64,000 nt of DNA, taken from assembly GCF_010119975.1 (NCBI RefSeq), contig NZ_CP048222.1, positions 1,323,501 to 1,387,500 of the forward strand, given 5' to 3'. The stretch comes from Rhodocytophaga rosea. Lineage in GTDB: Bacteria; Bacteroidota; Bacteroidia; Cytophagales; 172606-1. Positions 1-64,000 of this stretch are shown here, one piece after another (position 1 is the first letter of the stretch; each line of letters opens with the position of its first letter). Below the pieces are notes generated by a model. That model searched no databases. It was given only the letters and a program-made list of their open reading frames with translations, and was not told the DNA's origin. Made by a program: the position numbers and the translations under genes.

Positions 1-43
1 CCACTGTCAATCCTAATGTAATACACAGCCCATTTCTTTAAAC

Positions 44-415
44 TTACCTTGTAAATTCAACTACCTGGGCACTTACCGTGATAGTTCTTCTGACAAAGAA
101 AGGGGCAAAACCACCCAAGTGTTCCTCTGTCGTCACGTTGATAATGGCTTTGGAACCACTGAGCAAGTTGGCTTTCTTCATCATCGTTGCATACGCATTT
201 TGGTACAATTGCCTTTTGTTCATCCCTCCCATTGCCAATACATAAGACACCTCCGAACTTCCGCTTACCTGATCAATTACTTTGAAGTTGTTCCCACCTA
301 AATGTACCTCAGTGGCGTTTTGATTGTGATTGGTAACAAGGGCATGGCCGATGCCACATGAACTAAGAACTGCTGCGAGCCATAACAACCCGGAATAAAT
401 GAAAATCCTTTTCAT
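44..415 (-). CDS. Small lipoprotein, DUF6567-like
   Basis: A 123-residue secreted protein. The N-terminus has a basic start, a hydrophobic stretch and a lipobox (LSSC, Cys about residue 20), so it should be a lipoprotein. The body contains the pattern LGGNNFKVI and a later SKAIINVTTEE segment, which I associate with small Bacteroidota lipoproteins of the DUF6567 type. That assignment rests on recalled pattern, not on a search. The ATG sits at 413-415 and the stop is close to the window edge. A truncated barrel-like fragment lies 30 bp upstream on the same strand, so no intact operon partner is visible. No function is known. Confidence 0.8.
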   Translation of the reverse strand: MKRIFIYSGLLWLAAVLSSCGIGHALVTNHNQNATEVHLGGNNFKVIDQVSGSSEVSYVLAMGGMNKRQLYQNAYATMMKKANLLSGSKAIINVTTEEHLGGFAPFFVRRTITVSAQVVEFTR

Positions 416-444
416 TGTAGTAATTATTTATTGTGATATAGGTT

Positions 445-617
445 TTAAAACTTTAATCCGAAAGGCAGGCTTGGCTCACCGGTAAAGTACTTTTCTACTT
501 GTTGTCTTGTATTTTAAAACTTTCCGGCATGCTCTTGCTCACGGGAGGGAAAGTGGCTGCCATGGAAGGTTGTATAAAATACCTGTTCTTGAACAGGGGA
601 AGCTGTTGTTGGGAGTT
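445..617 (-). pseudogene. C-terminal remnant of a paralogue of the neighbouring secreted protein
   Basis: Translated on the minus strand, this stretch gives a segment with FKNRYFIQPSMAATFPPV, then MPESFKIQDNK, then in another frame VEKYFTGEPSLPFGLKF and a stop. The intact gene at 661-1281 ends with the parallel series FKNRFFFEPAIGISSWPV, VPQSFKAAEQK, YFIQPGFDFGFNF. The two are clearly homologous, so this is the tail of a tandem copy whose front half is gone. The reading frame changes near 499-501, where one extra A on the coding strand would restore it. The final Phe is typical of a Bacteroidota outer-membrane barrel C-terminus. Confidence 0.6.
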
Positions 618-660
618 TTAGTAGGTTGAAAGGTATCGGGTTAACTTCCCGATGAGGGTG

Positions 661-1281
661 CTAAAAATTAAATCCAAAATCAAACCCGGGTTGAATAAAG
701 TAGTTAGGCCATTTTTGTTCTGCTGCTTTAAAAGATTGTGGAACATTCGTTCTTACAGGCCAAGAACTAATTCCAATAGCGGGTTCAAAAAAGAACCGAT
801 TTTTAAAAAACTTAAACTGGTAACCCAAATAGAAGTCCAGATATAATGTATATCCATTTCCAATCTTTTTATTATCCTCATCCAGATATTTTTCAAAAGC
901 ATTCAACGCCTGAACGGATGTATAAGCTCCTTTCCACCAAAACCGCTGGTATCCAACTGTAGGTGCAAGTATGCGTGCATGACCGGGATAGTTTTCTCCC
1001 GGTGCATCAAATGAGGATGATCCAAAAGGGATACCTATTGGCCAGGAATAAATGGATCTTTTGAATCTAAAGGAAACAACATCTTTAGGGGTTATCCTGT
1101 ATCCAACATTTAATTGTACATACTCAGGATTGTTTGTTTTATCTAAATTACCCAATAAATATAGCGTGCTGCCAACAAACCACCGTTTATAAGTATTGTC
1201 TTGTTTGGCATTTTGAGCTTTGACTTGTAATGCGCTTGCCATTATTAAGGTCAAGGCGACCAATAGAATTTTCTTTTGCAT
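661..1281 (-). CDS. Secreted protein, probable small outer-membrane beta-barrel
   Basis: A 206-residue protein with a clear Sec signal peptide (MQKKILLVALTLIMASALQV, cleavage after VKA-Q about residue 23). The mature part alternates aromatic and polar residues (YVQLNVGYRITPKDVVSFRF, YLDFYLGYQFKF) and ends in FGFNF with a terminal Phe, as expected for an outer-membrane barrel of about eight strands. I do not recognise a named family. A broken paralogue lies just downstream, pointing to an ancestral tandem pair. The start is the only ATG that keeps the signal peptide. Function unknown; membrane location is inference from composition. Confidence 0.75.
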   Translation of the reverse strand: MQKKILLVALTLIMASALQVKAQNAKQDNTYKRWFVGSTLYLLGNLDKTNNPEYVQLNVGYRITPKDVVSFRFKRSIYSWPIGIPFGSSSFDAPGENYPGHARILAPTVGYQRFWWKGAYTSVQALNAFEKYLDEDNKKIGNGYTLYLDFYLGYQFKFFKNRFFFEPAIGISSWPVRTNVPQSFKAAEQKWPNYFIQPGFDFGFNF

Positions 1282-1330
1282 ATCAATACTACTACTTGTT
1301 TTTAATGATTCGTTCTTTGGTTTATTATTA

Positions 1331-1534
1331 CTATTCTACAGATGTATCAACTGAAATCAGTTTCAGATTTAAATCTCTTATCCGGTTTAGAATTCCATGC
1401 ATAAAAGCTTCATCTTTCATATTTCCGGAAAGGATCGTATTGTCTCCATCATATTTAAAATCCATCCCATCAAAGTAATTTTTCCATTTTTTATCAAGAT
1501 GCCCTCCGACCTTTATTTTTGTTATGTTTTTCAT
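1331..1534 (-). CDS. Small conserved protein of 67 residues
   Basis: A short cytoplasmic protein beginning MKNITKIKVGGHLDKKW and containing KDEAFMHGILNRIRDLNLKL. The frame is open further upstream, but the ATG at 1532-1534 is preferred because the upstream extension is a hydrophobic, uncoding-like stretch. Similar small proteins (a beta-rich N-terminal half, then a helix with HGILN-RDLNLKLI) occur in Bacteroidota, sometimes near regulators; this is recollection only. It follows the LuxR regulator gene's end at 1666 on the same strand, but the 130 bp gap argues against tight coupling. Confidence 0.65.
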   Translation of the reverse strand: MKNITKIKVGGHLDKKWKNYFDGMDFKYDGDNTILSGNMKDEAFMHGILNRIRDLNLKLISVDTSVE

Positions 1535-1665
1535 ATGTATATGAATTACTACAAGACAAAGGTATAGCGCACCCATTAGGCAACAGTCACCCGAATGGGT
1601 GATTTTATGAGCAAATAAATTGGGTGAAGATAATTTTGTAGAGGAATTGGTGAGGGGCAGTTTTC

Positions 1666-4389
1666 CTAAATCAACTGGAATTCTTTTGCTTTCGCAACCG
1701 CTTTGGTTCGGCTGTTAACATCGAGTTTAAGGAAGATATTCTTTAAGTGAGTTTTAACCGTGTTAACAGAAACGAAAAGTTTATCTGCAATTTCAAGGTT
1801 GGTTAAGTTATCAGCAATAAGCTTTAGTGTATCGAGTTCGCGGTTGCTTAACTCAAAATTTGAAAGAATTTTTACGCGGTTTTGCTTTTTGTTAATAACA
1901 GATTTAAGTTTATCTACAAATGCCTTCGAAATTTTTGTTTTGGTGGTTGCTTGTATTTTATACGCTTCAACCAATAGATTATTTGTAGTAGGTAGGTCAA
2001 AAAGAAAATAATTTATTAAATCCTCATCCGCTGCATATTCCATAGCTGCAACTAAATTTTTAACAGCTTTCTGCTGAAAACCGGTCATACTATTTAAGAT
2101 AGCATATAAAATTTCAACCTGAACCAGCGTCTCCGCCCTGCCACTAGCGCTTGCCAAGGCGAAAATTTTAGAGAGGACAATTGTGGCTTCATCAAATTTA
2201 TATTGCACAATCAACAAACGGGCAAAATTTATGTATATATGCTCATTTTGGTAGGAGATGATCCCATCTGTTTTTATTCCGTATTCTTTTACAAAATCAT
2301 TTGCTTGTTCAAGTTGAGATGCTTCAATGAACAAGTATATTTTCCATCCAACATAAGTGGTTACAATGTAAGGTGAGATTTTAAATTGCTTCATTACCCC
2401 CTCTAATTCCGTCAATTTATTCACCGCTCCAATTTTGTCTTCACGCGCATGTAAAATGTACGAATAAGCCAGTAAGGCTATTATTTTTTGAAAGATATTC
2501 TTTTCATTTTTAGTTAATTGGTAAGCCGTTTCTACACTTTCTAACGCTTTATCAAAATCTGCCCAAAGACATTCTGTAACAGACATCATAGTAAATATTC
2601 CTGCGTAGGCCCAGTCTGCTTTTGCAAACTCCGAGTATCCTTTTTCTTTCATAAAAGTTAAAAGATCGCAGGAGCGTTTATAGGCCGATTTATACTGACC
2701 AAAAACTGACTCCTGATAGGATAAAGAGGAAGCGGCTGATGAAATAAGATATAAATTACCCGCTGTTTTTCCGTATTCTACAGCAATGGTTAATGCTTCT
2801 ATGCCCTGCCTGGTATTTCCTTTCTGTAATTCTGCATTTCCTTTGGCCTTCCAGGCCAAACCCAGCCATAAGGGATCTTTTCCGGAAAGTTTTTCAAGGG
2901 CTGTTTGGCAATACTCTAATACTTTGTCTGGTTGCTGTTGATTTGAATTTAAATGAGCAAAGGCAACGGCAATTTTACCAAGCAGAATTTTATAATTCTC
3001 AACTTCATGTTGTTTGGTTTTTTTATCGGGTATTTTTTTATCAATTATTTGTTGAGCAGATTCCAACAAAGGTTGGGCATGTTGAATATGTCCGGTATTA
3101 ATTAATATCCATGAATAATATAAACAAAATGCAGGACTAGCTTTTATCAGATCTTCAGGAATGGCATCACCATACCTGGAAATAGCAGAATGAAGACCGT
3201 TTTTCCACATATCCTCCACTACTTGTTCAAGTAATTGAATACTTTTTACGTAATCTTTAATGACCAAAGTATGTGCTATGGCTAAGTCATACATCCCATT
3301 AGCTTCAAACCATTTTCCGGCTTTTTTATGAAGACCATCAATTAAAGTTTTGTCCTTTAGTAAAAGCCTTTGTTTTAAAAGATCTGCAAAGAGATGATGA
3401 TACCGGTACCATTTCCTTTCTGAATCTAGCGGGATAACAAAAAGGTTATTTTTTTCCAGCTGCTCAATTACTAGCTGGCTGTCATTTCTATGTAAAATAG
3501 TATTACACAAGGAGGCGGAGAATTTTTCTACTATGGATGTTTGCAACAAGAATTCCCTGATCTCTTCTGATTGAATTTTAAGTACTTGCTCAATCAGATA
3601 ATCCATAATATATCGGTTATCTCCTGTTAAGTTTTGAATAAATTCAGAAACATCCTTATGGTCATGAATCGATAATGCTATGAGTTGCAGGCCGGCTATC
3701 CAGCCTTCAGTTTTGGTTTCAAGCGCATACGCATCATCAATAGATAAACCTATTTTTAATTTTTTATTAAATAAAACAGAAATCTCATTGGCGGAAAATC
3801 TAAGATCGGCTGATCGCAATTCAACAAGCTGATGTTGGCTTCTTAACCGTGCTAAAGGCAAGGCAGGGTCTGACCGGGTTGAGATTACAACATGAATAGT
3901 AGCAGGAATGTGCTCCAATAAATAGGTTACTATTGTTGAAATTTCGTTTGAATCTGTCAAATGAAAATCGTCAAGTACCAATAAAAGATCCTCCTTAATT
4001 TGGAGCATATCGTTTATCAGCAACCCGGTAATTGATTTATAATTAGGTTTGTCCGGCGATTTCAAAAGTCTGAGCGCACTTTGTCCAAACTCAAAACTAA
4101 TACCTTGAATACCTGCAATTATATAGCTCAAAAATTCTACAGGATCCATATCTCCTTTGTCCAGTGAAACCCATGCTGTCTGGATCTTGTATTGGGTGAT
4201 CCAATCGCTTATAAGGGTGGTCTTGCCAAATCCGGCAGGCGCAGAAATGAGAATTAACTTACGGTTGGGCCCTTCATTTAACTTTTCAAAAAGACCGGAA
4301 CGATGAATTAAATTTTTTCCTGCAGAAGGTATATGTAGTTTAGTTAGAAGCACATACGCAATATAACAAAGGCACGCAATGTTTACCAC
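1666..4389 (-). CDS. MalT-like LuxR-family transcriptional regulator (STAND ATPase)
   Basis: About 900 residues. The N-terminal ATPase has a Walker A motif (APAGFGKTTL, about residues 50-59) and Walker B (LLLVLDDFH, about 135-143). The middle is alpha-helical TPR-like repeats, and the last 65 residues are a LuxR DNA-binding domain (SNRELDTLKLIADNLTNLEI, VSVNTVKTHLKNIF). Family knowledge: MalT-type proteins bind ATP and an inducer, oligomerise and activate transcription. The inducer cannot be read here. Homologues usually begin near LLTKLHIPSAG, so the true start may be about 14 codons inside the ATG used. No target genes are adjacent; the nearest upstream neighbour is a divergent sensor kinase. 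Confidence 0.9.
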   Translation of the reverse strand: MVNIACLCYIAYVLLTKLHIPSAGKNLIHRSGLFEKLNEGPNRKLILISAPAGFGKTTLISDWITQYKIQTAWVSLDKGDMDPVEFLSYIIAGIQGISFEFGQSALRLLKSPDKPNYKSITGLLINDMLQIKEDLLLVLDDFHLTDSNEISTIVTYLLEHIPATIHVVISTRSDPALPLARLRSQHQLVELRSADLRFSANEISVLFNKKLKIGLSIDDAYALETKTEGWIAGLQLIALSIHDHKDVSEFIQNLTGDNRYIMDYLIEQVLKIQSEEIREFLLQTSIVEKFSASLCNTILHRNDSQLVIEQLEKNNLFVIPLDSERKWYRYHHLFADLLKQRLLLKDKTLIDGLHKKAGKWFEANGMYDLAIAHTLVIKDYVKSIQLLEQVVEDMWKNGLHSAISRYGDAIPEDLIKASPAFCLYYSWILINTGHIQHAQPLLESAQQIIDKKIPDKKTKQHEVENYKILLGKIAVAFAHLNSNQQQPDKVLEYCQTALEKLSGKDPLWLGLAWKAKGNAELQKGNTRQGIEALTIAVEYGKTAGNLYLISSAASSLSYQESVFGQYKSAYKRSCDLLTFMKEKGYSEFAKADWAYAGIFTMMSVTECLWADFDKALESVETAYQLTKNEKNIFQKIIALLAYSYILHAREDKIGAVNKLTELEGVMKQFKISPYIVTTYVGWKIYLFIEASQLEQANDFVKEYGIKTDGIISYQNEHIYINFARLLIVQYKFDEATIVLSKIFALASASGRAETLVQVEILYAILNSMTGFQQKAVKNLVAAMEYAADEDLINYFLFDLPTTNNLLVEAYKIQATTKTKISKAFVDKLKSVINKKQNRVKILSNFELSNRELDTLKLIADNLTNLEIADKLFVSVNTVKTHLKNIFLKLDVNSRTKAVAKAKEFQLI

Positions 4390-4436
4390 TCTTTTATATT
4401 AGACCATAGCCTCTTTTCTCCAGAAACCTATTTCCC

Positions 4437-4536
4437 GGTCTTGTCCTGATATAGGTTGTATAAAATGAGTCTTTTCTCTCTAACCCGTGATTAGGTTACT
4501 CGAAAGGGGAAGTTTATTTAACTATCAACCTGTAAT
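4437..4536. repeat. Dispersed intergenic repeat, copy with both ends
   Basis: The left end reads GGTCTTGTCCTGATATAGG and the right end has CGAAAGGGGAAGTTTATTTA followed by TCAACCTGTA. TATAGGTTG on the left and CAACCTGTA on the right form a near inverted repeat. The left end recurs at 63367 and, more weakly, at 60625; the right end recurs at 56271. The element carries no gene and looks like a MITE or a solo pair of IS ends. Confidence 0.55.
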
Positions 4537-4728
4537 GGCAAAACCATCTCTTATTGCATTTTAATCTTAGGATGTAAATGGAGAAGATTGACTTGAAAAC
4601 AAATTTTACCTTCAAATCTGCAAAGGGCTCATTCATTTCTACAGATTGCTCATTGGCGGTAGGTGAGACCTGTCTAAAAAGATAATTTAATGTGGTAATA
4701 GATGGTACTATGAGGTATCTTTTTAAGA

Positions 4729-4736
4729 TAAATTTG
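4729..4736 (+). promoter_or_regulatory. Candidate Bacteroidota -7 promoter box
   Basis: TAAATTTG matches the TAnnTTTG consensus of the Bacteroidota primary sigma factor and lies 66 bp before the kinase ATG. I could not find a convincing -33 TTTG partner, so this is tentative. Confidence 0.35.
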
Positions 4737-4801
4737 ACTCAACTGCTTCTCTTCCAGGTTAAAATACTCTACATTACTATTGGTTTCCAACCCGTTGGTT
4801 T

Positions 4802-7800
4802 ATGGCTCAGTTTACCCAAACAAAGATAGGCTGCACTTGGCTACTAAACTTGCTTTTCCTACTTATAGGCCTTTCGCTTACTACCCTTGCCCAAACGGTC
4901 CACTCCACACTGTACCTAAACCAAACGCCAACTTTCATCCATTACTCTTTACAGCAGGGTTTATCTAATAAAATTATTACAGCTATTCACCAGGACCGGG
5001 AGGGATTTATCTGGGTAGGCACACAAGATGGGTTAAACCGATTTGATGGCTACCGCTTCACTGTTTTCCAGACTGATTCTACAGAGATGCCCTATACTTT
5101 TGTGTCTTTTATCCACGAAGACCGGGCTGGTCACTTATGGCTTTCCACTATGAACAAAGGGTTGGTCCGGTTTGATAAACAAACTGGCAAGTTTACCAGT
5201 TACCGCATCGATTCAACTGGCCAGGACAAGAGGAATTTCTGCCTGAGCATCCTGGTGGATAGTCAGGACCGTTTCTGGGTGGCTACGGCAGAAGGGGTGA
5301 ATAAATTTGATCCCGAAACAGGCCGTTTCACGCTCTATGCGCATCCTGCGCCAGGGTACATCATTTACAAAATTCATGAAGATGCCACCGGCGGCTTATG
5401 GGTAGCCACAGATAAAGGGCTTTTTCAGTTCGACCCTGACGGCAGAACCTTTACCTTATTTCCCTTAAGTAAGGAGGAGCAGCAAGAAGATATCAGCCAC
5501 GTTCGTTGTCTCTACACAGATCGAAAAGGGAATTTATGGATTGGGACTAATGGAAGAGGGAATGCCAACGGCTTATTTCGCCTCAACCCTATAACCAGGC
5601 AGATCACACATTATGCCTTTCAAAAGAATGGTTTAACTGGAAACCATATTTATAAAGAAGCCATTGTAGAAGATGCTGCCGGTATGATCTGGATTGGTAC
5701 TAATAATGGCTTGCAACAATTGAACCCTGTAACAGGTGAATTTACTACCTATCAAGCCAATGCTCTTATTCCTGGCAATTTAATAAGCAATAATATCTGG
5801 TCTTTATATATTGACAGGTCAGGATTGCTATGGATAGGTACAGCTGAGGGCTTGCACCGTTTAATGCCCCGCTCCAGACAGATCCGTACCTATCAGTTAC
5901 GGCCTGATGCCATTTACAACCATAGAGAGGAAAACTCCATTGAATTTTTGTATGAAGACCATTCAGGCTTGCTCTGGTTTAGTCCTTTTACTCATGGTTT
6001 ATATAGCTTTGACCGGCGGACTAGCCAGCTCACCCGCTATGCCGCCAGGACGGAGGATGTTTATAGTTTAGTGAATGATAATATACGGGATGTGCGGGAA
6101 GATAAGTCCGGTGTATTATGGGTGCTTGCCGGAAAATGCCTGCATGCCCTGGACCGCAACACCGGCAGGTTTACCCGCTACCCCATGCAGATCTATTGCT
6201 GGCTTCTGGAGGAAGATTCCGCAGGCCATCTATGGGTAGGAGGCGAGGCACTGGCAAGATTTGATAAGCAAAGCGGACAGTTTACGTATTACTACCACAA
6301 TCCGGCTGTTTCCAACTCGCTGCTTCAAAACTCTATGTTTCCCATGCTCATAAGCCGCTCGGGGGTGATCTGGATGGGAATGGCTGGTCTCGGTTTGAGT
6401 AAACTGGAACCCAAAACCGGAAAGTTTACCCATTACAAGCCTAACCTAACCCATCCGAAAGGGCATTTGAACAACCTGTTAGTGAATGAACTTTACGAAG
6501 ATAAAGCTGGTATTCTATGGATTGCCACTACCCATGGTGGCCTGAATAGGCTGGATACTAATACTGGTTACTTTACTGCTTTTACTACCCGCGATGGATT
6601 GCCTAGTAATAATATTGCAAGTATTCTTGAAGATAAGAGAGGCCACTTATGGCTTTCGACTAACCAGGGTATAAGCCGGTTCAACCCCCGTACCAGATCG
6701 TTTAGAAACTATGATAAAGGGGATGGTTTGCAGGACAACGAATTTTTTGGCTCGGTCAGTTTTAGATGTCACAATGGAGAGCTGCTGTTTGGAGGACCCA
6801 ATGGCTTCAATATATTCCACCCTGGCAGTTTACAAGACAATCCTGTTATTCCACCAGTGTACATTACCAGCTTTAAGGTACTCGACAAACCACATATGTT
6901 TGATCAACAGACTATTAAGCTTTCCTATCTTGAAAACTTTATCTCCTTTGATTTTGTAGCCCTTAATTACATCATGCCAGAAAAAAACCAGTATGCCTAT
7001 CAATTAGTGGGTGTAGATAAAGACTGGGTCTATTCAGGCAACCGCCGCTTTGTTAATTATCCTGATCTTGATCCTGGCAACTATACTTTTCGGGTAAAAG
7101 CTTCCAACAACGATGGCGTATGGAATCAGCAGGGAGCGGCGCTACAATTTGTTATCCTTCCACCTTTTTATTATACCTGGTGGTTTATAAGTCTTTCTTT
7201 CGCTGCTGTCCTGTGTTTGCTATACGCTGGATACCGCTACCGGATAAGGCAGGTACAAAAGCAGGAAAGAGAAAAAACCGAGTTTAACAAAAAGGTTTCT
7301 GAGCTGGAAATGCAGGCACTTCGGGCACAAATGAACCCACATTTTATATTCAACTGCCTCAATTCCATCAACCGATTTATTTTAAAAAATCAACCGGAAG
7401 CAGCTTCCGACTACCTCTCTAAATTCTCCCGGCTGATCCGGCTGATCCTGCAAAATTCCAATACCCCCACTATTACCCTGGAAAATGAACTGGAAGCCCT
7501 TGAACTCTACCTCCAGATGGAAGCCTTGCGTTTTGAAGGCAAGTTCACTTTCTCTATTACCTGTGACAAGGAAGTAGAAGCAGATTATATAGAAATTCCT
7601 CCCTTAATTATACAACCGTATGTGGAGAATGCCATCTGGCATGGCCTAATGCACAAGGAAGGAATGGGGCAATTAAGCATAGTTGTGCAACAGGAAGCAC
7701 AGTGGCTGATTTGTACTATTGAAGATAATGGCATTGGCCGCAAACGGGCAGCCCAACTGAAAAGTAAATCGGCTACCAAAAGCAAGTCGATGGGTATGCA

Positions 7801-7930
7801 AATTACGGCTCACCGGCTAGAATTGCTGCATAAGCTGTATGGCAAACAAACCAGGGTAGAAGTAGTAGATTTAATAGATGATTCAGGCGAAGCCTGTGGC
7901 ACTCGGGTAAATTTGAAAATGCTGGTCTGA
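4802..7930 (+). CDS. LytS-type sensor histidine kinase with beta-propeller sensor
   Basis: A 1042-residue membrane kinase. It has a signal peptide (about residues 1-30, ending TLAQ) and some fourteen repeats of the two-component propeller type (GFIWVGTQDGLNRFD, GHLWLSTMNKGLVRFD and so on), enough for two seven-bladed propellers in the periplasm. A Y_Y_Y domain follows (NQYAYQLVGVDKDW, GNYTFRVKASNNDG), then one transmembrane helix (WWFISLSFAAVLCLLYAGY). The cytoplasmic His_kinase domain contains MNPHFIFNCLNSINRF with the phospho-accepting His, and the ATPase N-box is PYVENAIWHGL. It lies 56 bp upstream of a LytTR response regulator, its likely partner. The ligand is unknown. Confidence 0.93.
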   Translation: MAQFTQTKIGCTWLLNLLFLLIGLSLTTLAQTVHSTLYLNQTPTFIHYSLQQGLSNKIITAIHQDREGFIWVGTQDGLNRFDGYRFTVFQTDSTEMPYTFVSFIHEDRAGHLWLSTMNKGLVRFDKQTGKFTSYRIDSTGQDKRNFCLSILVDSQDRFWVATAEGVNKFDPETGRFTLYAHPAPGYIIYKIHEDATGGLWVATDKGLFQFDPDGRTFTLFPLSKEEQQEDISHVRCLYTDRKGNLWIGTNGRGNANGLFRLNPITRQITHYAFQKNGLTGNHIYKEAIVEDAAGMIWIGTNNGLQQLNPVTGEFTTYQANALIPGNLISNNIWSLYIDRSGLLWIGTAEGLHRLMPRSRQIRTYQLRPDAIYNHREENSIEFLYEDHSGLLWFSPFTHGLYSFDRRTSQLTRYAARTEDVYSLVNDNIRDVREDKSGVLWVLAGKCLHALDRNTGRFTRYPMQIYCWLLEEDSAGHLWVGGEALARFDKQSGQFTYYYHNPAVSNSLLQNSMFPMLISRSGVIWMGMAGLGLSKLEPKTGKFTHYKPNLTHPKGHLNNLLVNELYEDKAGILWIATTHGGLNRLDTNTGYFTAFTTRDGLPSNNIASILEDKRGHLWLSTNQGISRFNPRTRSFRNYDKGDGLQDNEFFGSVSFRCHNGELLFGGPNGFNIFHPGSLQDNPVIPPVYITSFKVLDKPHMFDQQTIKLSYLENFISFDFVALNYIMPEKNQYAYQLVGVDKDWVYSGNRRFVNYPDLDPGNYTFRVKASNNDGVWNQQGAALQFVILPPFYYTWWFISLSFAAVLCLLYAGYRYRIRQVQKQEREKTEFNKKVSELEMQALRAQMNPHFIFNCLNSINRFILKNQPEAASDYLSKFSRLIRLILQNSNTPTITLENELEALELYLQMEALRFEGKFTFSITCDKEVEADYIEIPPLIIQPYVENAIWHGLMHKEGMGQLSIVVQQEAQWLICTIEDNGIGRKRAAQLKSKSATKSKSMGMQITAHRLELLHKLYGKQTRVEVVDLIDDSGEACGTRVNLKMLV

Positions 7931-7986
7931 AGTTATAAGCTCGAAAAGTAATTTGAGGATAATACATAATTATATATGGGTCTGCT

Positions 7987-8730
7987 ATGATCAAAGCCAT
8001 ACTTATCGATGATGAAAAACACTGCCGGGAAACGCTTTCTATCCAGTTAGAAAGATATTGTCCACAGGTGAAATTACTAGCCGAATGCAGTACAGCTTCA
8101 CAAGGCTTACAAGCCATTGCAGATTACCAGCCGGATGTTGTGTTTTTAGATATAGAGATGCCGGTAATGAATGGCTTTGAAATGCTTGGAAGATTATCAG
8201 ATATTACTTTTGAAGTGATATTCACCACCGGTTATGATTCTTATGCCATCAAAGCTATCCGGTTTAGCGCCTTGGATTACCTGCTCAAACCCATCGATAA
8301 AGATGAGCTTATGAAAGCAGTAGGTAAAATCAGTCAGAGGCGGCACAACCCTCTTGCCCAGCAACTAGACATTCTGATGCAAAAGCTGAATCATAAACCA
8401 GTGGTTTTACAGAAAATTGCTCTGCCTACCCTGGAAGGCTATGAATTAGTGCCTGTCGTACACATTATTCAATGTGAATCCGATGGTAACTATACCCTTG
8501 TCTATCTGAAAAACGGAAAGAAGTTTTTGATATCACGTACACTGAAAGAGATTGAGGAACTACTGGAAGGGCAAGGCTTCCTACGCATCCACCATTCTCA
8601 CCTGATTAACCTTAATGAGATCATCCGTTATGTGAGAGGGGAAGGGGGCTATGTCGTGATGAGCGATAATACGAGCGTGAATGTGTCAAGAAGCCGGAAA
8701 GATATCCTACTCAAGTTGCTTGCCAGGTAA
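7987..8730 (+). CDS. LytTR-family response regulator
   Basis: A 247-residue regulator. The receiver domain has the acidic pair (IDDEKH), the phospho-acceptor Asp in VVFLDIEMPVMNGF and the conserved Lys in YLLKPIDKDE. The C-terminal LytTR domain (about residues 145-245) includes IIQCESDGNYTLVY, FLRIHHSHLINLNEI and VNVSRSRKD, which bind DNA in this family. It directly follows the propeller sensor kinase and is probably co-transcribed with it. It may regulate unlinked genes, since no obvious target operon follows. Catalytic and binding residues are all present. Confidence 0.93.
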   Translation: MIKAILIDDEKHCRETLSIQLERYCPQVKLLAECSTASQGLQAIADYQPDVVFLDIEMPVMNGFEMLGRLSDITFEVIFTTGYDSYAIKAIRFSALDYLLKPIDKDELMKAVGKISQRRHNPLAQQLDILMQKLNHKPVVLQKIALPTLEGYELVPVVHIIQCESDGNYTLVYLKNGKKFLISRTLKEIEELLEGQGFLRIHHSHLINLNEIIRYVRGEGGYVVMSDNTSVNVSRSRKDILLKLLAR

Positions 8731-9280
8731 GCTATGGCCTACTCATATGTTAAACCAAACTATACGCTCAATCCTTCTTGGTGCTCATTGAACAGATATA
8801 TGGCTATAGGGAAAGCAGGTATGTTTAACTTTTCGTCACTTCCTCTTATTACTTGCCCTTTTCTTTTATCTCCCTACTCTACTAAAATTAAATGCGATGG
8901 ATGGTGTCTATCGTGAATTATCTACTTGTTATAAGAAGAACAAGCGCAATCCCTCCATTTTGAAAACACCACTATAGAAAACAAATTTCTAACTAAAATA
9001 TTGATATATTTCAACTACTCAGTCAAATAAACAAAATATACAGCCAGATACGCTGATTACTCATTCCCCATGGAAATTACAGCAAATAAGGAGTAGGTTT
9101 ATTTCAATTCTTCACGATCTTAGTTTTAATATTTTATGGCTGTGAAAATAGGACACCTTTTCCCATTCATCTAATACTGTATAGGCCAGGAAGTTAAATA
9201 TGCTTTCAAATTGTAGGTAACAACCTATCATACCTAATTCCTTTAAGCATTCGCTCAACTTTTTATACCAGGTAAATCTT
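8731..9280. other. Intergenic region, 550 bp
   Basis: AT-rich stretch without a convincing gene. A minus-strand frame at about 9112-9260 reads plausibly (LSECLKELGMIGCYLQ) but would run into the start of the next gene on the other strand and has no supported start. It could be a gene remnant. No terminator hairpin was obvious after the response regulator. Confidence 0.4.
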
Positions 9281-10348
9281 ATGTATACAATTGACAAACC
9301 ATTGATTGAATACAATCAAATGAAGATCGAACAGCTTTTGCAACTATATGAATTTCTCGGTTTTATTTACCCAGAAAAAAGAAAACGTCTTGATCCTGTT
9401 ATGACACTTATCAAAGAAAACTGGACGAAGGCCCTCCACGCTAACTATCCCTTATTTTGGGTAGGAACTATAGTTGAGAACGATAAAAATATTGTTTCAA
9501 CAGCTACTTGTTGGCAATATTTAAATAAAGGTATGCTTGGCCAGCATCTGGCTTCTAATCATCCGGTAGGATCCAGGCTTATTTTCTTAAATATATTACA
9601 AAAAGTAATTGAAAATCAATTAATTAATACTATCGATTCTTATCAAATCTATTACCGGCCTCAAAATAAATACTCTGCCCGTATGTTTGAACCACTCTCC
9701 AGTAGGCTTGGCAGCGATTTATCCCAAATTATATTTTATACATATTGTGAAGTTCCCTTTATAAAAGAGTTCCTGGTAGAAGAAGTGGAGATTAGTGAGG
9801 TTGATGAGGCTAACCGGCAGCAATTTTTGGAGTTTGTACAGATGGAAAGAGGAGAAGCGTATATTAAAGCGCAAGAGTTAGATTCGGCAGATCTAACCCT
9901 GGAAAGGCTGAATAAAAAATTTACTATGCATGGATTGCAACGGAAGAGAAGCCTATTTATGGCTTGCTCTAAAAAGGATAGTAAAGTGAGAGGGGTTATA
10001 ATTAGCAATCAGAGTTCACTGGGACTTAACTTTAGTTTTTTGGAAAACAGCAGCGAACTCATTTTAGATAAGTCATCGGAAAAATACCATCTAACAGTTG
10101 CCCGTTTATTATTGGGGAAAGCCTCCAGTTTATTTCCCCAGTTCCCGCTCAACTATCTTCCTGTATTAGTAGATCCGGTACATTGTCGGCTTATAGAAAA
10201 ATTACAGGGTAAAGTAATCAGGGAGTATAATTTGTTTATTATTCTGCGTGGTGGCTATGAAAGCTGGTATGAACATGCAGATAATTTAACTCGTGCCATC
10301 TATCAACGATTTGTAGGCCAATCTTATGAGAGAAGTGTTACAAACTAA
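9281..10348 (+). CDS. Unrecognised 355-residue protein upstream of a methyltransferase
   Basis: A soluble protein without signal peptide or membrane segments. It has two similar-sized halves; the second (from about residue 165) resembles an acetyltransferase fold in its pattern of short strands and helices (KKDSKVRGVIISNQ, PVLVDPVHCRLIEKL), but I see no clear acetyl-CoA loop and do not claim one. It ends 5 bp before the preferred start of the methyltransferase, or overlaps it by 23 bp if the earlier ATG is used, so the two are almost certainly co-transcribed and may act on the same substrate. The upstream region is AT-rich. Family not recognised. Confidence 0.7.
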   Translation: MYTIDKPLIEYNQMKIEQLLQLYEFLGFIYPEKRKRLDPVMTLIKENWTKALHANYPLFWVGTIVENDKNIVSTATCWQYLNKGMLGQHLASNHPVGSRLIFLNILQKVIENQLINTIDSYQIYYRPQNKYSARMFEPLSSRLGSDLSQIIFYTYCEVPFIKEFLVEEVEISEVDEANRQQFLEFVQMERGEAYIKAQELDSADLTLERLNKKFTMHGLQRKRSLFMACSKKDSKVRGVIISNQSSLGLNFSFLENSSELILDKSSEKYHLTVARLLLGKASSLFPQFPLNYLPVLVDPVHCRLIEKLQGKVIREYNLFIILRGGYESWYEHADNLTRAIYQRFVGQSYERSVTN

Positions 10349-10352
10349 GGAC

Positions 10353-11147
10353 ATGTATTTTATGGATGATCCTCGGGAGGGAGACCGTCTATACAGAAAA
10401 GCCAATGCAAAGGTATTTGTTGCCAAATACCTGGAAAGCCATCTAGAAAATTTAACAAATGCCAGGATACTTGAAGCAGGTTGTGGTTCCGGAGCATTTT
10501 TGCAAGTCTTAGGCCAAACGTATGTAAATCATTCCTTTGTTGGCATTGATATCAGCGGAGAAAGAGTAAGGGAGGCAAATGCGAGAGTGATAGGGCAAAC
10601 CCATGTAAAAGCCATGCAGGCAAGTATCTATCAGTTACCCTTCCCGGATAATTATTTCGATTTTATCTACTGCAGATTCTTGTATGAATACTTACAGCAA
10701 CCCATCGAAGCTACCAAAGAATTATTCAGAGTTTGTAAGCCTGAAGGTAAATTATTAGTACAGGATTTAGATGGGCAATTCACCATGTATCCGGAAACGC
10801 CAGCTGCATTAAAGAAAGTCATACTGCTGTTAAAAAATGAAACCGGTTTTGATCCCGATGTAGGCAGGAAATTATTCACCTTTGGTAAATCTGCAAGCTT
10901 TAGTTGTGTACATGCAGAGATAGAAGCGTATCATAAGAAATTTGGCAGCTTTGATGAGGAAAACTATAGGCTGTGGGAGTTAAAAGTTGATATAGCTTTG
11001 GAGTATGTAAAGAAAGTATTGCCTGATGCCAAATGGACAGAGAATTTCAAAAACGAGTTCCTGGCCTCACTAAGGGATGAAAACACAGTCCTGTTTTCTA
11101 ATTTATTTACGCTTACTTTTGAAAAAGCATATATGCATTCTTCATAG
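10353..11147 (+). CDS. Class I SAM-dependent methyltransferase
   Basis: Contains the Rossmann-fold motif I ILEAGCGSGAF, an acidic residue ending strand 2 (FVGIDISGERV), motif for strand 4 (LPFPDNYFDFIYCRFLYEYL) and a following LFRVCKPEGKLLVQDLDG segment, so it is a UbiE/Methyltransf_11-type enzyme. The C-terminal 100 residues are helical and may bind the substrate, which cannot be named. ATG codons at 10326, 10353 and 10362 are in frame. I prefer 10353, just after the upstream stop, because it removes the overlap and an AAGGA lies before it. It is coupled to the preceding unknown gene. Confidence 0.85.
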   Translation: MYFMDDPREGDRLYRKANAKVFVAKYLESHLENLTNARILEAGCGSGAFLQVLGQTYVNHSFVGIDISGERVREANARVIGQTHVKAMQASIYQLPFPDNYFDFIYCRFLYEYLQQPIEATKELFRVCKPEGKLLVQDLDGQFTMYPETPAALKKVILLLKNETGFDPDVGRKLFTFGKSASFSCVHAEIEAYHKKFGSFDEENYRLWELKVDIALEYVKKVLPDAKWTENFKNEFLASLRDENTVLFSNLFTLTFEKAYMHSS

Positions 11148-11444
11148 TTTAGGCTTGAGTTATCACGAACTGTTTAATCTTCTCTATAATTGTTGCAAGT
11201 AACCCGGCAGCAACAGGTATAACAAACCGATCTTTCAAATTTAGCCCGGGTGTATCTAGCAACATGTTGTTGTTGTGCTTCATTTCTTTTATCCATTACT
11301 TTCCAAAATGGGTGTAACTCAATAGTAGAAATTACCCACTTAAGCCCCAACAAGTCAGTATTAGGCTGGCTTGAATGGATTGCTTTATCCAACACTTTCC
11401 TTTTTATACCTTTTTATCTTCTTCACCAAAACCCATTGTTTATT

Positions 11445-12785
11445 ATGAGAACAGATTCTATTTTTCCAATGCCCAAGAGAAATCTCGTGTTTGTGCTTAT
11501 TCTTATAAGCTCTTTGTTAAGTTGTGATCAGTTAGAAGAGTGGCTGCCCAAAGACACTCCAAAACAGGAACCGGCCGATGTCGTGCATGACTGGTATAAA
11601 TTGTTAGCGAAAGTTCAATTTGGGGCAAATCCCCAACCGGTTGTACTATTAAACAACAGAAATTTTGGCTATATAGGTGTAGGGGTGTATGAAGCAGTCC
11701 ATCCTGGCATTAAAGGATCACTCAGTTTAGCTACCCAGCTCTATCAGATGCCAGCCATGCCCACACCGGAAAAGCACAAAGAATATCTATGGGGCGCCTC
11801 AGCTAACGCTGCACTGGCAAGTATGGCGAAGCTATTTTTAGCAGGCCTTACCGATGGGGATAAAGCCAGGATCGATTCGATGGAAAATGCTTATAATACT
11901 ACATTCAAAGCAAATACCTCCAGTGAAGTGATAGCCCGTTCACAAGCCTTTGGCCGTTCCATCGCCGATGCCATTTACAACTGGTCTACTGCCGATAATT
12001 TTAACCTATCGGGTGCAGGCTATAAAATCCCTGTTTTGCCCGGTTCCTGGGAACCTACTCCGCCGGCTTTTGCTGCGCCGGTAGGCCCTTATTTGAAGAA
12101 TTCCAGGCCATTTTTGGTATCTTCTCTGACCTTAAATGTACGTTCAATACCTTATGCATTTTCAGAGGACAAGGAATCCAACTTCTATAAATCCAACAAG
12201 CATGTATATGACATTGGTAAATCACTCACCGATGAGCAAAAAGCCATTGCTAACTGGTGGGCAGATGCCGGTGGAGCAGGAGTAGGTATTCCGGCACCCT
12301 ATCATTTTCTGTCTATTATAACAAGCATATTGGAAAGCAAAAAACTAAACCTGGGAGAGGCCGCAGAGATGTATGCCCGAACCGGCATTGCGCTCAAGGA
12401 TGGTCCTATTGTTACCTTCAAAGGCAAATATCAATACAACTTAATCAGGCCAGTTACCTACATCAATAAGCACATTGATCCCAACTGGAAATCGTATCTT
12501 CCTACGCCTCCTTACCCGGAATATCCTTCCGGACTTGTAAGCATTTTTGGTCCAGTGATGCAGGTATTAAAAAGAGAATATGGAGACATACCTGTAACCG
12601 ACAATGCCTATTCATGGAGGGGAGATGCGCCTAGAGAGTATGCCTCTATTACCAAAATGGTGGAAGAGGCGGCCAAATCAAGGGTGTATGCGGGCATTCA
12701 CTACCAGTTTACCCAGGACATTTCTATTGGGTTAGGAAATCAACTCGGTGATAATATTTCTAAGATCAATTTAAATACGCCCTGA
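11445..12785 (+). CDS. Vanadium-dependent haloperoxidase-like lipoprotein
   Basis: A PAP2/vanadium-haloperoxidase superfamily protein of 446 residues. A hydrophobic N-terminus with LISSLLSC makes it a lipoprotein. The vanadate or phosphate pocket is recognisable: K328 and RP in KYQYNLIRP, and R413 and H419 in SRVYAGIHYQFTQD. The central motif, normally PSGH, reads PSGL (Leu 364, codon CTT at 12534-12536), so the acid-base histidine of this motif is missing. The frame is open to 11250, but the upstream part is cysteine-rich noise; the ATG at 11445 gives a proper lipoprotein signal. Activity as halogenating enzyme or phosphatase is uncertain because of the missing His. Confidence 0.85.
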   Translation: MRTDSIFPMPKRNLVFVLILISSLLSCDQLEEWLPKDTPKQEPADVVHDWYKLLAKVQFGANPQPVVLLNNRNFGYIGVGVYEAVHPGIKGSLSLATQLYQMPAMPTPEKHKEYLWGASANAALASMAKLFLAGLTDGDKARIDSMENAYNTTFKANTSSEVIARSQAFGRSIADAIYNWSTADNFNLSGAGYKIPVLPGSWEPTPPAFAAPVGPYLKNSRPFLVSSLTLNVRSIPYAFSEDKESNFYKSNKHVYDIGKSLTDEQKAIANWWADAGGAGVGIPAPYHFLSIITSILESKKLNLGEAAEMYARTGIALKDGPIVTFKGKYQYNLIRPVTYINKHIDPNWKSYLPTPPYPEYPSGLVSIFGPVMQVLKREYGDIPVTDNAYSWRGDAPREYASITKMVEEAAKSRVYAGIHYQFTQDISIGLGNQLGDNISKINLNTP

Positions 12786-12954
12786 TAGTTATTAATTGGT
12801 AGTATTACAAATATACTAAGGTAGGATATCCTAGGCACTTGCTGCTGAGATATCCCACCTTATATTTATTCTTTTTTTATAAAAGGACGAAGCTATTTGA
12901 TACTTTCCTTTTTAATAAATTTTCTCTCCTAATCTTCATCAATCTATTCTATGT

Positions 12955-13431
12955 TATGAGAAGACCTCCCATTTTTCCACTGCCAAATACAAATAGAGAT
13001 CTTGTGTTGATGCTTTTGGTTTTTAGTATTTTAGAATGCATCATGGTTGCTACGGCTTTAGCCCAAACAAAACAGGGCAGATATAATGTAATTCACAGGA
13101 CTAATAAAAATAAAAGCAATGCTGGCTTACAAGTGATGGTAAATCAAATGGAAAGTTCACTTAAATTCAGGGTACAATTTGAGCAGTATGGTAGAAAAAC
13201 TGTAAAAGTGCTCATTGGGGAAGAGAAAGGTGATTTTTTTTCGTTCATTCTTTTTCTCTTGAAAGATATGTGGGCAGATTTGATCTATCAGGTGTAAAAG
13301 ACGGTACCTATCATTTTACTGTTAGTACTGACAACGAAATATACAAACAATCTTTTCACATACAGACCATTTCTATGCGTATAGTTACTAAAGCTGAAGA
13401 CTACCCACCTTTGGTGCAGAGAACCAAATAA
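12955..13431 (+). pseudogene. Secreted protein gene with frameshift in a T8 tract
   Basis: The first frame gives a signal peptide (LLVFSILECIMVATALAQ) and a domain resembling small secreted proteins with a C-terminal beta-sandwich (LKFRVQFEQYGRKTVKVLIG), but it runs into a stop at 13297. After the T8 run at 13234-13241, the next frame continues with SLERYVGRFDLSGVKDGTYH and FTVSTDNEIYKQSFHIQT to a stop at 13429-13431. One more T would join the two into a 159-residue protein. The domain looks like the sorting-signal-like folds seen at the end of Bacteroidota secreted proteins. Either a real frameshift, slipped-strand variation, or a sequencing error. Confidence 0.6.
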
Positions 13432-13783
13432 CCTTTCTGACAACCTGCTAATAATATTTGCCCAAAAAAGTAACAATCTGCAACTTAGTTGATTTAATTT
13501 GAAGGTAGCCTTAGGAAGTAGTGGTCTTTCCTCGAAAATTAGACTATAGGTTAAGGGCTTTATGATAATGAGTTTGTAGGTTATTGAAAACCTATAATTA
13601 ATTTTTAGAACATATGTCCAGGTTAAAAATCATGCCCCTTTGCTGAACTACTGTATTAATCTTATTTAAGGATAAATCCCACTAATTTTTTCTTCTATAC
13701 AAGTGTCCAAAAACAGAGTGGGTTTCACCCGTTAAAGTGGAAGGTTAGAAAAGAGTAGATTTACTAACCAAACCATTAACAAT

Positions 13784-14113
13784 ATGTCTACTAAAAAAAC
13801 CTATACGAGTGAATTTAAACAAGAAGCTGTAAGGTTAGTCCAACAGAGTAGGAATACAAGCGAAACTGCACGTAATTTGGGTGTCGCCTCTAGTGTATTG
13901 GGACGCTGGAAAAAAGAATTGGTGCAGGATGGAGAGAAAGGTTTTCCAGGCAAAGGACATACTAAAGATGAAGAATTGCATCAATTGCAACGAGAGAATC
14001 AACGATTAAAAGAAACGGTAGAAATCTTAAAAAAGGCAATGGGTATCGGATCTCAACCAGGGCTTGATCTGGGATCCGCACCAACCGCTCCTAGCAAGAT
14101 ACCAGTTTATTAA
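13784..14113 (+). CDS. IS3-family transposase OrfA
   Basis: A 109-residue DNA-binding protein with the HTH_Tnp_1 pattern: TYTSEFKQEAVRLVQQSRN, then SETARNLGVASSVLGRWKKE and a leucine-zipper-like tail (LHQLQRENQRLKETVEILKK). In intact IS3 elements this protein recognises the inverted repeats and is joined to OrfB by -1 frameshifting. The C-terminal 20 residues (GSQPGLDLGSAP) look aberrant, so the junction to orfB is probably damaged. Confidence 0.85.
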   Translation: MSTKKTYTSEFKQEAVRLVQQSRNTSETARNLGVASSVLGRWKKELVQDGEKGFPGKGHTKDEELHQLQRENQRLKETVEILKKAMGIGSQPGLDLGSAPTAPSKIPVY

Positions 14114-15053
14114 GCAGCATCAGGGGCAGTACAATTTAAATCGACTTTGCCAGGCATTAAACGTATCTGTCAGTGGCTACTAGCTCTACGAGCGCAATGT
14201 TCGTCTCTCGGCTCCATGGTGGCTGAAGCGCCCACAAAGCATCCGCCAACAGCAAAACGAGCAGATTGTAAAAGAGATAAAAGCCATTCATAAGGAGAGC
14301 CGGGAGACAGGACCCAGATGCACAGCCTCTGTCGCAGGTTCATGGAAGTCCGAGGATCTGCCATAATTTACGCAAGCAGGGTATTCGCTGCTCACAAAGC
14401 GTATAGTTACATTGATAAAAAATAATGGAATAGCCGCTAAAAGAAAGCGAAGGTATATTGTCACTACTGATTCTAATCATGATTTGCCTGTAGCAGACAA
14501 TAAACTCAATCAGAACTTCATGGCTAGTAAAGTCGATGAAAAGTGGGTAACGGATATTACTTATATATGGACTAAAGAAGGTTGGCTATACTTGGCAGTG
14601 GTATTGGACTTATTTTCTCGCAAAGTAGTAGGTTGGGCCATGGATAATAATATGGAAAGAGGATTAGTGATAACTGCCTTAGCAATGGCTTTGCAAACAA
14701 GAAAACCATCAAAAGGACTACTTCATTATTCGGACTGGGGAAGCCAGTACACCAGCAACGATTATCAACAATTACTCAAGAACAATAAAATCTGCTGTTC
14801 CATGAGCCGGAAAGGAAATTGCTACTATAATGCAGTAATGGAAAGTTTTTTTGCCACACTTAAACAGGAATTGGTCTATCACCGGTTGTATCAGAATAGA
14901 AAAGAAGCCAGGCAGAATATTTTCGAATACATTGAGGTCTGGTATAATCGAAAAAGAATGCACTCTACTTTGGGCTATATGAGCCCATATGAGTTTGAAA
15001 ATAAGCAAGCCTATTTCAATGGCTGCCTGATCTTTTCTAACCTTCCACTTTAA
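14114..15053 (+). pseudogene. IS3-family transposase OrfB, broken N-terminal part
   Basis: The N-terminal portion is readable (QFIKQHQGQYNLNRLCQALN) but interrupted by stops, including a TAG after VSVSG and another near 14360, and it changes frame. From 14412 to 15053 the integrase core is intact: WVTDITYIW with the first Asp, LLHYSDWGSQYTSNDY with the second Asp, and VMESFFATLKQELVY with the Glu. The core alone is unlikely to support transposition. The end of the gene overlaps the right inverted repeat, as is usual for the family. Confidence 0.75.
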
Positions 15054-15066
15054 CAGGTAAAACCCA

Positions 15067-15170
15067 GTGCAACACCCAGACCCCTTTCCTGAAACTCAAA
15101 AGAAAGACAGTGAACCTAAACCGTATAAGTTTTCCTCTCGGTTTTTGTACAAAAACAGGGGCCTGACATA
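15067..15170. repeat. Dispersed intergenic repeat next to IS3 right end
   Basis: Begins GTGCAACACCCAGACCCC and continues TTTCCTGAAACTCAAAAG, then ends AAAAACAGGGGCCTGACA. The first 34 bp recur with one mismatch at 46247-46280. The terminal motif recurs at 53686-53703. It begins at the IS3 boundary, so the IS may have inserted into or beside the repeat. Confidence 0.5.
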
Positions 15171-15234
15171 GTTAAGTTAAGTCCAGCACAAGATTTCACC
15201 TACAGTTATTTCCTCTTGTGTATTTTTAGGGCCT

Positions 15235-16215
15235 TTACAGGTTAGAGGTGGCTCTTTTCTTTATAAGGGTAAGTTGTTCATTTAGTATATCCGCCATAAT
15301 AAGATGCGACCAAAGGCTTGCATACCAATTGAAAGGCGTATTTATAATCAGATGACTACTTAGTGTCAACAATGAACTATGATCTGATAGTCTCTTGAGC
15401 CGATATGTATCCTCTACTATCGTTACATGTTTTCCTCCCAAAATAATATGTTCGTCCATAATAGAAGAAGGAATTTTTGAAGGATCAATCTGTAAATTCA
15501 ATACCATTCGCTCCTCCAAAACAAATTCTGTGATCTGTTGCTGAAAGGTTAATCCATTTTCATAATAGGCGACTCGTTTCCCTCCTACAGCAGCTTTATC
15601 TAGAGTAGTACGTAAATGTTTAGGAAATCCTAGCAAACCTGACAGACTAGCCTTTTTTTCCTTTGCTTTAATTTCATTGATATTGATGAGTTCTTGCCAG
15701 ACTTTTTTAGCAGAAACAGGAATAACTACTTCTTTTGTTATGATGATTTGCTTGCTTTGTAGTGCATATTCCCCTTCTAGGGCACCTATAATCAAAGGAA
15801 GTAGTAATACAATAGATGTCTTTAAAGAACCGAACTCATTTTTATCTGCCCCTTGTATGCTTTCAGCGGTGCCTGTCGAACGGTTTCTATAAGATTGGGC
15901 AATGACCCCTCCTATTCCTGCCAGTATAGAAGCCATCGGATAAATCATAATCCAGCAAATGGCCCCTTCAATTTGTAATACCATGGTAACGATTAGTAAG
16001 ACTAATATAGTTAACCATGGCAGAAAAAAGGCAGCCGTGCCTGTAATAGTGTTCTTTCTAGAGATTAAAATGATTGTTAAAAACCCTAAAATCATAGGGG
16101 TTAGTATGAGTAGGCTTAGACTCATAATGGCCATCACATCACTAAGTAAACCATATACTATTCTTAGAGATAGTCCGTAAACGGCAGTTACTATAACGGC
16201 AAAGAGTGATTTCAT
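15235..16215 (-). CDS. Membrane protein with C-terminal SRPBCC (START-like) domain
   Basis: A 326-residue protein with about five transmembrane helices in the first 155 residues (for example SLSLLILTPMILGFLTIILI, FFLPWLTILVLLIVTMVL) followed by a soluble region starting IIITKEVVIPVSAKKVWQEL, the entry pattern of an SRPBCC/polyketide-cyclase fold. That domain usually forms a hydrophobic ligand cavity. It is the last gene of a minus-strand run with a metallophosphoesterase (37 bp gap) and two small membrane proteins. Substrate unknown. The combination of membrane anchor and START-like domain suggests handling of a lipid or other hydrophobic molecule; that is inference. Confidence 0.7.
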   Translation of the reverse strand: MKSLFAVIVTAVYGLSLRIVYGLLSDVMAIMSLSLLILTPMILGFLTIILISRKNTITGTAAFFLPWLTILVLLIVTMVLQIEGAICWIMIYPMASILAGIGGVIAQSYRNRSTGTAESIQGADKNEFGSLKTSIVLLLPLIIGALEGEYALQSKQIIITKEVVIPVSAKKVWQELININEIKAKEKKASLSGLLGFPKHLRTTLDKAAVGGKRVAYYENGLTFQQQITEFVLEERMVLNLQIDPSKIPSSIMDEHIILGGKHVTIVEDTYRLKRLSDHSSLLTLSSHLIINTPFNWYASLWSHLIMADILNEQLTLIKKRATSNL

Positions 16216-16251
16216 AGAACTAAATCAGGTTAAACGTTTTTCATTCTTTTT

Positions 16252-16953
16252 CTAGCTGGAAACATTCACTAGTATAATATCTTTTTTACAATTATATCTG
16301 ATTGGCAAGGTATCTCCTATTCCTTTGCTGATCAGATATAGGCAATCACCCACGCTTTTCTTAAGCATGTTCCACTTATAAAATAGCCTGCCGGGATATA
16401 GTCCTTTGCTTGTTTGCCATAATACCACCTGGCTCCCATGCAAGTGGCCTGCAAATACTACGTTATAATGGTCATAATAGCCCTCTAAATCAATCGGTTT
16501 ATGCAAGCATAATATGTTTATATCCGCTCTTTTTGCTCTTTGAGGCTTGTTGCCATCAATGTGAATTATAGTGTTGTTTACCTGTAAAGAAAATGAATCT
16601 TCTTCAAGCCAATACGCATTGTTCTCTCTAATAACTTCTTTTGTTTTGGCTATTCCAAAAAAATAGTCATGATTTCCGGCTATAGCAAACACATTTCTTC
16701 TATGCGAGATGGCTTTCATAAACTTACACAAGTGATAAAAACCTGTAGAGCTATCGTAGTAGTCCCCTCCTAATAAAAGGATATCCGGATTTAATTCTTC
16801 TATCTTCTCTACTAACCTTTGCACCATATCCCCGCTATAGGCTGTAAAATGAAAATCCGAAATATACAACATACTAAATGCCTCCTCCACTTTACAGCGA
16901 TAGTGCTCATGGCGCACTTCAATGCTTGATTTATAGCCTAGCTCTAACTTCAT
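16252..16953 (-). CDS. Calcineurin-like metallophosphoesterase
   Basis: Has all five metallophosphoesterase motifs: SDFHF (D-x-H), GGDYYD (GDxxD), GNHD, LCLHKP and FAGHLHG. It should bind two metal ions and cleave a phosphodiester or phosphomonoester. It resembles the YkuE/UDP-2,3-diacylglucosamine hydrolase-like group but has no signal peptide. The start at 16953 (MKLELGYKSSIEV) is preferred over the earlier ATG at 16986; it still overlaps the end of the preceding gene by 23 bp, so translation is probably coupled. It sits between membrane proteins, which suggests a membrane-linked substrate. Confidence 0.85.
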   Translation of the reverse strand: MKLELGYKSSIEVRHEHYRCKVEEAFSMLYISDFHFTAYSGDMVQRLVEKIEELNPDILLLGGDYYDSSTGFYHLCKFMKAISHRRNVFAIAGNHDYFFGIAKTKEVIRENNAYWLEEDSFSLQVNNTIIHIDGNKPQRAKRADINILCLHKPIDLEGYYDHYNVVFAGHLHGSQVVLWQTSKGLYPGRLFYKWNMLKKSVGDCLYLISKGIGDTLPIRYNCKKDIILVNVSS

Positions 16954-17461
16954 CTTGATACCAAAGTAGGACCGACAAGCATCCAATATGCCAGTTTAGT
17001 AATGGTTTTCTCCAATGGAAAAGACCAACTACCATAAAAAAACCAATTGGCATGATCGTAAATATCGCCTTGAATAAACCTATACGATAGGTTTGTTTAA
17101 TGCTGATAAGCAGGGGATATTTCACCTTGTCAATCAGTAAAGGAAATAAAAATAAGAAATGCACTTCTACTATATAAAAAGCAATGATAGAGAATGGGAG
17201 CAGAAAAGGACTAACCCCGAACAAGAATATGGCTGACAGAAGTAAGGTGCCTGCACAAAGGATATACTTAAAAATGCCATAGGCAGTAAAATTAACAGAA
17301 CTATCAAATGAGTGTCCTTTCTTTTTGTCAAGTTCATCTAAGCGGTCAAACATCCATTTAGCTCCCCACCAAAATACGCCCAAAGAATATCTATTTGCTA
17401 CATAGTGTGGATTTTTATCAAGATAGCTTTTACTTCGTAAGAGTAGCTCTTTAAATTTCAT
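16931..17461 (-). CDS. Small integral membrane protein of a metallophosphoesterase cluster
   Basis: A 176-residue protein with about four transmembrane helices (YILCAGTLLLSAIFLFGV, LLPFSIIAFYIVEVHFLFLF, FKAIFTIMPIGFFMVVGLF). The N-terminal 60 residues are soluble and charged (SKSYLDKNPHYVANRYSLG). No family recognised. It overlaps the metallophosphoesterase gene by 23 bp and lies 15 bp after the preceding membrane protein, so it belongs to one transcription unit with them. It could be a partner or anchor of the phosphoesterase. Confidence 0.7.
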   Translation of the reverse strand: MKFKELLLRSKSYLDKNPHYVANRYSLGVFWWGAKWMFDRLDELDKKKGHSFDSSVNFTAYGIFKYILCAGTLLLSAIFLFGVSPFLLPFSIIAFYIVEVHFLFLFPLLIDKVKYPLLISIKQTYRIGLFKAIFTIMPIGFFMVVGLFHWRKPLLNWHIGCLSVLLWYQDEVRARL

Positions 17462-17476
17462 TTGCCATATATAAAA

Positions 17477-17983
17477 TCAGCCATAAATAAGATGAAACCA
17501 GGCAAGCCAGGCAATACCATTCCCAAATACGAGCATTCTGTGGTAGAGATTCTCCTTTTTTCCACATCTTTTCCGGTGAAAAACAAATTCATCATAGCAG
17601 ATCAGGACAACCGTATAAATGAGCACCACTAAGATAGGAATTAAATAAGGGGAGGGATAATCACTCAACATGGCACCCCACATTAATGCAAACATGGGCA
17701 GACCACCTAGTCCAAGAGCTTGTGCTTCTGCATCTCTTTCTTTTTGGGACAGTTGCATCTTGAGTACATAGCGATGAAATCTCCAGTCGAGCACTCCTCC
17801 AAGGGTAGCGATAATGCCTGAAAAAAACAGTATCCATAGTTGCGGGGGCAAAATAAAGGAATGAGTGCCTAGTCTAAGTTTTGGATTATCATTAAAAAGG
17901 AAGAGTAACAATCCAAATAAGAGCGGAGGAATAAGCAAAAGCAGTAAAGAACGATACAATTTGAATGGGCTGGTTGTCTGCAT
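17477..17983 (-). CDS. Small integral membrane protein of a metallophosphoesterase cluster
   Basis: A 168-residue protein with about four transmembrane helices (LLLLIPPLLFGLLLFLF, LWILFFSGIIATLGGVL, YLIPILVVLIYTVVLICYDE). A charged loop with QLSQKERDAEAQALGLGG lies between helices 2 and 3. No catalytic motif or known family was recognised. Its gene is 15 bp upstream of the next membrane protein gene in the same direction and 74 bp after the preceding unknown gene. Confidence 0.7.
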   Translation of the reverse strand: MQTTSPFKLYRSLLLLLIPPLLFGLLLFLFNDNPKLRLGTHSFILPPQLWILFFSGIIATLGGVLDWRFHRYVLKMQLSQKERDAEAQALGLGGLPMFALMWGAMLSDYPSPYLIPILVVLIYTVVLICYDEFVFHRKRCGKKENLYHRMLVFGNGIAWLAWFHLIYG

Positions 17984-18057
17984 GATTGATAGTTGCTTTT
18001 CAAATAATGGCTACACTCAATTGAAAGGTAGCGTGTATCCATGTAGAAAGAATTAAA

Positions 18058-18777
18058 TTAAAACTCAATGTAAAAATTTTTTGATTCTTTGGTGAGTGAT
18101 AACTTTTGTTTTGAAAAGTGTATATCGGTGCGTATGGTATTTAACAGTTGCGGATATAGGCCTTCCTGCTTAGGCTGCCAATCCATCTGTTTTCCATAAT
18201 AACCCTCTTCCAAGCGTTTAAGTGAGGCTTTAGTTGACACAGCCTTACAAAGTTTTTCTACCTGCTGTTTAGAATATCCTTTCAAAGCTCTATAAAAAGC
18301 GATTTTATTGCCAGTCAAGTCACCTCCTTTAAAGGAAGAGTGCTGTGACCCCTCATTTAAACTAAATGGAAATGAAGCTTGCATTTTTTCAAAGCTTTCT
18401 GAAGTCTGCCTGAAAATAAGAAAGGCCATTTGTTCTCTTTCTTGAAGGGATACTGCTCTTGAGAACACATAGGTTCTAGAAATCTGGGCCACTAGTTTGG
18501 TTTTTCCTATAAAATCGATTTTCATGTTCTGCGCATACGTAATTTGTTTTGCGCCCACATCTACTGCCGAATCATGCACCAATTCTGCAATAAGCGTTTG
18601 TACGCCCCAAGGCAGGGCATGATCCCAACTGATCCATCCGCAATTACAACTATAGGCAAGATCACCCCTTCGAATGCTTGACGGTAAGTCAGTGGAATCT
18701 ATAGATATTAAGAATGGAAGTAGAATTAGTAAAAAAATGACAGGAAACAAAACCAATAAAATCTGTTTGGATCTCAT
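18058..18777 (-). CDS. Secreted or membrane-anchored protein of unknown function
   Basis: A 239-residue protein with one strong N-terminal hydrophobic segment (ILLVLFPVIFLLILLPFL), which is either a signal anchor or signal peptide, and a soluble domain outside the membrane. It contains SCNCGWISWDHALPWGVQTL, with two close cysteines and a conserved-looking WDHA. I do not recognise the family. It is the first gene of the five-gene minus-strand run, and the AT-rich stretch up to 18868 would hold its promoter. Confidence 0.65.
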   Translation of the reverse strand: MRSKQILLVLFPVIFLLILLPFLISIDSTDLPSSIRRGDLAYSCNCGWISWDHALPWGVQTLIAELVHDSAVDVGAKQITYAQNMKIDFIGKTKLVAQISRTYVFSRAVSLQEREQMAFLIFRQTSESFEKMQASFPFSLNEGSQHSSFKGGDLTGNKIAFYRALKGYSKQQVEKLCKAVSTKASLKRLEEGYYGKQMDWQPKQEGLYPQLLNTIRTDIHFSKQKLSLTKESKNFYIEF

Positions 18778-18867
18778 TCATATCAACTTACATAAAATAA
18801 CAGAAAGATTCAAAATTTATATAAAAATCTGTGTTATTTCAAGTGTTTATCAGCTTTGTTTATAATA

Positions 18868-18900
18868 GTTAAATGAACTACCCCTTTCTTGAAACTGCTC
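18868..18900. repeat. Dispersed intergenic repeat core
   Basis: GTTAAATGAACTACCCC followed by TTTCTTGAAACTGCTC, a good match to the core seen at 15081, 28239, 35614, 46260 and, inverted, at 63435. Confidence 0.5.
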
Positions 18901-18909
18901 TCTCACTCT

Positions 18910-18950
18910 GTGCCGTCCTAATAAAAATCGGTCATTTTTTAGGACGGCAC
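18910..18950. repeat. Perfect 12-bp hairpin
   Basis: GTGCCGTCCTAA at 18910-18921 pairs without mismatch with TTAGGACGGCAC at 18939-18950 across a 17-base loop. The loop contains T6 after the left arm. It lies between the start of the membrane cluster and the ISL3 element. It could be a bidirectional terminator or a relic of a mobile-element end. Confidence 0.55.
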
Positions 18951-19021
18951 ATCGGCTATAAATGGACAAAAAATCTCCCTTTTCATAAACATCTCTGCTT
19001 ATTGCGTATTCTGGGGATGCT

Positions 19022-20079
19022 GGCTCTCCCGAACTTTTGATGATTTGATCCAAAACAGACTTAAGCAGCCTGCTTTGTAGGTCTGTAAAACACCCGCTTT
19101 TTGAGCAGTTCTAGCTTAGCTCTTCCATAACCCTGACGTTTAATAAGTTTGAGCCGATTAATCTGTCCTTCTACCTGACCATTACTCCACTCCATAGATA
19201 ATGCCGCATGAACCGCCTGGTAATCTCGTTGCAAGCCACTAGCGAACTGTTTGAGTTGAGCAATACCACTTTCTTTAGCCCTTGCTATCCAGGTATCTAA
19301 CTCTTCTACTTGCTTATTTTTGACCATATCAATAAAGCTTTGTGCCATAGGGTAAGCCATCTTTGCGTGCCCGTGATGGATGAGTAAAAAAGCTAATAGC
19401 TTCTGCTTTCTCTCCGATAGTTTCTCTTTGTGTTTCATCATCAGCCACATGGCACTACGGGCAGATATTGGTGGGATGGCTTTTCTAATTATTTCTTGAT
19501 CAATAGGTGCCTTAGGTATGGCCGGAAAATGAGCTACGGCTCCATACACACTGCCCACGGCACCTTTGTAGCCTTCTTTTTTCAACTCCTTCCATAGCCG
19601 GTAAGCGGTGGTATTGCCTGCTACCCATCTTTTGGCCAGGTACACTAACTGCTCATTAGTCAACAATCTGTGGGTGGAGCCTTGGCTATATCGCTTTTTA
19701 GGTACTTTCTCTAGCAGACTGTATCTGTTTACCGTTCTGCGGGACATCTGTAAATGCCTGGCAATTTTTCTCATCGACCAACCTTCGCTCAATAGCTCTT
19801 TTACCCTTTTATGGCGTATGTCAGATCTGCTCACCGGCTCTTCTTTCTGGACTACTACGGATCTCAGACCAAGCCCTGATTGGGATCCTGTGTCTTTTTT
19901 TACCTGTGCTACAGATTTTTTCTTCTCCTGCTTTTCTGGGTATGTTATTCCATTTAATACTAAACCAGGTGTGAGGGGCAGCAGACAATCAATATTCAAT
20001 TAATTCTCCTCTTTTTCTATACAACAATTTGCTCCACTATTTATTCCAGAACCCAGATCATCAAAAGTTCGGGAGAGCC
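19022..20079 (-). mobile_element. ISL3-family element, internal-deletion derivative
   Basis: Identical 23-bp inverted repeats at 19022-19044 and 20057-20079 begin GGCTCTCCCGAACTTTTG, the usual ISL3-type start. Outside them, TATTCTGG occurs in inverted orientation on both sides, so the match extends outward. The 8-bp flanks are not direct repeats. The element is about 1.06 kb, short for the family, matching loss of the front half of its transposase. Confidence 0.75.
19061..19999 (-). CDS. ISL3-family transposase lacking the zinc finger and catalytic front part
   Basis: A 312-residue open frame. It starts like an ISL3 transposase (MNIDCLLPLTPGLVLNGI), then jumps at about residue 20 to the internal helix-turn-helix region (RVKELLSEGWSMRKIARHLQ, MSRRTVNRY) and ends with the family C-terminus (SNGQVEGQINRLKLIKRQGY). 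The zinc finger and the early catalytic Asp region that family members carry between these parts are missing, yet the frame is uninterrupted. It is unlikely to transpose on its own. The retained HTH could still bind DNA and interfere with intact copies elsewhere. Confidence 0.75.
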   Translation of the reverse strand: MNIDCLLPLTPGLVLNGITYPEKQEKKKSVAQVKKDTGSQSGLGLRSVVVQKEEPVSRSDIRHKRVKELLSEGWSMRKIARHLQMSRRTVNRYSLLEKVPKKRYSQGSTHRLLTNEQLVYLAKRWVAGNTTAYRLWKELKKEGYKGAVGSVYGAVAHFPAIPKAPIDQEIIRKAIPPISARSAMWLMMKHKEKLSERKQKLLAFLLIHHGHAKMAYPMAQSFIDMVKNKQVEELDTWIARAKESGIAQLKQFASGLQRDYQAVHAALSMEWSNGQVEGQINRLKLIKRQGYGRAKLELLKKRVFYRPTKQAA

Positions 20080-20445
20080 ATTTTCACCAGAATATGCACT
20101 TGCATAAGACCATCCCTTTTTTACTGCATTTCATCACATTTAGTTTATCCTACTCTTAATATCTATTAATCTTGTTCAATAAAATAGAGATAAAAGTTTT
20201 ATTGATTACATCATTTTAGGATAGTTGTCCAATCGATATATAGAGGATAATTGCACTTCATCCTATGAAAGAACCATTTATGTAGGTTGTTATACATAGT
20301 ACCTTGCAATAATTTAGATTTATTTAAATATCAGTAAAATGATTTATATCAAGCTATAAACTTGAGAAACTCATAACGTAAGATAAAAGTCATCTTGGCA
20401 AGAGCCCTGCTCTTATTACTCTTAGATAACTCCCTAAAAGTTAAA
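20080..20445. other. Intergenic region between two IS elements
   Basis: AT-rich, no coding signal seen on either strand. It probably represents the remains of whatever lay between the ISL3 and IS3 insertions. Confidence 0.4.
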
Positions 20446-20490
20446 TCAATAATTCACTTTCACCTTCAATCCTATGGCTACATTATATAA
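20446..20490 (-). pseudogene. Last 14 codons of an outer-membrane protein, cut by IS3
   Basis: On the minus strand the sequence encodes LYNVAIGLKVKVNY and a stop, the pattern of a Bacteroidota outer-membrane beta-barrel C-terminus. Upstream coding sequence is replaced by the IS3 element. The fragment is short, so the call is tentative. Confidence 0.35.
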
Positions 20491-20543
20491 TACCTCGGTA
20501 AAATCAGACCACGCGTTAAAGTGAAAAGCAATACAAATTAAAC

Positions 20544-20843
20544 GTGGAAAAGATGAAAAAAACGAGGAGAAAATTTACAGCTGCTTTCAAGGCGAAAGTG
20601 GCATTGGAAGCGCTTAAAGAGCGGGAAACATTAGCGGCTTTGTCGGCCCGCTTTGAGGTACACGCCAACCAGATATCGCTGTGGAAGCAGGAATTTTTAA
20701 CTAATTCGGAGCTGGTATTCTCTTCCACAGAAGGGAAAGAAAAAGAAGAGCAGGTAAACTTAGATGCGCTTTATGCTAAGATTGGGCAACTGGAGATGGA
20801 ACGCGACTTTTTAAAAAAAAGCTTGAAGAAGACCGGACTGTAA
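20544..20843 (+). CDS. IS3-family transposase OrfA
   Basis: A 99-residue protein with a basic HTH_Tnp_1 domain (RKFTAAFKAKVALEALKE, LSARFEVHANQISLWKQEF) followed by a coiled-coil segment (LYAKIGQLEMERDFLKKSLK). It would bind the IS ends. Near the 3' end, an A8 run followed by G at about 20814-20822 is a classic -1 frameshift site, and the stop TAA overlaps the OrfB ATG, so both a separate OrfB and a fused OrfAB are possible. Confidence 0.9.
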   Translation: MEKMKKTRRKFTAAFKAKVALEALKERETLAALSARFEVHANQISLWKQEFLTNSELVFSSTEGKEKEEQVNLDALYAKIGQLEMERDFLKKSLKKTGL

Positions 20844-21664
20844 TGGAGCGTAAATCACTGGTTAGTCCTCAAGCAAAGCTTAGCCTTCGCCAGCAATGCC
20901 GTTTACTTTCTATCAGCCGGGCCTCTTTCTATTATGAGCCTAAACAAGAGAATGCAGATAATTTAGGAATGATGCAGCTCATGGATGCCCATATATTAGA
21001 AGAACCAACGGCCGGAGTGCTGACAATGCAGTCGATGCTGGAGGAAAAGGGTTATAAAGCAGGTTACGAGCGGATAAGAAGATTGATGCGGCTGGCTAAC
21101 ATCCGGCCTATCTACCCCCGAAAGCAACTGACGCAGTTAGGGGACAAAAAGTATATCTATCCTTATTTGCTCAGGAACTTAAAAGTAGAGCGGGCAAACC
21201 AGGTATGGGCTATAGATATTACCTATGTTGCGATGGCTAAAGGGTTTATGTATTTGACGGCTGTGATAGATGTGTATAGCCGCTATATTGTGGGCTGGGG
21301 CTTGTCTAATACATTGGATGCTGAGGCTAGCTTGCAGGTGTTGAAAGCAGCGGTAGCTGAGCATGGTAAGCCCGGGATTGTCAACAGCGACCAGGGTAGC
21401 CAGTTTACCTGTAAAGAGTATGTAGAATATTTAAAAAGTGAATCTATCCGTATCAGTATGGATGGCAAAGGCAGGGCACTGGATAATATATTTATAGAAA
21501 GGTTTTGGCGGACCATTAAATACCAGCATATTTACCTGAACCCGGCCACTGATGGCATCTCCCTCTACCAGGGCATCAGTGGCTGGATGGAGAAATACAA
21601 TCAAAGGCCACACCAGGGAATTGACCGAAACAAGCCCATTAATCTTTATAAAATGGCAGCTTAA
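20843..21664 (+). CDS. IS3-family transposase OrfB (integrase catalytic subunit)
   Basis: A 273-residue protein. An HTH_21 segment (LRQQCRLLSISRASFYYEP, EKGYKAGYERIRRLMR) is followed by an rve integrase core with all three acidic residues: WAIDITYVAM (Asp), IVNSDQGSQFT (Asp) and IFIERFWRTIKYQHIYL (Glu). It should be active. The start ATG overlaps the OrfA stop. Full length for the family, no lesion seen. Confidence 0.92.
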   Translation: MERKSLVSPQAKLSLRQQCRLLSISRASFYYEPKQENADNLGMMQLMDAHILEEPTAGVLTMQSMLEEKGYKAGYERIRRLMRLANIRPIYPRKQLTQLGDKKYIYPYLLRNLKVERANQVWAIDITYVAMAKGFMYLTAVIDVYSRYIVGWGLSNTLDAEASLQVLKAAVAEHGKPGIVNSDQGSQFTCKEYVEYLKSESIRISMDGKGRALDNIFIERFWRTIKYQHIYLNPATDGISLYQGISGWMEKYNQRPHQGIDRNKPINLYKMAA

Positions 21665-21713
21665 TTCAACTAAGAAAACAAGAAAAGTGGTCTAAACTAA
21701 TCGAGGTATTATA

Positions 21714-21848
21714 TTACCCCATTTCCTCATTCAAAACTTACGGGCAAATTATATATTATCGCTGCTCTTGTTACTAATGGCTGTATTGCTCAGTAGTAGC
21801 GTCTATACTCAGGCTTATACGTATAATCAATCTCCTAAAGCCTATTGA
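21714..21848 (+). pseudogene. N-terminal signal-peptide remnant beside IS3
   Basis: An open frame immediately after the IS3 right end encodes a hydrophobic segment (ILSLLLLLMAVLLSSSVY) followed by TQAYTYNQSPKAY and a stop at 21846-21848. It looks like the start of a secreted protein that has lost its own initiation codon and its remainder. The downstream 180 bp before the ABC transporter gene has no other coding signal. Confidence 0.4.
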
Positions 21849-22028
21849 AAATCGCCAACTGACCACTTAACCCACCGGAGGATTATTCATTTCATAGTGG
21901 GTAAACACAAGTTAAACCTTCCCATACGGAAACACCTTTATCATACACTTGAAAGAAAGGTCTTGCTTCGTCCATCCTTTTGCTAATAGCCTTTAAAGAC
22001 ATACAATTAAGAAATTAGATCAAAACAC

Positions 22029-22910
22029 ATGTTGCATTTGTCACAGATAACTAAAATCTATCCGGGAAATATTGCGGCCTTACAGAATATTAACCTCAAT
22101 ATTCCCAAAGGCTTGTTTGGTTTACTCGGCCCTAATGGTGCCGGAAAATCTACGCTTATGCGCATTTTAGCTACCCTGCAGGAACCAGATACAGGCTCGG
22201 TTACCTTTGATGGGATTAACCTGCGGAAAGAAAAAAATGCGCTGCGTCAGGTGCTGGGCTATTTACCTCAACAATTTGGTGCCTATCCCCGCACGTCGGC
22301 TGTGGAAATGCTCAAGCATTTTGCCGCTTTGAAAGGCATTCATGGCAAAAAGCGCGAACAAGTGGTTGAAAGCCTGCTGGTAAAGACCAATCTGTGGGAA
22401 GCCCGCCACCGGAGCATCAATCAATTCTCCGGTGGCATGAAGCAACGGTATGGAATTGCTCAGGCATTAATTGGAGATCCCAAACTGATCATTGTCGATG
22501 AGCCAACAGCCGGCCTTGATCCTTTAGAACGCCGTCGTTTCCAGAATATACTTTCCCAGCTGGGTACAGAAGTTGTAGTGCTGCTTTCCACCCATATTGT
22601 AGACGATGTGGAAGATATCTGTCCACAGCTTGCCATTATGGGGCAAGGAAAAATTCTGCAGTCAGGTGAGGCTAAGCCACTGATCAATAAGCTAAAAGGC
22701 AAGCTATGGACAATAGAAATAGAGAAAGCAGAGCTTGGCGAGTTGCAAGCTCAATATCATATCATTTCTACCCGGTTTAAATCCGGTGGACTGGAAGTGA
22801 AAATGCTTTCAGACACATCACCCTCCGGAGCGGTTTGCGCCCAACCAACCTTGGAAGATGTGTATTTCTCTACCTTACTTGAAAACAACCAATTAGTAGC
22901 CTTTGACTAA
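22029..22910 (+). CDS. ABC transporter ATP-binding protein
   Basis: A 293-residue ATPase with Walker A (GPNGAGKSTL), Q-loop (GYLPQQFG), signature (NQFSGGMKQR), Walker B (LIIVDEPTAGLD) and switch His (STHIVDDVED). It energises the permease encoded by the next gene, which it overlaps by 8 bp, so the pair is translationally coupled. In this Bacteroidota family the partner is a permease fused to an M1 peptidase-like domain. Substrate unknown; export is more likely than uptake because no binding protein is present. Confidence 0.93.
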   Translation: MLHLSQITKIYPGNIAALQNINLNIPKGLFGLLGPNGAGKSTLMRILATLQEPDTGSVTFDGINLRKEKNALRQVLGYLPQQFGAYPRTSAVEMLKHFAALKGIHGKKREQVVESLLVKTNLWEARHRSINQFSGGMKQRYGIAQALIGDPKLIIVDEPTAGLDPLERRRFQNILSQLGTEVVVLLSTHIVDDVEDICPQLAIMGQGKILQSGEAKPLINKLKGKLWTIEIEKAELGELQAQYHIISTRFKSGGLEVKMLSDTSPSGAVCAQPTLEDVYFSTLLENNQLVAFD

Positions 22911-25900
22911 CATGAGTATATTTTTGGAGATACTGCAGTTTGAACTGCGTCAGCAGCTTAAATCGCCCTTTGTAATAGCAGGGTTGATCTTATTTTTCCT
23001 GATTCATTTTCTCAGCATTACTTCCACCGGCATATCGTTGTGGGCCCATCCGCAGGCCTATATCAACAGTGCTTATGCAATAGCTGTGGTGGAAACTACC
23101 CTTACTGTGTTTGGCATGCTTCCAATTATTGTGTTTGTAGCAAGTGCCCTGCTGCGCGACCAGGATAGCGCTACGGCAGAACTTCTGTTTGTAAAGCCCA
23201 TCGCAAAGTGGCAATATCTGGGTGGACGGTTTAGTGCTGCATGGCTGCTGGCCATGCTACTGGGCTTGTCTGGCTTGCTAGGTTCACTGGCCGGATCTCT
23301 GATGCCCTGGTTAGACCCTGATCGTGTAGCGCCCTTTTCCCTATCGCCTTTTCTGTTTTGTTTCATTGCTATAGTTCTCCCAAACACGCTGATCTTGAGT
23401 GCGCTGTTTTTTAGCATAGCTAGCCTGACCCGCTCACTTGCTGCCACCATTGCCCTGGCGCTTGTCTTCATGACTACAGATTTAGTACTGGCAAACTTCA
23501 CACTCAACACCATTAATGGTCCAGGCGCATTAGCGATGGTGGATCATTCTGCCACCCTTACCATTAATGCTGCCAGCCGCAACCTGACAGTAACAGAACT
23601 CAACGAACTTTTTCCGTGGGTACCTTTACTGAAAAATAGGCTACTCTGGCTATCCATCTCTTTTGTCCTGCTTTTGCTGAGCATGAAGCACTTTCAATTT
23701 GAATTGGCAGAATCCTGGATTTTAAGCCTGGTACTTAGAAAAAAAACAATCACACCGTATGTACCTGCCATTTCAACACCCTACACACAAGAACCTATAA
23801 AGAAAGTACCAGTATTTTCTTCCATGAGTACTGCCTTCATTCCATTGCGTTCGCAACTGCATATGGATCTCTTTTATCTGCTGCAGAGTCCACTATTTCT
23901 CATCATTCTTCTGCTGGGCGTTACTTCCATGGTAAGTGAGTACAACGCCCACACTAGTCCGCTGATGAACACGCCGCTTTATCCGCTGACTGGTTCTTTA
24001 GTAGACTTTTTCCGCTACAGTTTACTGGATCTTATTATCATTATTTCCATCTATTATTCGGGTATACTCCTGCATAGAGAACGTGAATCGGGGATTGATG
24101 CAATAGTAAGTGCTTCGCCATTCCCTGGCTGGGTATTGCCACTATCGAAACTGCTTGCCCTGTGCACCCTCGTTACATTACTGCTGATAGCTATGATGCT
24201 GACAACCATCACCCTTCAGTTAATTGATGGGTATACCCACCTGGAGCTTGGCCTTTACCTGCGTACAGTCTTTGTCTTTAACGGTTTCTATTATTACATG
24301 CTGTGTGTAATGGCCATACTGATCCAGATCATTGTTTCAAACAAATGGCTGGGTATGTTGCTGCTTCTTGCGCTCAACGTCGGATTGCTTAGTCTGGAGG
24401 CTTTAGGCTTCGAACATATCCTGTACCGTTTTGCCCTTCCACAGCTAACTTATTCAGACATGAATGGTTTTGGACACGTAAGCCGGCAGGTATATGCCTT
24501 AATCGGTTACTGGGGGTGTTTCTGTGTCCTGCTGATACTGCTTGGCTATTTCTTATATCCACGTGGCGTATATACATCTTTCCGGGAAAGAACAAAACTA
24601 GCCCTGTCAAGAATAGATAGACTTGCTATTGCGATGGTGATGTTTTTTTGTGTTGGATTTGTAGGAATAGGAAGCTGGATTTTCTATAATACCAACATAC
24701 TTAATACCTACCAGACAGCGGAGGACCGGCAGCAAATGCAGGCGGATTATGAACATGCGTACGGAGTATATGAAAATAAGCCTGTCCCGTCTTACAGCGA
24801 TATTGATATGGCAGTCGATATTTATCCACAGGAGCGGAGTTTGTCATCACATGGCGTTGCAACGCTCACCAACAATAAGAGTTATTCCATCCCTGAATTT
24901 GTCATCTCTGTACAGCCAGGTATGCAAGTCCAGGATATTCGTATCGAAGGTGTCAAGCTAATAAAGTCCGATACTGCTCAGGGATTCTTCTTATTCAAAC
25001 CCCATAAACCTCTGGCACCGGGAGCAGAAGTAACCATGCGATGGCACCTGAGCCGCCAGAACCGGGGCTTTACTAATGCTAACCCTGACATGGAGGTGGT
25101 GGAGAACGGTACCTTTGTAAGCAGTGAGAATATAATGCCCATACCCGGGTTTGATGATACACGAAAGCTTTCAGATAATGATTTACGTCGCAAATTTGGC
25201 CTTAGCGAAGCAGCCGGGCTTCCGGCGCTGAGTGATGCAAAATTTCTTGATAAGCTCATGTATGGGGTAGACAGCCGCTGTAATTTCCATATTATCGTGA
25301 GTACATCAGCAGATCAGGTAGCGGTAGCCCCCGGAAAATTAGTGCGCGAGTGGTTCTTGCAAGGCCGCCATTATTTTAAGTACGTTTCCGAGCGCCCAAC
25401 CTGGCCAAAGTTTTACTTCACTTCGGCCAGGTATGCAATCGCCAGGGATAAATGGGCCAATGGTAAACAAGAAATAGATCTTGAAGTATATTATGACCCC
25501 AAACATAGCTTTAATGTCCAAGCAATGCTTGCTACCACCAAACGCTCACTGGACTACTTTACCCGGGAGTTTGCACCCTACCCTTATTCTCAGTTTAGAA
25601 TGATGGAATATCCCCGTTACCGTATGGCTGCTCAGTCCTTTCCTGGTGGTGGAGTCGCTTATTCGGAGGCCATAGGATGGACCTCGGATCTATCTAGCTG
25701 GCACAATATTGATTATGCTACCATCCATGAACTTTCACATAAGTGGTGGGGAGATCAGGCTCCTGGGGCGAAAATGCAGGGCAGAGAAATGCTCAATGAA
25801 ACCCTGGCGCAATATTCTACCCTGATGGTTTATAAACAATATGATGAGAAACATCCCGGTCCGGATCTGGTGAACAAGATCACAAATAAGCTGCAAAAGG

Positions 25901-26520
25901 ATTATCTGCTTGCCCGTAGCCGGGATAAGAGAAAGGAACAACCGGTAGTATACACTAAAGACCAGGGCTATATTAGTTACAATAAGGGTGCTTTGGCCTT
26001 GTATGTATTGCAGGAGCAGATTGGGGAAGAAGCCGTGAACCGGGCTCTGCGCAGCTTTCTATCAAAGTTTGCTTTCAAGCCGGCTCCCTTTGCAACATCC
26101 AGGGATCTAATGAATGAACTGCGTGCTGTAGCAGGGAAAGAGCATCAGGATTTAATTACCGATCTATTTGAGAAGATCATGCTATACGAAATAAAGCTTA
26201 CAGAGGCATCAGTAAGAAAGGTGGATGATGGCTATGAAGTGACTCTGTCGGTTTCTGCCCAGCAGTTCCAATCCTCTGATTTGGGCAAAGAAACGGAAGT
26301 TCCACTGCAAATGTGGTTCGATGTAGGACTGTTTTCCAATGCCGAGCAGTCTGCTGAAAATCAGATTCCCTTGTATCTTAAGAAGCATCTGCTCAAGAGT
26401 GGCACCAACACAATTATCATTATAGTCTCTAAAAAGCCAGCATTTGCAAGTATAGATCCCTTTTACAAAATAGCTGACAGGTTGCCTGATAACAATGGCC
26501 GAGTGATTGAAGAAAGGTAA
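22903..26520 (+). CDS. ABC permease fused to M1-family aminopeptidase domain
   Basis: A 1205-residue fusion. The first 580 residues form an ABC-2 type permease with two sets of about six helices (IVFVASALLRDQDSATAELL between helices). After a last membrane segment near residue 590, the extracytoplasmic part is an M1 peptidase with the zinc motif HELSHKWWGDQ (H942, E943, H946) and the third ligand E966 in MLNETLAQYS. The spacing between the second His and that Glu is 19, one more than in classic M1 enzymes. Family knowledge: such fusions are common in Bacteroidota. The function may couple transport and peptide trimming; this is unproven. Confidence 0.93.
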   Translation: MTNMSIFLEILQFELRQQLKSPFVIAGLILFFLIHFLSITSTGISLWAHPQAYINSAYAIAVVETTLTVFGMLPIIVFVASALLRDQDSATAELLFVKPIAKWQYLGGRFSAAWLLAMLLGLSGLLGSLAGSLMPWLDPDRVAPFSLSPFLFCFIAIVLPNTLILSALFFSIASLTRSLAATIALALVFMTTDLVLANFTLNTINGPGALAMVDHSATLTINAASRNLTVTELNELFPWVPLLKNRLLWLSISFVLLLLSMKHFQFELAESWILSLVLRKKTITPYVPAISTPYTQEPIKKVPVFSSMSTAFIPLRSQLHMDLFYLLQSPLFLIILLLGVTSMVSEYNAHTSPLMNTPLYPLTGSLVDFFRYSLLDLIIIISIYYSGILLHRERESGIDAIVSASPFPGWVLPLSKLLALCTLVTLLLIAMMLTTITLQLIDGYTHLELGLYLRTVFVFNGFYYYMLCVMAILIQIIVSNKWLGMLLLLALNVGLLSLEALGFEHILYRFALPQLTYSDMNGFGHVSRQVYALIGYWGCFCVLLILLGYFLYPRGVYTSFRERTKLALSRIDRLAIAMVMFFCVGFVGIGSWIFYNTNILNTYQTAEDRQQMQADYEHAYGVYENKPVPSYSDIDMAVDIYPQERSLSSHGVATLTNNKSYSIPEFVISVQPGMQVQDIRIEGVKLIKSDTAQGFFLFKPHKPLAPGAEVTMRWHLSRQNRGFTNANPDMEVVENGTFVSSENIMPIPGFDDTRKLSDNDLRRKFGLSEAAGLPALSDAKFLDKLMYGVDSRCNFHIIVSTSADQVAVAPGKLVREWFLQGRHYFKYVSERPTWPKFYFTSARYAIARDKWANGKQEIDLEVYYDPKHSFNVQAMLATTKRSLDYFTREFAPYPYSQFRMMEYPRYRMAAQSFPGGGVAYSEAIGWTSDLSSWHNIDYATIHELSHKWWGDQAPGAKMQGREMLNETLAQYSTLMVYKQYDEKHPGPDLVNKITNKLQKDYLLARSRDKRKEQPVVYTKDQGYISYNKGALALYVLQEQIGEEAVNRALRSFLSKFAFKPAPFATSRDLMNELRAVAGKEHQDLITDLFEKIMLYEIKLTEASVRKVDDGYEVTLSVSAQQFQSSDLGKETEVPLQMWFDVGLFSNAEQSAENQIPLYLKKHLLKSGTNTIIIIVSKKPAFASIDPFYKIADRLPDNNGRVIEER

Positions 26521-26680
26521 AATTGTCTATACTTGAAGTATTGAAAAAGAGATAATTTCTATAACTTCATAATATAGATTTTCAATTCTCAATTGTAACA
26601 AATCAGCTTTATCCTAAACGATAGTATATTTCATCGTTTTTATTAGCTACCTTATTGCTTAATAAACCCGATGTTGCGTC

Positions 26681-27763
26681 TTATCTTCCAGATATAATCT
26701 GTTCTCCGGTTTGCAAAGAAGTTTGTTTATAAACAAAGGTCCTGTTGCCGGTCTTTCTACGGATGGTTGTAAAGTACATAGGCAGTGGCTGCGCATGGCT
26801 CCCCGTACCATTCATCAGCTGGTAATGAAGATGTGGCTCAAGTGTACTTCCCGAGTTACCTACTTTTCCTAGTTGCTGTCCTTGCTTGACCAACTGTCCT
26901 TCTTGCACCACTATTGTTACCTGTTGTAAATGTGCCAGCAGACTGACTTCTCCGTTTTCATGGTCAATCACTACATAATTTTCCGACAGCATCCACAAAT
27001 TTCCTTTTACTCTGGCATAATCCAGGCCAATAGCGCCTGGTTGATTATCAATGACGGTATCGCATATAGCAATAACTTTTCCTGTGGCCGGTGCCTTTAC
27101 AATAGCTCAATAACCAAACCAGTCTTCTTTTGTCTGGCCCTTATTTTTATAAAGCATTGTGTGTTCATCCACCGGGCACAGGTCTATAGCAGATAAGCCA
27201 GCGTTAGCTTGTATCCCTATCAGCGATGCCACCGGATGAGTCAGGTCAATCCTGCGGTGATGTGCATAAAAATCGTGTCCATCTTTTACAAGTACAGGCC
27301 CCGAAAGCGGGAAGGAAAGCGCCGTTCTGGAACTATAGTATACAGGCTTTATCTCTGTAATATGCTCAATAGCTTCTGTGCCGGCAGTACTGCTGAAGGT
27401 AAATGCATTATATAATAAACCTATCTGAACATCGGGTTCAAATTTATAAAAAGAATGATTAAACAAATTCAGCGTGCCACCCGGCAATACCTGCCGATGA
27501 GGCAGGGTATGAATACTAGGGCTTAAGCCAACTTCATTTAGTGTGGTAAGATTCCCGGAAACATCTACTGCCCTCAGCTGGAGGCGACGCAAGGTAAGGG
27601 TATCTGCCGTGATGTTTTTCAGATTAAAATCAAAGTGGATATACTGCCGGTGAGGGGTTTGCTCTATATACACCTGTGCCGGATATATACTTATCTTCTC
27701 CTGTGCCATGATATAAGAAACAAAGCTAAGAGAAACAGCCATGAAACATAGTAACCGGCTCAT
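26681..27763 (-). pseudogene. Secreted M23 peptidase gene interrupted by an in-frame TGA
   Basis: The first part (27763 down) encodes a signal peptide (LCFMAVSLSFVSYIMAQ) and an N-terminal domain of about 200 residues. The frame then meets TGA at 27107-27109, just after EDWFGY, and continues in the same frame with AIVKAPATGKVIAI and a full LytM/M23 domain: NYVVIDHENGEVSLLAHL, GQQLGKVGNSG and EPHLHYQL. The metal-binding region lies wholly after the stop, so the truncated product would be inactive. Only one base change is needed to restore a 360-residue zinc peptidase that would cut peptidoglycan cross-links or another peptide. Confidence 0.8.
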
Positions 27764-27986
27764 CGGATAGTTGCTAATTTAGCCATCATTTTATTTCTGT
27801 TTTGATTAGTTATCTAACCAGGTCTTTACTAATAGTTTCTCTTCTTGCTATACTTTTATATGCGGTGGTATATTATGTCTAAATTTTACAATGACCTCCT
27901 TAGAATGGGCAAAATTCATAATATAGTTATATCAGAGTTCTAACCACATAAGTCCAATTCTTAAATTAGAATCACATTCATATTAG

Positions 27987-28238
27987 ATTACGATCAAGTT
28001 TTTGTTTGCTCTGGGTCACTCAGCTGGAGAGGTTACTTATTGTGCTTTTTCTCAAAAGGCGATTGATAAAGAGACAGTTGAGAATGTAAATAACAGATGT
28101 GCTGAAATCAATCTTCTTCACAAGAAATTGGTTGACAAAAATGTCCCTTTTCTTCTTACAATTATTGATACAAGAGTCGAATGGAAACCTAAGAAGGAAT
28201 CCAAAGTTATAACAAATGTGAGTTATCAAAAAAGAGAG
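27987..28238 (+). pseudogene. Gene fragment truncated by a dispersed repeat
   Basis: An open frame without an ATG encodes FALGHSAGEVTYCAFSQKAI, NRCAEINLLHKKLVDKN and FLLTIIDTRVEWKPKKES, with clear protein-like composition. At about 28239 the frame enters a copy of the dispersed repeat, and the remaining translation is repeat and hairpin sequence. Both gene ends are therefore missing. Family not recognised. Confidence 0.4.
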
Positions 28239-28270
28239 GTTAAATTAACTACTCCTTTACTGAAACTACC
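28239..28270. repeat. Dispersed intergenic repeat core
   Basis: GTTAAATTAACTACTCC followed by TTTACTGAAACTACC matches the shared core. It forms the break point of the preceding gene fragment. Confidence 0.5.
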
Positions 28271-28403
28271 ACTGATTGCAACTAGACCTAGGCTTCGAAT
28301 AGATCTTTGTCCTTGTCTTCTCTCCAAAATCATGGAGCCTGACCACTACGCCACCCATGTTTTTAGTTCGCATTTCCCACCTCTTGTCAAGTTGGTATAA
28401 GAG

Positions 28404-28455
28404 GCAACAACTGTTGATGGAGGGTGGTGCCTCCCCCTCCATCAACAGTTGTTGC
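28404..28455. repeat. Perfect 21-bp stem hairpin
   Basis: A 21-bp arm at 28404-28424 (starts GCAACAACTGTTGATGG) pairs perfectly with 28435-28455 across a 10-base loop. The stem is unusually long and GC-balanced for a terminator, and no T tract follows. It sits just after the end of the AraC gene (minus strand, stop at 28504), so it could still stop transcription from either side. Confidence 0.7.
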
Positions 28456-28503
28456 GCAAACGACACATTTTTAAAGGAAGCAGGAACTCTAAACAAACGT
28501 GCT

Positions 28504-29487
28504 TTATCTCTTCTTAATCTGACTAGGAGCTATCCCAAATTTCTTTTTGAAAGCTGTGCTGAAGTGTTGCGGGGAGGAGTACCCTAGATCGTAAGATAAT
28601 TCACTGATGTTTTTCTGCTTTTCCAGCAGGGCTGCTTTGGCCATCTCCATGCGGTAGTCAGTCAGGTAACTGAACAGGCTCTGTTGGTAGAGCACTCTGA
28701 ATCCTTTTTTCAGCTTACATTCGTTAATGCCCACAATTTTAGAAAGTTCAGGAATAGTGGGTGGGTATTGCAAGTGCTCGATGAGGTAATCCCGGGCAAA
28801 GATAATCCGCTGCTTATCAGCCGCGGGAAGATTGCCTTCACCTTGATGCAGGGCGTAGTTTTGATAGGCTTCCGCCAGCAGCATCAGGATTTCCATGGTT
28901 TTAGCATAAAGGAAGATCCGTTTCATCTTTCCCATATAGGGGCAACTAATTATCTCGGCAAGGATGGTTTGCAAGGGCAGACTAATGGGCAGTGGATGAG
29001 GAGCGATTTTGACTGCTTTACCCTTAGCGATGGCTTCCCCCATGCGCCTGAATGGCTCAGTAGTTTCTTCCATTAGATTCAGGAAGGACTCTTTGGCGAA
29101 TTGAATGACCACCGACTCGTGGATGCCTTTTTCTGCTTGTAAAATACCCTCGAACCCCTTGGAGTAAAACAGGGTATGCTGCATGGGGCGAAAACTCAGG
29201 TCTCCCAATACCGTCCCCTCAAAAGTGCTGACCCCTCTGAGGTTGAAAAGTAGCTGTACCAGTTCCATATCACCCTGCCAGAACAGTGGCGCTGGTAGGT
29301 GGACTACGCTTTGGCTGTAGCCGATACGAATTCCTTCAAAATGCCATTGTTGCAGCACAAGCTCTCCAGCTGGCGTTCGTATTGAGTGCATCTTCTCATC
29401 GACCGACTCTTGGTAAAAATCGCTAGGACGGTAATCATTTGTATGCACTAGGGCACCGTCCTGTTTATTTCTCACCAGCGTGGGCAT
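28504..29487 (-). CDS. AraC-family transcriptional regulator
   Basis: A 327-residue regulator. The N-terminal 220 residues form an unassigned ligand-sensing part. The C-terminal HTH_18 domain shows both helix-turn-helix units: PELSKIVGINECKLKKGFRV and ISELSYDLGYSSPQHFSTAF, ending KKKFGIAPSQIKKR. Proteins with this layout in Bacteroidota resemble PchR-type regulators of iron or metabolite genes; ligand unknown. A divergent membrane protein gene begins 88 bp away and is the most likely local target. Confidence 0.9.
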   Translation of the reverse strand: MPTLVRNKQDGALVHTNDYRPSDFYQESVDEKMHSIRTPAGELVLQQWHFEGIRIGYSQSVVHLPAPLFWQGDMELVQLLFNLRGVSTFEGTVLGDLSFRPMQHTLFYSKGFEGILQAEKGIHESVVIQFAKESFLNLMEETTEPFRRMGEAIAKGKAVKIAPHPLPISLPLQTILAEIISCPYMGKMKRIFLYAKTMEILMLLAEAYQNYALHQGEGNLPAADKQRIIFARDYLIEHLQYPPTIPELSKIVGINECKLKKGFRVLYQQSLFSYLTDYRMEMAKAALLEKQKNISELSYDLGYSSPQHFSTAFKKKFGIAPSQIKKR

Positions 29488-29575
29488 ATTCCTGGATTTG
29501 TACGTTTTTCTCCTGAATATATACTAAAAAAAACACACCCACAACCGATTTTTGTCCTAGACAACGAATCGAACT

Positions 29576-30172
29576 ATGACATATCCACACCAGACAACAA
29601 AAGTAGTACAATTTTCCCGGCCCCGTATTTTGGGGTTATTAGGGGTGAGCTTCCGTTTTTACAGAATTCATTTTCTTCCCCTGCTGGCACTGATGGCAGT
29701 GGCAGCACTTGGTCGGGCTTTTCAGATGGGAGCGGCTGGCAAGATTTCCTCTACAGCATACGTACTGCTGGAAATTTCGACAGAATTATCCCGGGTACTG
29801 ATGCTGATTTTTATCCTTGGACAAGGAAGCCTGAAAGTGGGACTAAGGCGTTGCCTACGTGTTTTCACCATCAAAAAAAACCAGCGAAAACAAGTATGGC
29901 AAAGGATGAGCCAAAGATTTAGAGCCTGCTGGCCAGCTTTGCTATGGAATCTGATTGGTTTCAGTATACTCGCATTTGTAACTAACTACAGTATCAACTG
30001 GCTTGCCCATAGCCAACAAGTACTTTTGGAGTTAAAAGCGCTGCACTTACTATCTCCGATTGCCACCCCTACACCTGTAGTTTTCTTTCTTAAGAATCTC
30101 ACTGTTATCCCCTTTACTCTGATCTTCGAATGCAGTGTTTTGCTATGGCTGATTGGGAAAATAGAGAAATAG
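29576..30172 (+). CDS. Small membrane protein divergent from AraC regulator
   Basis: A 198-residue protein with about four transmembrane helices (FLPLLALMAVAALGRAF, ISTELSRVLMLIFILGQG, LLWNLIGFSILAFVTNYSI, FTLIFECSVLLWLIGK). A basic cytoplasmic loop (RCLRVFTIKKNQRKQVWQ) lies in the middle. No family recognised. Its position suggests control by the divergent AraC regulator. Confidence 0.65.
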   Translation: MTYPHQTTKVVQFSRPRILGLLGVSFRFYRIHFLPLLALMAVAALGRAFQMGAAGKISSTAYVLLEISTELSRVLMLIFILGQGSLKVGLRRCLRVFTIKKNQRKQVWQRMSQRFRACWPALLWNLIGFSILAFVTNYSINWLAHSQQVLLELKALHLLSPIATPTPVVFFLKNLTVIPFTLIFECSVLLWLIGKIEK

Positions 30173-30561
30173 GAAGCAAAGATTCACATGGTATAGGAAC
30201 ATGAATTTTGATTACAAAATTTAAAACAAATACATACAGAATTAGACATTTGATTGAGTTACTTGAGGGGCAGTTAATTTAATAACCCTTTCAGGTTAAC
30301 TCATTTTATACCCTGTATACTCACCTACCTTAAAAATTGATACTTGTCGACTTATTAGCGCACAGTGTTCTAGCTACCTTGTTTGTGGATAAGATGGACA
30401 ACTCTTCGAGTTACTTACCAATGTTCCAACAATGAATTTTATTGTATGCATGTATTAGAAAGGTTATATTGACCTACTCTTAAATAATTTACAAGTTAGT
30501 ATGATATATAATCCATAATATGTAGAAATGCAGAAGAGAAAATACTTTAAAATGTAAACTC
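30173..30561. other. Intergenic region with a dispersed repeat copy
   Basis: Holds a repeat copy at 30256-30288 (GAGGGGCAGTTAATTTAATA). No coding signal was seen. Confidence 0.45.
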
Positions 30562-32259
30562 ATGAACAAGCCACTTGAACTTAACATCTCTTTAAAACTA
30601 CCATCTCTTTTGAATTGCCTCCTTTGGTGTCTGTTCTTAATGCTTAAGGCTACCGTGGCAGTGGGACAGTTCGAAAGTTTATCTGAAGAAGTAGTTATCA
30701 CCTCTTTGAAGCAGAAAACCGGGGTCCACACTAACCAAAACGGGCAACTACAGGTGAATGTCTCCCCAACAGATGCGCATAAGTTTAAGACTCGCGGATG
30801 GGTCAGTTATAGTGACTTTGGTGCAAGGGGCGATGGGAAGAGTGATGATATGGACGCTATTGCTGCAGTTCATGCCTTCGCTAATAGGCAGGGTCTGCCA
30901 GTAAAAGCGGATGAGGGGGCTACCTACTACATCGGTGGTAAGGAGCGCACGGCTGTAATCCGCACGGATACCGATTTTAGAACGGCCTCCTTCCTCATTG
31001 ACGATACAAAGGTACAAAACCGAAATGCCTCCATTTTCCTGGTCAGTTCCAGTCTGCAGCCGTTTGAGTTGAAAGAAATAACTTCCCTCAAGCGGAATCA
31101 GGAAAAGATCGAGGCCACCTTCCCAGGACACTGTCTGGTCACCGTCACCAATTCCTATGTGCAGCACTACATCCGCTTTGGACCCAACCAAAACAATGGA
31201 GCCGCACAAACGGATATTTTTCTGGTGGATAAAAATGGGAAGGTAGATATGAAAGCTCCTGTCATCTGGGACTTTGATCAGATCACCGAAGTCAGTGTGC
31301 TTCCCATTGACGAAAAGCCACTCACTATCACCGGGGGACGCTTTACTACAATCGCCAATAGAGCAGAATCCAAGTATACCTATTATAGCCGCAATATCTT
31401 AATCAAACGCTCCCATGTTCTGATTGATGGGCTCGAACATCGCATTACTGGCGAAGGAGAGCAGGGTGCTCCCTACAGCGGCTTTCTAAACATCAGCGAC
31501 TGCGCCTATGTAACCATAAGGAATACCCTGCTGACCGGCCACAAAACCTACACTACTATTGGGGCAGCCGGAACACCCGTTTCGATGGGCTCTTACGACA
31601 TTTCGGCCAACCGTGCCCTGAATGTACCTTTTATCAACTGCAGCCAGACCAATGACATCAATGACCGCACCTATTGGGGTATTCTGGGGTCTAACTACTG
31701 CAAGAATATGCTCTATGAGGGTTGTGTGCTTTCACGCTTTGATGCCCACATGGGAGTGGCCAACGCCACCATCCGCAACTCGACCTTGGGCCACATGGGC
31801 ATCAACGCCATCGGCAGTGGAACGTTAACCGTTGAGAACAGTACGATCCGCAGCAATACGCTTGTCAATCTGCGCTCCGACTATGGTAGCACCTGGCAAG
31901 GGGAAGTGGTGATCCGCAACTGTCTATTTATACCGGCAGGTGGCAAACAAGGCAGCCCTTCTCTAATCGGTGGATCTAATTCGGGGCAGCATAATTTCGG
32001 CTATACCTGCTACATGCCGGAAAGGATTATCATTGAAAATCTTCATATCGATGATTCCAACTATGGGGAAAATTACCAGGGGCCGGCTATTTTCTCCAAT
32101 TTTAATACCCATATGACCGATGATTCTTATCAGGAGCAGTTTCCTTATGTGATCAGTAGAGAAATCATGCTCAGGCATGTGACTACGGCCAGTGGCAAAG
32201 CCCTGCGTATCAGCGACAATAGATTCATGTTTAGGAATGTAAAACTGACCGTTCAATGA
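30562..32259 (+). CDS. Secreted right-handed beta-helix (pectate-lyase-like) protein
   Basis: A 565-residue secreted protein. The signal peptide ends near VAVGQ (about residue 35). The domain opens with YSDFGARGDGKSDDMDAIAA, the usual start of pectate-lyase-superfamily (Pectate_lyase_3) proteins. It continues with strand repeats of the beta-helix type (VIRNCLF, ATIRNSTLGHMGINAIGSG, TVENSTIRSNTLVNLRSD). Such proteins bind or cleave acidic polysaccharides. I cannot assign a catalytic set, so the substrate is open. The gene stands alone between AT-rich intergenic regions and a shared terminator. Confidence 0.8.
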   Translation: MNKPLELNISLKLPSLLNCLLWCLFLMLKATVAVGQFESLSEEVVITSLKQKTGVHTNQNGQLQVNVSPTDAHKFKTRGWVSYSDFGARGDGKSDDMDAIAAVHAFANRQGLPVKADEGATYYIGGKERTAVIRTDTDFRTASFLIDDTKVQNRNASIFLVSSSLQPFELKEITSLKRNQEKIEATFPGHCLVTVTNSYVQHYIRFGPNQNNGAAQTDIFLVDKNGKVDMKAPVIWDFDQITEVSVLPIDEKPLTITGGRFTTIANRAESKYTYYSRNILIKRSHVLIDGLEHRITGEGEQGAPYSGFLNISDCAYVTIRNTLLTGHKTYTTIGAAGTPVSMGSYDISANRALNVPFINCSQTNDINDRTYWGILGSNYCKNMLYEGCVLSRFDAHMGVANATIRNSTLGHMGINAIGSGTLTVENSTIRSNTLVNLRSDYGSTWQGEVVIRNCLFIPAGGKQGSPSLIGGSNSGQHNFGYTCYMPERIIIENLHIDDSNYGENYQGPAIFSNFNTHMTDDSYQEQFPYVISREIMLRHVTTASGKALRISDNRFMFRNVKLTVQ

Positions 32260-32492
32260 GGGAATCTAATGAGATATACCCATACCTATTGTTTTTACTA
32301 AAAACGAAAAAGAGTGGTTAATATATATCCCCCTATTTTGAAACTCCAGAATCTAAAGGTTAAATACGCTTTTACAGGAAAATTCCATTATCATAAACCT
32401 TTCCTGATCTATAACGGACATCCCATTTTGATCGATCAATAACCAACTTGCCATGGCTTTGACAATTCTGTACTTAACTTCCATTATAGCTA

Positions 32493-32533
32493 AAAAAGGA
32501 TAATGATTATGGCTTATAATCATTATCCTTTTT
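32493..32533. terminator. Bidirectional terminator overlapping a gene end
   Basis: Perfect 18-bp stem: left arm 32493-32510 (A5 then GGATAATGATTAT), 5-base loop, right arm 32516-32533 ending T5. A-runs on one side and T-runs on the other suit termination from both directions. It serves the convergent beta-helix and serine hydrolase genes and includes the stop codon and last codons of the latter. Confidence 0.75.
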
Positions 32534-34331
32534 CCATAAATCCTTATTGTGTACAAGAACTTGAGTAATGGCACCTTCTTTGGATTTAGTAAACTTTAGC
32601 GGATAATTTCTTGAATCATTAAAAAATTCCAATTCGGACTTCTGCTCAAAAGTAATTTCTGCTCCATTCCATGTTTCAATTAAAACCAGATGGTTATTTT
32701 TGGTTATTATCTTTATATACTCGTTTTTACCCGGTTCAAATTGAAACTTATAATATCCTTCATAGGCCTTAAAGTCATCCTTCCTTTGTAAGTCCAAATC
32801 CTGAAAATCAAAACTAAAGTCAATATTTGGCGAAATGCCTTTCATTTTAATGGATTGGGCTTTGCCTTTTTCATCCAATGAAAACATCGCCAATACATCG
32901 GCATTCATAGCTTGATATTCCCATTTTATAGCAAATGTATTGGCATTGTAAAAATCCATAGGACCATTTAATTTGGGAGAGCGGTAAGATTTGAACCATA
33001 ATTTTTTATTTTTTTCAAACACTTCAATTTTTCCAAACCAAGGGTCTTCATATATTCCGATAAAATCTTCGTTTTTTACTTTTACTTTTTTTGCTGACTC
33101 AACTTTTTCCCAAACCTTTTTTGTTACTACATCACTCATATTCTTTTGATATTGCATCCATCCTGCTATTTTATCCGTCCAACCAAAATCGTCCAAGCCT
33201 AAATAACTGTCAGCAATAGTACCTGAGACTGCCGAAAAAAGTGCGCCACCCTCATCTGAATTGGTTAATATGACGATTCCTAAATTTAAATCGGGATACA
33301 TAGTTACCTCGGATACCATACCCGGTAAACCGCCCGTGTGCGATACTTTTAAATTTCCTTTCACATCGGTTAAGAACCAACCTAAACCATAGCCGTTAAA
33401 ATGAGAATTATATCTGGGGAACCGATTGGTTTCTAAAACAGTATGTAACCGCCACATTTCATTGTGGTTTTTCAAAGAAAATAATGATGTTTTTAAATCA
33501 GCTCCATACTTGCCTCTGTTTAATTGAGCCAGCATCCATTTTGACATATCTGCCACATTCGAGAATATTCCGCCGGCAGCACTACCCATTCCTACATTTT
33601 GAGCGTCAATTGTTTTTATGTATCCGGACACTGATGAGTGCGGTGTTGCCAGGTTGCTTTTGTCTTTCATCAGGCTGCCAACAAAGGTATTTTTCATTTG
33701 TAAAGGCTCGATGATTCGTTTTTGGACAAATGCGTCATAACTCATACCGCTGGCTCTGGCTATTACTTCCCCTGCCACGATATAGAGCAAATTGTCATAA
33801 TCATATTTGGTTCGAAAAGCAGAAACAGGTTTAAAATATTGAAAGCTGCTCAACACATCCTTCATGGTAAAGTCGGAACCATCAGGAAAAAACATCAAAT
33901 CGCCAGCACCTAATCCGAGTCCGCTGCGATGCGTTAACAGGTCCTGTATGTTAAAGTTCTCGGTTACATAATCATTATACATTTTGAATTCAGGCAGTTG
34001 GTCTTTTACTTTATCGGTCCATTTTAGTTTGCCTTCATCTTCTAAAATAGAAAGTGCAGCCGTTGTAAATGCTTTGGTATTTGATGCAATCTGAAAATTG
34101 GTGTATTCATTGACCTTTTCTTTTGTTGTAACAGAAGTAAGCCCATACCCTTTTTGGTGAATTACTTTACCATCTTTAACAATGGCTACAGCTGCGCCAG
34201 CTACCTTCAACTTTACCAGGGCATTTTCCACTAGTGAATCAATTTTTTGAGACGTTAATTGGGCAAAGTTTTCAGTGGATACAAACAGTATAAGGAGCAG
34301 CGATATTAAAAGAGTCGCTTTTTTTTTTCAT
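32507..34331 (-). pseudogene. Serine hydrolase (class C beta-lactamase-like), frameshift in A10 after the start
   Basis: The main frame encodes a beta-lactamase-family hydrolase with the SxxK motif (ASNTKAFT), the Tyr motif (YDYDNL) and a C-terminal DUF3471-like domain (IGIYEDPWFGKIEVF, about residues 385-570). It lacks an ATG in frame. Upstream, ATG at 34329-34331 is followed by ten A, which puts it one base out of frame. With nine A the protein would start MKKKATLLISLLLILF, a perfect signal peptide ending TENFAQ. The gene is therefore off unless the tract slips, the sequence is wrong, or an internal GTG (34231) is used, which would lose secretion. Confidence 0.75.
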
Positions 34332-34430
34332 AATTTTATTTTGAAAGTTGGATGGTTAGATTGTTGTCCCTGGCTTGTCGCTAAAGGTTCGGGTTTTTCA
34401 AATTGCCGGCTATACACATTACTTTTGACT

Positions 34431-35411
34431 CTATTTATTTTTAAAGTCCGTGATGGTTTTTCCATCATACCGATACACTCCACCACCAGAGCCAAACCAA
34501 ATATTTCCTTTCGTATCTTCTAAAATCCCCAAAAGCATTACTGATTGTGACTTTATTTCGGTTACAGTTGGCTTTTTACTGTACAAGGACTTTTCATCAT
34601 AACGGGAAAGTGCCCAGGCTCCCGAATTTACTCCACCGGTAGTCCAGATGTTTCCTTTTTTATCTTCGATGATAGCATAAGCACCTCTCTCCGATACCTT
34701 AGTAAAGGTACTACCGTCATATCTCCAAAGACCATCGGCACCGAACCAAATATTTCCTTTTTTATCTTCGATTATCGACCAAACGTTGTTAAACGCTTTG
34801 CCATCTATGTTTTTTAAAACGGTAAATGTTTTTCCATCATAAACGAACATATTTTCTCCTTGTGCACCAAACCAAAGCTTACCGGTTTTGTCTTCAAGGA
34901 GTAAACGAATACTGTTACTGGGAAATCCATCTTTTGTGGTAAAATTTCGAAAAGATCTCCCATCGTAACGGCTTGCTCCGACCCAGATATTACCGGTTTT
35001 ATCTTCATAAATATGAAGAGCTACATTACTGGCAAGCCCATCCTTTGTTGTAAAATGTTGGAAGGATTTCCCATTATAATAATAGACACCTGAATCTCTG
35101 GAAGCGAACCAAAGATTTCCTTTTCGATCTTCCACAACATCCCAGAAGCTGGGCGAAGGTATGTTACTTGTTAGATTGGTAAACGATTTTCCATCGTATC
35201 TAAAAACACCCTTCCATGAGGCAATCAAAATGTCTCCGTTTCTAGCTTGCTTTATATTCCGAACCATACTGTTAGGCACCTGGGAAGTGACTGTGTCTTT
35301 GGTTTCGGACTTGATAGTATCTGTTAGTAGGTGGGTTTTGTTTTGTCCTTGACAGGAAGTGTAAAAAATAAAGGGTAACAACAAAGCATAAATGGGCAGG
35401 AAGTTCATCAT
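34431..35411 (-). CDS. Seven-bladed propeller lipoprotein (Reg_prop type)
   Basis: A lipoprotein (hydrophobic start, lipobox YTSC about residue 19) consisting almost entirely of seven repeats such as EDRKGNLWFASRDSGVYYY, EDKTGNIWVGASRYDG and EDKKGNIWFGADGLWRYDG. These match the two-component regulator propeller blades normally found in the sensor part of LytS or hybrid kinases. Here no kinase, membrane helix or Y_Y_Y domain follows, and the protein ends after the last blade. It may bind a ligand for another sensor or be a degenerate sensor domain. Start taken at the second or third Met; the first Met adds a few basic residues. Confidence 0.85.
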   Translation of the reverse strand: MMNFLPIYALLLPFIFYTSCQGQNKTHLLTDTIKSETKDTVTSQVPNSMVRNIKQARNGDILIASWKGVFRYDGKSFTNLTSNIPSPSFWDVVEDRKGNLWFASRDSGVYYYNGKSFQHFTTKDGLASNVALHIYEDKTGNIWVGASRYDGRSFRNFTTKDGFPSNSIRLLLEDKTGKLWFGAQGENMFVYDGKTFTVLKNIDGKAFNNVWSIIEDKKGNIWFGADGLWRYDGSTFTKVSERGAYAIIEDKKGNIWTTGGVNSGAWALSRYDEKSLYSKKPTVTEIKSQSVMLLGILEDTKGNIWFGSGGGVYRYDGKTITDFKNK

Positions 35412-35744
35412 TTTCTTTTTTAGTACCAAAAAGTTTGAACAAACTTAATGTTCTTTTACTAGGCACTAGTTAAGAGCTTGTAAAAGAATGTTAATAAAAA
35501 GTAAAAGTTGTTTGGGACAACCTAGAAAAATGATTTCCTTAAACTTGCATCTGGCAAATATATGGGCAGATACCACCAGAAGTGGTAAGTATAAAAAAGC
35601 AAATGGTAGGAATGAGTTACACTAACTTCCCTTTCTTGAAACTCAAATTAAGACGGCAGTCCATAATCCAATTAAGCTTCACTCCTTGGGTTCTATCAGT
35701 AAAACAGAAAGCCTGGCACTTTATTCTATGTGTGCAGCCGCATC
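35412..35744. other. Intergenic region with a dispersed repeat copy
   Basis: Carries the repeat core at 35614-35649 (GAGTTACACTAACTTCC then CTTTCTTGAAACTCAAATT). No gene seen. Confidence 0.45.
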
Positions 35745-36122
35745 TTATTTCATCTCTTGTTTAATCTTAGCCCGATGTTTAGTACCCCAGTCACTTAATG
35801 CATCCAGAACCTGATGAAGGGTTAAGGCATAATCTGTCAGTTTATATTCTATTGTTACAGGGGTTTGAGCAATAATAGTTCTCTTAACGAATCCATTCAA
35901 CTCTAATTCTTTTAACTCGGCAGCCAGCACTTTTGAGGATATGCCCGTGATGGTTCGCTGTATTTCATTAAAGCGACTTACTCCCTCTGTAAGGGCAACA
36001 ATGATCTGTAGCTTCCATTTCCCTCCAATGGCATACAACGCATCTCCAATGCCGGCTAGTCTTGCCATACATTGCTTGTCGTCTTCAGGTCTCCATTTAG
36101 GTTTTTTCTTCTCTTTTTCCAT
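35745..36122 (-). CDS. HxlR-family transcriptional regulator
   Basis: A 125-residue winged-helix regulator. The HxlR pattern is clear: IGDALYAIGGKWKLQIIVAL, SRFNEIQRTITGISSKVLAA, ELKELELNGFVKRTI, EYKLTDYALTLHQVLDAL. A Cys near the N-terminus (DKQCMARL) is in the place often used for redox sensing in this family. It is divergent from a remnant and then the LLM oxidoreductase and pirin genes, which it may control. The gene ends in KIKQEMK and is full length. Confidence 0.9.
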   Translation of the reverse strand: MEKEKKKPKWRPEDDKQCMARLAGIGDALYAIGGKWKLQIIVALTEGVSRFNEIQRTITGISSKVLAAELKELELNGFVKRTIIAQTPVTIEYKLTDYALTLHQVLDALSDWGTKHRAKIKQEMK

Positions 36123-36255
36123 AATTGTTGAACAAGCTACTTACATAAAGGTAACTACTTACCTTTTGTAAAGTGGTCACATTTTGTAAGCAAATTACAA
36201 TAGGTTTAGTGTTATAAAAACAGAAAACAGAAAAATAGTATGGAGCTGCCATGTT

Positions 36256-36429
36256 CAAACTTGCGGGTTTATCAACGAATTTGTTTCTGGGCTTCAAGCC
36301 TCAGCGAATGGAGCCGAGCTGGTGCTTTATGCAGGGGAATCTCAAAAACTTCCCATTGTATCACATAGGCCCTTTATTGCAGATTCTATAGATAAAATCA
36401 AAGAGTTGTATACCCTTTATCGCAGGTAA
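36256..36429 (+). pseudogene. C-terminal gene fragment, family not recognised
   Basis: An open frame encodes QTCGFINEFVSGLQASANG, AELVLYAGESQKLPIVSHR and PFIADSIDKIKELYTLYRR, then TAA at 36427-36429. The composition is strongly protein-like, but there is no start and the upstream part is absent. It lies between the HxlR and oxidoreductase genes, so a gene here has been deleted apart from its tail. Confidence 0.45.
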
Positions 36430-36498
36430 AGATTCAATCTATAAAAGATGTAAGTGAAGATAAACAGTTTATATTTAATAAAATAGGAGAGTAATAAT

Positions 36499-37521
36499 AT
36501 GGAAATAGGAATAGATAGTTTCGCATCTGCCATGTATGGAAGCAAAGAGCTGGGCAGCCAGGATGCCATGCAACAACTGCTGGATAGAATAGTTGCTGCC
36601 GACGAGGCTGGGCTCGATATATTCGGGATCGGCGAACATCATAAAAAAGAATTTCTGGACTCTGCGCCTGCAGTCATACTAGCAGCGGCAGCGGCTCTTA
36701 CGAAAAAAATCCGGCTAACCAGTGCTGTAACTGTACTAAGTACTTCAGATCCGGTGCGTATTTTTCAAAGTTTTGCCACCTTGGATATAATTTCAAAAGG
36801 CCGTGCCGAGATCGTGGTTGGCCGGGGTTCTGCCATCGAAGCATATCCCTTATTCGGATACGACCTGAATGACTATGATGCCTTATTCAAAGAAAAATTA
36901 AAATTGCTGCTGCAGATCCGGGATCAGGAACTGGTTACCTGGTCGGGAAAATTCAGGCCCGCACTGCAGAATCAACCTGTCTATCCGCGACCTGTTCAGG
37001 AAAAGTTACCTGTCTGGGTAGGTGTGGGCGGAACACCACAATCTTTTGTACGTGCCGGTATGCTAGGCCTTCCCTTAATGGTCGCTATTATTGGTCGTGA
37101 GACCGAACGTTTTCGGCCGCTCATCGATCTTTACCGGAAATCGGGTCAGGAAGCAGGTTTCAGCCCTGATCAACTCAAGGTAGGACTTCATTCACCTGGT
37201 TACGTAGGGAAGGATGACCGCTCGGCAATAGCTGATTATTATCCGGGCTATGCTCAGTTGTGGACGAAATTAGGACGGGAGCGTGGGTGGCCGCCGGTAA
37301 CCAGAGGTCAGTTCGATAGTCTGATAGCCCCAAAAGGTGTACTCGTTGTAGGTGGGCCAGAAACGGTTGCTCAAAAGCTTTTACGGCATAGCCAAGCACT
37401 GGGAGGAGTGGATCGGTTTACATTTCAGATGGATAATGCAGGACTTAGCCACCAGCAGTTAAAGCAATCTATCGAACTAATTGGCACTGAAGTAATTCCA
37501 CAAATCCGGAAGAATGGTTGA
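36499..37521 (+). CDS. LLM-class flavin-dependent oxidoreductase
   Basis: A 340-residue luciferase-like monooxygenase. Recognisable parts are the N-terminal LDIFGIGEHHKKEFLDSAP, the strand RIFQSFATLDIISKGRAEIV and VGRGSAIEAYPLFGYDL. Enzymes of this family use FMNH2 or F420 to oxidise small molecules. The C-terminal half keeps the TIM-barrel pattern (GPETVAQKLLRHSQALGGVD). It is followed directly by a pirin gene (87 bp to the preferred start), and HxlR lies upstream, a set commonly seen in stress or quinone response. Confidence 0.9.
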   Translation: MEIGIDSFASAMYGSKELGSQDAMQQLLDRIVAADEAGLDIFGIGEHHKKEFLDSAPAVILAAAAALTKKIRLTSAVTVLSTSDPVRIFQSFATLDIISKGRAEIVVGRGSAIEAYPLFGYDLNDYDALFKEKLKLLLQIRDQELVTWSGKFRPALQNQPVYPRPVQEKLPVWVGVGGTPQSFVRAGMLGLPLMVAIIGRETERFRPLIDLYRKSGQEAGFSPDQLKVGLHSPGYVGKDDRSAIADYYPGYAQLWTKLGRERGWPPVTRGQFDSLIAPKGVLVVGGPETVAQKLLRHSQALGGVDRFTFQMDNAGLSHQQLKQSIELIGTEVIPQIRKNG

Positions 37522-37607
37522 AAAAAGAAGACATCAGCTTTCCTGCAAGGCAGTCTATTCGGTCTTACTATATACAAGAACTAAACGATCACACAATTAA
37601 TAATCAA

Positions 37608-38489
37608 ATGAAAAAGAAAAGCAGTTTTTCATCTCAGGGTCAAAGAGCAGATATTGGAGACCTTATCATATACCGGATACTTCCCAACAGATACGCTGAC
37701 GCGGTCGGGCCGTTTGTTTTTTTAGACCATATCGTTCCAACATTCCAAACTAAAATCAATAAAGAAGGCACTGGCGCTCATCCGCACCGCGGTATTGCTA
37801 CGTTAAGTTACATCCTGAATGGGGAGGACGAACACTTTGACAGCGCAGGAAACTATGCTATGGTGCATTCCGGAGGCGTGCAATGGATGAATGCCGGGAA
37901 TGGCATCATTCATGATGAAACACTTAAGTATGATTCCAGAACTGATTCCAAAATGCTTCATGCCTTTCAATTCTGGATCAATCTGCCCTCAAAAATCAAA
38001 GCCGAAAAACCCTCCTACTTAGCTATTGAAGGCAGGGATGTCCCCTATAAAGAACTACTAGATGGAAAAGGATGGATCAAAGTGATCGTTGGTTCTTTTG
38101 AAGAATTAAACTCTGCAATTCCGAACTATTCAAAACAGTTTCTTTACCACATCCATTTGGAGCCAGGAGGCAGTTTCGCAACCCTGTTTGCCGATAACAT
38201 AGAAGTTGCCGCTTATTTGCCCCTTCTGCCAGCAATTATAAATGCCGAATCCTTCAATGCTGGTGATTTCATAGAATTCGACAGAAAGGCGGGAACTATA
38301 GAATTAAGAAACGATAATCAGCAGGCTTGTGACTTTTTATTGTTTGGCGGAGAGCCCTACCAGGAGCCTATTGCCGCTGAAGGTCCATTTGTGATGAACT
38401 CCAGGCTGGAGATCGCCAATGCTTACAGAGATTTTTACAATGGCGATTACGGCAAAATAGATTACCAAAAGCAAAAGGTCAAGGTATAA
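37608..38489 (+). CDS. Pirin family protein
   Basis: A bicupin of about 293 residues. The metal-binding motif HPHRGIATLSYILNGEDEH and the later GGVQWMNAGNGIIHDE are typical of pirins. Many pirins are iron-binding quercetin dioxygenases or regulators. The start at ATG 37608 (MKKKSSFSSQGQRADIGD) is preferred to an upstream TTG at 37518 that would overlap the oxidoreductase stop. The stop codon lies directly before an IS630 insertion, which left the gene intact. Confidence 0.9.
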   Translation: MKKKSSFSSQGQRADIGDLIIYRILPNRYADAVGPFVFLDHIVPTFQTKINKEGTGAHPHRGIATLSYILNGEDEHFDSAGNYAMVHSGGVQWMNAGNGIIHDETLKYDSRTDSKMLHAFQFWINLPSKIKAEKPSYLAIEGRDVPYKELLDGKGWIKVIVGSFEELNSAIPNYSKQFLYHIHLEPGGSFATLFADNIEVAAYLPLLPAIINAESFNAGDFIEFDRKAGTIELRNDNQQACDFLLFGGEPYQEPIAAEGPFVMNSRLEIANAYRDFYNGDYGKIDYQKQKVKV

Positions 38490-38507
38490 TACCAAATAGG
38501 GCGAAGG

Positions 38508-39104
38508 CTATTCCATAGAGGTTGTAATCTTGCTGATGGCTTCTAAAATGTAAGGGTATCCGGTTAGAGAGGCGATCTGTCTTTGCCCATAACTTTTAGC
38601 CGTATTAGTGATCCAGGCTTCCAGTTCTTGTTCATGGCTGAAGTTGTGAAAAGCTACTTTGTTTTTCATATCCCCCCACAGCCTTTCGACCGGATTGAGT
38701 TCAGGGTTGGAAGAAGGTAAATACACCAGGCGGATATTTTGGGGCACTTGCAAGGCTTTTGCCCGGTGATAGCCTGCTTTGTCTACAAAGATAAACTTGA
38801 ACACTTGCGGTTGATGGCGGCTAAACTCCTCAAGCATATACTCAAAGTAAAGCGTGTTAACCTGTGGGGCAGTAATAAAGAAGTGATCTCCTGTCAGCGG
38901 TTCTACCAATCCATAGCAGTAGCGGTAGATGAAGCGGTGCTGATAGGCTCCTACCGGTTTTATGCCGGCAAGGGTGATGGCTCTTCTCAAAACAGTCATC
39001 AAACCAAAGCGGCTCTCATCCTGATAGTACACCTTCCAATGGCTGACTACCCCTTTGGCAGCCAAAGGAGCATAGTAGCGCTGTAAGAGGAAAGTGAGCA
39101 CCAA
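38508..39104 (-). CDS. IS630-family transposase, catalytic part (DDE)
   Basis: A 198-residue segment with a DDE_3 endonuclease fold: VYYQDESRFGLM with the first acidic residues, FKFIFVDKAGYHRA with the second Asp region and LPSSNPELNPVERLWGDMKN with the terminal Glu. It has no proper start of its own. An A8 run at the end of the preceding frame (39111-39118 on the plus strand as T8) allows a -1 shift that joins both parts into one transposase. This is the expected expression mode of many IS630 members. Confidence 0.9.
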   Translation of the reverse strand: MVLTFLLQRYYAPLAAKGVVSHWKVYYQDESRFGLMTVLRRAITLAGIKPVGAYQHRFIYRYCYGLVEPLTGDHFFITAPQVNTLYFEYMLEEFSRHQPQVFKFIFVDKAGYHRAKALQVPQNIRLVYLPSSNPELNPVERLWGDMKNKVAFHNFSHEQELEAWITNTAKSYGQRQIASLTGYPYILEAISKITTSME

Positions 39105-39106
39105 GT

Positions 39107-39601
39107 TTAGTTTTTTTTATACTTCTGCTCATAGGCTAGATCCTTTTTCAGGTTGCTCTTTCTAACCACTTTCAGCTTTGCCCCCAGCTGTCGGTGGACA
39201 AACCAATGTACATGCTCATAGCTCAGATCAATGCCATGCGCCGTGTGCAACCACTCATGGATTTGCTTATAAGAAGTAAAATAGTTGTTTGGATCAGCAA
39301 GCTTTGCCTTCAACTGCTCAAGTACTTTACCTGCAATCTGTGATGCCCTTTTGTGGCCGCCCGGATCTATCTGAAGACAGGCTTGCAGCCCTTTCTGTTT
39401 GTAAAGCCGGAACCACTGGCCCACTGCATGACGCTCATAGCCTACGGCAGCAGCTATTTGTCCATACGCTTTAGCCTGCCCACTCTTGTAGAGGTAAAAA
39501 GCCCGCAGTCTGGCTCCGGCTAGCGGATGGGCTATTTTTTTGCTCATCTTCAGCAACTGCTCGGCACTCTCGATGAGCTCAGTTTTGGTTACTCTTCCCA
39601 T
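39107..39601 (-). CDS. IS630-family transposase, N-terminal DNA-binding part
   Basis: A 164-residue winged-helix and HTH protein (KAYGQIAAAVGYERHAVGQW, LQIDPGGHKRASQIAGKVLE, YKQIHEWLHTAHGIDLSYEH) that binds the IS ends. It terminates in KYKKN directly after an A8 slippery run, where a -1 frameshift would continue as KKLNLVLTFLLQ into the catalytic frame. No lesion apart from this programmed site. Confidence 0.9.
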   Translation of the reverse strand: MGRVTKTELIESAEQLLKMSKKIAHPLAGARLRAFYLYKSGQAKAYGQIAAAVGYERHAVGQWFRLYKQKGLQACLQIDPGGHKRASQIAGKVLEQLKAKLADPNNYFTSYKQIHEWLHTAHGIDLSYEHVHWFVHRQLGAKLKVVRKSNLKKDLAYEQKYKKN

Positions 39602-39882
39602 ACTTGATCAACATATAACATCTATGGAAGGTTCTTTATACTATTCGGTATAATGTCTACACTTTTCTCGAAAATTGATAGTAGTGCCAATGCGCTTACC
39701 TCAAATAAGTGGAGCATGGAAAGAGAGTAGATTTGATAGCTATATTTTTGAGACACCCGAAAGGGATAGATTATGTGACTAATAGTAAGGCTTTTACAAT
39801 CTATCAACTTAACAATAGACTCCAACAACGTCTTTTTGCTTAGTATCTATAATTTAGAGAGTAGACCAGATAGTAATTATAG

Positions 39883-39890
39883 TAGCTTTG
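39883..39890 (+). promoter_or_regulatory. Candidate Bacteroidota -7 promoter box
   Basis: TAGCTTTG fits TAnnTTTG and lies 17 bp before the ATG of the following gene, giving a short leader. No clear -33 element was seen. Confidence 0.35.
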
Positions 39891-39906
39891 CAATCAATAA
39901 TGACTT

Positions 39907-40695
39907 ATGGAACCCTATTCATTTAATGAGGAGCTTAACCGCAGTATGCATTCACAGTTCCAAAACATACAAGGGCAGGTGAAGCAATATACGTCTACTA
40001 CAGCGTATAAGGCGTATGCTGATATTATTTATCCCCTTGACAGAGCTGTTGCTATGTATACTTCTCATTACAAGACCTTGCTTAGTTGCTTGCAAAGGGT
40101 AAAAGAACAAGGATTTTACAATGAAAATGGCCTCTTACAAACCGATGTGCTCCTGATGGATGCCTTAACAGGGCTTCAAGGTTATTTATCCGTGCAATTC
40201 TCCTTGTTTGATCAATTGAAAAAACATGCTTACAAACAACCGGCACAAAATGAACTCTTAGATGCTTATACCCGGTTTATGGATTTGGAAATCACTGAAT
40301 TTTTCAAAGTCTTTAACAACAATATCCTTCATGGAGTCAATTTTTCTACTGTCCTTCAGTTCCACTCCGGACGTGATGAGGCTAAGCTGGTTTATTATGT
40401 TTGTGAATTATTAAAAGTGGGTCAGTGGCAAAAATCGAAGGATTACATTTCGAGTTTCGGAGAGTTTATCACAATTGAGGGTCTAATGGCAGAATACCAT
40501 AGCCATGTGTGTGCTTTTCTTGATGGTTATGAAGCAGTGCTATTCAAAGACAATATCGGTGTATTTAAGGATGTGCTTGCAAGGCTTGGCAGTTATGCAA
40601 TACAATATGATCAAATCGGGCAAAAAGGATACTTACCAATTTCACAAGACTATCTGAGGAAAAAACGCAGGTTTATACCTGAGGGATTTTCGTAA
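39907..40695 (+). CDS. Unrecognised helical protein of 262 residues
   Basis: A soluble, mainly alpha-helical protein with many aromatic residues (QVKQYTSTTAYKAYADII, LLSCLQRVKEQGFYNENG, VLQFHSGRDEAKLVYYVCEL). It has no signal peptide, membrane helix or catalytic motif that I can name, and ends with a basic tail (YLRKKRRFIPEGFS). It is monocistronic: IS630 lies before it and a hairpin after it. It may be a cargo gene of the region or part of the neighbouring accessory set. Confidence 0.7.
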   Translation: MEPYSFNEELNRSMHSQFQNIQGQVKQYTSTTAYKAYADIIYPLDRAVAMYTSHYKTLLSCLQRVKEQGFYNENGLLQTDVLLMDALTGLQGYLSVQFSLFDQLKKHAYKQPAQNELLDAYTRFMDLEITEFFKVFNNNILHGVNFSTVLQFHSGRDEAKLVYYVCELLKVGQWQKSKDYISSFGEFITIEGLMAEYHSHVCAFLDGYEAVLFKDNIGVFKDVLARLGSYAIQYDQIGQKGYLPISQDYLRKKRRFIPEGFS

Positions 40696-40865
40696 ATGGT
40701 GCTGGCCGGATTCTGAAAAGACCAGCTTTTGACTGCATATCAAAAGCAAGCAGCACTGCTCCCGCTTTTTTCGAAACATTTCTCTCAGGCATACAATCAA
40801 TATTTCTTTCTCTAATTTGCTGAGAAGTAAGACTTCTTTTGCAGTAATAAAGCAGTAATTTTTTT

Positions 40866-40897
40866 CGCCCTTTCTTTTGGGTTAAAAGAAAGGGGCG
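40866..40897. terminator. Hairpin terminator candidate
   Basis: CGCCCTTTCTTTT and AAAAGAAAGGGGCG pair across GGGTT with one bulged base. T-runs precede the left arm and GTTTTTCT follows on the right. It separates the plus-strand gene at 39907 from the minus-strand DUF3500 gene. Confidence 0.55.
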
Positions 40898-40982
40898 AGC
40901 CTTAGTTTTTCTGCTTGGCTTGTGTCTGAAAAACTGGGAGGACTGACCCTAAAATTCCAAAATCATTCTATCTGCAACCACT

Positions 40983-42179
40983 CTATTTGTGATTGTGGTG
41001 TTGCTCTAAATGTTGTCTTAATAAGTCTTTGCCATAATCATTTCCATTAGGGGTTCTTACAATGGTATGAATATGATTTCTTGTAGCTCCACGCCCCTGG
41101 CCTCTAATCCCAATAGGTGACTGATGGTCAAATTCTATGAGTATCACAGGGCTATGAATGCGATAATAGAACACGGCCTCTTCATCGGTTTTACCAATCC
41201 AGGCAAACCAGGTATTATCTAAATGTTTTTTAATATCCTCCATTTTTACCTTAGCATGTCCCTCTCTCATATTAGAAATATATTGATGAGTTAACGCTAC
41301 TAATTTCTCTTTTTGTGCCTCCGTCATCTTTGTGGTTGCTAAGCCCTGGAAGTCCACGGTTTTGTTATCGGAAAATGCTTCTGCCTCAATATTATTTCCT
41401 CTTTTCTCTTCAGATAAAGTAGCTTGCCTTTGTTGCTCAGATGAAAGAGATTGCATAAACTTTAATCCCGTGTTTTGTTCATCTTGAAATAGAGTATTGC
41501 CTAGATACTTTCCGGAGGTGGTGATGATGGGTTCTCCACCCATAAACACAGGCGTCATTACCACTTGATCGCCTACAATGAAATAATTAATCACCAGATG
41601 ATGTCCATCCACTTGCCAGCCCCAAGGCTCATTCATCGAGGGCTTACCCATAATGGTAAAAAAATAGAGTTCTTCATCATAAATGGGATTGTCATTGTTA
41701 AGCTCTCTTAAGGTTTGGTCAGTTTTCATAATATCCTTACCCAGTTGCAGGCCTTTGGCACTCAAAGAGGTTTGCATTAGCGCAAAAGCTAATTTTCTTT
41801 GCTGTTGAGACATTTCCTTGATACTGACCCCTTGCCGTTTATACAACCCATTGTCTACATTAGACCACTTTTGCCATTCTTTATTTTGACTGTCAAAGTG
41901 TGTTTTGGGCAATTGATCCTTGCTCAAGGACTTTAGAAATGCTTCAGCTGCCTTTTTAATAGGCTCTGTAGTGACACCAGTTGAGGTAAGTGGGTACAGT
42001 CCTTTTTCTTTTCCCTTTGAGGTAATTATTCCTTCATAAGGTTTATTCAGATTTTCATTTTCTATTCTTTTTAATCTTTCGGGAAAGGGTTCATTATTAG
42101 GCTGAGCATGGGCTATATTAGTTTGCTTTACTACTATTAATAGTAATGTAATGATAAGTAGTGACACTATTTTTTTCAT
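40983..42179 (-). CDS. Secreted DUF3500 family protein
   Basis: A 398-residue secreted protein with a strong signal peptide (IVSLLIITLLLIVVKQTN, cleavage after AHA). It has the DUF3500 hallmarks: KWSNVDNGLYKRQGVSIKEM, WGWQVDGHHLVINYFIVGD and a conserved ending GRGATRNHIHTIVRTPNGND. The DGHH and HIHTIVR histidines could bind metal, but the family has no proven function. It ends in a His-rich tail (HLEQHHNHK). It lies downstream of a dipeptidase pseudogene and is a distant paralogue of the lipoprotein at 45061-46136. Confidence 0.88.
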   Translation of the reverse strand: MKKIVSLLIITLLLIVVKQTNIAHAQPNNEPFPERLKRIENENLNKPYEGIITSKGKEKGLYPLTSTGVTTEPIKKAAEAFLKSLSKDQLPKTHFDSQNKEWQKWSNVDNGLYKRQGVSIKEMSQQQRKLAFALMQTSLSAKGLQLGKDIMKTDQTLRELNNDNPIYDEELYFFTIMGKPSMNEPWGWQVDGHHLVINYFIVGDQVVMTPVFMGGEPIITTSGKYLGNTLFQDEQNTGLKFMQSLSSEQQRQATLSEEKRGNNIEAEAFSDNKTVDFQGLATTKMTEAQKEKLVALTHQYISNMREGHAKVKMEDIKKHLDNTWFAWIGKTDEEAVFYYRIHSPVILIEFDHQSPIGIRGQGRGATRNHIHTIVRTPNGNDYGKDLLRQHLEQHHNHK

Positions 42180-42358
42180 TTTTTCTTCTATTTATTTAAT
42201 ATAAGTTTTACCCATTATGGAAAGCATCCACTTGCAAGTATTGACCCCATAACTTCCGTATACTGGGTGCCCAGATCTGGCTGAGAGCTGAGAAGCATAG
42301 GTTGATGGATGAGTTTAGGCTTACCTGCCATTTTTTATTATTCTGCCTGAATCTTTTA

Positions 42359-43482
42359 CTACCTCTTTGTGGCTTGATCAAATATGCGGCAATAATTCTC
42401 ACCTCCAATTTTCGAAATTTCATCCTCATTAAATCCTGAGTTTAACATGGCCTCTACCACGGAGTAAAAGAAGCCTTCTGTTTGGGTTGTCCAAGCCTTA
42501 TTTGTTTTACTCCCAAACGGTTCACTTGCATTTGCAGGAACAGCGATTTTAGTGTCTGTTCCTATACAAATGTGTTCTACTCCAACTACATCTACCAGGG
42601 AACGAATGTGTTGAGCATATGCCAGGGGGTATCGGCAAGGTGTGTCCACACCCCAATCACACCACCCGCATTAGCTACGATTTTAGCTTGTTCTTTACTT
42701 ATGAGCCTGGGCATCATCATTTTTGCCATTTTTTCATCTTTACCAACTTGGGTATTCAGCCCTGTATGAGAGATAATAATAGGTTTATTTGTTACTTCAA
42801 GCGCATCATTAATTGCCTCATTGCTACAATGAGCAAGGTCAATGAGAATACCGAGTCTATTACATTCTTTAATTACATTCACTCCAGATTCGGTGAGCCC
42901 TCCAAACTGTGAGGGATCGGTATAAATGTCTCCTAAAGGTACTAAAGATTGATTGTCGTGTAGTAATCCTAAATGCCTTAAGCCTCTCTTATAAGCAATT
43001 TCTACCCGTTCTAGTTTTCCCTCTACAAAATGTCCGCCTTCCACCGATTGAATAACAATGGGCTTGTTTTCTTTTCGAGCCTTTTTTATATCCGAAAAAT
43101 TTAGGGCATGTTTTATATAATTGGCATTTAAAATTTCATCCATTTGGTCTAAACTTAAAATGAATCGCTTGTAAGCTTCTCCTTCTTTCGTCAGTTTAGG
43201 GCGGTCAACCTGAAAGGTCATACAGATACCCGATAGGCCTGAGGTTTTCATCTCTGTAGCCAACTCATATTTTTGGCCAACGTTCTCTTCAGTTTTAAAA
43301 GGAACATCGATATGATTGTGCGTATCAATTGCAATCGTTTTGGCAACAATGGCAGCTACTTTGGGGTCAATTTCACTAGTAGCCCAAGAGGAAAATGGGT
43401 TAACTATTATGGCAGTTCCTGCACCTGTTATAGTTGCCATAAACTTGCGTCATGACCATGCTTGATTTATACTATCCATCAT
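42359..43482 (-). pseudogene. Membrane dipeptidase (peptidase M19) with Tat-signal stop and frameshift
   Basis: Most of an M19 zinc dipeptidase is present: IDTHNHID, QSVEGGHFVEG, LIDLAHCSNEA, IIISHTGLNTQ and, in the second frame, HICIGTD. Two lesions break it. First, TGA at 43450-43452 falls in the signal region MMDSINQAWS-RKFMATITGAG; Arg (CGA) there would restore a Tat motif SRRKFM. Second, the frame changes at C5 (plus-strand G5, 42625-42629) after THLADTP; six C would join it to LAYAQHIRSLVDVVGVEH. The rest reads through to RIFDQATKR. Restored length is about 374 residues, normal for the family. Confidence 0.8.
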
Positions 43483-43873
43483 TTGTGTTGCTATTAATTT
43501 TTATGCCTGTTTGATTTCAGTTGGCAGGTAACAAGTGTACATATGCTATCTCATTCATCATATACCGTGTATATCAAAAGTTAGGAAAATATTTACTACC
43601 GATAATAAAACAACTTTGTTAGTAAGATTTTAAAAGGCTGTTGTAGTGGTATAAATAGAATTATTTAAAAATTATTGATGATATATCATAGTAAAAAAGA
43701 TAAATCTCAATGGTTTATTCTTAAAAAACAGGCAATATGCTAAATCTATATGGGAACAATCCATTAGTTCTCTGCTTTGAAAAATACTCAGAACCTGTTT
43801 TACGGCTTTGCCACCAACTTATTACTGCGAGGAAAGCAAGTCCAAACAGAAACCAACCTGCGTAATGAGCGAA
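43483..43873. other. Intergenic region before the broken dipeptidase
   Basis: AT-rich and without a supported gene. A plus-strand frame reaching 43910 is the shadow of the HupE tail on the other strand. Confidence 0.4.
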
Positions 43874-45044
43874 TTACTCAACACCTACTGTCACTATATT
43901 GGCTTCACCAGTAATCCGTTCATGGACCCAGGCCAGCTACCCCAGCCAGAAAAGCTCCTATGGTTCGTACTGCTTTGTAAAGACTAGTCTGGCTTAACAA
44001 AAACAGCCAGGGAATCACCAGGGCAACAATTGCTACCCCCGAAAAGGCTCCATAAGAGTGGGCCTGTTTCAAGGTGCAGATTAGTGAGCGTATCAGCAAA
44101 GGCCAGCCCATGAATGAGACCGAAACTAGCCGCAACCCATGGCTCTCTTCCTGGAAATAAGGGTCGCAAAGCGTGTGCAGCCGAAAGGAGAATAGATAGT
44201 GCAATCAGCACTTCGACAGGTTGGCTAGGGAATTGAAACCATTCTAACGTGCCAAAGAGCAGGGGGAGAGAATGTCCGATGGTAAAAGCTGTTACAATGA
44301 GCAGCAAATGTCTCAAACTGTAGCGAACTCCACCAAATTGGCCCCAGCGTCCGTTACTTACTAGTAATGGAGCTGGTAGCAAAAGCACGAGCAAAAAGAG
44401 CAAACAATCGGTGCCTTCCCCAATGTGTCGGATACCAAGCTCTACCATTGCCTGAAAACCTGTCATGAAGCTACCTTTCTCTAAGTTTACTGAAAGAGGC
44501 AGAATCCAGTTGTATACAATATCGAGTTCAATGATACCTATTTGCGATGGAGCATCTTCAGCAAGTTGACCGCTGACCCAATCCTGCCGGATAGATACCA
44601 TGATCTTATGGGTAACCAGCTGATGAAGCACCGCATCATAGTGGAAGACAAACTGCCGGACATTCTCCAAGGCAGGAGGAGTCAATTGAACTTGTGCTAT
44701 CAGTTCCCGATAAGTGCCATTAATCGGATATTGGGTTTGCTGTACTTCTAATGCGCCAACAAGCACTTCCCAAAAACATCCATCGGGGCTTTGAGGACGA
44801 ATATGCTTGATCAAATACGTACGCAACTCGGGAACCATCCGTTGAATCAGGTTACTTGATGAATCATTAAACACTTGGCCTAATGCAGCTTGAAGTTCAC
44901 TTAGAGGAATTTATACTTCTGCATCAATCCATTGGGAATGGGATGAGCCTTAGATGCGTTGGGTAAGCTCATCACAAGAAAGATTATTATAAAAACCATG
45001 AGCCATCCGCCCCAAAGGCTCATGTTGGCAAACCATTTCTTCAT
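43874..45044 (-). pseudogene. HupE/UreJ family membrane protein, multiply broken
   Basis: The pieces fit a HupE/UreJ_2 protein: start MKKWFANMSLWGGWLMVF with a signal segment ending SKAHPIPNG, an N-terminal soluble domain (IPLSELQAALGQVFNDSSSN), membrane helices (LRHLLLIVTAFTIGHSLPLL, VEVLIALSILLSAAHALRP, FGLIHGLAFADTLTNL) and the tail WVHERITGEANIVTVGVE. Lesions: a frame change and apparent deletion near 44910; a frame change at G5 near 44036-44040 with loss of about ten expected residues; a short deletion near 43932. These cannot all be base-calling errors, so this is a true pseudogene. The family's metal role is only proposed. Confidence 0.75.
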
Positions 45045-45060
45045 CTAAGAATATATTAGG

Positions 45061-46136
45061 CTAATTGCCGCCATAATCACTGGTACGGTCACGCCAAACG
45101 GAGTGCGGATGCGGTGTGTTTCGAATTACAATACCACCCTGATAGGAAAACTCAATCCAGACACTCGGACCATCTATACGAATGTAGTCGTTTTGAGCCG
45201 TAACGGCTGTTGATCCTGCATAAGCAATATAGGTTTCATTTAGTTCAGAAGTATATTTAGTTAAATATGCGGCGGCTGTTTCACTATCTAGATCATTGGT
45301 ATATAATTTTATGGCATTCAGTACTAAGGTTTTTTGTCGGCACTTAGATCACCTACCCGGATACCTTGTTTGGTTGTAGGAAACTGCGCATCTTTTCCAG
45401 GCCCCAGCAGCACATCATTGAATGACGAGGAAAGTTTAGCCGTGCTTTTTTCGCTACTGCTTAAACCGCCCAGCATGGCAGCAAAAGCCTGCCGTTCACC
45501 TTCCATAGGCTGATAGGTTCTGCTATTAGCTGTCACGGCTGCCATCGGCTCAACAGCCCGAAAGGAAGGCGTAACACCTGCAATGCTACCAGAATTATAG
45601 GTATTAGCAAATGTATAGTGATGCCCGTCAAATTGTAATTCCCAAAGTCCACTGGTGGAAGGTGTACCTAAGAAGGCTAAGTAGAAATTGCCGGCTCCAT
45701 AATCCGAACCCCCGCCATTTGAGTTCAGGTAATCGTCGGCTACTAAATTGCCCACCAGTGCATCATAGTCCTCATCAGTAGTGTTAAGTACAGCAATCAT
45801 CATGTCTCTGAATGCAGCCAGTTGAGTTTCGTTAAGTGCTCCCAGATTTAGCCCCACCCGGTTCCTGTAGAGCCCTTCAGGCAGGTTCGACCAACGCTGT
45901 GCATTAGCTTTACTATAGGTTAGTTGAACGGTGGATAGCTGCGTGGCATCGAGGATGGATTTAAAGGCTTCCGCTAAAAAAATTACTAGTGCTAGTCCAG
46001 TCTGCGAGGAGCAACTTGTATTTGTAGAGGTAGTGTTAGACAGTACTGATGTAATTAAGGTCGACGAGTCAGGCGTAGTAGAGGAATTATCCTGCTGACA
46101 GCCTATCAGAGAACCATATACAAGCAAGAGCGGCAT
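45061..46136 (-). pseudogene. DUF3500 lipoprotein, frameshift in an A6 run
   Basis: The first frame encodes a lipoprotein start (YGSLIGC, Cys residue 13), then a DUF3500 domain (RWSNLPEGLYRNRVGLNLGA, WELQFDGHHYTFANTYN). It stops at 45324 after LSADKKP. At A6 (plus-strand T6, 45330-45335) one more A would shift it into the next frame, which continues TLVLNAIKLYTNDLDSETAA, WIEFSYQGGIVIRNTPHPHS and ends DYGGN at 45061. The restored protein of about 358 residues has the normal DUF3500 ending. Four genes of this run point the same way, so an ancestral operon with HupE, dipeptidase and a second DUF3500 protein is likely. Confidence 0.8.
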
Positions 46137-46453
46137 GTGCCTATAATCTGCAAAAACTCTTTAACTCCATACTTGATCCAAAAAATAAAGTTCAAATACT
46201 TCCTATTCAGCAAGCTCTTGTTCTTTATTTTATATTCTTTTACGTTGTGCAACACCCAGACCCCTTTGCTGAAACTCAAGGATCAGTATTCTGAATTTAT
46301 TCCCTTGGCATCTTCCACTTTCAAAGCGCAGCCAACTACTCAAGCTAACTTCTCTGCAATAAGTCACCTAAAGCTTTTCAGTAGTTCATCACTAGCATTG
46401 TATTGCTATATTTTTACTTGGCTTCTATGACAATACCTTGATTAGCGCTATGT
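46137..46453. other. Intergenic region with a dispersed repeat copy
   Basis: Carries the repeat at 46247-46280. No gene seen; it should contain the promoter of the DUF3500 lipoprotein gene. Confidence 0.4.
46247..46280. repeat. Dispersed intergenic repeat
   Basis: GTGCAACACCCAGACCCC then TTTGCTGAAACTCAAG, matching 15067-15100 with one mismatch in 34 bp although the loci are 31 kb apart. Confidence 0.6.
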
Positions 46454-47059
46454 TTATTTGCAAATAGTATGGTACATTTCATCAAATTCCTTGTTTTTGA
46501 GTTCTGGCACCCATTTAGAATGCTTTTCTTCAATGTCTACTAACAACTCAATACAAAGTTTAATTGAATCATTATTCATCCCATTGAAAATCATTTCACT
46601 CACTTTTGCTGACTGGATATAGCTTCCATTCAAAACCTGCTTGCCTTTTGCTGTGAGACTAATGAGCTTCGCCCGTTTGTCGGCAAGGTCTACTTTTTCG
46701 AGGATTAGATTGTCTTTGAGTAATTTACTGATCACTTCCATCCCGGTAGTATATTCATAAAAGAGATAATTGATCAGGTCTGTTTTTTTTACTTCTCCCA
46801 GATGAGCCAGCCCATTCAGAAAGTAAAAGCTTTCCGGCGAAGGTAACTTAGTTTTGCTCATGGCTGCCCGATGATACAAACTATACGCACTTGTAATCCG
46901 TCCCATTATTTTCAAGAGTAAACCTTGGCTATTTTGGTAATTTGCTTTCAGGTGCTCTTTTTTAGCCAAGTAATACCGGCAAAATTGATCAAGATCTGCC
47001 TCAGGATAAAGTTGATCAAATTCATCCCATGCTACTAAAAGTTGAACCGCTTTATTCAT
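46454..47059 (-). CDS. MarR-family transcriptional regulator
   Basis: A 201-residue winged-helix regulator: LNGLAHLGEVKKTDLINYLF, TTGMEVISKLLKDNLILEKV, DLADKRAKLISLTAKGKQVL is the MarR wing with its DxR signature. It is longer than the usual 150 residues because of extra N-terminal helices. The start is the ATG at 47057-47059; a GTG lies two codons earlier. The gene is divergent from a glycosidase-like gene and the shared 117-bp gap has two strong palindromes, so it probably represses both itself and that gene. Confidence 0.88.
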   Translation of the reverse strand: MNKAVQLLVAWDEFDQLYPEADLDQFCRYYLAKKEHLKANYQNSQGLLLKIMGRITSAYSLYHRAAMSKTKLPSPESFYFLNGLAHLGEVKKTDLINYLFYEYTTGMEVISKLLKDNLILEKVDLADKRAKLISLTAKGKQVLNGSYIQSAKVSEMIFNGMNNDSIKLCIELLVDIEEKHSKWVPELKNKEFDEMYHTICK

Positions 47060-47071
47060 AATCACTTTATA

Positions 47072-47093
47072 TTTATATCTAAATGGATATAAA
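47072..47093. promoter_or_regulatory. Palindrome, probable MarR operator 1
   Basis: TTTATATC and GATATAAA are perfect 8-bp arms around a 6-bp spacer, 12 bp upstream of the MarR start codon. Size and place suit an autorepression site. Confidence 0.5.
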
Positions 47094-47125
47094 TATAAAT
47101 AAATAATTCTTATTTTGTAGTATTT

Positions 47126-47170
47126 ATATCTTTTTAGTTATATATTTACTGATATAATGACTAAAAAGAT
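47126..47170. promoter_or_regulatory. Long inverted repeat, probable MarR operator 2
   Basis: TATCTTTTTAGT (47126-47137) and ACTAAAAAGATA (47159-47170) are perfect 12-bp arms separated by 21 bp, ending 6 bp before the ATG of the divergent gene. The spacer includes ATATATTTACTGATAT, a weaker palindrome. Confidence 0.5.
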
Positions 47171-47176
47171 ACAAAT

Positions 47177-48142
47177 ATGATTACCCATTTAACTTTTGGC
47201 ATTTATCCTGGTGGAGCCACTGGTACTGATTCAAGTCCTGAATTAACGAAAGGAAACCCGGATAATCCACAAAAAATAATAGAGGCACTTAATACGTTAC
47301 AGGGGGAAAGCAAGATTTTTTTAATTCGTTGTTATGTAGGGTATTATGGCAAAGGTGTTTGTAAAAATATTACGCCTTCTAACCCCATTCAATATGTTGC
47401 CCCTAATCGTAAACTTGATTTGGTCCTCTGCTATCACTCCCAAAATGGAGATATGGATGACTGGGCTCAATTTGTGAAACATCAAATTACTATCTATGGA
47501 AGGTATTTAGCTAAAATACAGCTTACCGAAGAACCGAATTTACATAGAATTCCGGCAGTAGATGGGGATTCTATCAATGTTCGACAAGCGGTAGTAAGCG
47601 GAGTGATTGCAGCTAAACAAGAAGTTAAACGGTTGAATCTTGATATAGCAGTTGGTTTTAATAGCGTAGCAAATTTTGACCCTACTTATGATTTTTGGCG
47701 GGAAATTCAATTACTTGCTTCACAGGAGTTTTACCAGTCATTGAATTATGTGGGATTGGATTTTTTTCCTGATGTGTTTCGTGCTGTAGCTGTAGAACAC
47801 TTGCCGGAGGCCATTCATATGGTCTTGAACCATTTCCGAAATATCAACCTTGCAGAAGCTGGAATTGCCCTAAGCACGCCCATTCATATTACTGAAAATG
47901 GATGGCCTACATCACCGGAAAGATCCGAGCAAAAGCAGGCCCAAGTGCTCGAGATAATTATCCGTTCTATCCATAAAGCACAGGAACAATTCAATATAAC
48001 CACTTATGAACTCTTCGATTTAAGAGATGCCGATTCTACAAACTCCAATATCTTCTATCAATTTGGCATTATGTACGATAATTATTCCCCTAAACCTGCC
48101 TTCCATGTCTTTCAACACCTGATTGCCGAATTAGGCAGATAA
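47177..48142 (+). CDS. Putative TIM-barrel glycoside hydrolase
   Basis: A 321-residue cytoplasmic protein (no signal peptide) with an (alpha/beta)8-like order of segments. KIQLTEEPNLHR at about residue 117 and the late PIHITENGWPTSPERSEQ at about 240 carry two glutamates in places typical of clan-A retaining glycosidases (acid/base and nucleophile). I cannot name the GH family. Control by the divergent MarR regulator is likely given the palindromes in the gap. Substrate unknown; intracellular location suggests a small glycoside. Confidence 0.7.
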   Translation: MITHLTFGIYPGGATGTDSSPELTKGNPDNPQKIIEALNTLQGESKIFLIRCYVGYYGKGVCKNITPSNPIQYVAPNRKLDLVLCYHSQNGDMDDWAQFVKHQITIYGRYLAKIQLTEEPNLHRIPAVDGDSINVRQAVVSGVIAAKQEVKRLNLDIAVGFNSVANFDPTYDFWREIQLLASQEFYQSLNYVGLDFFPDVFRAVAVEHLPEAIHMVLNHFRNINLAEAGIALSTPIHITENGWPTSPERSEQKQAQVLEIIIRSIHKAQEQFNITTYELFDLRDADSTNSNIFYQFGIMYDNYSPKPAFHVFQHLIAELGR

Positions 48143-48508
48143 TTATTCTTGAAAAGTTGTTTCACATACCTGCCCTGCTCCTGTTTTTGAATAGAAGCTA
48201 ATATAGAATAGATGCAGCTCAAGGGTAATAAGTATTATTTTTAAGTTAACACAAAGGGACATTTTCGTGACTGCCCTTTTAAAATTGAATACAGTTATAA
48301 ATATGGACAAGAGGGAAAAGAATATGTTTCATAAATCTATGCCGCCTATTGATAGGAATTTTAGATAGATAATTTTGTTACCCTATATGAAGAAAAGACC
48401 GATTTGCTCCAAGCAAAAAAGCCTTTCACATTTTATGCGAAAGGCTTTATCATCAAGCAAAAAGTGTATAAAACGAGTCAATGTCTCCTCTATCCAATCA
48501 AAAGCTAG
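48143..48508. other. Intergenic region with a terminator
   Basis: No gene seen. It contains the hairpin at 48418-48448 between convergent genes. Confidence 0.45.
48418..48448. terminator. Rho-independent terminator
   Basis: AAAGCCTTTC and GAAAGGCTTT pair perfectly (10 bp) around an 11-base loop, with A6 before the left arm and TTTATC after the right one. It can serve the glycosidase-like gene and the convergent small gene. Confidence 0.75.
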
Positions 48509-48793
48509 TTATCTAGTAGAAAATCTAGCCTGCAGGCATACCTCATTGTGGGAACAATCAATAAAGAAGGGTTCTTGAAAGTCTATCTGTGGAGTAAACT
48601 TATAAGCAGCATCCTTGACAATGGTTACCAGCTGATTTTCAAGCAAAGCTGGGCTATTGCTCAGCATCTGCTGGTACAATCTAGGTTGAAGACAAGACAA
48701 GTGGATTTGATACTGATTCCTTTGGCTTTCTTCAATATGTAGTTCATAGCTGATGGCTTTCCCAAAGATTTTACGTGTGATAGTTTCTTGCAT
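48509..48793 (-). CDS. Small unrecognised protein, 94 residues
   Basis: Starts MQETITRKIFGKAISYELHI at the ATG 48791-48793; an earlier in-frame start would add only a hydrophobic stretch. It contains QYQIHLSCLQPRLYQQMLSN and PFFIDCSHNEVCLQARFSTR. Soluble, no signal. No family recognised. It is convergent with the glycosidase-like gene and separated from it by a terminator. Confidence 0.55.
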   Translation of the reverse strand: MQETITRKIFGKAISYELHIEESQRNQYQIHLSCLQPRLYQQMLSNSPALLENQLVTIVKDAAYKFTPQIDFQEPFFIDCSHNEVCLQARFSTR

Positions 48794-49056
48794 ACAAAGA
48801 TGTTTTAATATAATTATTACCAAACCTTACCTGCCCAATGTCTTAGCTTTAGTAGCTATATATGCCTTACAGACACAAAAAGTAAATGCATGAGAAATAT
48901 AAGGTAACGAAAACCTTAATTTTCTTACATGAAATGATTATTGAGGGCTTGCTCATCCAAGGGTTTTTACCACTATCAGTATATAAAATTCCCCTTTCTG
49001 ATAACTTTCACAAGGCACTTTATTAATTTCTACTGTTTCCTCCTATGATTGCCTCT

Positions 49057-50064
49057 TTATTTTTCCTGTTCTAATACTACTCTCATGGCAACTTTTCCCC
49101 CCTTCACCCTTTCTATGGCCTCGTTCATTTGGGAGAAGGGAATCACCTCCACCCTGCTTTCAATCGCATGTTCTGCTGCAAAAGCTAACATATCCATCAT
49201 AGCTTGTCGACTACCCGTATAATTGCCATAAATAGTTCGTTGCGCGTAATCATACAAGAGTCCGGCACTCATAGATAGCTTATCGGGTGTCTGGGCTACC
49301 AGGCATAACTTGCCTTGTGGTTTGAGCATTTTTAGATAGGTGTCCAGCTGAAAATTTGCATTTACTGTGGAGAGAATAAAGTCAAATTTCCTATGCAGCT
49401 CTGCTTGACTATCTAGAGTTGAACTATCTATATACCGGGCTCCTAACTGATGAATCAACTCCTTTTTTTGCGGAGAATGTGAAAAAGCGAAGACCTTATG
49501 CCCCATTTTATCAAGAAATTGCGTGGCTAACTCCCCGAGCCCTCCTACCCCTGACACAGCCACTATAGAATTTTTTTTCAAGTTTGCCCTTATGATTCCT
49601 GTGTAAACCGTAAGACCTGAAGATAGCAAAGGAACTGATTTTGCCGGGTCAAGGATTGAGGGAAGTTTAAAGGCAAATCTGCTATCAACAATTATATATT
49701 CTGCTAAACCTCCATAGCAATCAACGGCAATCACTTTCTGATCAGGGCAAAACTGCTCGTTTCCTTCCCTGCAATATGTACAGGTAAAACAAGCTTCTTG
49801 CTGATAGCCAATACCCACACGATCTCCTTTTTCTAAAGTAGTGACTTGCCGGCCTGTTTCTTCAATGAGGCCAACTATTTCGTGACCTGGCACCAGGGGA
49901 AATGTTGTGTCGCCCCACTCATCTTCTATCCCCTGAATGTCTCCTTTGGCCATACCACAATGCGTGATTCTGACTAAAACCTCATTTGCAACCAGATTTC
50001 TTTCATAGGAAAAGGGCTGGGCCTTCCCACCCTTGTTTTTAATGGCATAGGCTGTGATTTTCAT
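49057..50064 (-). CDS. Zinc-dependent alcohol dehydrogenase (cinnamyl-alcohol type)
   Basis: A 335-residue MDR enzyme. It has the catalytic zinc set (ITHCGMAKGD with Cys, GHEIVGLIEETG with His-Glu), four structural-zinc cysteines (ACFTCTYCREGNEQFCP) and the NAD(P) loop AVSGVGGLGELATQF. It reduces aldehydes or oxidises alcohols, probably with NADPH as in CAD/YahK-type relatives. It overlaps the upstream hydrolase gene by 26 bp, so the two are translated together. No lesions. Confidence 0.92.
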   Translation of the reverse strand: MKITAYAIKNKGGKAQPFSYERNLVANEVLVRITHCGMAKGDIQGIEDEWGDTTFPLVPGHEIVGLIEETGRQVTTLEKGDRVGIGYQQEACFTCTYCREGNEQFCPDQKVIAVDCYGGLAEYIIVDSRFAFKLPSILDPAKSVPLLSSGLTVYTGIIRANLKKNSIVAVSGVGGLGELATQFLDKMGHKVFAFSHSPQKKELIHQLGARYIDSSTLDSQAELHRKFDFILSTVNANFQLDTYLKMLKPQGKLCLVAQTPDKLSMSAGLLYDYAQRTIYGNYTGSRQAMMDMLAFAAEHAIESRVEVIPFSQMNEAIERVKGGKVAMRVVLEQEK

Positions 50065-50605
50065 AGGGATTCAATGTCTTGGCTAGCATTGATAGATCGT
50101 TGTTGAATTGATGGCCACCTTTACGTATTGCACGCACCCTTGCCTTAGGAAGACATTTTGCATACAGCTCAGGATGATCAAAAGCTACCTCCTTGTCATC
50201 CTTGCTATGATCGAGGAAAAGGGGAACATGTTTGGGTAACTTATCCGCAAAATCCTTGTGCAGGATAAAGCCTTGCTTCCAGTCTTCCTGCCCACGCCAG
50301 AAAGGAGTAGAAATCAGAAAAAGGCCTGCTATCCTTTTTCGTATCCTGGTCTCCGACAGGTATTTCAACAGCATAGAAGCGCCCAGCGAGTGTCCCACCA
50401 ACATAATTTCGCCTTTAATGTAGGAAATGTGCCTGCCGATTTGCTTTTTCCGCCCAAAATCTTTTGTTTGTTCATGGGGCAAAAACGGGTAATGCACCAG
50501 ATAGGCTTCTCCTAAGCCCTCTTGCAAAGAAGCAACCAGTGTCGCATCAGCGGCATAATCTTCTTTACCTCCTCCCCCAAATATAAAAAGCACATGCTTG
50601 TTCAT
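50039..50605 (-). CDS. Small alpha/beta hydrolase (RBBP9/YdeN-like)
   Basis: A 188-residue serine hydrolase with the nucleophile elbow MLVGHSLGASMLLKYL, the Asp region LFLDHSKDDKEVAF and the catalytic His in IRKGGHQFNNDLS. The family hydrolyses small esters. It comes first in a two-gene unit with the alcohol dehydrogenase, which may act on a product of it. Length and motifs are complete. Confidence 0.85.
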   Translation of the reverse strand: MNKHVLFIFGGGGKEDYAADATLVASLQEGLGEAYLVHYPFLPHEQTKDFGRKKQIGRHISYIKGEIMLVGHSLGASMLLKYLSETRIRKRIAGLFLISTPFWRGQEDWKQGFILHKDFADKLPKHVPLFLDHSKDDKEVAFDHPELYAKCLPKARVRAIRKGGHQFNNDLSMLAKTLNPYENHSLCH

Positions 50606-51001
50606 AGTGAAAGTGAACGATCTTTGAAATAATTGATTTGATAATTATTTATTGTGTGATGAGGCAGGCCACCTGCTGCTTCACATTTCTTCTTTCCATT
50701 TGCTACAAAAGGGTTGCATACAGTCTGTCGATTCGCATAATGAAATCTTCTGAGAAAGGCCTGCAACAATAATTTTCAACATCTCTTTGTTTTTAAGTTT
50801 TTATGAGATTGCCGCAACGGCTGCTTTTACCGGTCCAAAAATAGTAGAATTGTGGCAGTTGAGTACAGGGGAATTCTGACAATTGAAGGGGTGATTGCGA
50901 CAAATAGTTGAAATATGGAGATCCCTTAAAAGAGTAAGCACTAATTTATTGATAACTAATACTATAGTTACCACTAAGGGGAAGTTAATTTAACTCCTAC
51001 G
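50606..51001. other. Intergenic region with a dispersed repeat copy
   Basis: Carries a repeat core at 50975-50995 (TAAGGGGAAGTTAATTTAAC). A 32-codon minus-strand frame near 50685-50783 (start MLKIIVAGLSQKI) is too short to support as a gene. Confidence 0.4.
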
Positions 51002-51811
51002 TTAATAAATCACTACATTGAACTCACTTTTTAATATATTTCTTAACTGGCTCTCCTCTTTAATCATGTATTCCCATTGCTGTTCCTTCGTTCTGTGAAT
51101 CAATTTTTGATTAAATAGTGTGCTTCGCCCATCTAGTGTTGGCTTGGTACAAACCTTGTTTTTAACAAAATAGGAAGTAGGCTTGGTTTGCTTATCCCGG
51201 CAAAGTGGGATAAAGTTAGTTATCGGTTGAGATTTTGTACTAAAGACATACTTGGGAGTAAAATCTACTTTATTGGCTGACATTAGCAATATATACTCGC
51301 TAGCCGAATATTTCTCTATCTTGAAATAATTCTGACCATCGGTTTGAATTTCATTTTCTTTAATGGCGACGGGTCGTAGAAATAAATTACCATATCCCAC
51401 ATCCACTAACCAGGACTACTGATGCTCCACTATTATACACATATGGTCAAAGGCTGGTCCTACTACTGACTGACTATCAAAAATACGAGCCGCTATAATT
51501 TTACTTTCAAAGCCAATCTGTGTTAATAACCAATGAAAGAGTAGATTTAATTCATAACAAAGCCCACCTCGATAATTTTCTACTACTTTCTGATAGATAG
51601 CCTCTTTTTCTAAAATAATTTCTTTCCCATAGTGAATATCCAGGTTCTCAAAGGGAACATTTAGCATATGGTACTGATGTAAGCTACAAAGCACCTCTAA
51701 GCTTAGCTCAAGTGGTCCCTGATAAGCGATTCGCTTTAAATAAGAATGTTTGTCCATTTTCTTTTGGCTGCTAGTAAGACCATTCGCAGCTGTGGCTTCA
51801 TGCATCTGCAT
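51002..51811 (-). pseudogene. Arylamine N-acetyltransferase interrupted by an in-frame TAG
   Basis: The gene matches the NAT family over its length: PFENLDIHYGKEI, the catalytic Cys in NYRGGLCYELN, His in PAFDHMCIIVEHQ and Asp in SWLVDVGYGN. TAG at 51416-51418 lies between the His and Asp of the catalytic triad, in the same frame. CAG (Gln) would restore it by one C-to-T change. The truncated product lacks the Asp and should be inactive. The likely start is MDKHSYLKRI at 51757, with 51811 an alternative. NATs transfer acetyl from acetyl-CoA to arylamines and hydrazines. Confidence 0.85.
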
Positions 51812-52085
51812 TAAAGTAGCCGGGTAACTGGAGGAGTCTTTATATTTGTTGAGAAAAATAATACAATTTTGTCATCTTGAGAAATGGAAGCAGAACTAGG
51901 GGCGTGTAGGCTCATTACTTGAGTTTCATTTTTAATTAGGCTTGCCTTATACTTAATCCATACTATCCTAGTAAATCTTCTTGCAATTGATCCAGTTTAG
52001 AAATAAATATCAACAAGCAGCAAATGATTACCAGTTACCAGAAAGTGGTAGTTAATGTAACTAACCTTGATAAAAACAGGATATA

Positions 52086-52244
52086 CTAATGTGCTACTAT
52101 AACATAGAGGGCAAGTAAAAACACTAACACAATTATTGCTGCCCATTCTATATCCCTCCAAGCATGCTTCTCTTTTTTGATCACTATTCTGTAATATGCC
52201 CAATAGGTAAACATAACCGTGGATACTAAAACTGCAAAAAACAT
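52086..52244 (-). CDS. Small membrane protein of 52 residues
   Basis: An uninterrupted minus-strand frame with ATG at 52242-52244 and TAG at 52086-52088. It encodes MFFAVLVSTVMFTYWAYY, a charged loop (RIVIKKEKHAWRDIE) and WAAIIVLVFLLALYVIVAH. The two hydrophobic helices with a basic loop between them are too orderly for chance. It is isolated in a 700-bp gap between the N-acetyltransferase and SDR genes. Function unknown. Confidence 0.55.
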   Translation of the reverse strand: MFFAVLVSTVMFTYWAYYRIVIKKEKHAWRDIEWAAIIVLVFLLALYVIVAH

Positions 52245-52520
52245 ATATAATCTTTAAGCGCTACAGATGCTATAGTAATATATTCTGCTTTAGTTCTACT
52301 CCCTAACATTATCTGCATTTTTAATCCTAACCATAAGAAGGTTTCATTAACCGGCAACATTTCATACCGAATTACGATTAACTTTTATTGCCCTTGTAAA
52401 GATAAATCCTATCAAATAAGGAGTAAAGAACTAGACCTTATTTCTCACCTTTTGTCCTTTTCAACCCCACTTAACAGATATGTTCTCAGTTCAAATTTGA
52501 AATAAAACCAGCTTAATGTA

Positions 52521-53528
52521 ATGAAAGAAAAAAGTAAAATTAACAGACGTCAAGTTATTGGTGGCCTAGGAATGAGTTTAGCCTCCGTAGTGGCCCCACC
52601 AGTGTTTGCAGCCTCACAAGCTCAGCAACCATCCCCATTAGATGTGCAAGCTCTCACAGATCCTACCACTTTGTACCCAAAACCACCCTTCAAAAGTCAA
52701 TCTCAACCCTGGCCCGGGCTTGCCTCCAAAATGGACCCTGTGCCCGATCATGGCGAGAAAAGCTACAAAGGCTCCGGCCGGTTGATGGGACGTAAGGCTT
52801 TGATCACCGGAGGGGATTCCGGAATGGGACGTGCGGCTGCCATTGCTTATGCACGGGAAGGAGCGGATGTAGCTATTAATTATATGCCGGATGAGGAGCC
52901 GGATGCCCGTGAAGTGATTGCCCTGATAAAGGCAGCCGGACGAAAGGCCATTGCCATTCCTGGAGATATCCGGGAAGAAGCTTTTTGTCAAAGACTAGTA
53001 GCAGAAGCCGTTAAGGGGCTGGGAGGCCTAGATATTTTGGTGAGTAATGCGGCAAGACAGCAAGCTAAGCAGTCTATTCTTGATATTTCCACCGAAGAAT
53101 TTGATGCAACAATAAAAACCAATATTTATGCTCCCTTTTGGATCATTAAAGCAGCCCTTCCCCACCTAAAGCCAGGGGCAGTTATCATTGGTACTACTTC
53201 TGAGCAAGCCACTGATCCCTCTGCCGATCTATACGACTATGCCCAAACCAAAGCGGCTACCACGAATTATGTCAGATCCCTTGCCAAACAGCTAGCCCCA
53301 AAAGGGATTCGCGTCAATGGAGTAGCCCCTGGACCCATCTGGACTCCTTTGCAAGTGAGCGGGGGAGCCACACAGGAAAAACTCAAAGGCTTTGGAGGGG
53401 ATACTCCACTAGGCAGGCCTGGTCAGCCGGTAGAACTAGCTTCCATTTATGTACAACTTGCCGCCAGTGATGCAAGCTATGCCATAGGGCAAATCTATGG
53501 AGCTACCGGCGGCGGCGGTCAACCTTAA
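52521..53528 (+). CDS. Short-chain dehydrogenase/reductase with Tat-like signal
   Basis: A 335-residue SDR. The N-terminus NRRQVIGGLGMSLASVVA looks like a Tat signal, so the enzyme may be exported. The core has the NAD(P) loop ITGGDSGMGRAAAIAYAREG, the NAAR region, Ser in IGTTSEQ and the catalytic pair in YDYAQTKAATTNY. About 45 residues before the core (GYGxK-type extension PWPGLASKMDPVPDHGEKSY) are typical of YhdF/GolD-like SDRs. Substrate unknown. Complete and without lesions. Confidence 0.9.
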   Translation: MKEKSKINRRQVIGGLGMSLASVVAPPVFAASQAQQPSPLDVQALTDPTTLYPKPPFKSQSQPWPGLASKMDPVPDHGEKSYKGSGRLMGRKALITGGDSGMGRAAAIAYAREGADVAINYMPDEEPDAREVIALIKAAGRKAIAIPGDIREEAFCQRLVAEAVKGLGGLDILVSNAARQQAKQSILDISTEEFDATIKTNIYAPFWIIKAALPHLKPGAVIIGTTSEQATDPSADLYDYAQTKAATTNYVRSLAKQLAPKGIRVNGVAPGPIWTPLQVSGGATQEKLKGFGGDTPLGRPGQPVELASIYVQLAASDASYAIGQIYGATGGGGQP

Positions 53529-53941
53529 TATAAGGTATTGGGGAAAAATTTTGTCAGGCAGCTTATTGTATAAACATAAGCTAATAAGAAATTTACAGGA
53601 GTTGTCTGTAGATAAAGAAAGGGGATAAATGAATTACCTCTTTCTTGAAACCAAAATTGGTTATATTCTTCTTAAGTCTATGTTTAAAAACAGGGTCCTG
53701 ACAAGAATGTATGCTGCTTTTTGTGTAAGGAAATGGATGTGGTGGCAATCGTAGCCCAAAACTCTTCGCAGGCTTTTGGACTATGATTGCATGTATAGCC
53801 AGAGTAAATCATTTCAAGAGTGCCTGAGCGGGTACAACAAAGCAAAATAAAGATTTGTAGCGTAGGTGTATTCCCTCAGGCAGGCTTTTGCAACTACACT
53901 TTTGAGATTGTAAACCTTTTGATTGGCCCTTTTTATAATCA
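53529..53941. other. Intergenic region with a dispersed repeat copy
   Basis: Contains the repeat at 53626-53703. A plus-strand frame after 53820 is the shadow of the esterase tail on the other strand. Confidence 0.4.
53626..53703. repeat. Dispersed intergenic repeat, long copy
   Basis: Starts TAAATGAATTACCTC then TTTCTTGAAACC and ends AAAAACAGGGTCCTGACA, the same two ends in the same order as the copy at 15081-15168. Confidence 0.5.
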
Positions 53942-55041
53942 TTATTTTGATACAGGCTTTGTCTTATCTGCAGATTTTAAATACTTGTCAAAGAAAGGGA
54001 TCATTTCATTGTAGATCCTTCCCTCAAAACCTCCTATCATGCTTATATGACCCCTATGTATTCTTCAGCAAAATGCTTTACCCCATTTGCTTCTAATTTC
54101 TTACTGAATTGAAGGCAAGTGATTGGAATGTGAGGAAATTCTTCGTTCCGGCCCCAATCTATTTTTAAGGCATTTAATTGTTTCAGGGCTGATAGATGCT
54201 GATCAATCATATTTACTGGAAAATTAGCTTCCCACTTGGCTAGGATCTCTTTATGGACGACCATACTGTCGCCAACAAACGTAACAGGCATAGCTGCTGA
54301 GAGAAAGTTTTTGCCTTCGTCGGGCGAATAGGTTCGGGCCAGGTCGGCCATTAGCTGGATATAGAACTTCTCCCGTTTCCCTTGGGGTAACTCATCTGTT
54401 ATTTGTTTGGCGCTATATTCATTCCGGAACGAATCCATCCCTTTAAAGGCAGGATTAGTCAAGCTATATTCAGCAGCCCAGTTCAGGGTGGCTGGGCTGA
54501 GCGCATACACAGCACCAAAGGTATCGGGAAACAGCATACCTATTTTTAAGGCGCCATAGCCGCCCATGGAATGCCCGCACAGGCCTCGACTATTACGATT
54601 AGCCAGGGTACGATAGTTCTGATCGATGTAGTTGACAACGTCTTTTCCAATGTAATCGGCCCAGTTTCCCGTCAGCGCTGAATTGGTATAATAACTCCCG
54701 CCAAACTTAGTGTCGCTACTCGGCAAGACTAAAATCATGGGGTGTAACTTGCCACTCAGAATGGCCATATCCATTAGTTCCTTGAACCGATTATAGACCA
54801 TCATTAAACTATCATTGACCAAAAAACCATGTAAAAAACAGAAAACGGGATACCGCCGGGCTCCTTCCTGGTAACCGGGCGGCAGGTAAATGGTCAACCG
54901 GCGCATGGGGTCTTCACCACCCCGGTTTCCCTGAAGAGATGGTGCCAGAAATCTTTCTACAATAACTTTTCCCTTTCTGCTTTCTTGGGCCAGCACTGGG
55001 TTCAGCAAAAAGGAAAAGCTTAGGATAATTATTAGTTTCAT
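53942..55041 (-). pseudogene. Secreted esterase (Esterase D family), frameshift in a G4 run
   Basis: A signal peptide (MKLIIILSFSFLLNPVLAQ) and an alpha/beta-hydrolase core are intact: RRYPVFCFLHGFLVND, nucleophile SRGLCGHSMGGYGALKIG. The frame stops at 54043 after EEYIGVI. At G4 (plus-strand C4, 54051-54054) one more G would lead to GGHISMIGGFEGRIYNEMI and PFFDKYLKSADKTKPVSK, ending at 53942. This tail is typical of the family and carries the expected catalytic His (GGH), so the unshifted product would lack it. ATG 55041 is preferred over 55086 because it begins the signal peptide. Confidence 0.8.
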
Positions 55042-55238
55042 ACATGAAATTTGAAGGGGTATTCCAAAATATAGATGGCTTCTCATTCGCCGATTGCTGT
55101 AGTATCAATACCAACAGTATAGGATTTATGGCATTATCATATTAGCATGCCGGGCAATGAGTTTCCTGCATCAAAAGTGAAAAGTTTCCTGTAACGATTA
55201 GTGGTACAAAAACGACTTTTTAAGTTTTCCTTAACATA

Positions 55239-56066
55239 TTATTCGTGTAAGCCAAAAAGTCGTTCGGGTGCCTGATTGTCAAGCCCAAAAAAAGAGGGAG
55301 GAGTAAGCCCGGTAATAACTTTATAATCACGGACTAAGTGCTGATAGTCGTAATAACCACACTGAAGGGCAATGCTCAGCCAGTCCTTTTTGGGGTGGGC
55401 CTTCTTCATCAGGAATGCTTTGTCGAAGCGGGAAATCCTGGCCAGCAGGGAAGCAGGTATGCCCATCCGCTCCCTGAACTTGCGCTCAAATTGCCTCTGG
55501 CTCAAACAGGATTGATTCGCCAGCCAATCCATCGAAACAGGGTTTGTATGCTGTAGTAGAAATTGAGCCGCCCGGTCAATGCCGTGCGCATCCTTTTGGG
55601 ATCGCCTGACCAGCCTCCATACGAAGGATTCGGCCCGTTCAATCATTTCTGCATACGATTCAGCATTTTTTAATTGTTCCGTCAGTTGCCTTATCTCTGA
55701 TGAAAAAACAGCTTCGGCATCGATATAGGTATTGGTCAGCTGGTAGGAGGGAATACCGGTTAAGCGGTATAAAACCCCAGGTTGAAACTTGATATTCAGG
55801 TATAAAAACTCCCGTCCCACATACCGATGGGTCACGAAGGTGTGTTGGCCATGGATGAAAACCTGTGGCCTTTTGGTTTTTTTGTGTTCTCCCGGATATA
55901 CAACATATTCGGGGTCCCGGAGAAAAAATTCAATGGAGTCGCCGGTCTTGGGCGTATAAGCTTTCACCGGAACAGGTTCATTGGGAGGAAATACCAGATG
56001 GACAATACCGATGTTTTCCAGATACTCCCGCAGAAGGGGGCTGGGCAAAAAACCTTTCAGGAGCAT
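55239..56066 (-). CDS. AraC-family transcriptional regulator
   Basis: A 275-residue regulator. The N-terminal 150 residues resemble the DUF6597 cupin-like sensor (YTPKTGDSIEFFLRDPEYVV, LNIKFQPGVLYRLTGIPSYQ). The C-terminal HTH_18 domain includes MDWLANQSCLSQRQFERKF and WLSIALQCGYYDYQHLVRDY, ending TGLTPPSFF. It lies 150 bp upstream of the secreted esterase on the same strand and may regulate it. Ligand unknown. Confidence 0.9.
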   Translation of the reverse strand: MLLKGFLPSPLLREYLENIGIVHLVFPPNEPVPVKAYTPKTGDSIEFFLRDPEYVVYPGEHKKTKRPQVFIHGQHTFVTHRYVGREFLYLNIKFQPGVLYRLTGIPSYQLTNTYIDAEAVFSSEIRQLTEQLKNAESYAEMIERAESFVWRLVRRSQKDAHGIDRAAQFLLQHTNPVSMDWLANQSCLSQRQFERKFRERMGIPASLLARISRFDKAFLMKKAHPKKDWLSIALQCGYYDYQHLVRDYKVITGLTPPSFFGLDNQAPERLFGLHE

Positions 56067-56485
56067 ATCCGATGATGGTTATTTAATCTGCTAAAGTTAA
56101 CCCTTTCACGCCACTTTCTACCCATTTGTTCATTGAATAACTTCCTGAAAAGTGGTTCAATGAAATATAGAAAAACCCATTATTCACAATCAAATTTGGT
56201 CAATAAAGCCTGGCCATTACACCAGTTCTTTGTGAGCCAACAGAATTCTGATTTTATTCTACAAAAGCGTATCACGAAAGGGGAGGTTTATTTACTCGTC
56301 AACCTATAACCGGATAAGGCTGGCTTTACTTATGTTAAGTATTATTTATTGGGAGGAATTCATCGTAAACCGCTACCTTGTTTTGCTCAATCAATTGCTT
56401 TACTTTAAAGGCAGGCTTACCTATTTTTTATACTTAAATTTTGAAAAGTTCATAAAAGGCGCTACACGATCTAAGAAACACGAAA
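56067..56485. other. Intergenic region with a dispersed repeat copy
   Basis: Carries the repeat core at 56271-56305 (CACGAAAGGGGAGGTTTATT then TCAACCT), the best match to the copy at 4498. No gene seen; the region must hold the promoter of the ceramidase-HiPIP unit. Confidence 0.4.
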
Positions 56486-57870
56486 ATGAAGACATTAATT
56501 TCACTTCCAGTCATATTTCTCTTTTTCAGCTTGACCTATCTTCATGCGGAGGCACTCGATGAGCTGCAAGGAGGTCATGCTGGATGGAAAGCGGGGGTAG
56601 CCCGGGTAGTAATTACACCTCAACAATCGATGTGGATGGCAGGCTATGCAAACCGCGACCATTCTTCTGAAGGTACCTTACATGAGTTGTGGGCAAAAGC
56701 TTTAGTACTAGAAGATGCAGGTGGTAAACGGGCTGTATTGGTTACCGCAGATTTACTGGGAATTCCCAAGGAATTATCCCACCACATCCGCAACCAGTTA
56801 GAAAGTAAGTATCAGTTATCCAGGGCGCAGGTTATACTCAATAGTTCACATACGCACTCTGGCCCGGTGTTACAGGGTGCGCTGCTAGACATATATCCCT
56901 GGACGCATTGCAGCAGAAGAAAATTGAACAATACTCCAGTAAGCTGGCTGACCAGATAGTGTCTTTAGTTGGAAATGCCTTGAAGGCTTTGAAACCAGTA
57001 CAGCTCTATGCACAAAATGGAGTTACCCGCTTTCAGGTGAACAGGCGGAATAACAATGAATCAACATTGCTCCAGCAGAACGAGTTAAAAGGCCCAAACG
57101 ATTATGCAGTTCCTGTACTAAAAGTGATAGATGAAAAGGGTAAATTAATGGCTGTTGCCTTTGGGTATGCCTGTCACAACACCGTTTTGAATGGCTATCA
57201 GTGGTCGGGAGATTATGCTGGCTTTGCCCAGTTACAATTAGAAAAGTCATATCCGGGTGTAACAGCGTTATTTTTTCAAGGAGCTGGTGCAGATCAAAAT
57301 CCTTTGCCTCGCCGGACAGTGGCTTTAGCCCAGCAATATGGAAAAACGCTGGCTGCTGCGGTGGAAAGAGTGCTGGCTGAAGATATGCGTAAACTCCCGC
57401 CTCAACTCGCAACGGCATATTCCGAAGTAGAATTGTCGTTAACTAGTCCGCCAACGAAAGAAGAATTGTTAAAAATAGCTGAAACCTCTTCCGATTATCA
57501 GAAACGATGGGCCACACGTTTGGTGAAGCAAATTGAGCAGGGACAATCATTTAAAACAAGCTATCCTTATCCGGTTCAGATCTGGCAACTTGGTGATCAA
57601 ACCCTGATTAGTTTGGGAGGTGAACTTGTGGTAGGGTATGCCATCGAACTCAAACGAATCTTTGGTCCGGATATATTTGTCTTGGGTTATTCTAATGATG
57701 TGATGGCGTATATTCCCTCCTCAACTATACTCAAAGAAGGTGGCTACGAAGGTGAATCCTCACAAATGGTTTACGGATTACCCAGCAAATGGGCACCCAC
57801 TATTGAAGCAAGCATATTCGGAGAGATCATGCGGTTAGCCGAGCAAGTTGGGTTGCAAAAAGTCAAATAA
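56486..57870 (+). pseudogene. Neutral/alkaline ceramidase-like secreted protein, frameshift in a C3 run
   Basis: Signal peptide (LPVIFLFFSLTYLHAEA), then a ceramidase N-terminal type domain: AGVARVVITPQQSMWMAGYA, the metal-ligand motif NSSHTHSGPVL and GYACHNTVLNGYQWSGDYAG. The frame stops at 56959. At C3 (56897-56899) one more C gives LDALQQKKIEQYSSKLADQI and continues to 57870. Restored length is about 461 residues. Ceramidase-like proteins of this short type are common in Bacteroidota and Planctomycetes with PVC-type dehydrogenases; the substrate need not be ceramide. First gene of a three-gene unit. Confidence 0.8.
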
Positions 57871-57964
57871 AACCAGTGGAACTACAGCACACATTGGCTG
57901 CTATTGTGTAAAATAGGGCAAAGAATTATATAAAATGAAAACAACAAACCTGATTCACCGACAG

Positions 57965-60084
57965 ATGAAATATCATTTTATTGGCCTGCTGCCTTTTTTA
58001 ATCTTTCTCTCTGTTTCCTGTTCTGAACAGCAACAACATTATACAGATCCATTATCGCCGGAAGAAGCATTAAGCAGTTTTCAACTCAACGATGAATTTA
58101 CTATTGAACTATTTGCCGCAGAACCCTTTGTGAAGGACCCTGTTGAAATGATATTTGATGAGCAAGGAAATGCCTATGTGGTAGAAATGCCCGATTATCC
58201 CTATAAACCCGAACCTGGAAAAGCCACCGGACGCATCCGTAAGCTTGTAGATAAAGATGGCGATGGCCGGATAGATGAATCCATCGTATTTGCCGATAGC
58301 CTTTCAGAAGCAACCAGTATGTTACCCTGGAAGGACGGACTGTTGGTAACGGCTGCACCCCATATACTGTATCTGAAAGATACCAATGAAGATTTTCGTG
58401 CAGATACCAGAGAAGTGCTTTTTACTGGATTTTTTGAGAATAACTCAGAAGCACAAATTACTAATCTCCGCTTTGGGGTGGATAATTGGATCTATGCTTC
58501 TAATCATGGACAGGATGGCAGCGTAACTTTTAGCAGAAAGCCAGAGGCAGCACCGCTTTCCATGCGGGGAGCAGATTTTAGGTTTCGTCTTGACCGGGGA
58601 GAATTTGAATTGGAAACAGGACCTGCCCAGTTTGGACAGGCGCTTGATGACTTTGGGCACCGGTTCATCACACAGAACACCTTACACATCCGGCAAGCAG
58701 TTATTCCAGGGAGATATTTACACAGGCATCCGTACTTACCTTCAATCAATGCGGTGGAAAATATCTCTGATCATGAACTAGACATGTTCCAGCAGACACC
58801 ACCCCTTACTGGCGCGCTGAACGTACAAAGCGCCGGAACATACAATATAAGGAACAAAAACTGGATAGAACTGAATACGCAGATGATCATTTTACCGGGG
58901 CTTCCGGCGCAACTTTCTATGCGGGAGATGCTTTTCCTGAAACATTCTATGGCAACATTTTTACAGGAGATGTGGCTGGTAATCTAGTCCATAGAGACAT
59001 TATTACGAGGCATGATACCAGCGCCACCTTTATTGCATCGCGTGATCTGGCAGAGAAAGACAGAGAGTTTTTGAGTTCCACTGACCCCTGGTTTCGTCCG
59101 TGCAATTTTACTGTAGGGCCCGATGGCTACTTATATGTAATCGATATGTATAGACAACATATTGAAACACCTGTGTCTATTCCGGATGATCTGAAGGAAG
59201 ATATGGACTTCAAGAGAGGAAGTGAGTATGGAAGAATCTACCGTATTGTGCCAAAAAATGACAGATCGAAGAGGAAGGCGTTTACAAATATGAAGAAAAT
59301 GGAGACACTAGAGTTGGTAGAGAATCTTTCTCATCCCAACCAATGGTGGCGCCTTCAGGCACAAAGACTTTTGCTGGAACGTCTGGATACATCTGTTGTT
59401 ACTTCTTTAAAAACCATGTTTAGAGAAAATAAGGACCCAAGAACCCGTTTGCATGCTTTTTTTGCATTGGAAGGGCTAGGTGCGCTGGATGCCACCCTTG
59501 TTAAACAGGCCATGCAGGACACTCACCCTGGCGTACGGGAATATGGAATCATCCTGGCTGAGCGTTATCCGGAATGTTTGCCTTTAATTATAGAAAAAGT
59601 AGATGATCACTCAGCCAGGGTAGCCTTGCAGGCAAGTCTGAGTCTGGGAGCGTTTTCTGCTCGACAAGCAGCCCCAACCTTAGCAAAAGTTTTAGAGAGA
59701 TACGGACAAAATCCATGGTTTAGAATGGCTGTATTAAGCGCTGATGCCGGATCTTCGCTTGACTTGCTGGAATTGCTATTGAAACAGCATTCATTTTTCA
59801 GCAGAGATACCCCAGAAAAAGTCGCCTTCCTGGAAGATTTTTCCTACGTAATTGGCTCCCGTAACCGGGAAGGGGAAGTCAGCCGCTTTTTACAATTATT
59901 AGCCGCTGAAGACCAAATGAAAGAAAAAAACTGGCAGTTTGCAGGTTTAAAAGGGTTGGAGAAAGGTTTGAAAAAATCTGAAAATAAACTTACAGCAGAT
60001 GCCCATTTGAAACAGGTATTACAACGCTTGCAGGCTGATTCTACGAGCGAGGCTAAAGCAGCTATCGAAACTATCAGCAAATAA
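57965..60084 (+). pseudogene. PVC-type membrane dehydrogenase lipoprotein, one-base frameshift
   Basis: A lipoprotein (LIFLSVSCSEQ) with a beta-propeller of the membrane-bound dehydrogenase kind: FTIELFAAEPFVKDPVEMIF, NAYVVEMPDYPY, RIRKLVDKDGDGRIDESIVF. Near 58882 one base is missing: CAGG in place of CAG would connect NTQ to DDHFTGASGATFYAGDAF and the second frame (GNIFTGDVAGNLVHR, VIDMYRQHIETP). HEAT-like repeats follow to 60084. Family members usually end in a cytochrome c domain with CxxCH. None is present here, and the protein stops after the HEAT repeats. A HiPIP gene 28 bp downstream may replace that electron carrier. Confidence 0.8.
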
Positions 60085-60112
60085 GTAGAGTAATAAAAAA
60101 TTTGAATTACTA

Positions 60113-60471
60113 ATGATGAAGCAAGCATATTCCAGGCGAACATTCCTTCAAAAGTATATATATGTAAGTACCATGTTTTTAAGTGGTGGTCTGATGCTAA
60201 GCAGGTGCAATCAGAGAAAGACTTCACAACAAGAGGAAAAACCAACTGTTGCTGCGGATGCGTGTACTGACTTTTCCGGAGTGAGTGAAAAAGATATGCA
60301 GGCACGCCAAAAATTAGGCTATGTAAAAGATTCGCCTATGTCAGATATGCAATGTAGCAATTGTAACCTCTGGCTCCCCCTCCTGCTGGTATAGCGTGCG
60401 GTAAATGTATGATCCTGAAAGGCCCTGTTTACGGGTCAGCTTACTGCACGTACTGGGCTCCTCAAGTATGA
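60113..60471 (+). pseudogene. High-potential iron-sulfur protein (HiPIP), frameshift in a C5 run
   Basis: The N-terminus has a Tat-like SRRTFLQK motif and a lipobox-like LSRC. The HiPIP domain starts ACTDFSGVSEKDMQARQKLG, YVKDSPMSDMQCSNCNLW. The frame then stops at 60392. At C5 (60376-60380) one more C yields LPPPAGIACGKCMILKGP and VYGSAYCTYWAPQV, ending at 60471. The four cluster cysteines (CSNC, later C and C) are then all present. HiPIPs carry single electrons at high potential in the periplasm. It follows the dehydrogenase by 28 bp. Confidence 0.78.
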
Positions 60472-60837
60472 ACTAATAATAGTATGATATTTTAAGTATA
60501 CAGCCATTAGCTCTCAGTTTTCAGATAAATAAGGGGGTTAGCCTATTTACTAGTGGCGTATATTGAATACAATCCTGTATCGTTGGTTTGAACTTTATAT
60601 TTGTTTTCCGGCACTTTATCAAGCGGTCTTCTCCTGATATAAGTTGTCAACACTTTTTATTTTCATATCCAAGTCAATATGGCCAAAGGGAAATATTATT
60701 GAAGTAAAAGTTGGTAGCTATTCCTTTCTCTCTTGCCCATAGATAAAGATTCAATAAAAGGGCTGTTTTTATAACTCAATACAGAAGCTATCAAAAGTAA
60801 TGACAGCTTCTGTATTGGATCGATGCTTCTATATTCA
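60472..60837. other. Intergenic region with repeat end and hairpin
   Basis: Contains GGTCTTCTCCTGATATAAG at 60625-60643, similar to the left end of the dispersed repeat, and the hairpin at 60777-60817. No gene seen. Confidence 0.45.
60777..60817 (-). terminator. Hairpin terminator candidate for the hydrolase gene
   Basis: CAATACAGAAGCT and AGCTTCTGTATTG pair perfectly (13 bp) across a 15-base loop, 20 bp after the stop of the minus-strand hydrolase. On that strand it is followed by AGTTATAAAAAC rather than a strong T-run, so efficiency is uncertain. Confidence 0.55.
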
Positions 60838-61659
60838 TTAAGATTTGATAAAAGACAACAGATCCTTATTTATTGTTGCCGCTTCTGTGGTGGGCATACC
60901 ATGAGGAAAACCTGGATAAGAAACAAGTTTGCCATTTTTTAACAGTTTGACAGCCTTTACAGCTGTAAGCTCAAAGGGAACGATTTGGTCATCTTCTCCA
61001 TGCATCACTAGTACAGGTATATCTACATTTTTAAGATCTTGTGTAAAATCTGTTTCTGAAAAAACCTTGATACAATCGTAATGAGCTTTTATAGCCCCCA
61101 TCATTCCCTGCCTCCACCAATTATCGCGTATCCCTTGGGATACCTTTGCCCCTTCACGGTTATATCCATAAAACGGCAAGGTAAAATCTTGAAAATATTG
61201 TGGCCTCCTGGTAGCTGTACCTTCCCTTATTTCATCGAATACAGACAGAGGAATCCCTTCAGGATTAGCTTGAGTTTGCAGCATAAGAGGAGTTACAGCA
61301 CTGATCAGCACGGCTTTGGCTACCCGGCCTTGTCCATGCTTAGCTACATAGCGAATCACTTCTCCTCCACCGGTTGAATGACCAATGTGTATGGCATTCT
61401 TTAAATCAAGGGCTTGAGTAAGCTCAGCTACATCGGCTGCATAGGTATCCATATCATGCCCATCAGGGGTTTGGCTAGATCTGCCATGTCCTCTTCGATC
61501 ATGAGCAATAACTCTGAAACCTTCCTTGAGGAAGAACATCATTTGTGCATCCCAGTCATCGCCTGATAGTGGCCAACCGTGATGGAAAACAATGGGTTGG
61601 CCGCTTCCCCAATCTTTGTAGTAAATCTCCGTACCATCTTTAACTTGAATCTTGCTCAT
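60838..61659 (-). CDS. Alpha/beta hydrolase, non-haem haloperoxidase type
   Basis: A 273-residue hydrolase with the full triad: Ser in HIGHSTGGGEVIRYVA, Asp in VMHGEDDQIVPFEL and His in YPGFPHGMPTTEA. Oxyanion region VFHHGWPLSGDDWDAQM. This matches the cofactor-free chloroperoxidase/esterase group, which also hydrolyses esters and makes peracids. No signal peptide, so cytoplasmic. Monocistronic with its own hairpin downstream. Full length and undamaged. Confidence 0.92.
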   Translation of the reverse strand: MSKIQVKDGTEIYYKDWGSGQPIVFHHGWPLSGDDWDAQMMFFLKEGFRVIAHDRRGHGRSSQTPDGHDMDTYAADVAELTQALDLKNAIHIGHSTGGGEVIRYVAKHGQGRVAKAVLISAVTPLMLQTQANPEGIPLSVFDEIREGTATRRPQYFQDFTLPFYGYNREGAKVSQGIRDNWWRQGMMGAIKAHYDCIKVFSETDFTQDLKNVDIPVLVMHGEDDQIVPFELTAVKAVKLLKNGKLVSYPGFPHGMPTTEAATINKDLLSFIKS

Positions 61660-62086
61660 AGTGTTAGGGGTTAATTAGTAGGGTAAATAGTAGTTATAGA
61701 AATGCAATTTTAAATATATGCTTTTGCATGTATAGAGAGTCATTTTATATAAATAATCCAATAAATTCTTTATTATTTATCAGTAAATTATAAGCTTTTG
61801 TTCAGGTATGGGATCGTCTGTGCAACAATAGTATTATAGAGAATGGGTAGTAGTCAACCCTAAAAAATAATAATTGAGGGATGATTGTTATGCCTACAAG
61901 ATATGGGTTTACACCTATTACCCTTTTCGGGTAACTTATAAAAGAACTATATTGTAGGTCTGCTCTCTTTCTACTCTCCATTTTGAGTGGAAACTCCATT
62001 TTACATCTGATTTAGTTACGCCTTCAAACATTTTGTATATTGAAAGCTTTTCCAACTATTTTATTTACCAAAACACACTAAACCAG
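61660..62086. other. Intergenic region between divergent genes
   Basis: AT-rich divergent gap that should contain both promoters. I see no gene, repeat core or strong palindrome in it. Confidence 0.4.
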
Positions 62087-63205
62087 ATGACTATTAAGAA
62101 TTCCCGCCGTAATTTCTTACAGAAAATTACTGTTTCAGCCCTCGCTTTGCCTTTGTTACCTTCCTATACTCCGGAAAATTTATATACTGAACCTTATCAG
62201 GGATCTGCGCTACGGGTAGCCATTATGGGCCTTGGAAGTTATGGAACAAGGGTTGCCGAAGCCATGCAGTCTTCTAAAATGGCCAAACTAACCGGAGTGA
62301 TCAGTGGCACACCCTCTAAAATCAAAGAATGGCAAGGCAAATATAAAATTGCCGAAAAGAACTGTTACAACTACGAGAATTTTGACCAGATAAAAAATAA
62401 CCCTGACATTGATGCCGTATATATTATCACCCCCAATGCCCTCCACCACCCACAGACCTTGCGGGTAGCTAAAGCCGGCAAACATGTGATCTGCGAAAAA
62501 CCAATGGCAATAAATGCGCAACAAGGAAAAGAAATGGTGGATGCCTGCAAAAAAGCCAACGTACATTTACTGGTAGGCTACCGGATGCATTTTGAACCTA
62601 AAACGCTAGAGATCATCCGTATGCGGAAAGAAGGTGAATTAGGAAAAGTGTTATTCTTCCAGGGGCTTTCCGGTTTCACAATAGGTGATCCCAGCCAGTG
62701 GCGGTTAAACAAGCAACTATCAGGTGGGGGAGCCATGATGGATATTGGCATTTATTCCATTAATGGAGCCCGTTATATGCTAGGAGAAGAACCAATTTGG
62801 GTAACTGCGCAGGAAACCAAAACGGATCGGGCTAAATTCAAAGAAGGCGTTGACGAAACCATTCAGTTTCAACTGGGCTTCCCCAGTGGAGCAATGGCCT
62901 CCTGTTTGTCTACCTACACCATGAACAACCTGGATCGATTTTTCCTGAATGGCTACAAAGGATTTGCCGAACTGCAACCTGCTACCGGTTATGGACCCAT
63001 CCTGGGCCGCACCCATAAAGGAGAATTAACCCAGCCACACATCACTCACCAGACCCTGCAAATGGATGAGATGGCAGCCATCATTCTGCAAGGGAAAAAA
63101 CCGGTGGTTCCCGTAGACGGAGCAGAAGGAGTGAAAGACTTATCAATTATTGATGCCATTTACCAGGCTGTCAAGACTGGTAAAAAGATAGACCTGAAGG
63201 TATAA
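62087..63205 (+). CDS. Gfo/Idh/MocA family oxidoreductase with Tat signal
   Basis: A 372-residue oxidoreductase. The N-terminus SRRNFLQKITVSALALPLLP is a Tat signal, so the enzyme is probably folded and exported with its cofactor. The core has the NAD(P) loop AIMGLGSYGTRVAEAM, the catalytic Lys in HVICEKPMA and a second-domain strand WRLNKQLSGGGAMMDIGIYS. This group includes glucose-fructose oxidoreductase-like enzymes acting on sugars. Start at ATG 62087, which begins the Tat signal; the frame opens earlier at 62033. Complete. Confidence 0.92.
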   Translation: MTIKNSRRNFLQKITVSALALPLLPSYTPENLYTEPYQGSALRVAIMGLGSYGTRVAEAMQSSKMAKLTGVISGTPSKIKEWQGKYKIAEKNCYNYENFDQIKNNPDIDAVYIITPNALHHPQTLRVAKAGKHVICEKPMAINAQQGKEMVDACKKANVHLLVGYRMHFEPKTLEIIRMRKEGELGKVLFFQGLSGFTIGDPSQWRLNKQLSGGGAMMDIGIYSINGARYMLGEEPIWVTAQETKTDRAKFKEGVDETIQFQLGFPSGAMASCLSTYTMNNLDRFFLNGYKGFAELQPATGYGPILGRTHKGELTQPHITHQTLQMDEMAAIILQGKKPVVPVDGAEGVKDLSIIDAIYQAVKTGKKIDLKV

Positions 63206-63648
63206 ATTTAAGCAGCCACAGGCTGCTGCAAAATGAATCTGGTTGTATATAGTAATCCTCATTGAGTAGCAGCTCATCTGCTATGGTGCTACTCATGTGT
63301 TATTGGCCATTAATGCCGATTAATTATCAGTGTAATCTGGTCTACTTTTTCTTTTCCAATCTAAAGGGTCTTGTCCTATGATAGGTTGACAGTTTTGTTG
63401 TCTGATAAAAACATAAAAAGCCCGTCATCATCCTTTTGAGTTTCAGGAAAGGGTAGTTAATGTAACTCAGTCTACTGTCTATGTGCATACTATAAAAATT
63501 ATAAATACAACTATGTGACCATACAGGCGTGTAATCTTTTCTATAATGACTCTAACCGAATGTATTCTTATTACTTTAGCAAATATTTATCAAAGTTGAT
63601 TCATCAAAATTTATCTTAATGATAAATTGCTCTCTATACTCGTATCCA
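63206..63648. other. Intergenic region with a full repeat copy
   Basis: Besides the repeat at 63367-63470 it holds a short hairpin at 63211-63227 (AGCAGCC/GGCTGCT) just after the oxidoreductase and another at 63264-63294 (GAGTAGCA/TGCTACTC). No gene seen. Confidence 0.45.
63367..63470. repeat. Dispersed intergenic repeat, copy with both ends
   Basis: GGTCTTGTCCTATGATAGG at the left and, 50 bp on, TTGAGTTTCAGGAAAGGGT followed by AGTTAATGTAAC at the right. It has the same order and similar spacing as the copy at 4437-4536, and its right part is the inverse of the cores at 15081 and 35614. Confidence 0.6.
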
Positions 63649-64000
63649 ATGACTAAACCCTATCTACTGCTCCTTCTCCTATTATCCACTTTCCTGTTGA
63701 AAGCACAGGAAATCAGACCACCGGCAGTGCCACTGGTAACAATCGATCCATATACCAGTATATGGTCTTTTGATACCCGTTTGAACGATTCTCCTACCCG
63801 TCACTGGACCGGCAAACCTCATCCCTTGAATGGTTTGGTAAAAGTAGATGGGAAAACCTATCAGTTTATGGGAGCCCAGGCTAGTAAATTAGCTTCTGTT
63901 CTGCCAACAGCTAAACAAGCCCCATATGAAGCTTACTACATCTTAGAAAAGCCTCAAGAAGAATGGGAAAAGCCTTCCTTTGCTGCCCAGAACACATGGA
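63649..64000 (+). CDS. Secreted glutaminase-like protein (DUF4964 N-terminal part), cut by window end
   Basis: The first 117 codons are present. A signal peptide (PYLLLLLLLSTFLLKAQ) is followed by RPPAVPLVTIDPYTSIWSFD and LNDSPTRHWTGKPHPLNGLV, KVDGKTYQFMGA, the start pattern of Bacteroidota glutaminase A-like proteins with DUF4964 and DUF5127. These are exported and proposed to release glutamate or act on glycans. The ATG is at 63649-63651. The rest lies outside the window. Confidence 0.8.
   Translation, partial: MTKPYLLLLLLLSTFLLKAQEIRPPAVPLVTIDPYTSIWSFDTRLNDSPTRHWTGKPHPLNGLVKVDGKTYQFMGAQASKLASVLPTAKQAPYEAYYILEKPQEEWEKPSFAAQNTW

Follow-up and report, generated by a model that had tools for sequence, protein, structure and literature searches.

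The proteins known as PVC-type CxxCH proteins combine a TIGR02604/PF23500 propeller, HEAT repeats and a cytochrome c. An enzyme encoded in the stretch of Rhodocytophaga rosea DNA analysed here (64,000 nucleotides of NZ_CP048222.1, hereafter the window) shares their propeller and HEAT layout, but unlike them it lacks the C-terminal cytochrome c, has ~700 instead of ~1000 residues and adjoins the gene of a HiPIP. The question raised by this locus is which carrier takes up the electrons of such an enzyme. As judged from sequence comparison, the most likely answer is a dedicated enzyme-HiPIP pair, which occurs in some Bacteroidota and related bacteria.

Gene order and frame changes at the window locus

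A ceramidase-like gene, a CxxCH-less propeller gene and a HiPIP gene follow each other in one direction on the + strand of the window, as the first-pass annotation had described from the open reading frames (Table 1). To this we add that every gene is broken once in the assembly. The ceramidase-like gene consists of two open reading frames (56486-56959 and 56908-57870), and so does the propeller gene (57935-58987 and 58972-60084). Comparison with relatives by tblastn placed a single frame change in each of the three genes, always from frame 2 to frame 1, at ~56.87-56.93 kb, 58.80 kb and 60.38 kb, where relatives have intact copies; in Dyadobacter luticola (L039) and Chitinophaga barathri (L044), for instance, enzyme and HiPIP are unbroken. 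Between positions 56400 and 60600, CxxCH is found on the + strand in the third frame only, which is used by none of the three genes, so that the corrected reading is without a cytochrome domain. The propeller with HEAT repeats and no CxxCH cytochrome therefore stands as annotated, in the very reading in which a cytochrome c had been proposed as the thing to look for.

Table 1 Features of the three-gene locus, in positions of the window.
Feature	Position	Strand	Remark
Ceramidase-like hydrolase, PF04734 N-terminal domain	56486..57870	+	one frame change ~56869-56929
DUF7133/TIGR02604 propeller enzyme, without CxxCH	57935..60084	+	one frame change ~58804
Lipobox-like Cys of the propeller protein (LSVSC)	58019..58021	+	sequence
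HEAT repeats (PF13646), C-terminal to the propeller	59494..59730	+	HEAT_2 E 1.4e-8
HiPIP, twin-Arg signal and lipobox-like Cys	60113..~60471	+	one frame change ~60380-60387
HiPIP ligand Cys 1 and 2 (CxxC)	60353..60364	+	invariant in A2
Remaining HiPIP Cys: extra near-invariant Cys, then last two ligand Cys	60397..60447	+	sequence, A2

Three frame changes within 4 kb, one per gene, raise the possibility that the trio is a decaying relic, i.e. three pseudogenes that record a past function only, and we give this explanation a little less than an even chance. It is consistent with the 18 other propeller genes of the same genome among the matches listed, which have open frames of 770-1280 residues, and with the seven other genomes of the family, none of which contains anything close to the enzyme (best 40-42% identity; two of these genomes are only 72-75% complete). 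However, the frame changes all have the same direction in frames that are otherwise clean, as might also result from a fault in base calling. Moreover, a relic in the window would leave the pair of the relatives untouched, as the enzyme is in one frame at 26 of the 27 HiPIP-holding loci (it is split at L063).

Electron carriers beside propeller genes

The carrier was compared across relatives in three samples. The first consisted of 36 loci found through the propeller alone. The CxxCH domain was absent in 31 of them (two of the 31 cut inside the gene), and in the long relatives the HEAT stretch continued into it. A HiPIP was present at 27 of the 31 CxxCH-less loci and at none of the five CxxCH loci; two of the four CxxCH-less loci without HiPIP were cut by a contig end. 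At L051 and L058, where no HiPIP was seen, ~1.1 kb of contig remained past the gene. On the strand of the enzyme, 24 HiPIPs lay -8 to 137 bases away (the HiPIP start of L041 being taken from A2, see below), and at L054 the distance was 3.9 kb.

The second sample comprised 102 propeller genes besides that of the window, from eight genomes and among the matches listed, with 41 weaker matches and one contig-edge fragment outside. The 78 CxxCH forms, judged by motif, had no HiPIP in the fetched stretch; seven genes lacked CxxCH and all had one. Among the other 17 genes, 15 carried a fused cupredoxin, one had a cupredoxin-like open reading frame 1.2 kb off and one was a cytochrome form that an in-frame stop interrupts; the L213 cupredoxin and the separate L225 frame are supported by motif alone, and five N-terminal cupredoxin matches are partial. 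These 17 had been exceptions to a plain rule by which every CxxCH-less gene has a HiPIP, and this rule was given up after longer stretches and Pfam had revealed the cupredoxins, the separate frame and the stop. A frame of 162-165 residues 3' of the Bryobacterales enzymes was also considered as a carrier and, by sight, is not one. In the third sample (21 propeller genes from 384 genomes of the phylum, at most two candidates per genome, six of them also in the second sample), a HiPIP adjoined four of four CxxCH-less genes and 0 of 17 CxxCH genes.

The anticorrelation between CxxCH and HiPIP, which the first-pass annotation had suggested as a check, thus came out clearly in three partly overlapping samples, and the counts of heme, copper and HiPIP imply that nearly every propeller has one carrier. 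In a FastTree enzyme tree (without L057 and L064, which are cut), the HiPIP-type enzymes formed one clade with a support of 98, and two Bryobacterales cytochrome forms were its sisters. HiPIP was thus adopted only once on this tree, and the anticorrelation does not represent many independent cases. That paired enzymes form one clade and paired HiPIPs a separate group (see below) also supports the HiPIP as the partner of the enzyme. The proposal that the HiPIP replaces a fused cytochrome c needs to be amended: the HiPIP does appear to stand in as the partner, but a fused cytochrome is not the sole alternative, since 15 of the 102 genes carry a cupredoxin. DUF7133 proteins with a fused cupredoxin, many of which also contain ThuA or GDSL domains, have the same propeller and likewise no CxxCH; they carry a copper domain (PF00127), fused to either terminus, as electron carrier, whereas the carrier of the HiPIP clade would be an iron-sulfur protein.

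The window HiPIP was missed by PF01355 because the gene is split: this profile gave 0 matches in the genome of the window, and it scored 20.9 bits (cut-off 22) on a typed read-through peptide of 41 residues. Nor did PF01355 match anywhere in the eight genomes of the family, of which the seven others showed nothing close to the enzyme. At the level of the order, PF01355 was above cut-off in 7 of 341 genomes, and in at least four of these seven genomes the HiPIP adjoins such an enzyme. A profile built from relatives only (A2, 31 rows) matched both pieces of the window HiPIP, with 102 bits for one and 35.5 for the other. The ligand cysteines C86, C89, C104 and C117 are invariant in A2 and all present in the window, across the frame break, and an extra cysteine (C101) is kept in at least 90% of A2. 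The signal is similarly conserved (R10 invariant, R11 in at least 90%, C34 in 31/31). As annotated, the window HiPIP starts 28 bases after the propeller stop with a Tat-like signal (SRRTFLQ), which is followed by a hydrophobic stretch and a Cys at 60206-60208 that is preceded by an unusual Arg; by motif, the protein is predicted to be a Tat-type lipoprotein.

The A2 profile matched a solved HiPIP, 3h31 (E 5.8e-28), which we take to be the HiPIP of Rhodothermus marinus and which has the cysteine pattern of the paired HiPIPs, extra Cys pair included. Unlike 3h31, the paired HiPIPs adjoin the enzyme, and within the phylum they group separately from other HiPIPs (in a tree without 3h31): in a short search on few columns, limited to HiPIPs with loci and leaving out L037 (a duplicate) and L100 (the broken one of the window), a branch with a support of 97 parted all 34 paired HiPIPs from 30 of the 31 unpaired ones. 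G587 and G707, whose partial HiPIP matches are probably false, were left out of the counts. The long open frames of L091 and L099 had looked like fusions with an embedded HiPIP and were rejected as such, since the upstream part shows no known domain by sight and the HiPIP comes with a signal of its own.

An alternative explanation sees the HiPIP as a carrier for respiration in general, merely co-transcribed with the enzyme, whose electrons would go elsewhere, e.g. to a soluble cytochrome c. In the phylum sample, most HiPIPs are remote from the propellers listed (among 40 genomes in which a HiPIP was matched in full, at least 5 have an adjoining pair), and in G280 a HiPIP of the paired group is kept without a propeller. 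PMC5928083 names the HiPIP of R. marinus as an acceptor for alternative complex III, which is a respiratory complex. However, a general carrier would not be expected to form a branch apart from nearly all other HiPIPs or to be missing beside CxxCH-bearing propellers (0/78 and 0/17), and we consider this explanation unlikely.

Fold and active site of the propeller enzyme

Both pieces of the window enzyme matched PF23500 (253 bits, E 7.5e-75, and 99.7 bits, E 2.9e-28; cut-off 27), and TIGR02604 scored 159 bits on piece one, above its cut-off of 122, and 62 bits on piece two. The enzyme showed 71% (piece one) and 59% (piece two) identity to the intact relative L038 in tblastn. Against L067 and L068, the two Bryobacterales forms that lie closest to it among the cytochrome rows of the tree, piece one reached 47-50% identity. 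A Cys ends the N-terminal hydrophobic stretch in 24 of the 25 CxxCH-less A1 relatives (by eye; absent in L049).

The AlphaFold model of L038 (pLDDT 89.7) found its best fold match in the PQQ sugar dehydrogenase 3a9g (Z 22.1, rmsd 3.4, 286 residues), and the top three matches were sugar dehydrogenases or so called, with SMP30/DFPase-type propellers close behind (Z 19-20). On this model, the enzyme is a quinoprotein-type propeller like the PQQ sugar dehydrogenases. The propeller fold is common to the PQQ aldose sugar dehydrogenases 3a9g, 2ism, 3das and E. coli 2g8s (Z 19.4-22.1), and E. coli YliI can be aligned over a C-terminal stretch that contains the GPDG motif; in contrast, sequence identity to these dehydrogenases is 13-18% and the His at the catalytic position is lost in the HiPIP clade.

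This position was derived from the His of NHFGG in YliI, ahead of the blade motif, which we take to be the catalytic His of PQQ sugar dehydrogenases; it was set by motif and offset and not by structure, because the alignment with YliI was confined to the final portion of the propeller. Of the cytochrome forms, 72 of 84 had a His there, as had 16/16 cupredoxin forms but 0/35 HiPIP forms, in which positions -8, -9 and -10 held no His in any row and -9 held Glu in 33. The same change was seen in both Bryobacterales cytochrome sisters of the HiPIP clade, and it is therefore not tied to the HiPIP. As a consequence of the loss, the name dehydrogenase rests on fold and company, and PQQ is only a candidate cofactor of the HiPIP clade. 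PqqE was above cut-off in 0/8 paired genomes and likewise in no control genome, which is compatible with PQQ uptake.

The same data bear on the idea that the propeller is a hydrolase or lactonase and no oxidoreductase, the HiPIP serving another protein of the operon. The SMP30/DFPase-type matches nearly equal the sugar dehydrogenases, the catalytic-position His is missing throughout the HiPIP-type rows, and a related cytochrome-type protein, Lac161_ORF7, is reported to hydrolyse lactose (PMC5342196). Nevertheless, CxxCH, a cupredoxin fusion or an adjoining HiPIP is present in 100 of the 102 relatives, and the other two have the cupredoxin-like frame 1.2 kb off and the interrupted cytochrome. 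Such a near-universal carrier argues against a hydrolase, which would need none, and so do the best three fold matches; we regard the hydrolase explanation as very unlikely. More speculatively, and with clear doubt on our part, DUF7133 might follow a scheme of one enzyme and one carrier, with heme c, blue copper and HiPIP as modules that can be swapped on one scaffold, and the HiPIP branch and its cytochrome sisters would have rebuilt the active site (His to Glu/Ala) for an oxidation without the usual PQQ-His chemistry, the HiPIP branch's own carrier being wired in afterwards.

The neighbouring hydrolase and the proposed electron path

The first-pass annotation had suggested that the ceramidase-like hydrolase supplies the substrate of the enzyme by removing an acyl group. 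PF04734 matched its first piece (E 1.2e-13, 51 bits, cut-off 32) and gave no match on the second (56908-57870); the protein is 60-65% identical to the intact copies of L039 and L059 and contains the metal-site motif HTHSGP (SSHTHSGP). Compared with the neutral ceramidase 2zws, the N-terminal half with the metal site can be aligned (E 1.3e-19), but the protein has ~455 residues versus 646 and an Asn where the nucleophile Ser is expected. The nucleophile of neutral ceramidases is presumably the Ser at the position aligned here with Asn. This Asn, in a DQNP stretch, was found in nine sequences including the window; the profile alignment stops just short of it, and four cluster members were cut or outside the comparison.

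Genes of the same cluster lie near the pair at 12 of 38 loci, seven of them at 56-66% identity, and PF04734 and HTHxGP are kept in 12/12 (PF04734 was scanned in one of them and the window), which would suit a deacylation of the enzyme's substrate. On the other hand, an Asn appears to take the place of the nucleophile, a relative of the ceramidase-like protein also adjoins a cytochrome-type propeller in the same genome, and amidohydrolase-2 genes are about as frequent near the pair (13/38 loci). Acyl removal by this protein is thus not favoured, and we hold it to be hardly probable. For a neighbour cluster of 18 loci, a reading as ceramidases is weakly supported, since two of the six members scanned matched PF04734 at <=1e-3 and none was above cut-off.

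Our preferred reading of the locus, which we hold with fair but not full confidence, is that enzyme and HiPIP make up a membrane-anchored periplasmic oxidoreductase with its own electron acceptor. It draws on what the sequences show: the carrier domain is missing, the gene neighbourhood is conserved, the paired HiPIPs group apart, the predicted fold is that of a propeller and both proteins have lipoprotein-type signals. The enzyme would be a lipoprotein with a predicted propeller of the PQQ sugar dehydrogenase type followed by a HEAT-repeat domain, in which the fused cytochrome c or cupredoxin of its relatives has been given up. We infer a reaction between enzyme and HiPIP, and a substrate that may be a sugar or sugar derivative. 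Electrons would then pass singly from the reduced enzyme to the Tat-type lipoprotein HiPIP encoded by the next gene, and from there to the respiratory chain, with a terminal oxidase as the probable terminal acceptor.

Among the papers listed in literature searches on DUF7133/TIGR02604, HiPIP, neighbour and carrier topics, none was seen to describe a propeller-HiPIP pair, and there was almost no biochemistry for DUF7133/TIGR02604 propellers, of which a single genome of such bacteria gave as many as 25 family matches. If true, a role of a HiPIP with a sugar-dehydrogenase-like enzyme would be one for which our searches of the HiPIP literature found no earlier report. The carrier rule makes the adjoining HiPIP a testable physiological acceptor, and it may provide the natural acceptor with which these enzymes could be assayed and their substrates found.

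A three-gene unit with frame breaks

The trio proposed by the first-pass annotation was recovered with all three genes on the + strand of the window and the HiPIP gene starting 28 bases past the propeller gene. The absence of a cytochrome domain from the propeller was also borne out, as CxxCH, the heme motif of cytochrome c, did not occur in the reading frames of the ceramidase-like, propeller or HiPIP genes. Each of the three genes contained one break, always from frame 2 to frame 1, and relatives hold intact copies. Since 18 further propeller genes of the R. rosea genome, among the matches listed, had open frames of 770–1280 residues, the window locus is either decaying or a badly read stretch; three frame changes in one direction, in frames that are otherwise clean, are compatible with both, and the window copy of the unit may be broken. 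The short-chain dehydrogenase of the window (PF13561) is probably exported, given its signal.

Features of the window and of related loci
Feature	Sequence	Position	Strand
Ceramidase-like gene, DUF7133/TIGR02604 propeller gene with HEAT repeats, HiPIP gene	window	56486-60471	+
Pair of ORFs that overlap on one strand in separate frames, maybe one broken gene	window	42362-43440	
Insertion-sequence transposase-like ORFs, by sight	window	13784-14110, 20544-21661, 38511-39601	
Short-chain dehydrogenase (PF13561) with twin-Arg-like signal	window	52521-53528	
Member of the 445-residue family	L044	2711-4045	
Long cytochrome-type propeller (genome G497)	L207	199-3228	
Paired-group HiPIP away from a propeller (genome G280)	L251	6615-9434	
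Unpaired HiPIP (genome G020)	L253	5958-9426	

Distribution of HiPIP and heme motif

When the first propeller piece served as the only query against species genomes, 36 loci were recovered, a few pairs of which belong to one species; by titles and labels they came from several Bacteroidota families and, for one locus, from Balneolota. Open reading frames and a HiPIP profile made from the neighbouring genes were used to read them. CxxCH was missing in 31 enzymes (626–793 residues where complete and single-frame; that of L063 is split) and present in five (985–1468 residues). HiPIP was found at 27/31 CxxCH-less loci, the others either stopping within the enzyme gene (L057, L064) or retaining about 1.1 kb beyond it (L051, L058), versus 0/5 loci with CxxCH. 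It lay on the same strand, −8 to 137 bases from the enzyme, in 24 loci (L041 by an adjusted HiPIP start), one gene farther off in L042, on the opposite strand in L050 and 3.9 kb upstream in L054.

Of 392 phylum genomes, each scored for no more than 11 candidates, 42 gave HiPIP profile matches; two of these matches are partial and doubtful. The propeller family was tabulated in 46 HiPIP-holding genomes, and HiPIP adjoined a propeller in at least eight, including R. rosea. These eight, our second sample, held 146 propeller matches, of which 102 were read besides the window's own (two rows); the remainder were a single fragment at a contig edge and 41 lower-scoring matches. An in-frame CxxCH with no HiPIP in the retrieved stretch characterised 78 of the 102; seven had no CxxCH, all with HiPIP, and 17 had neither. 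In 14 of these 17 a PF00127 cupredoxin was present, either N-terminal or C-terminal. In L213 the cupredoxin was seen by motif alone, L225, which has no fused cupredoxin, is followed 1.2 kb downstream by a cupredoxin-like ORF, and in L207 the cytochrome part resumes in frame beyond one in-frame stop. Cupredoxin stood in place of cytochrome c, at either end, in L236, L237, L152, L167, L181, L245, L246, L248, L249 and others, and several cupredoxin-bearing DUF7133 propellers were also fused to ThuA or GDSL domains.

The third sample, obtained with an intact relative as query against 384 phylum genomes (at most two candidates scored per genome, threshold 1e-60), comprised 21 propeller genes, six of them shared with the second; HiPIP accompanied all four lacking CxxCH and was found in the short flanks of 0/17 carrying it. 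The anticorrelation predicted beforehand therefore appeared in all three partly overlapping samples, and the proposal that HiPIP replaces the fused cytochrome as carrier is well supported by distribution.

Trees of enzyme and HiPIP

In a FastTree phylogeny of 137 propellers, the HiPIP-type enzymes together with L051 and L058 formed a single group of 37 (support 98), with the Bryobacterales cytochrome forms L067 and L068 as sisters (39 rows, support 100), all nested in a bigger group of cytochrome forms. The HiPIP switch is therefore a single event whose outcome many lineages have retained, rather than a series of independent ones. The cupredoxin label needed five changes, at least four of them forced. 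A HiPIP tree of 34 paired and 31 unpaired sequences, limited to HiPIPs with retrieved loci and based on few columns and a short search, had one branch (support 97) parting 30/31 unpaired HiPIPs from all 34 paired. The sole unpaired HiPIP on the paired side was that of G280, with no propeller nearby within the 16 kb read; the gene preceding it looked GFO/IDH-like by sight and had a twin-Arg signal. An unpaired HiPIP of G020 lay between two membrane-protein-like ORFs with one CxxCH each.

Fold, neighbours and probable function

The predicted model of L038, an intact relative (pLDDT 89.7), combined a beta propeller with a helical HEAT part; its top structural matches were PQQ/glucose dehydrogenases (3a9g, Z 22.1; 7cgz, 21.6; 2ism, 21.4), SMP30/DFPase propellers ranking just behind. 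Oxidation of sugar-like substrates is the most likely role of the HiPIP-type enzyme. PqqE was above cut-off in 0/8 genomes, and control genomes gave none either. The His ahead of the blade motif in YliI, presumably a catalytic residue, occurred at that place or one position earlier in 72/84 cytochrome and 16/16 cupredoxin forms, versus 0/35 HiPIP forms; Glu is present in 33 of these 35. Both Bryobacterales cytochrome sisters have Glu as well, so the change arose no later than the HiPIP switch, and it is no proof of new chemistry.

Neighbours were surveyed by clusters at 38 loci (31 + 7) up to 7 kb from the enzyme, with 1–6 members scanned per cluster. The window's ceramidase-like cluster occurred in 12 loci (seven at 56–66% identity), amidohydrolase-2 genes in 13, DegT-type aminotransferases in 11, TonB-receptor plugs in nine and GFO/IDH genes in eight and five. 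A 445-residue family, in 12 loci including L044, gave no Pfam match over cut-off and a weak Kelch one; it adjoins the pair, often alongside the aminotransferase and ceramidase-like genes. The first-pass annotation suggested that the ceramidase-like protein could supply substrate by removing an acyl group. HTHxGP is kept, but all nine sequences examined have Asn, within DQNP, at what is presumably the place of the neutral ceramidase Ser. In the same genome, moreover, one family member adjoins a propeller of the cytochrome type. These observations do not favour deacylation. Amidohydrolase-2 includes sugar lactonases, and such neighbours, if lactonases, would fit an aldose-oxidising enzyme.

By motif, both enzyme and HiPIP carry lipoprotein-type signals. 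The closest solved structure to the HiPIP is 3h31, presumably the R. marinus HiPIP. The R. marinus HiPIP receives electrons from alternative complex III (PMC5928083). The paired HiPIP would hand electrons to a terminal oxidase. Lactose hydrolysis is reported for a Verrucomicrobia TIGR02604-HEAT-cytochrome protein (PMC5342196). The literature searched, mostly outside subscription papers, held no description of the HiPIP-paired form, which is the new element in an already known propeller family. The finding extends to a rule on carriers, whose modules are of three chemically distinct kinds.
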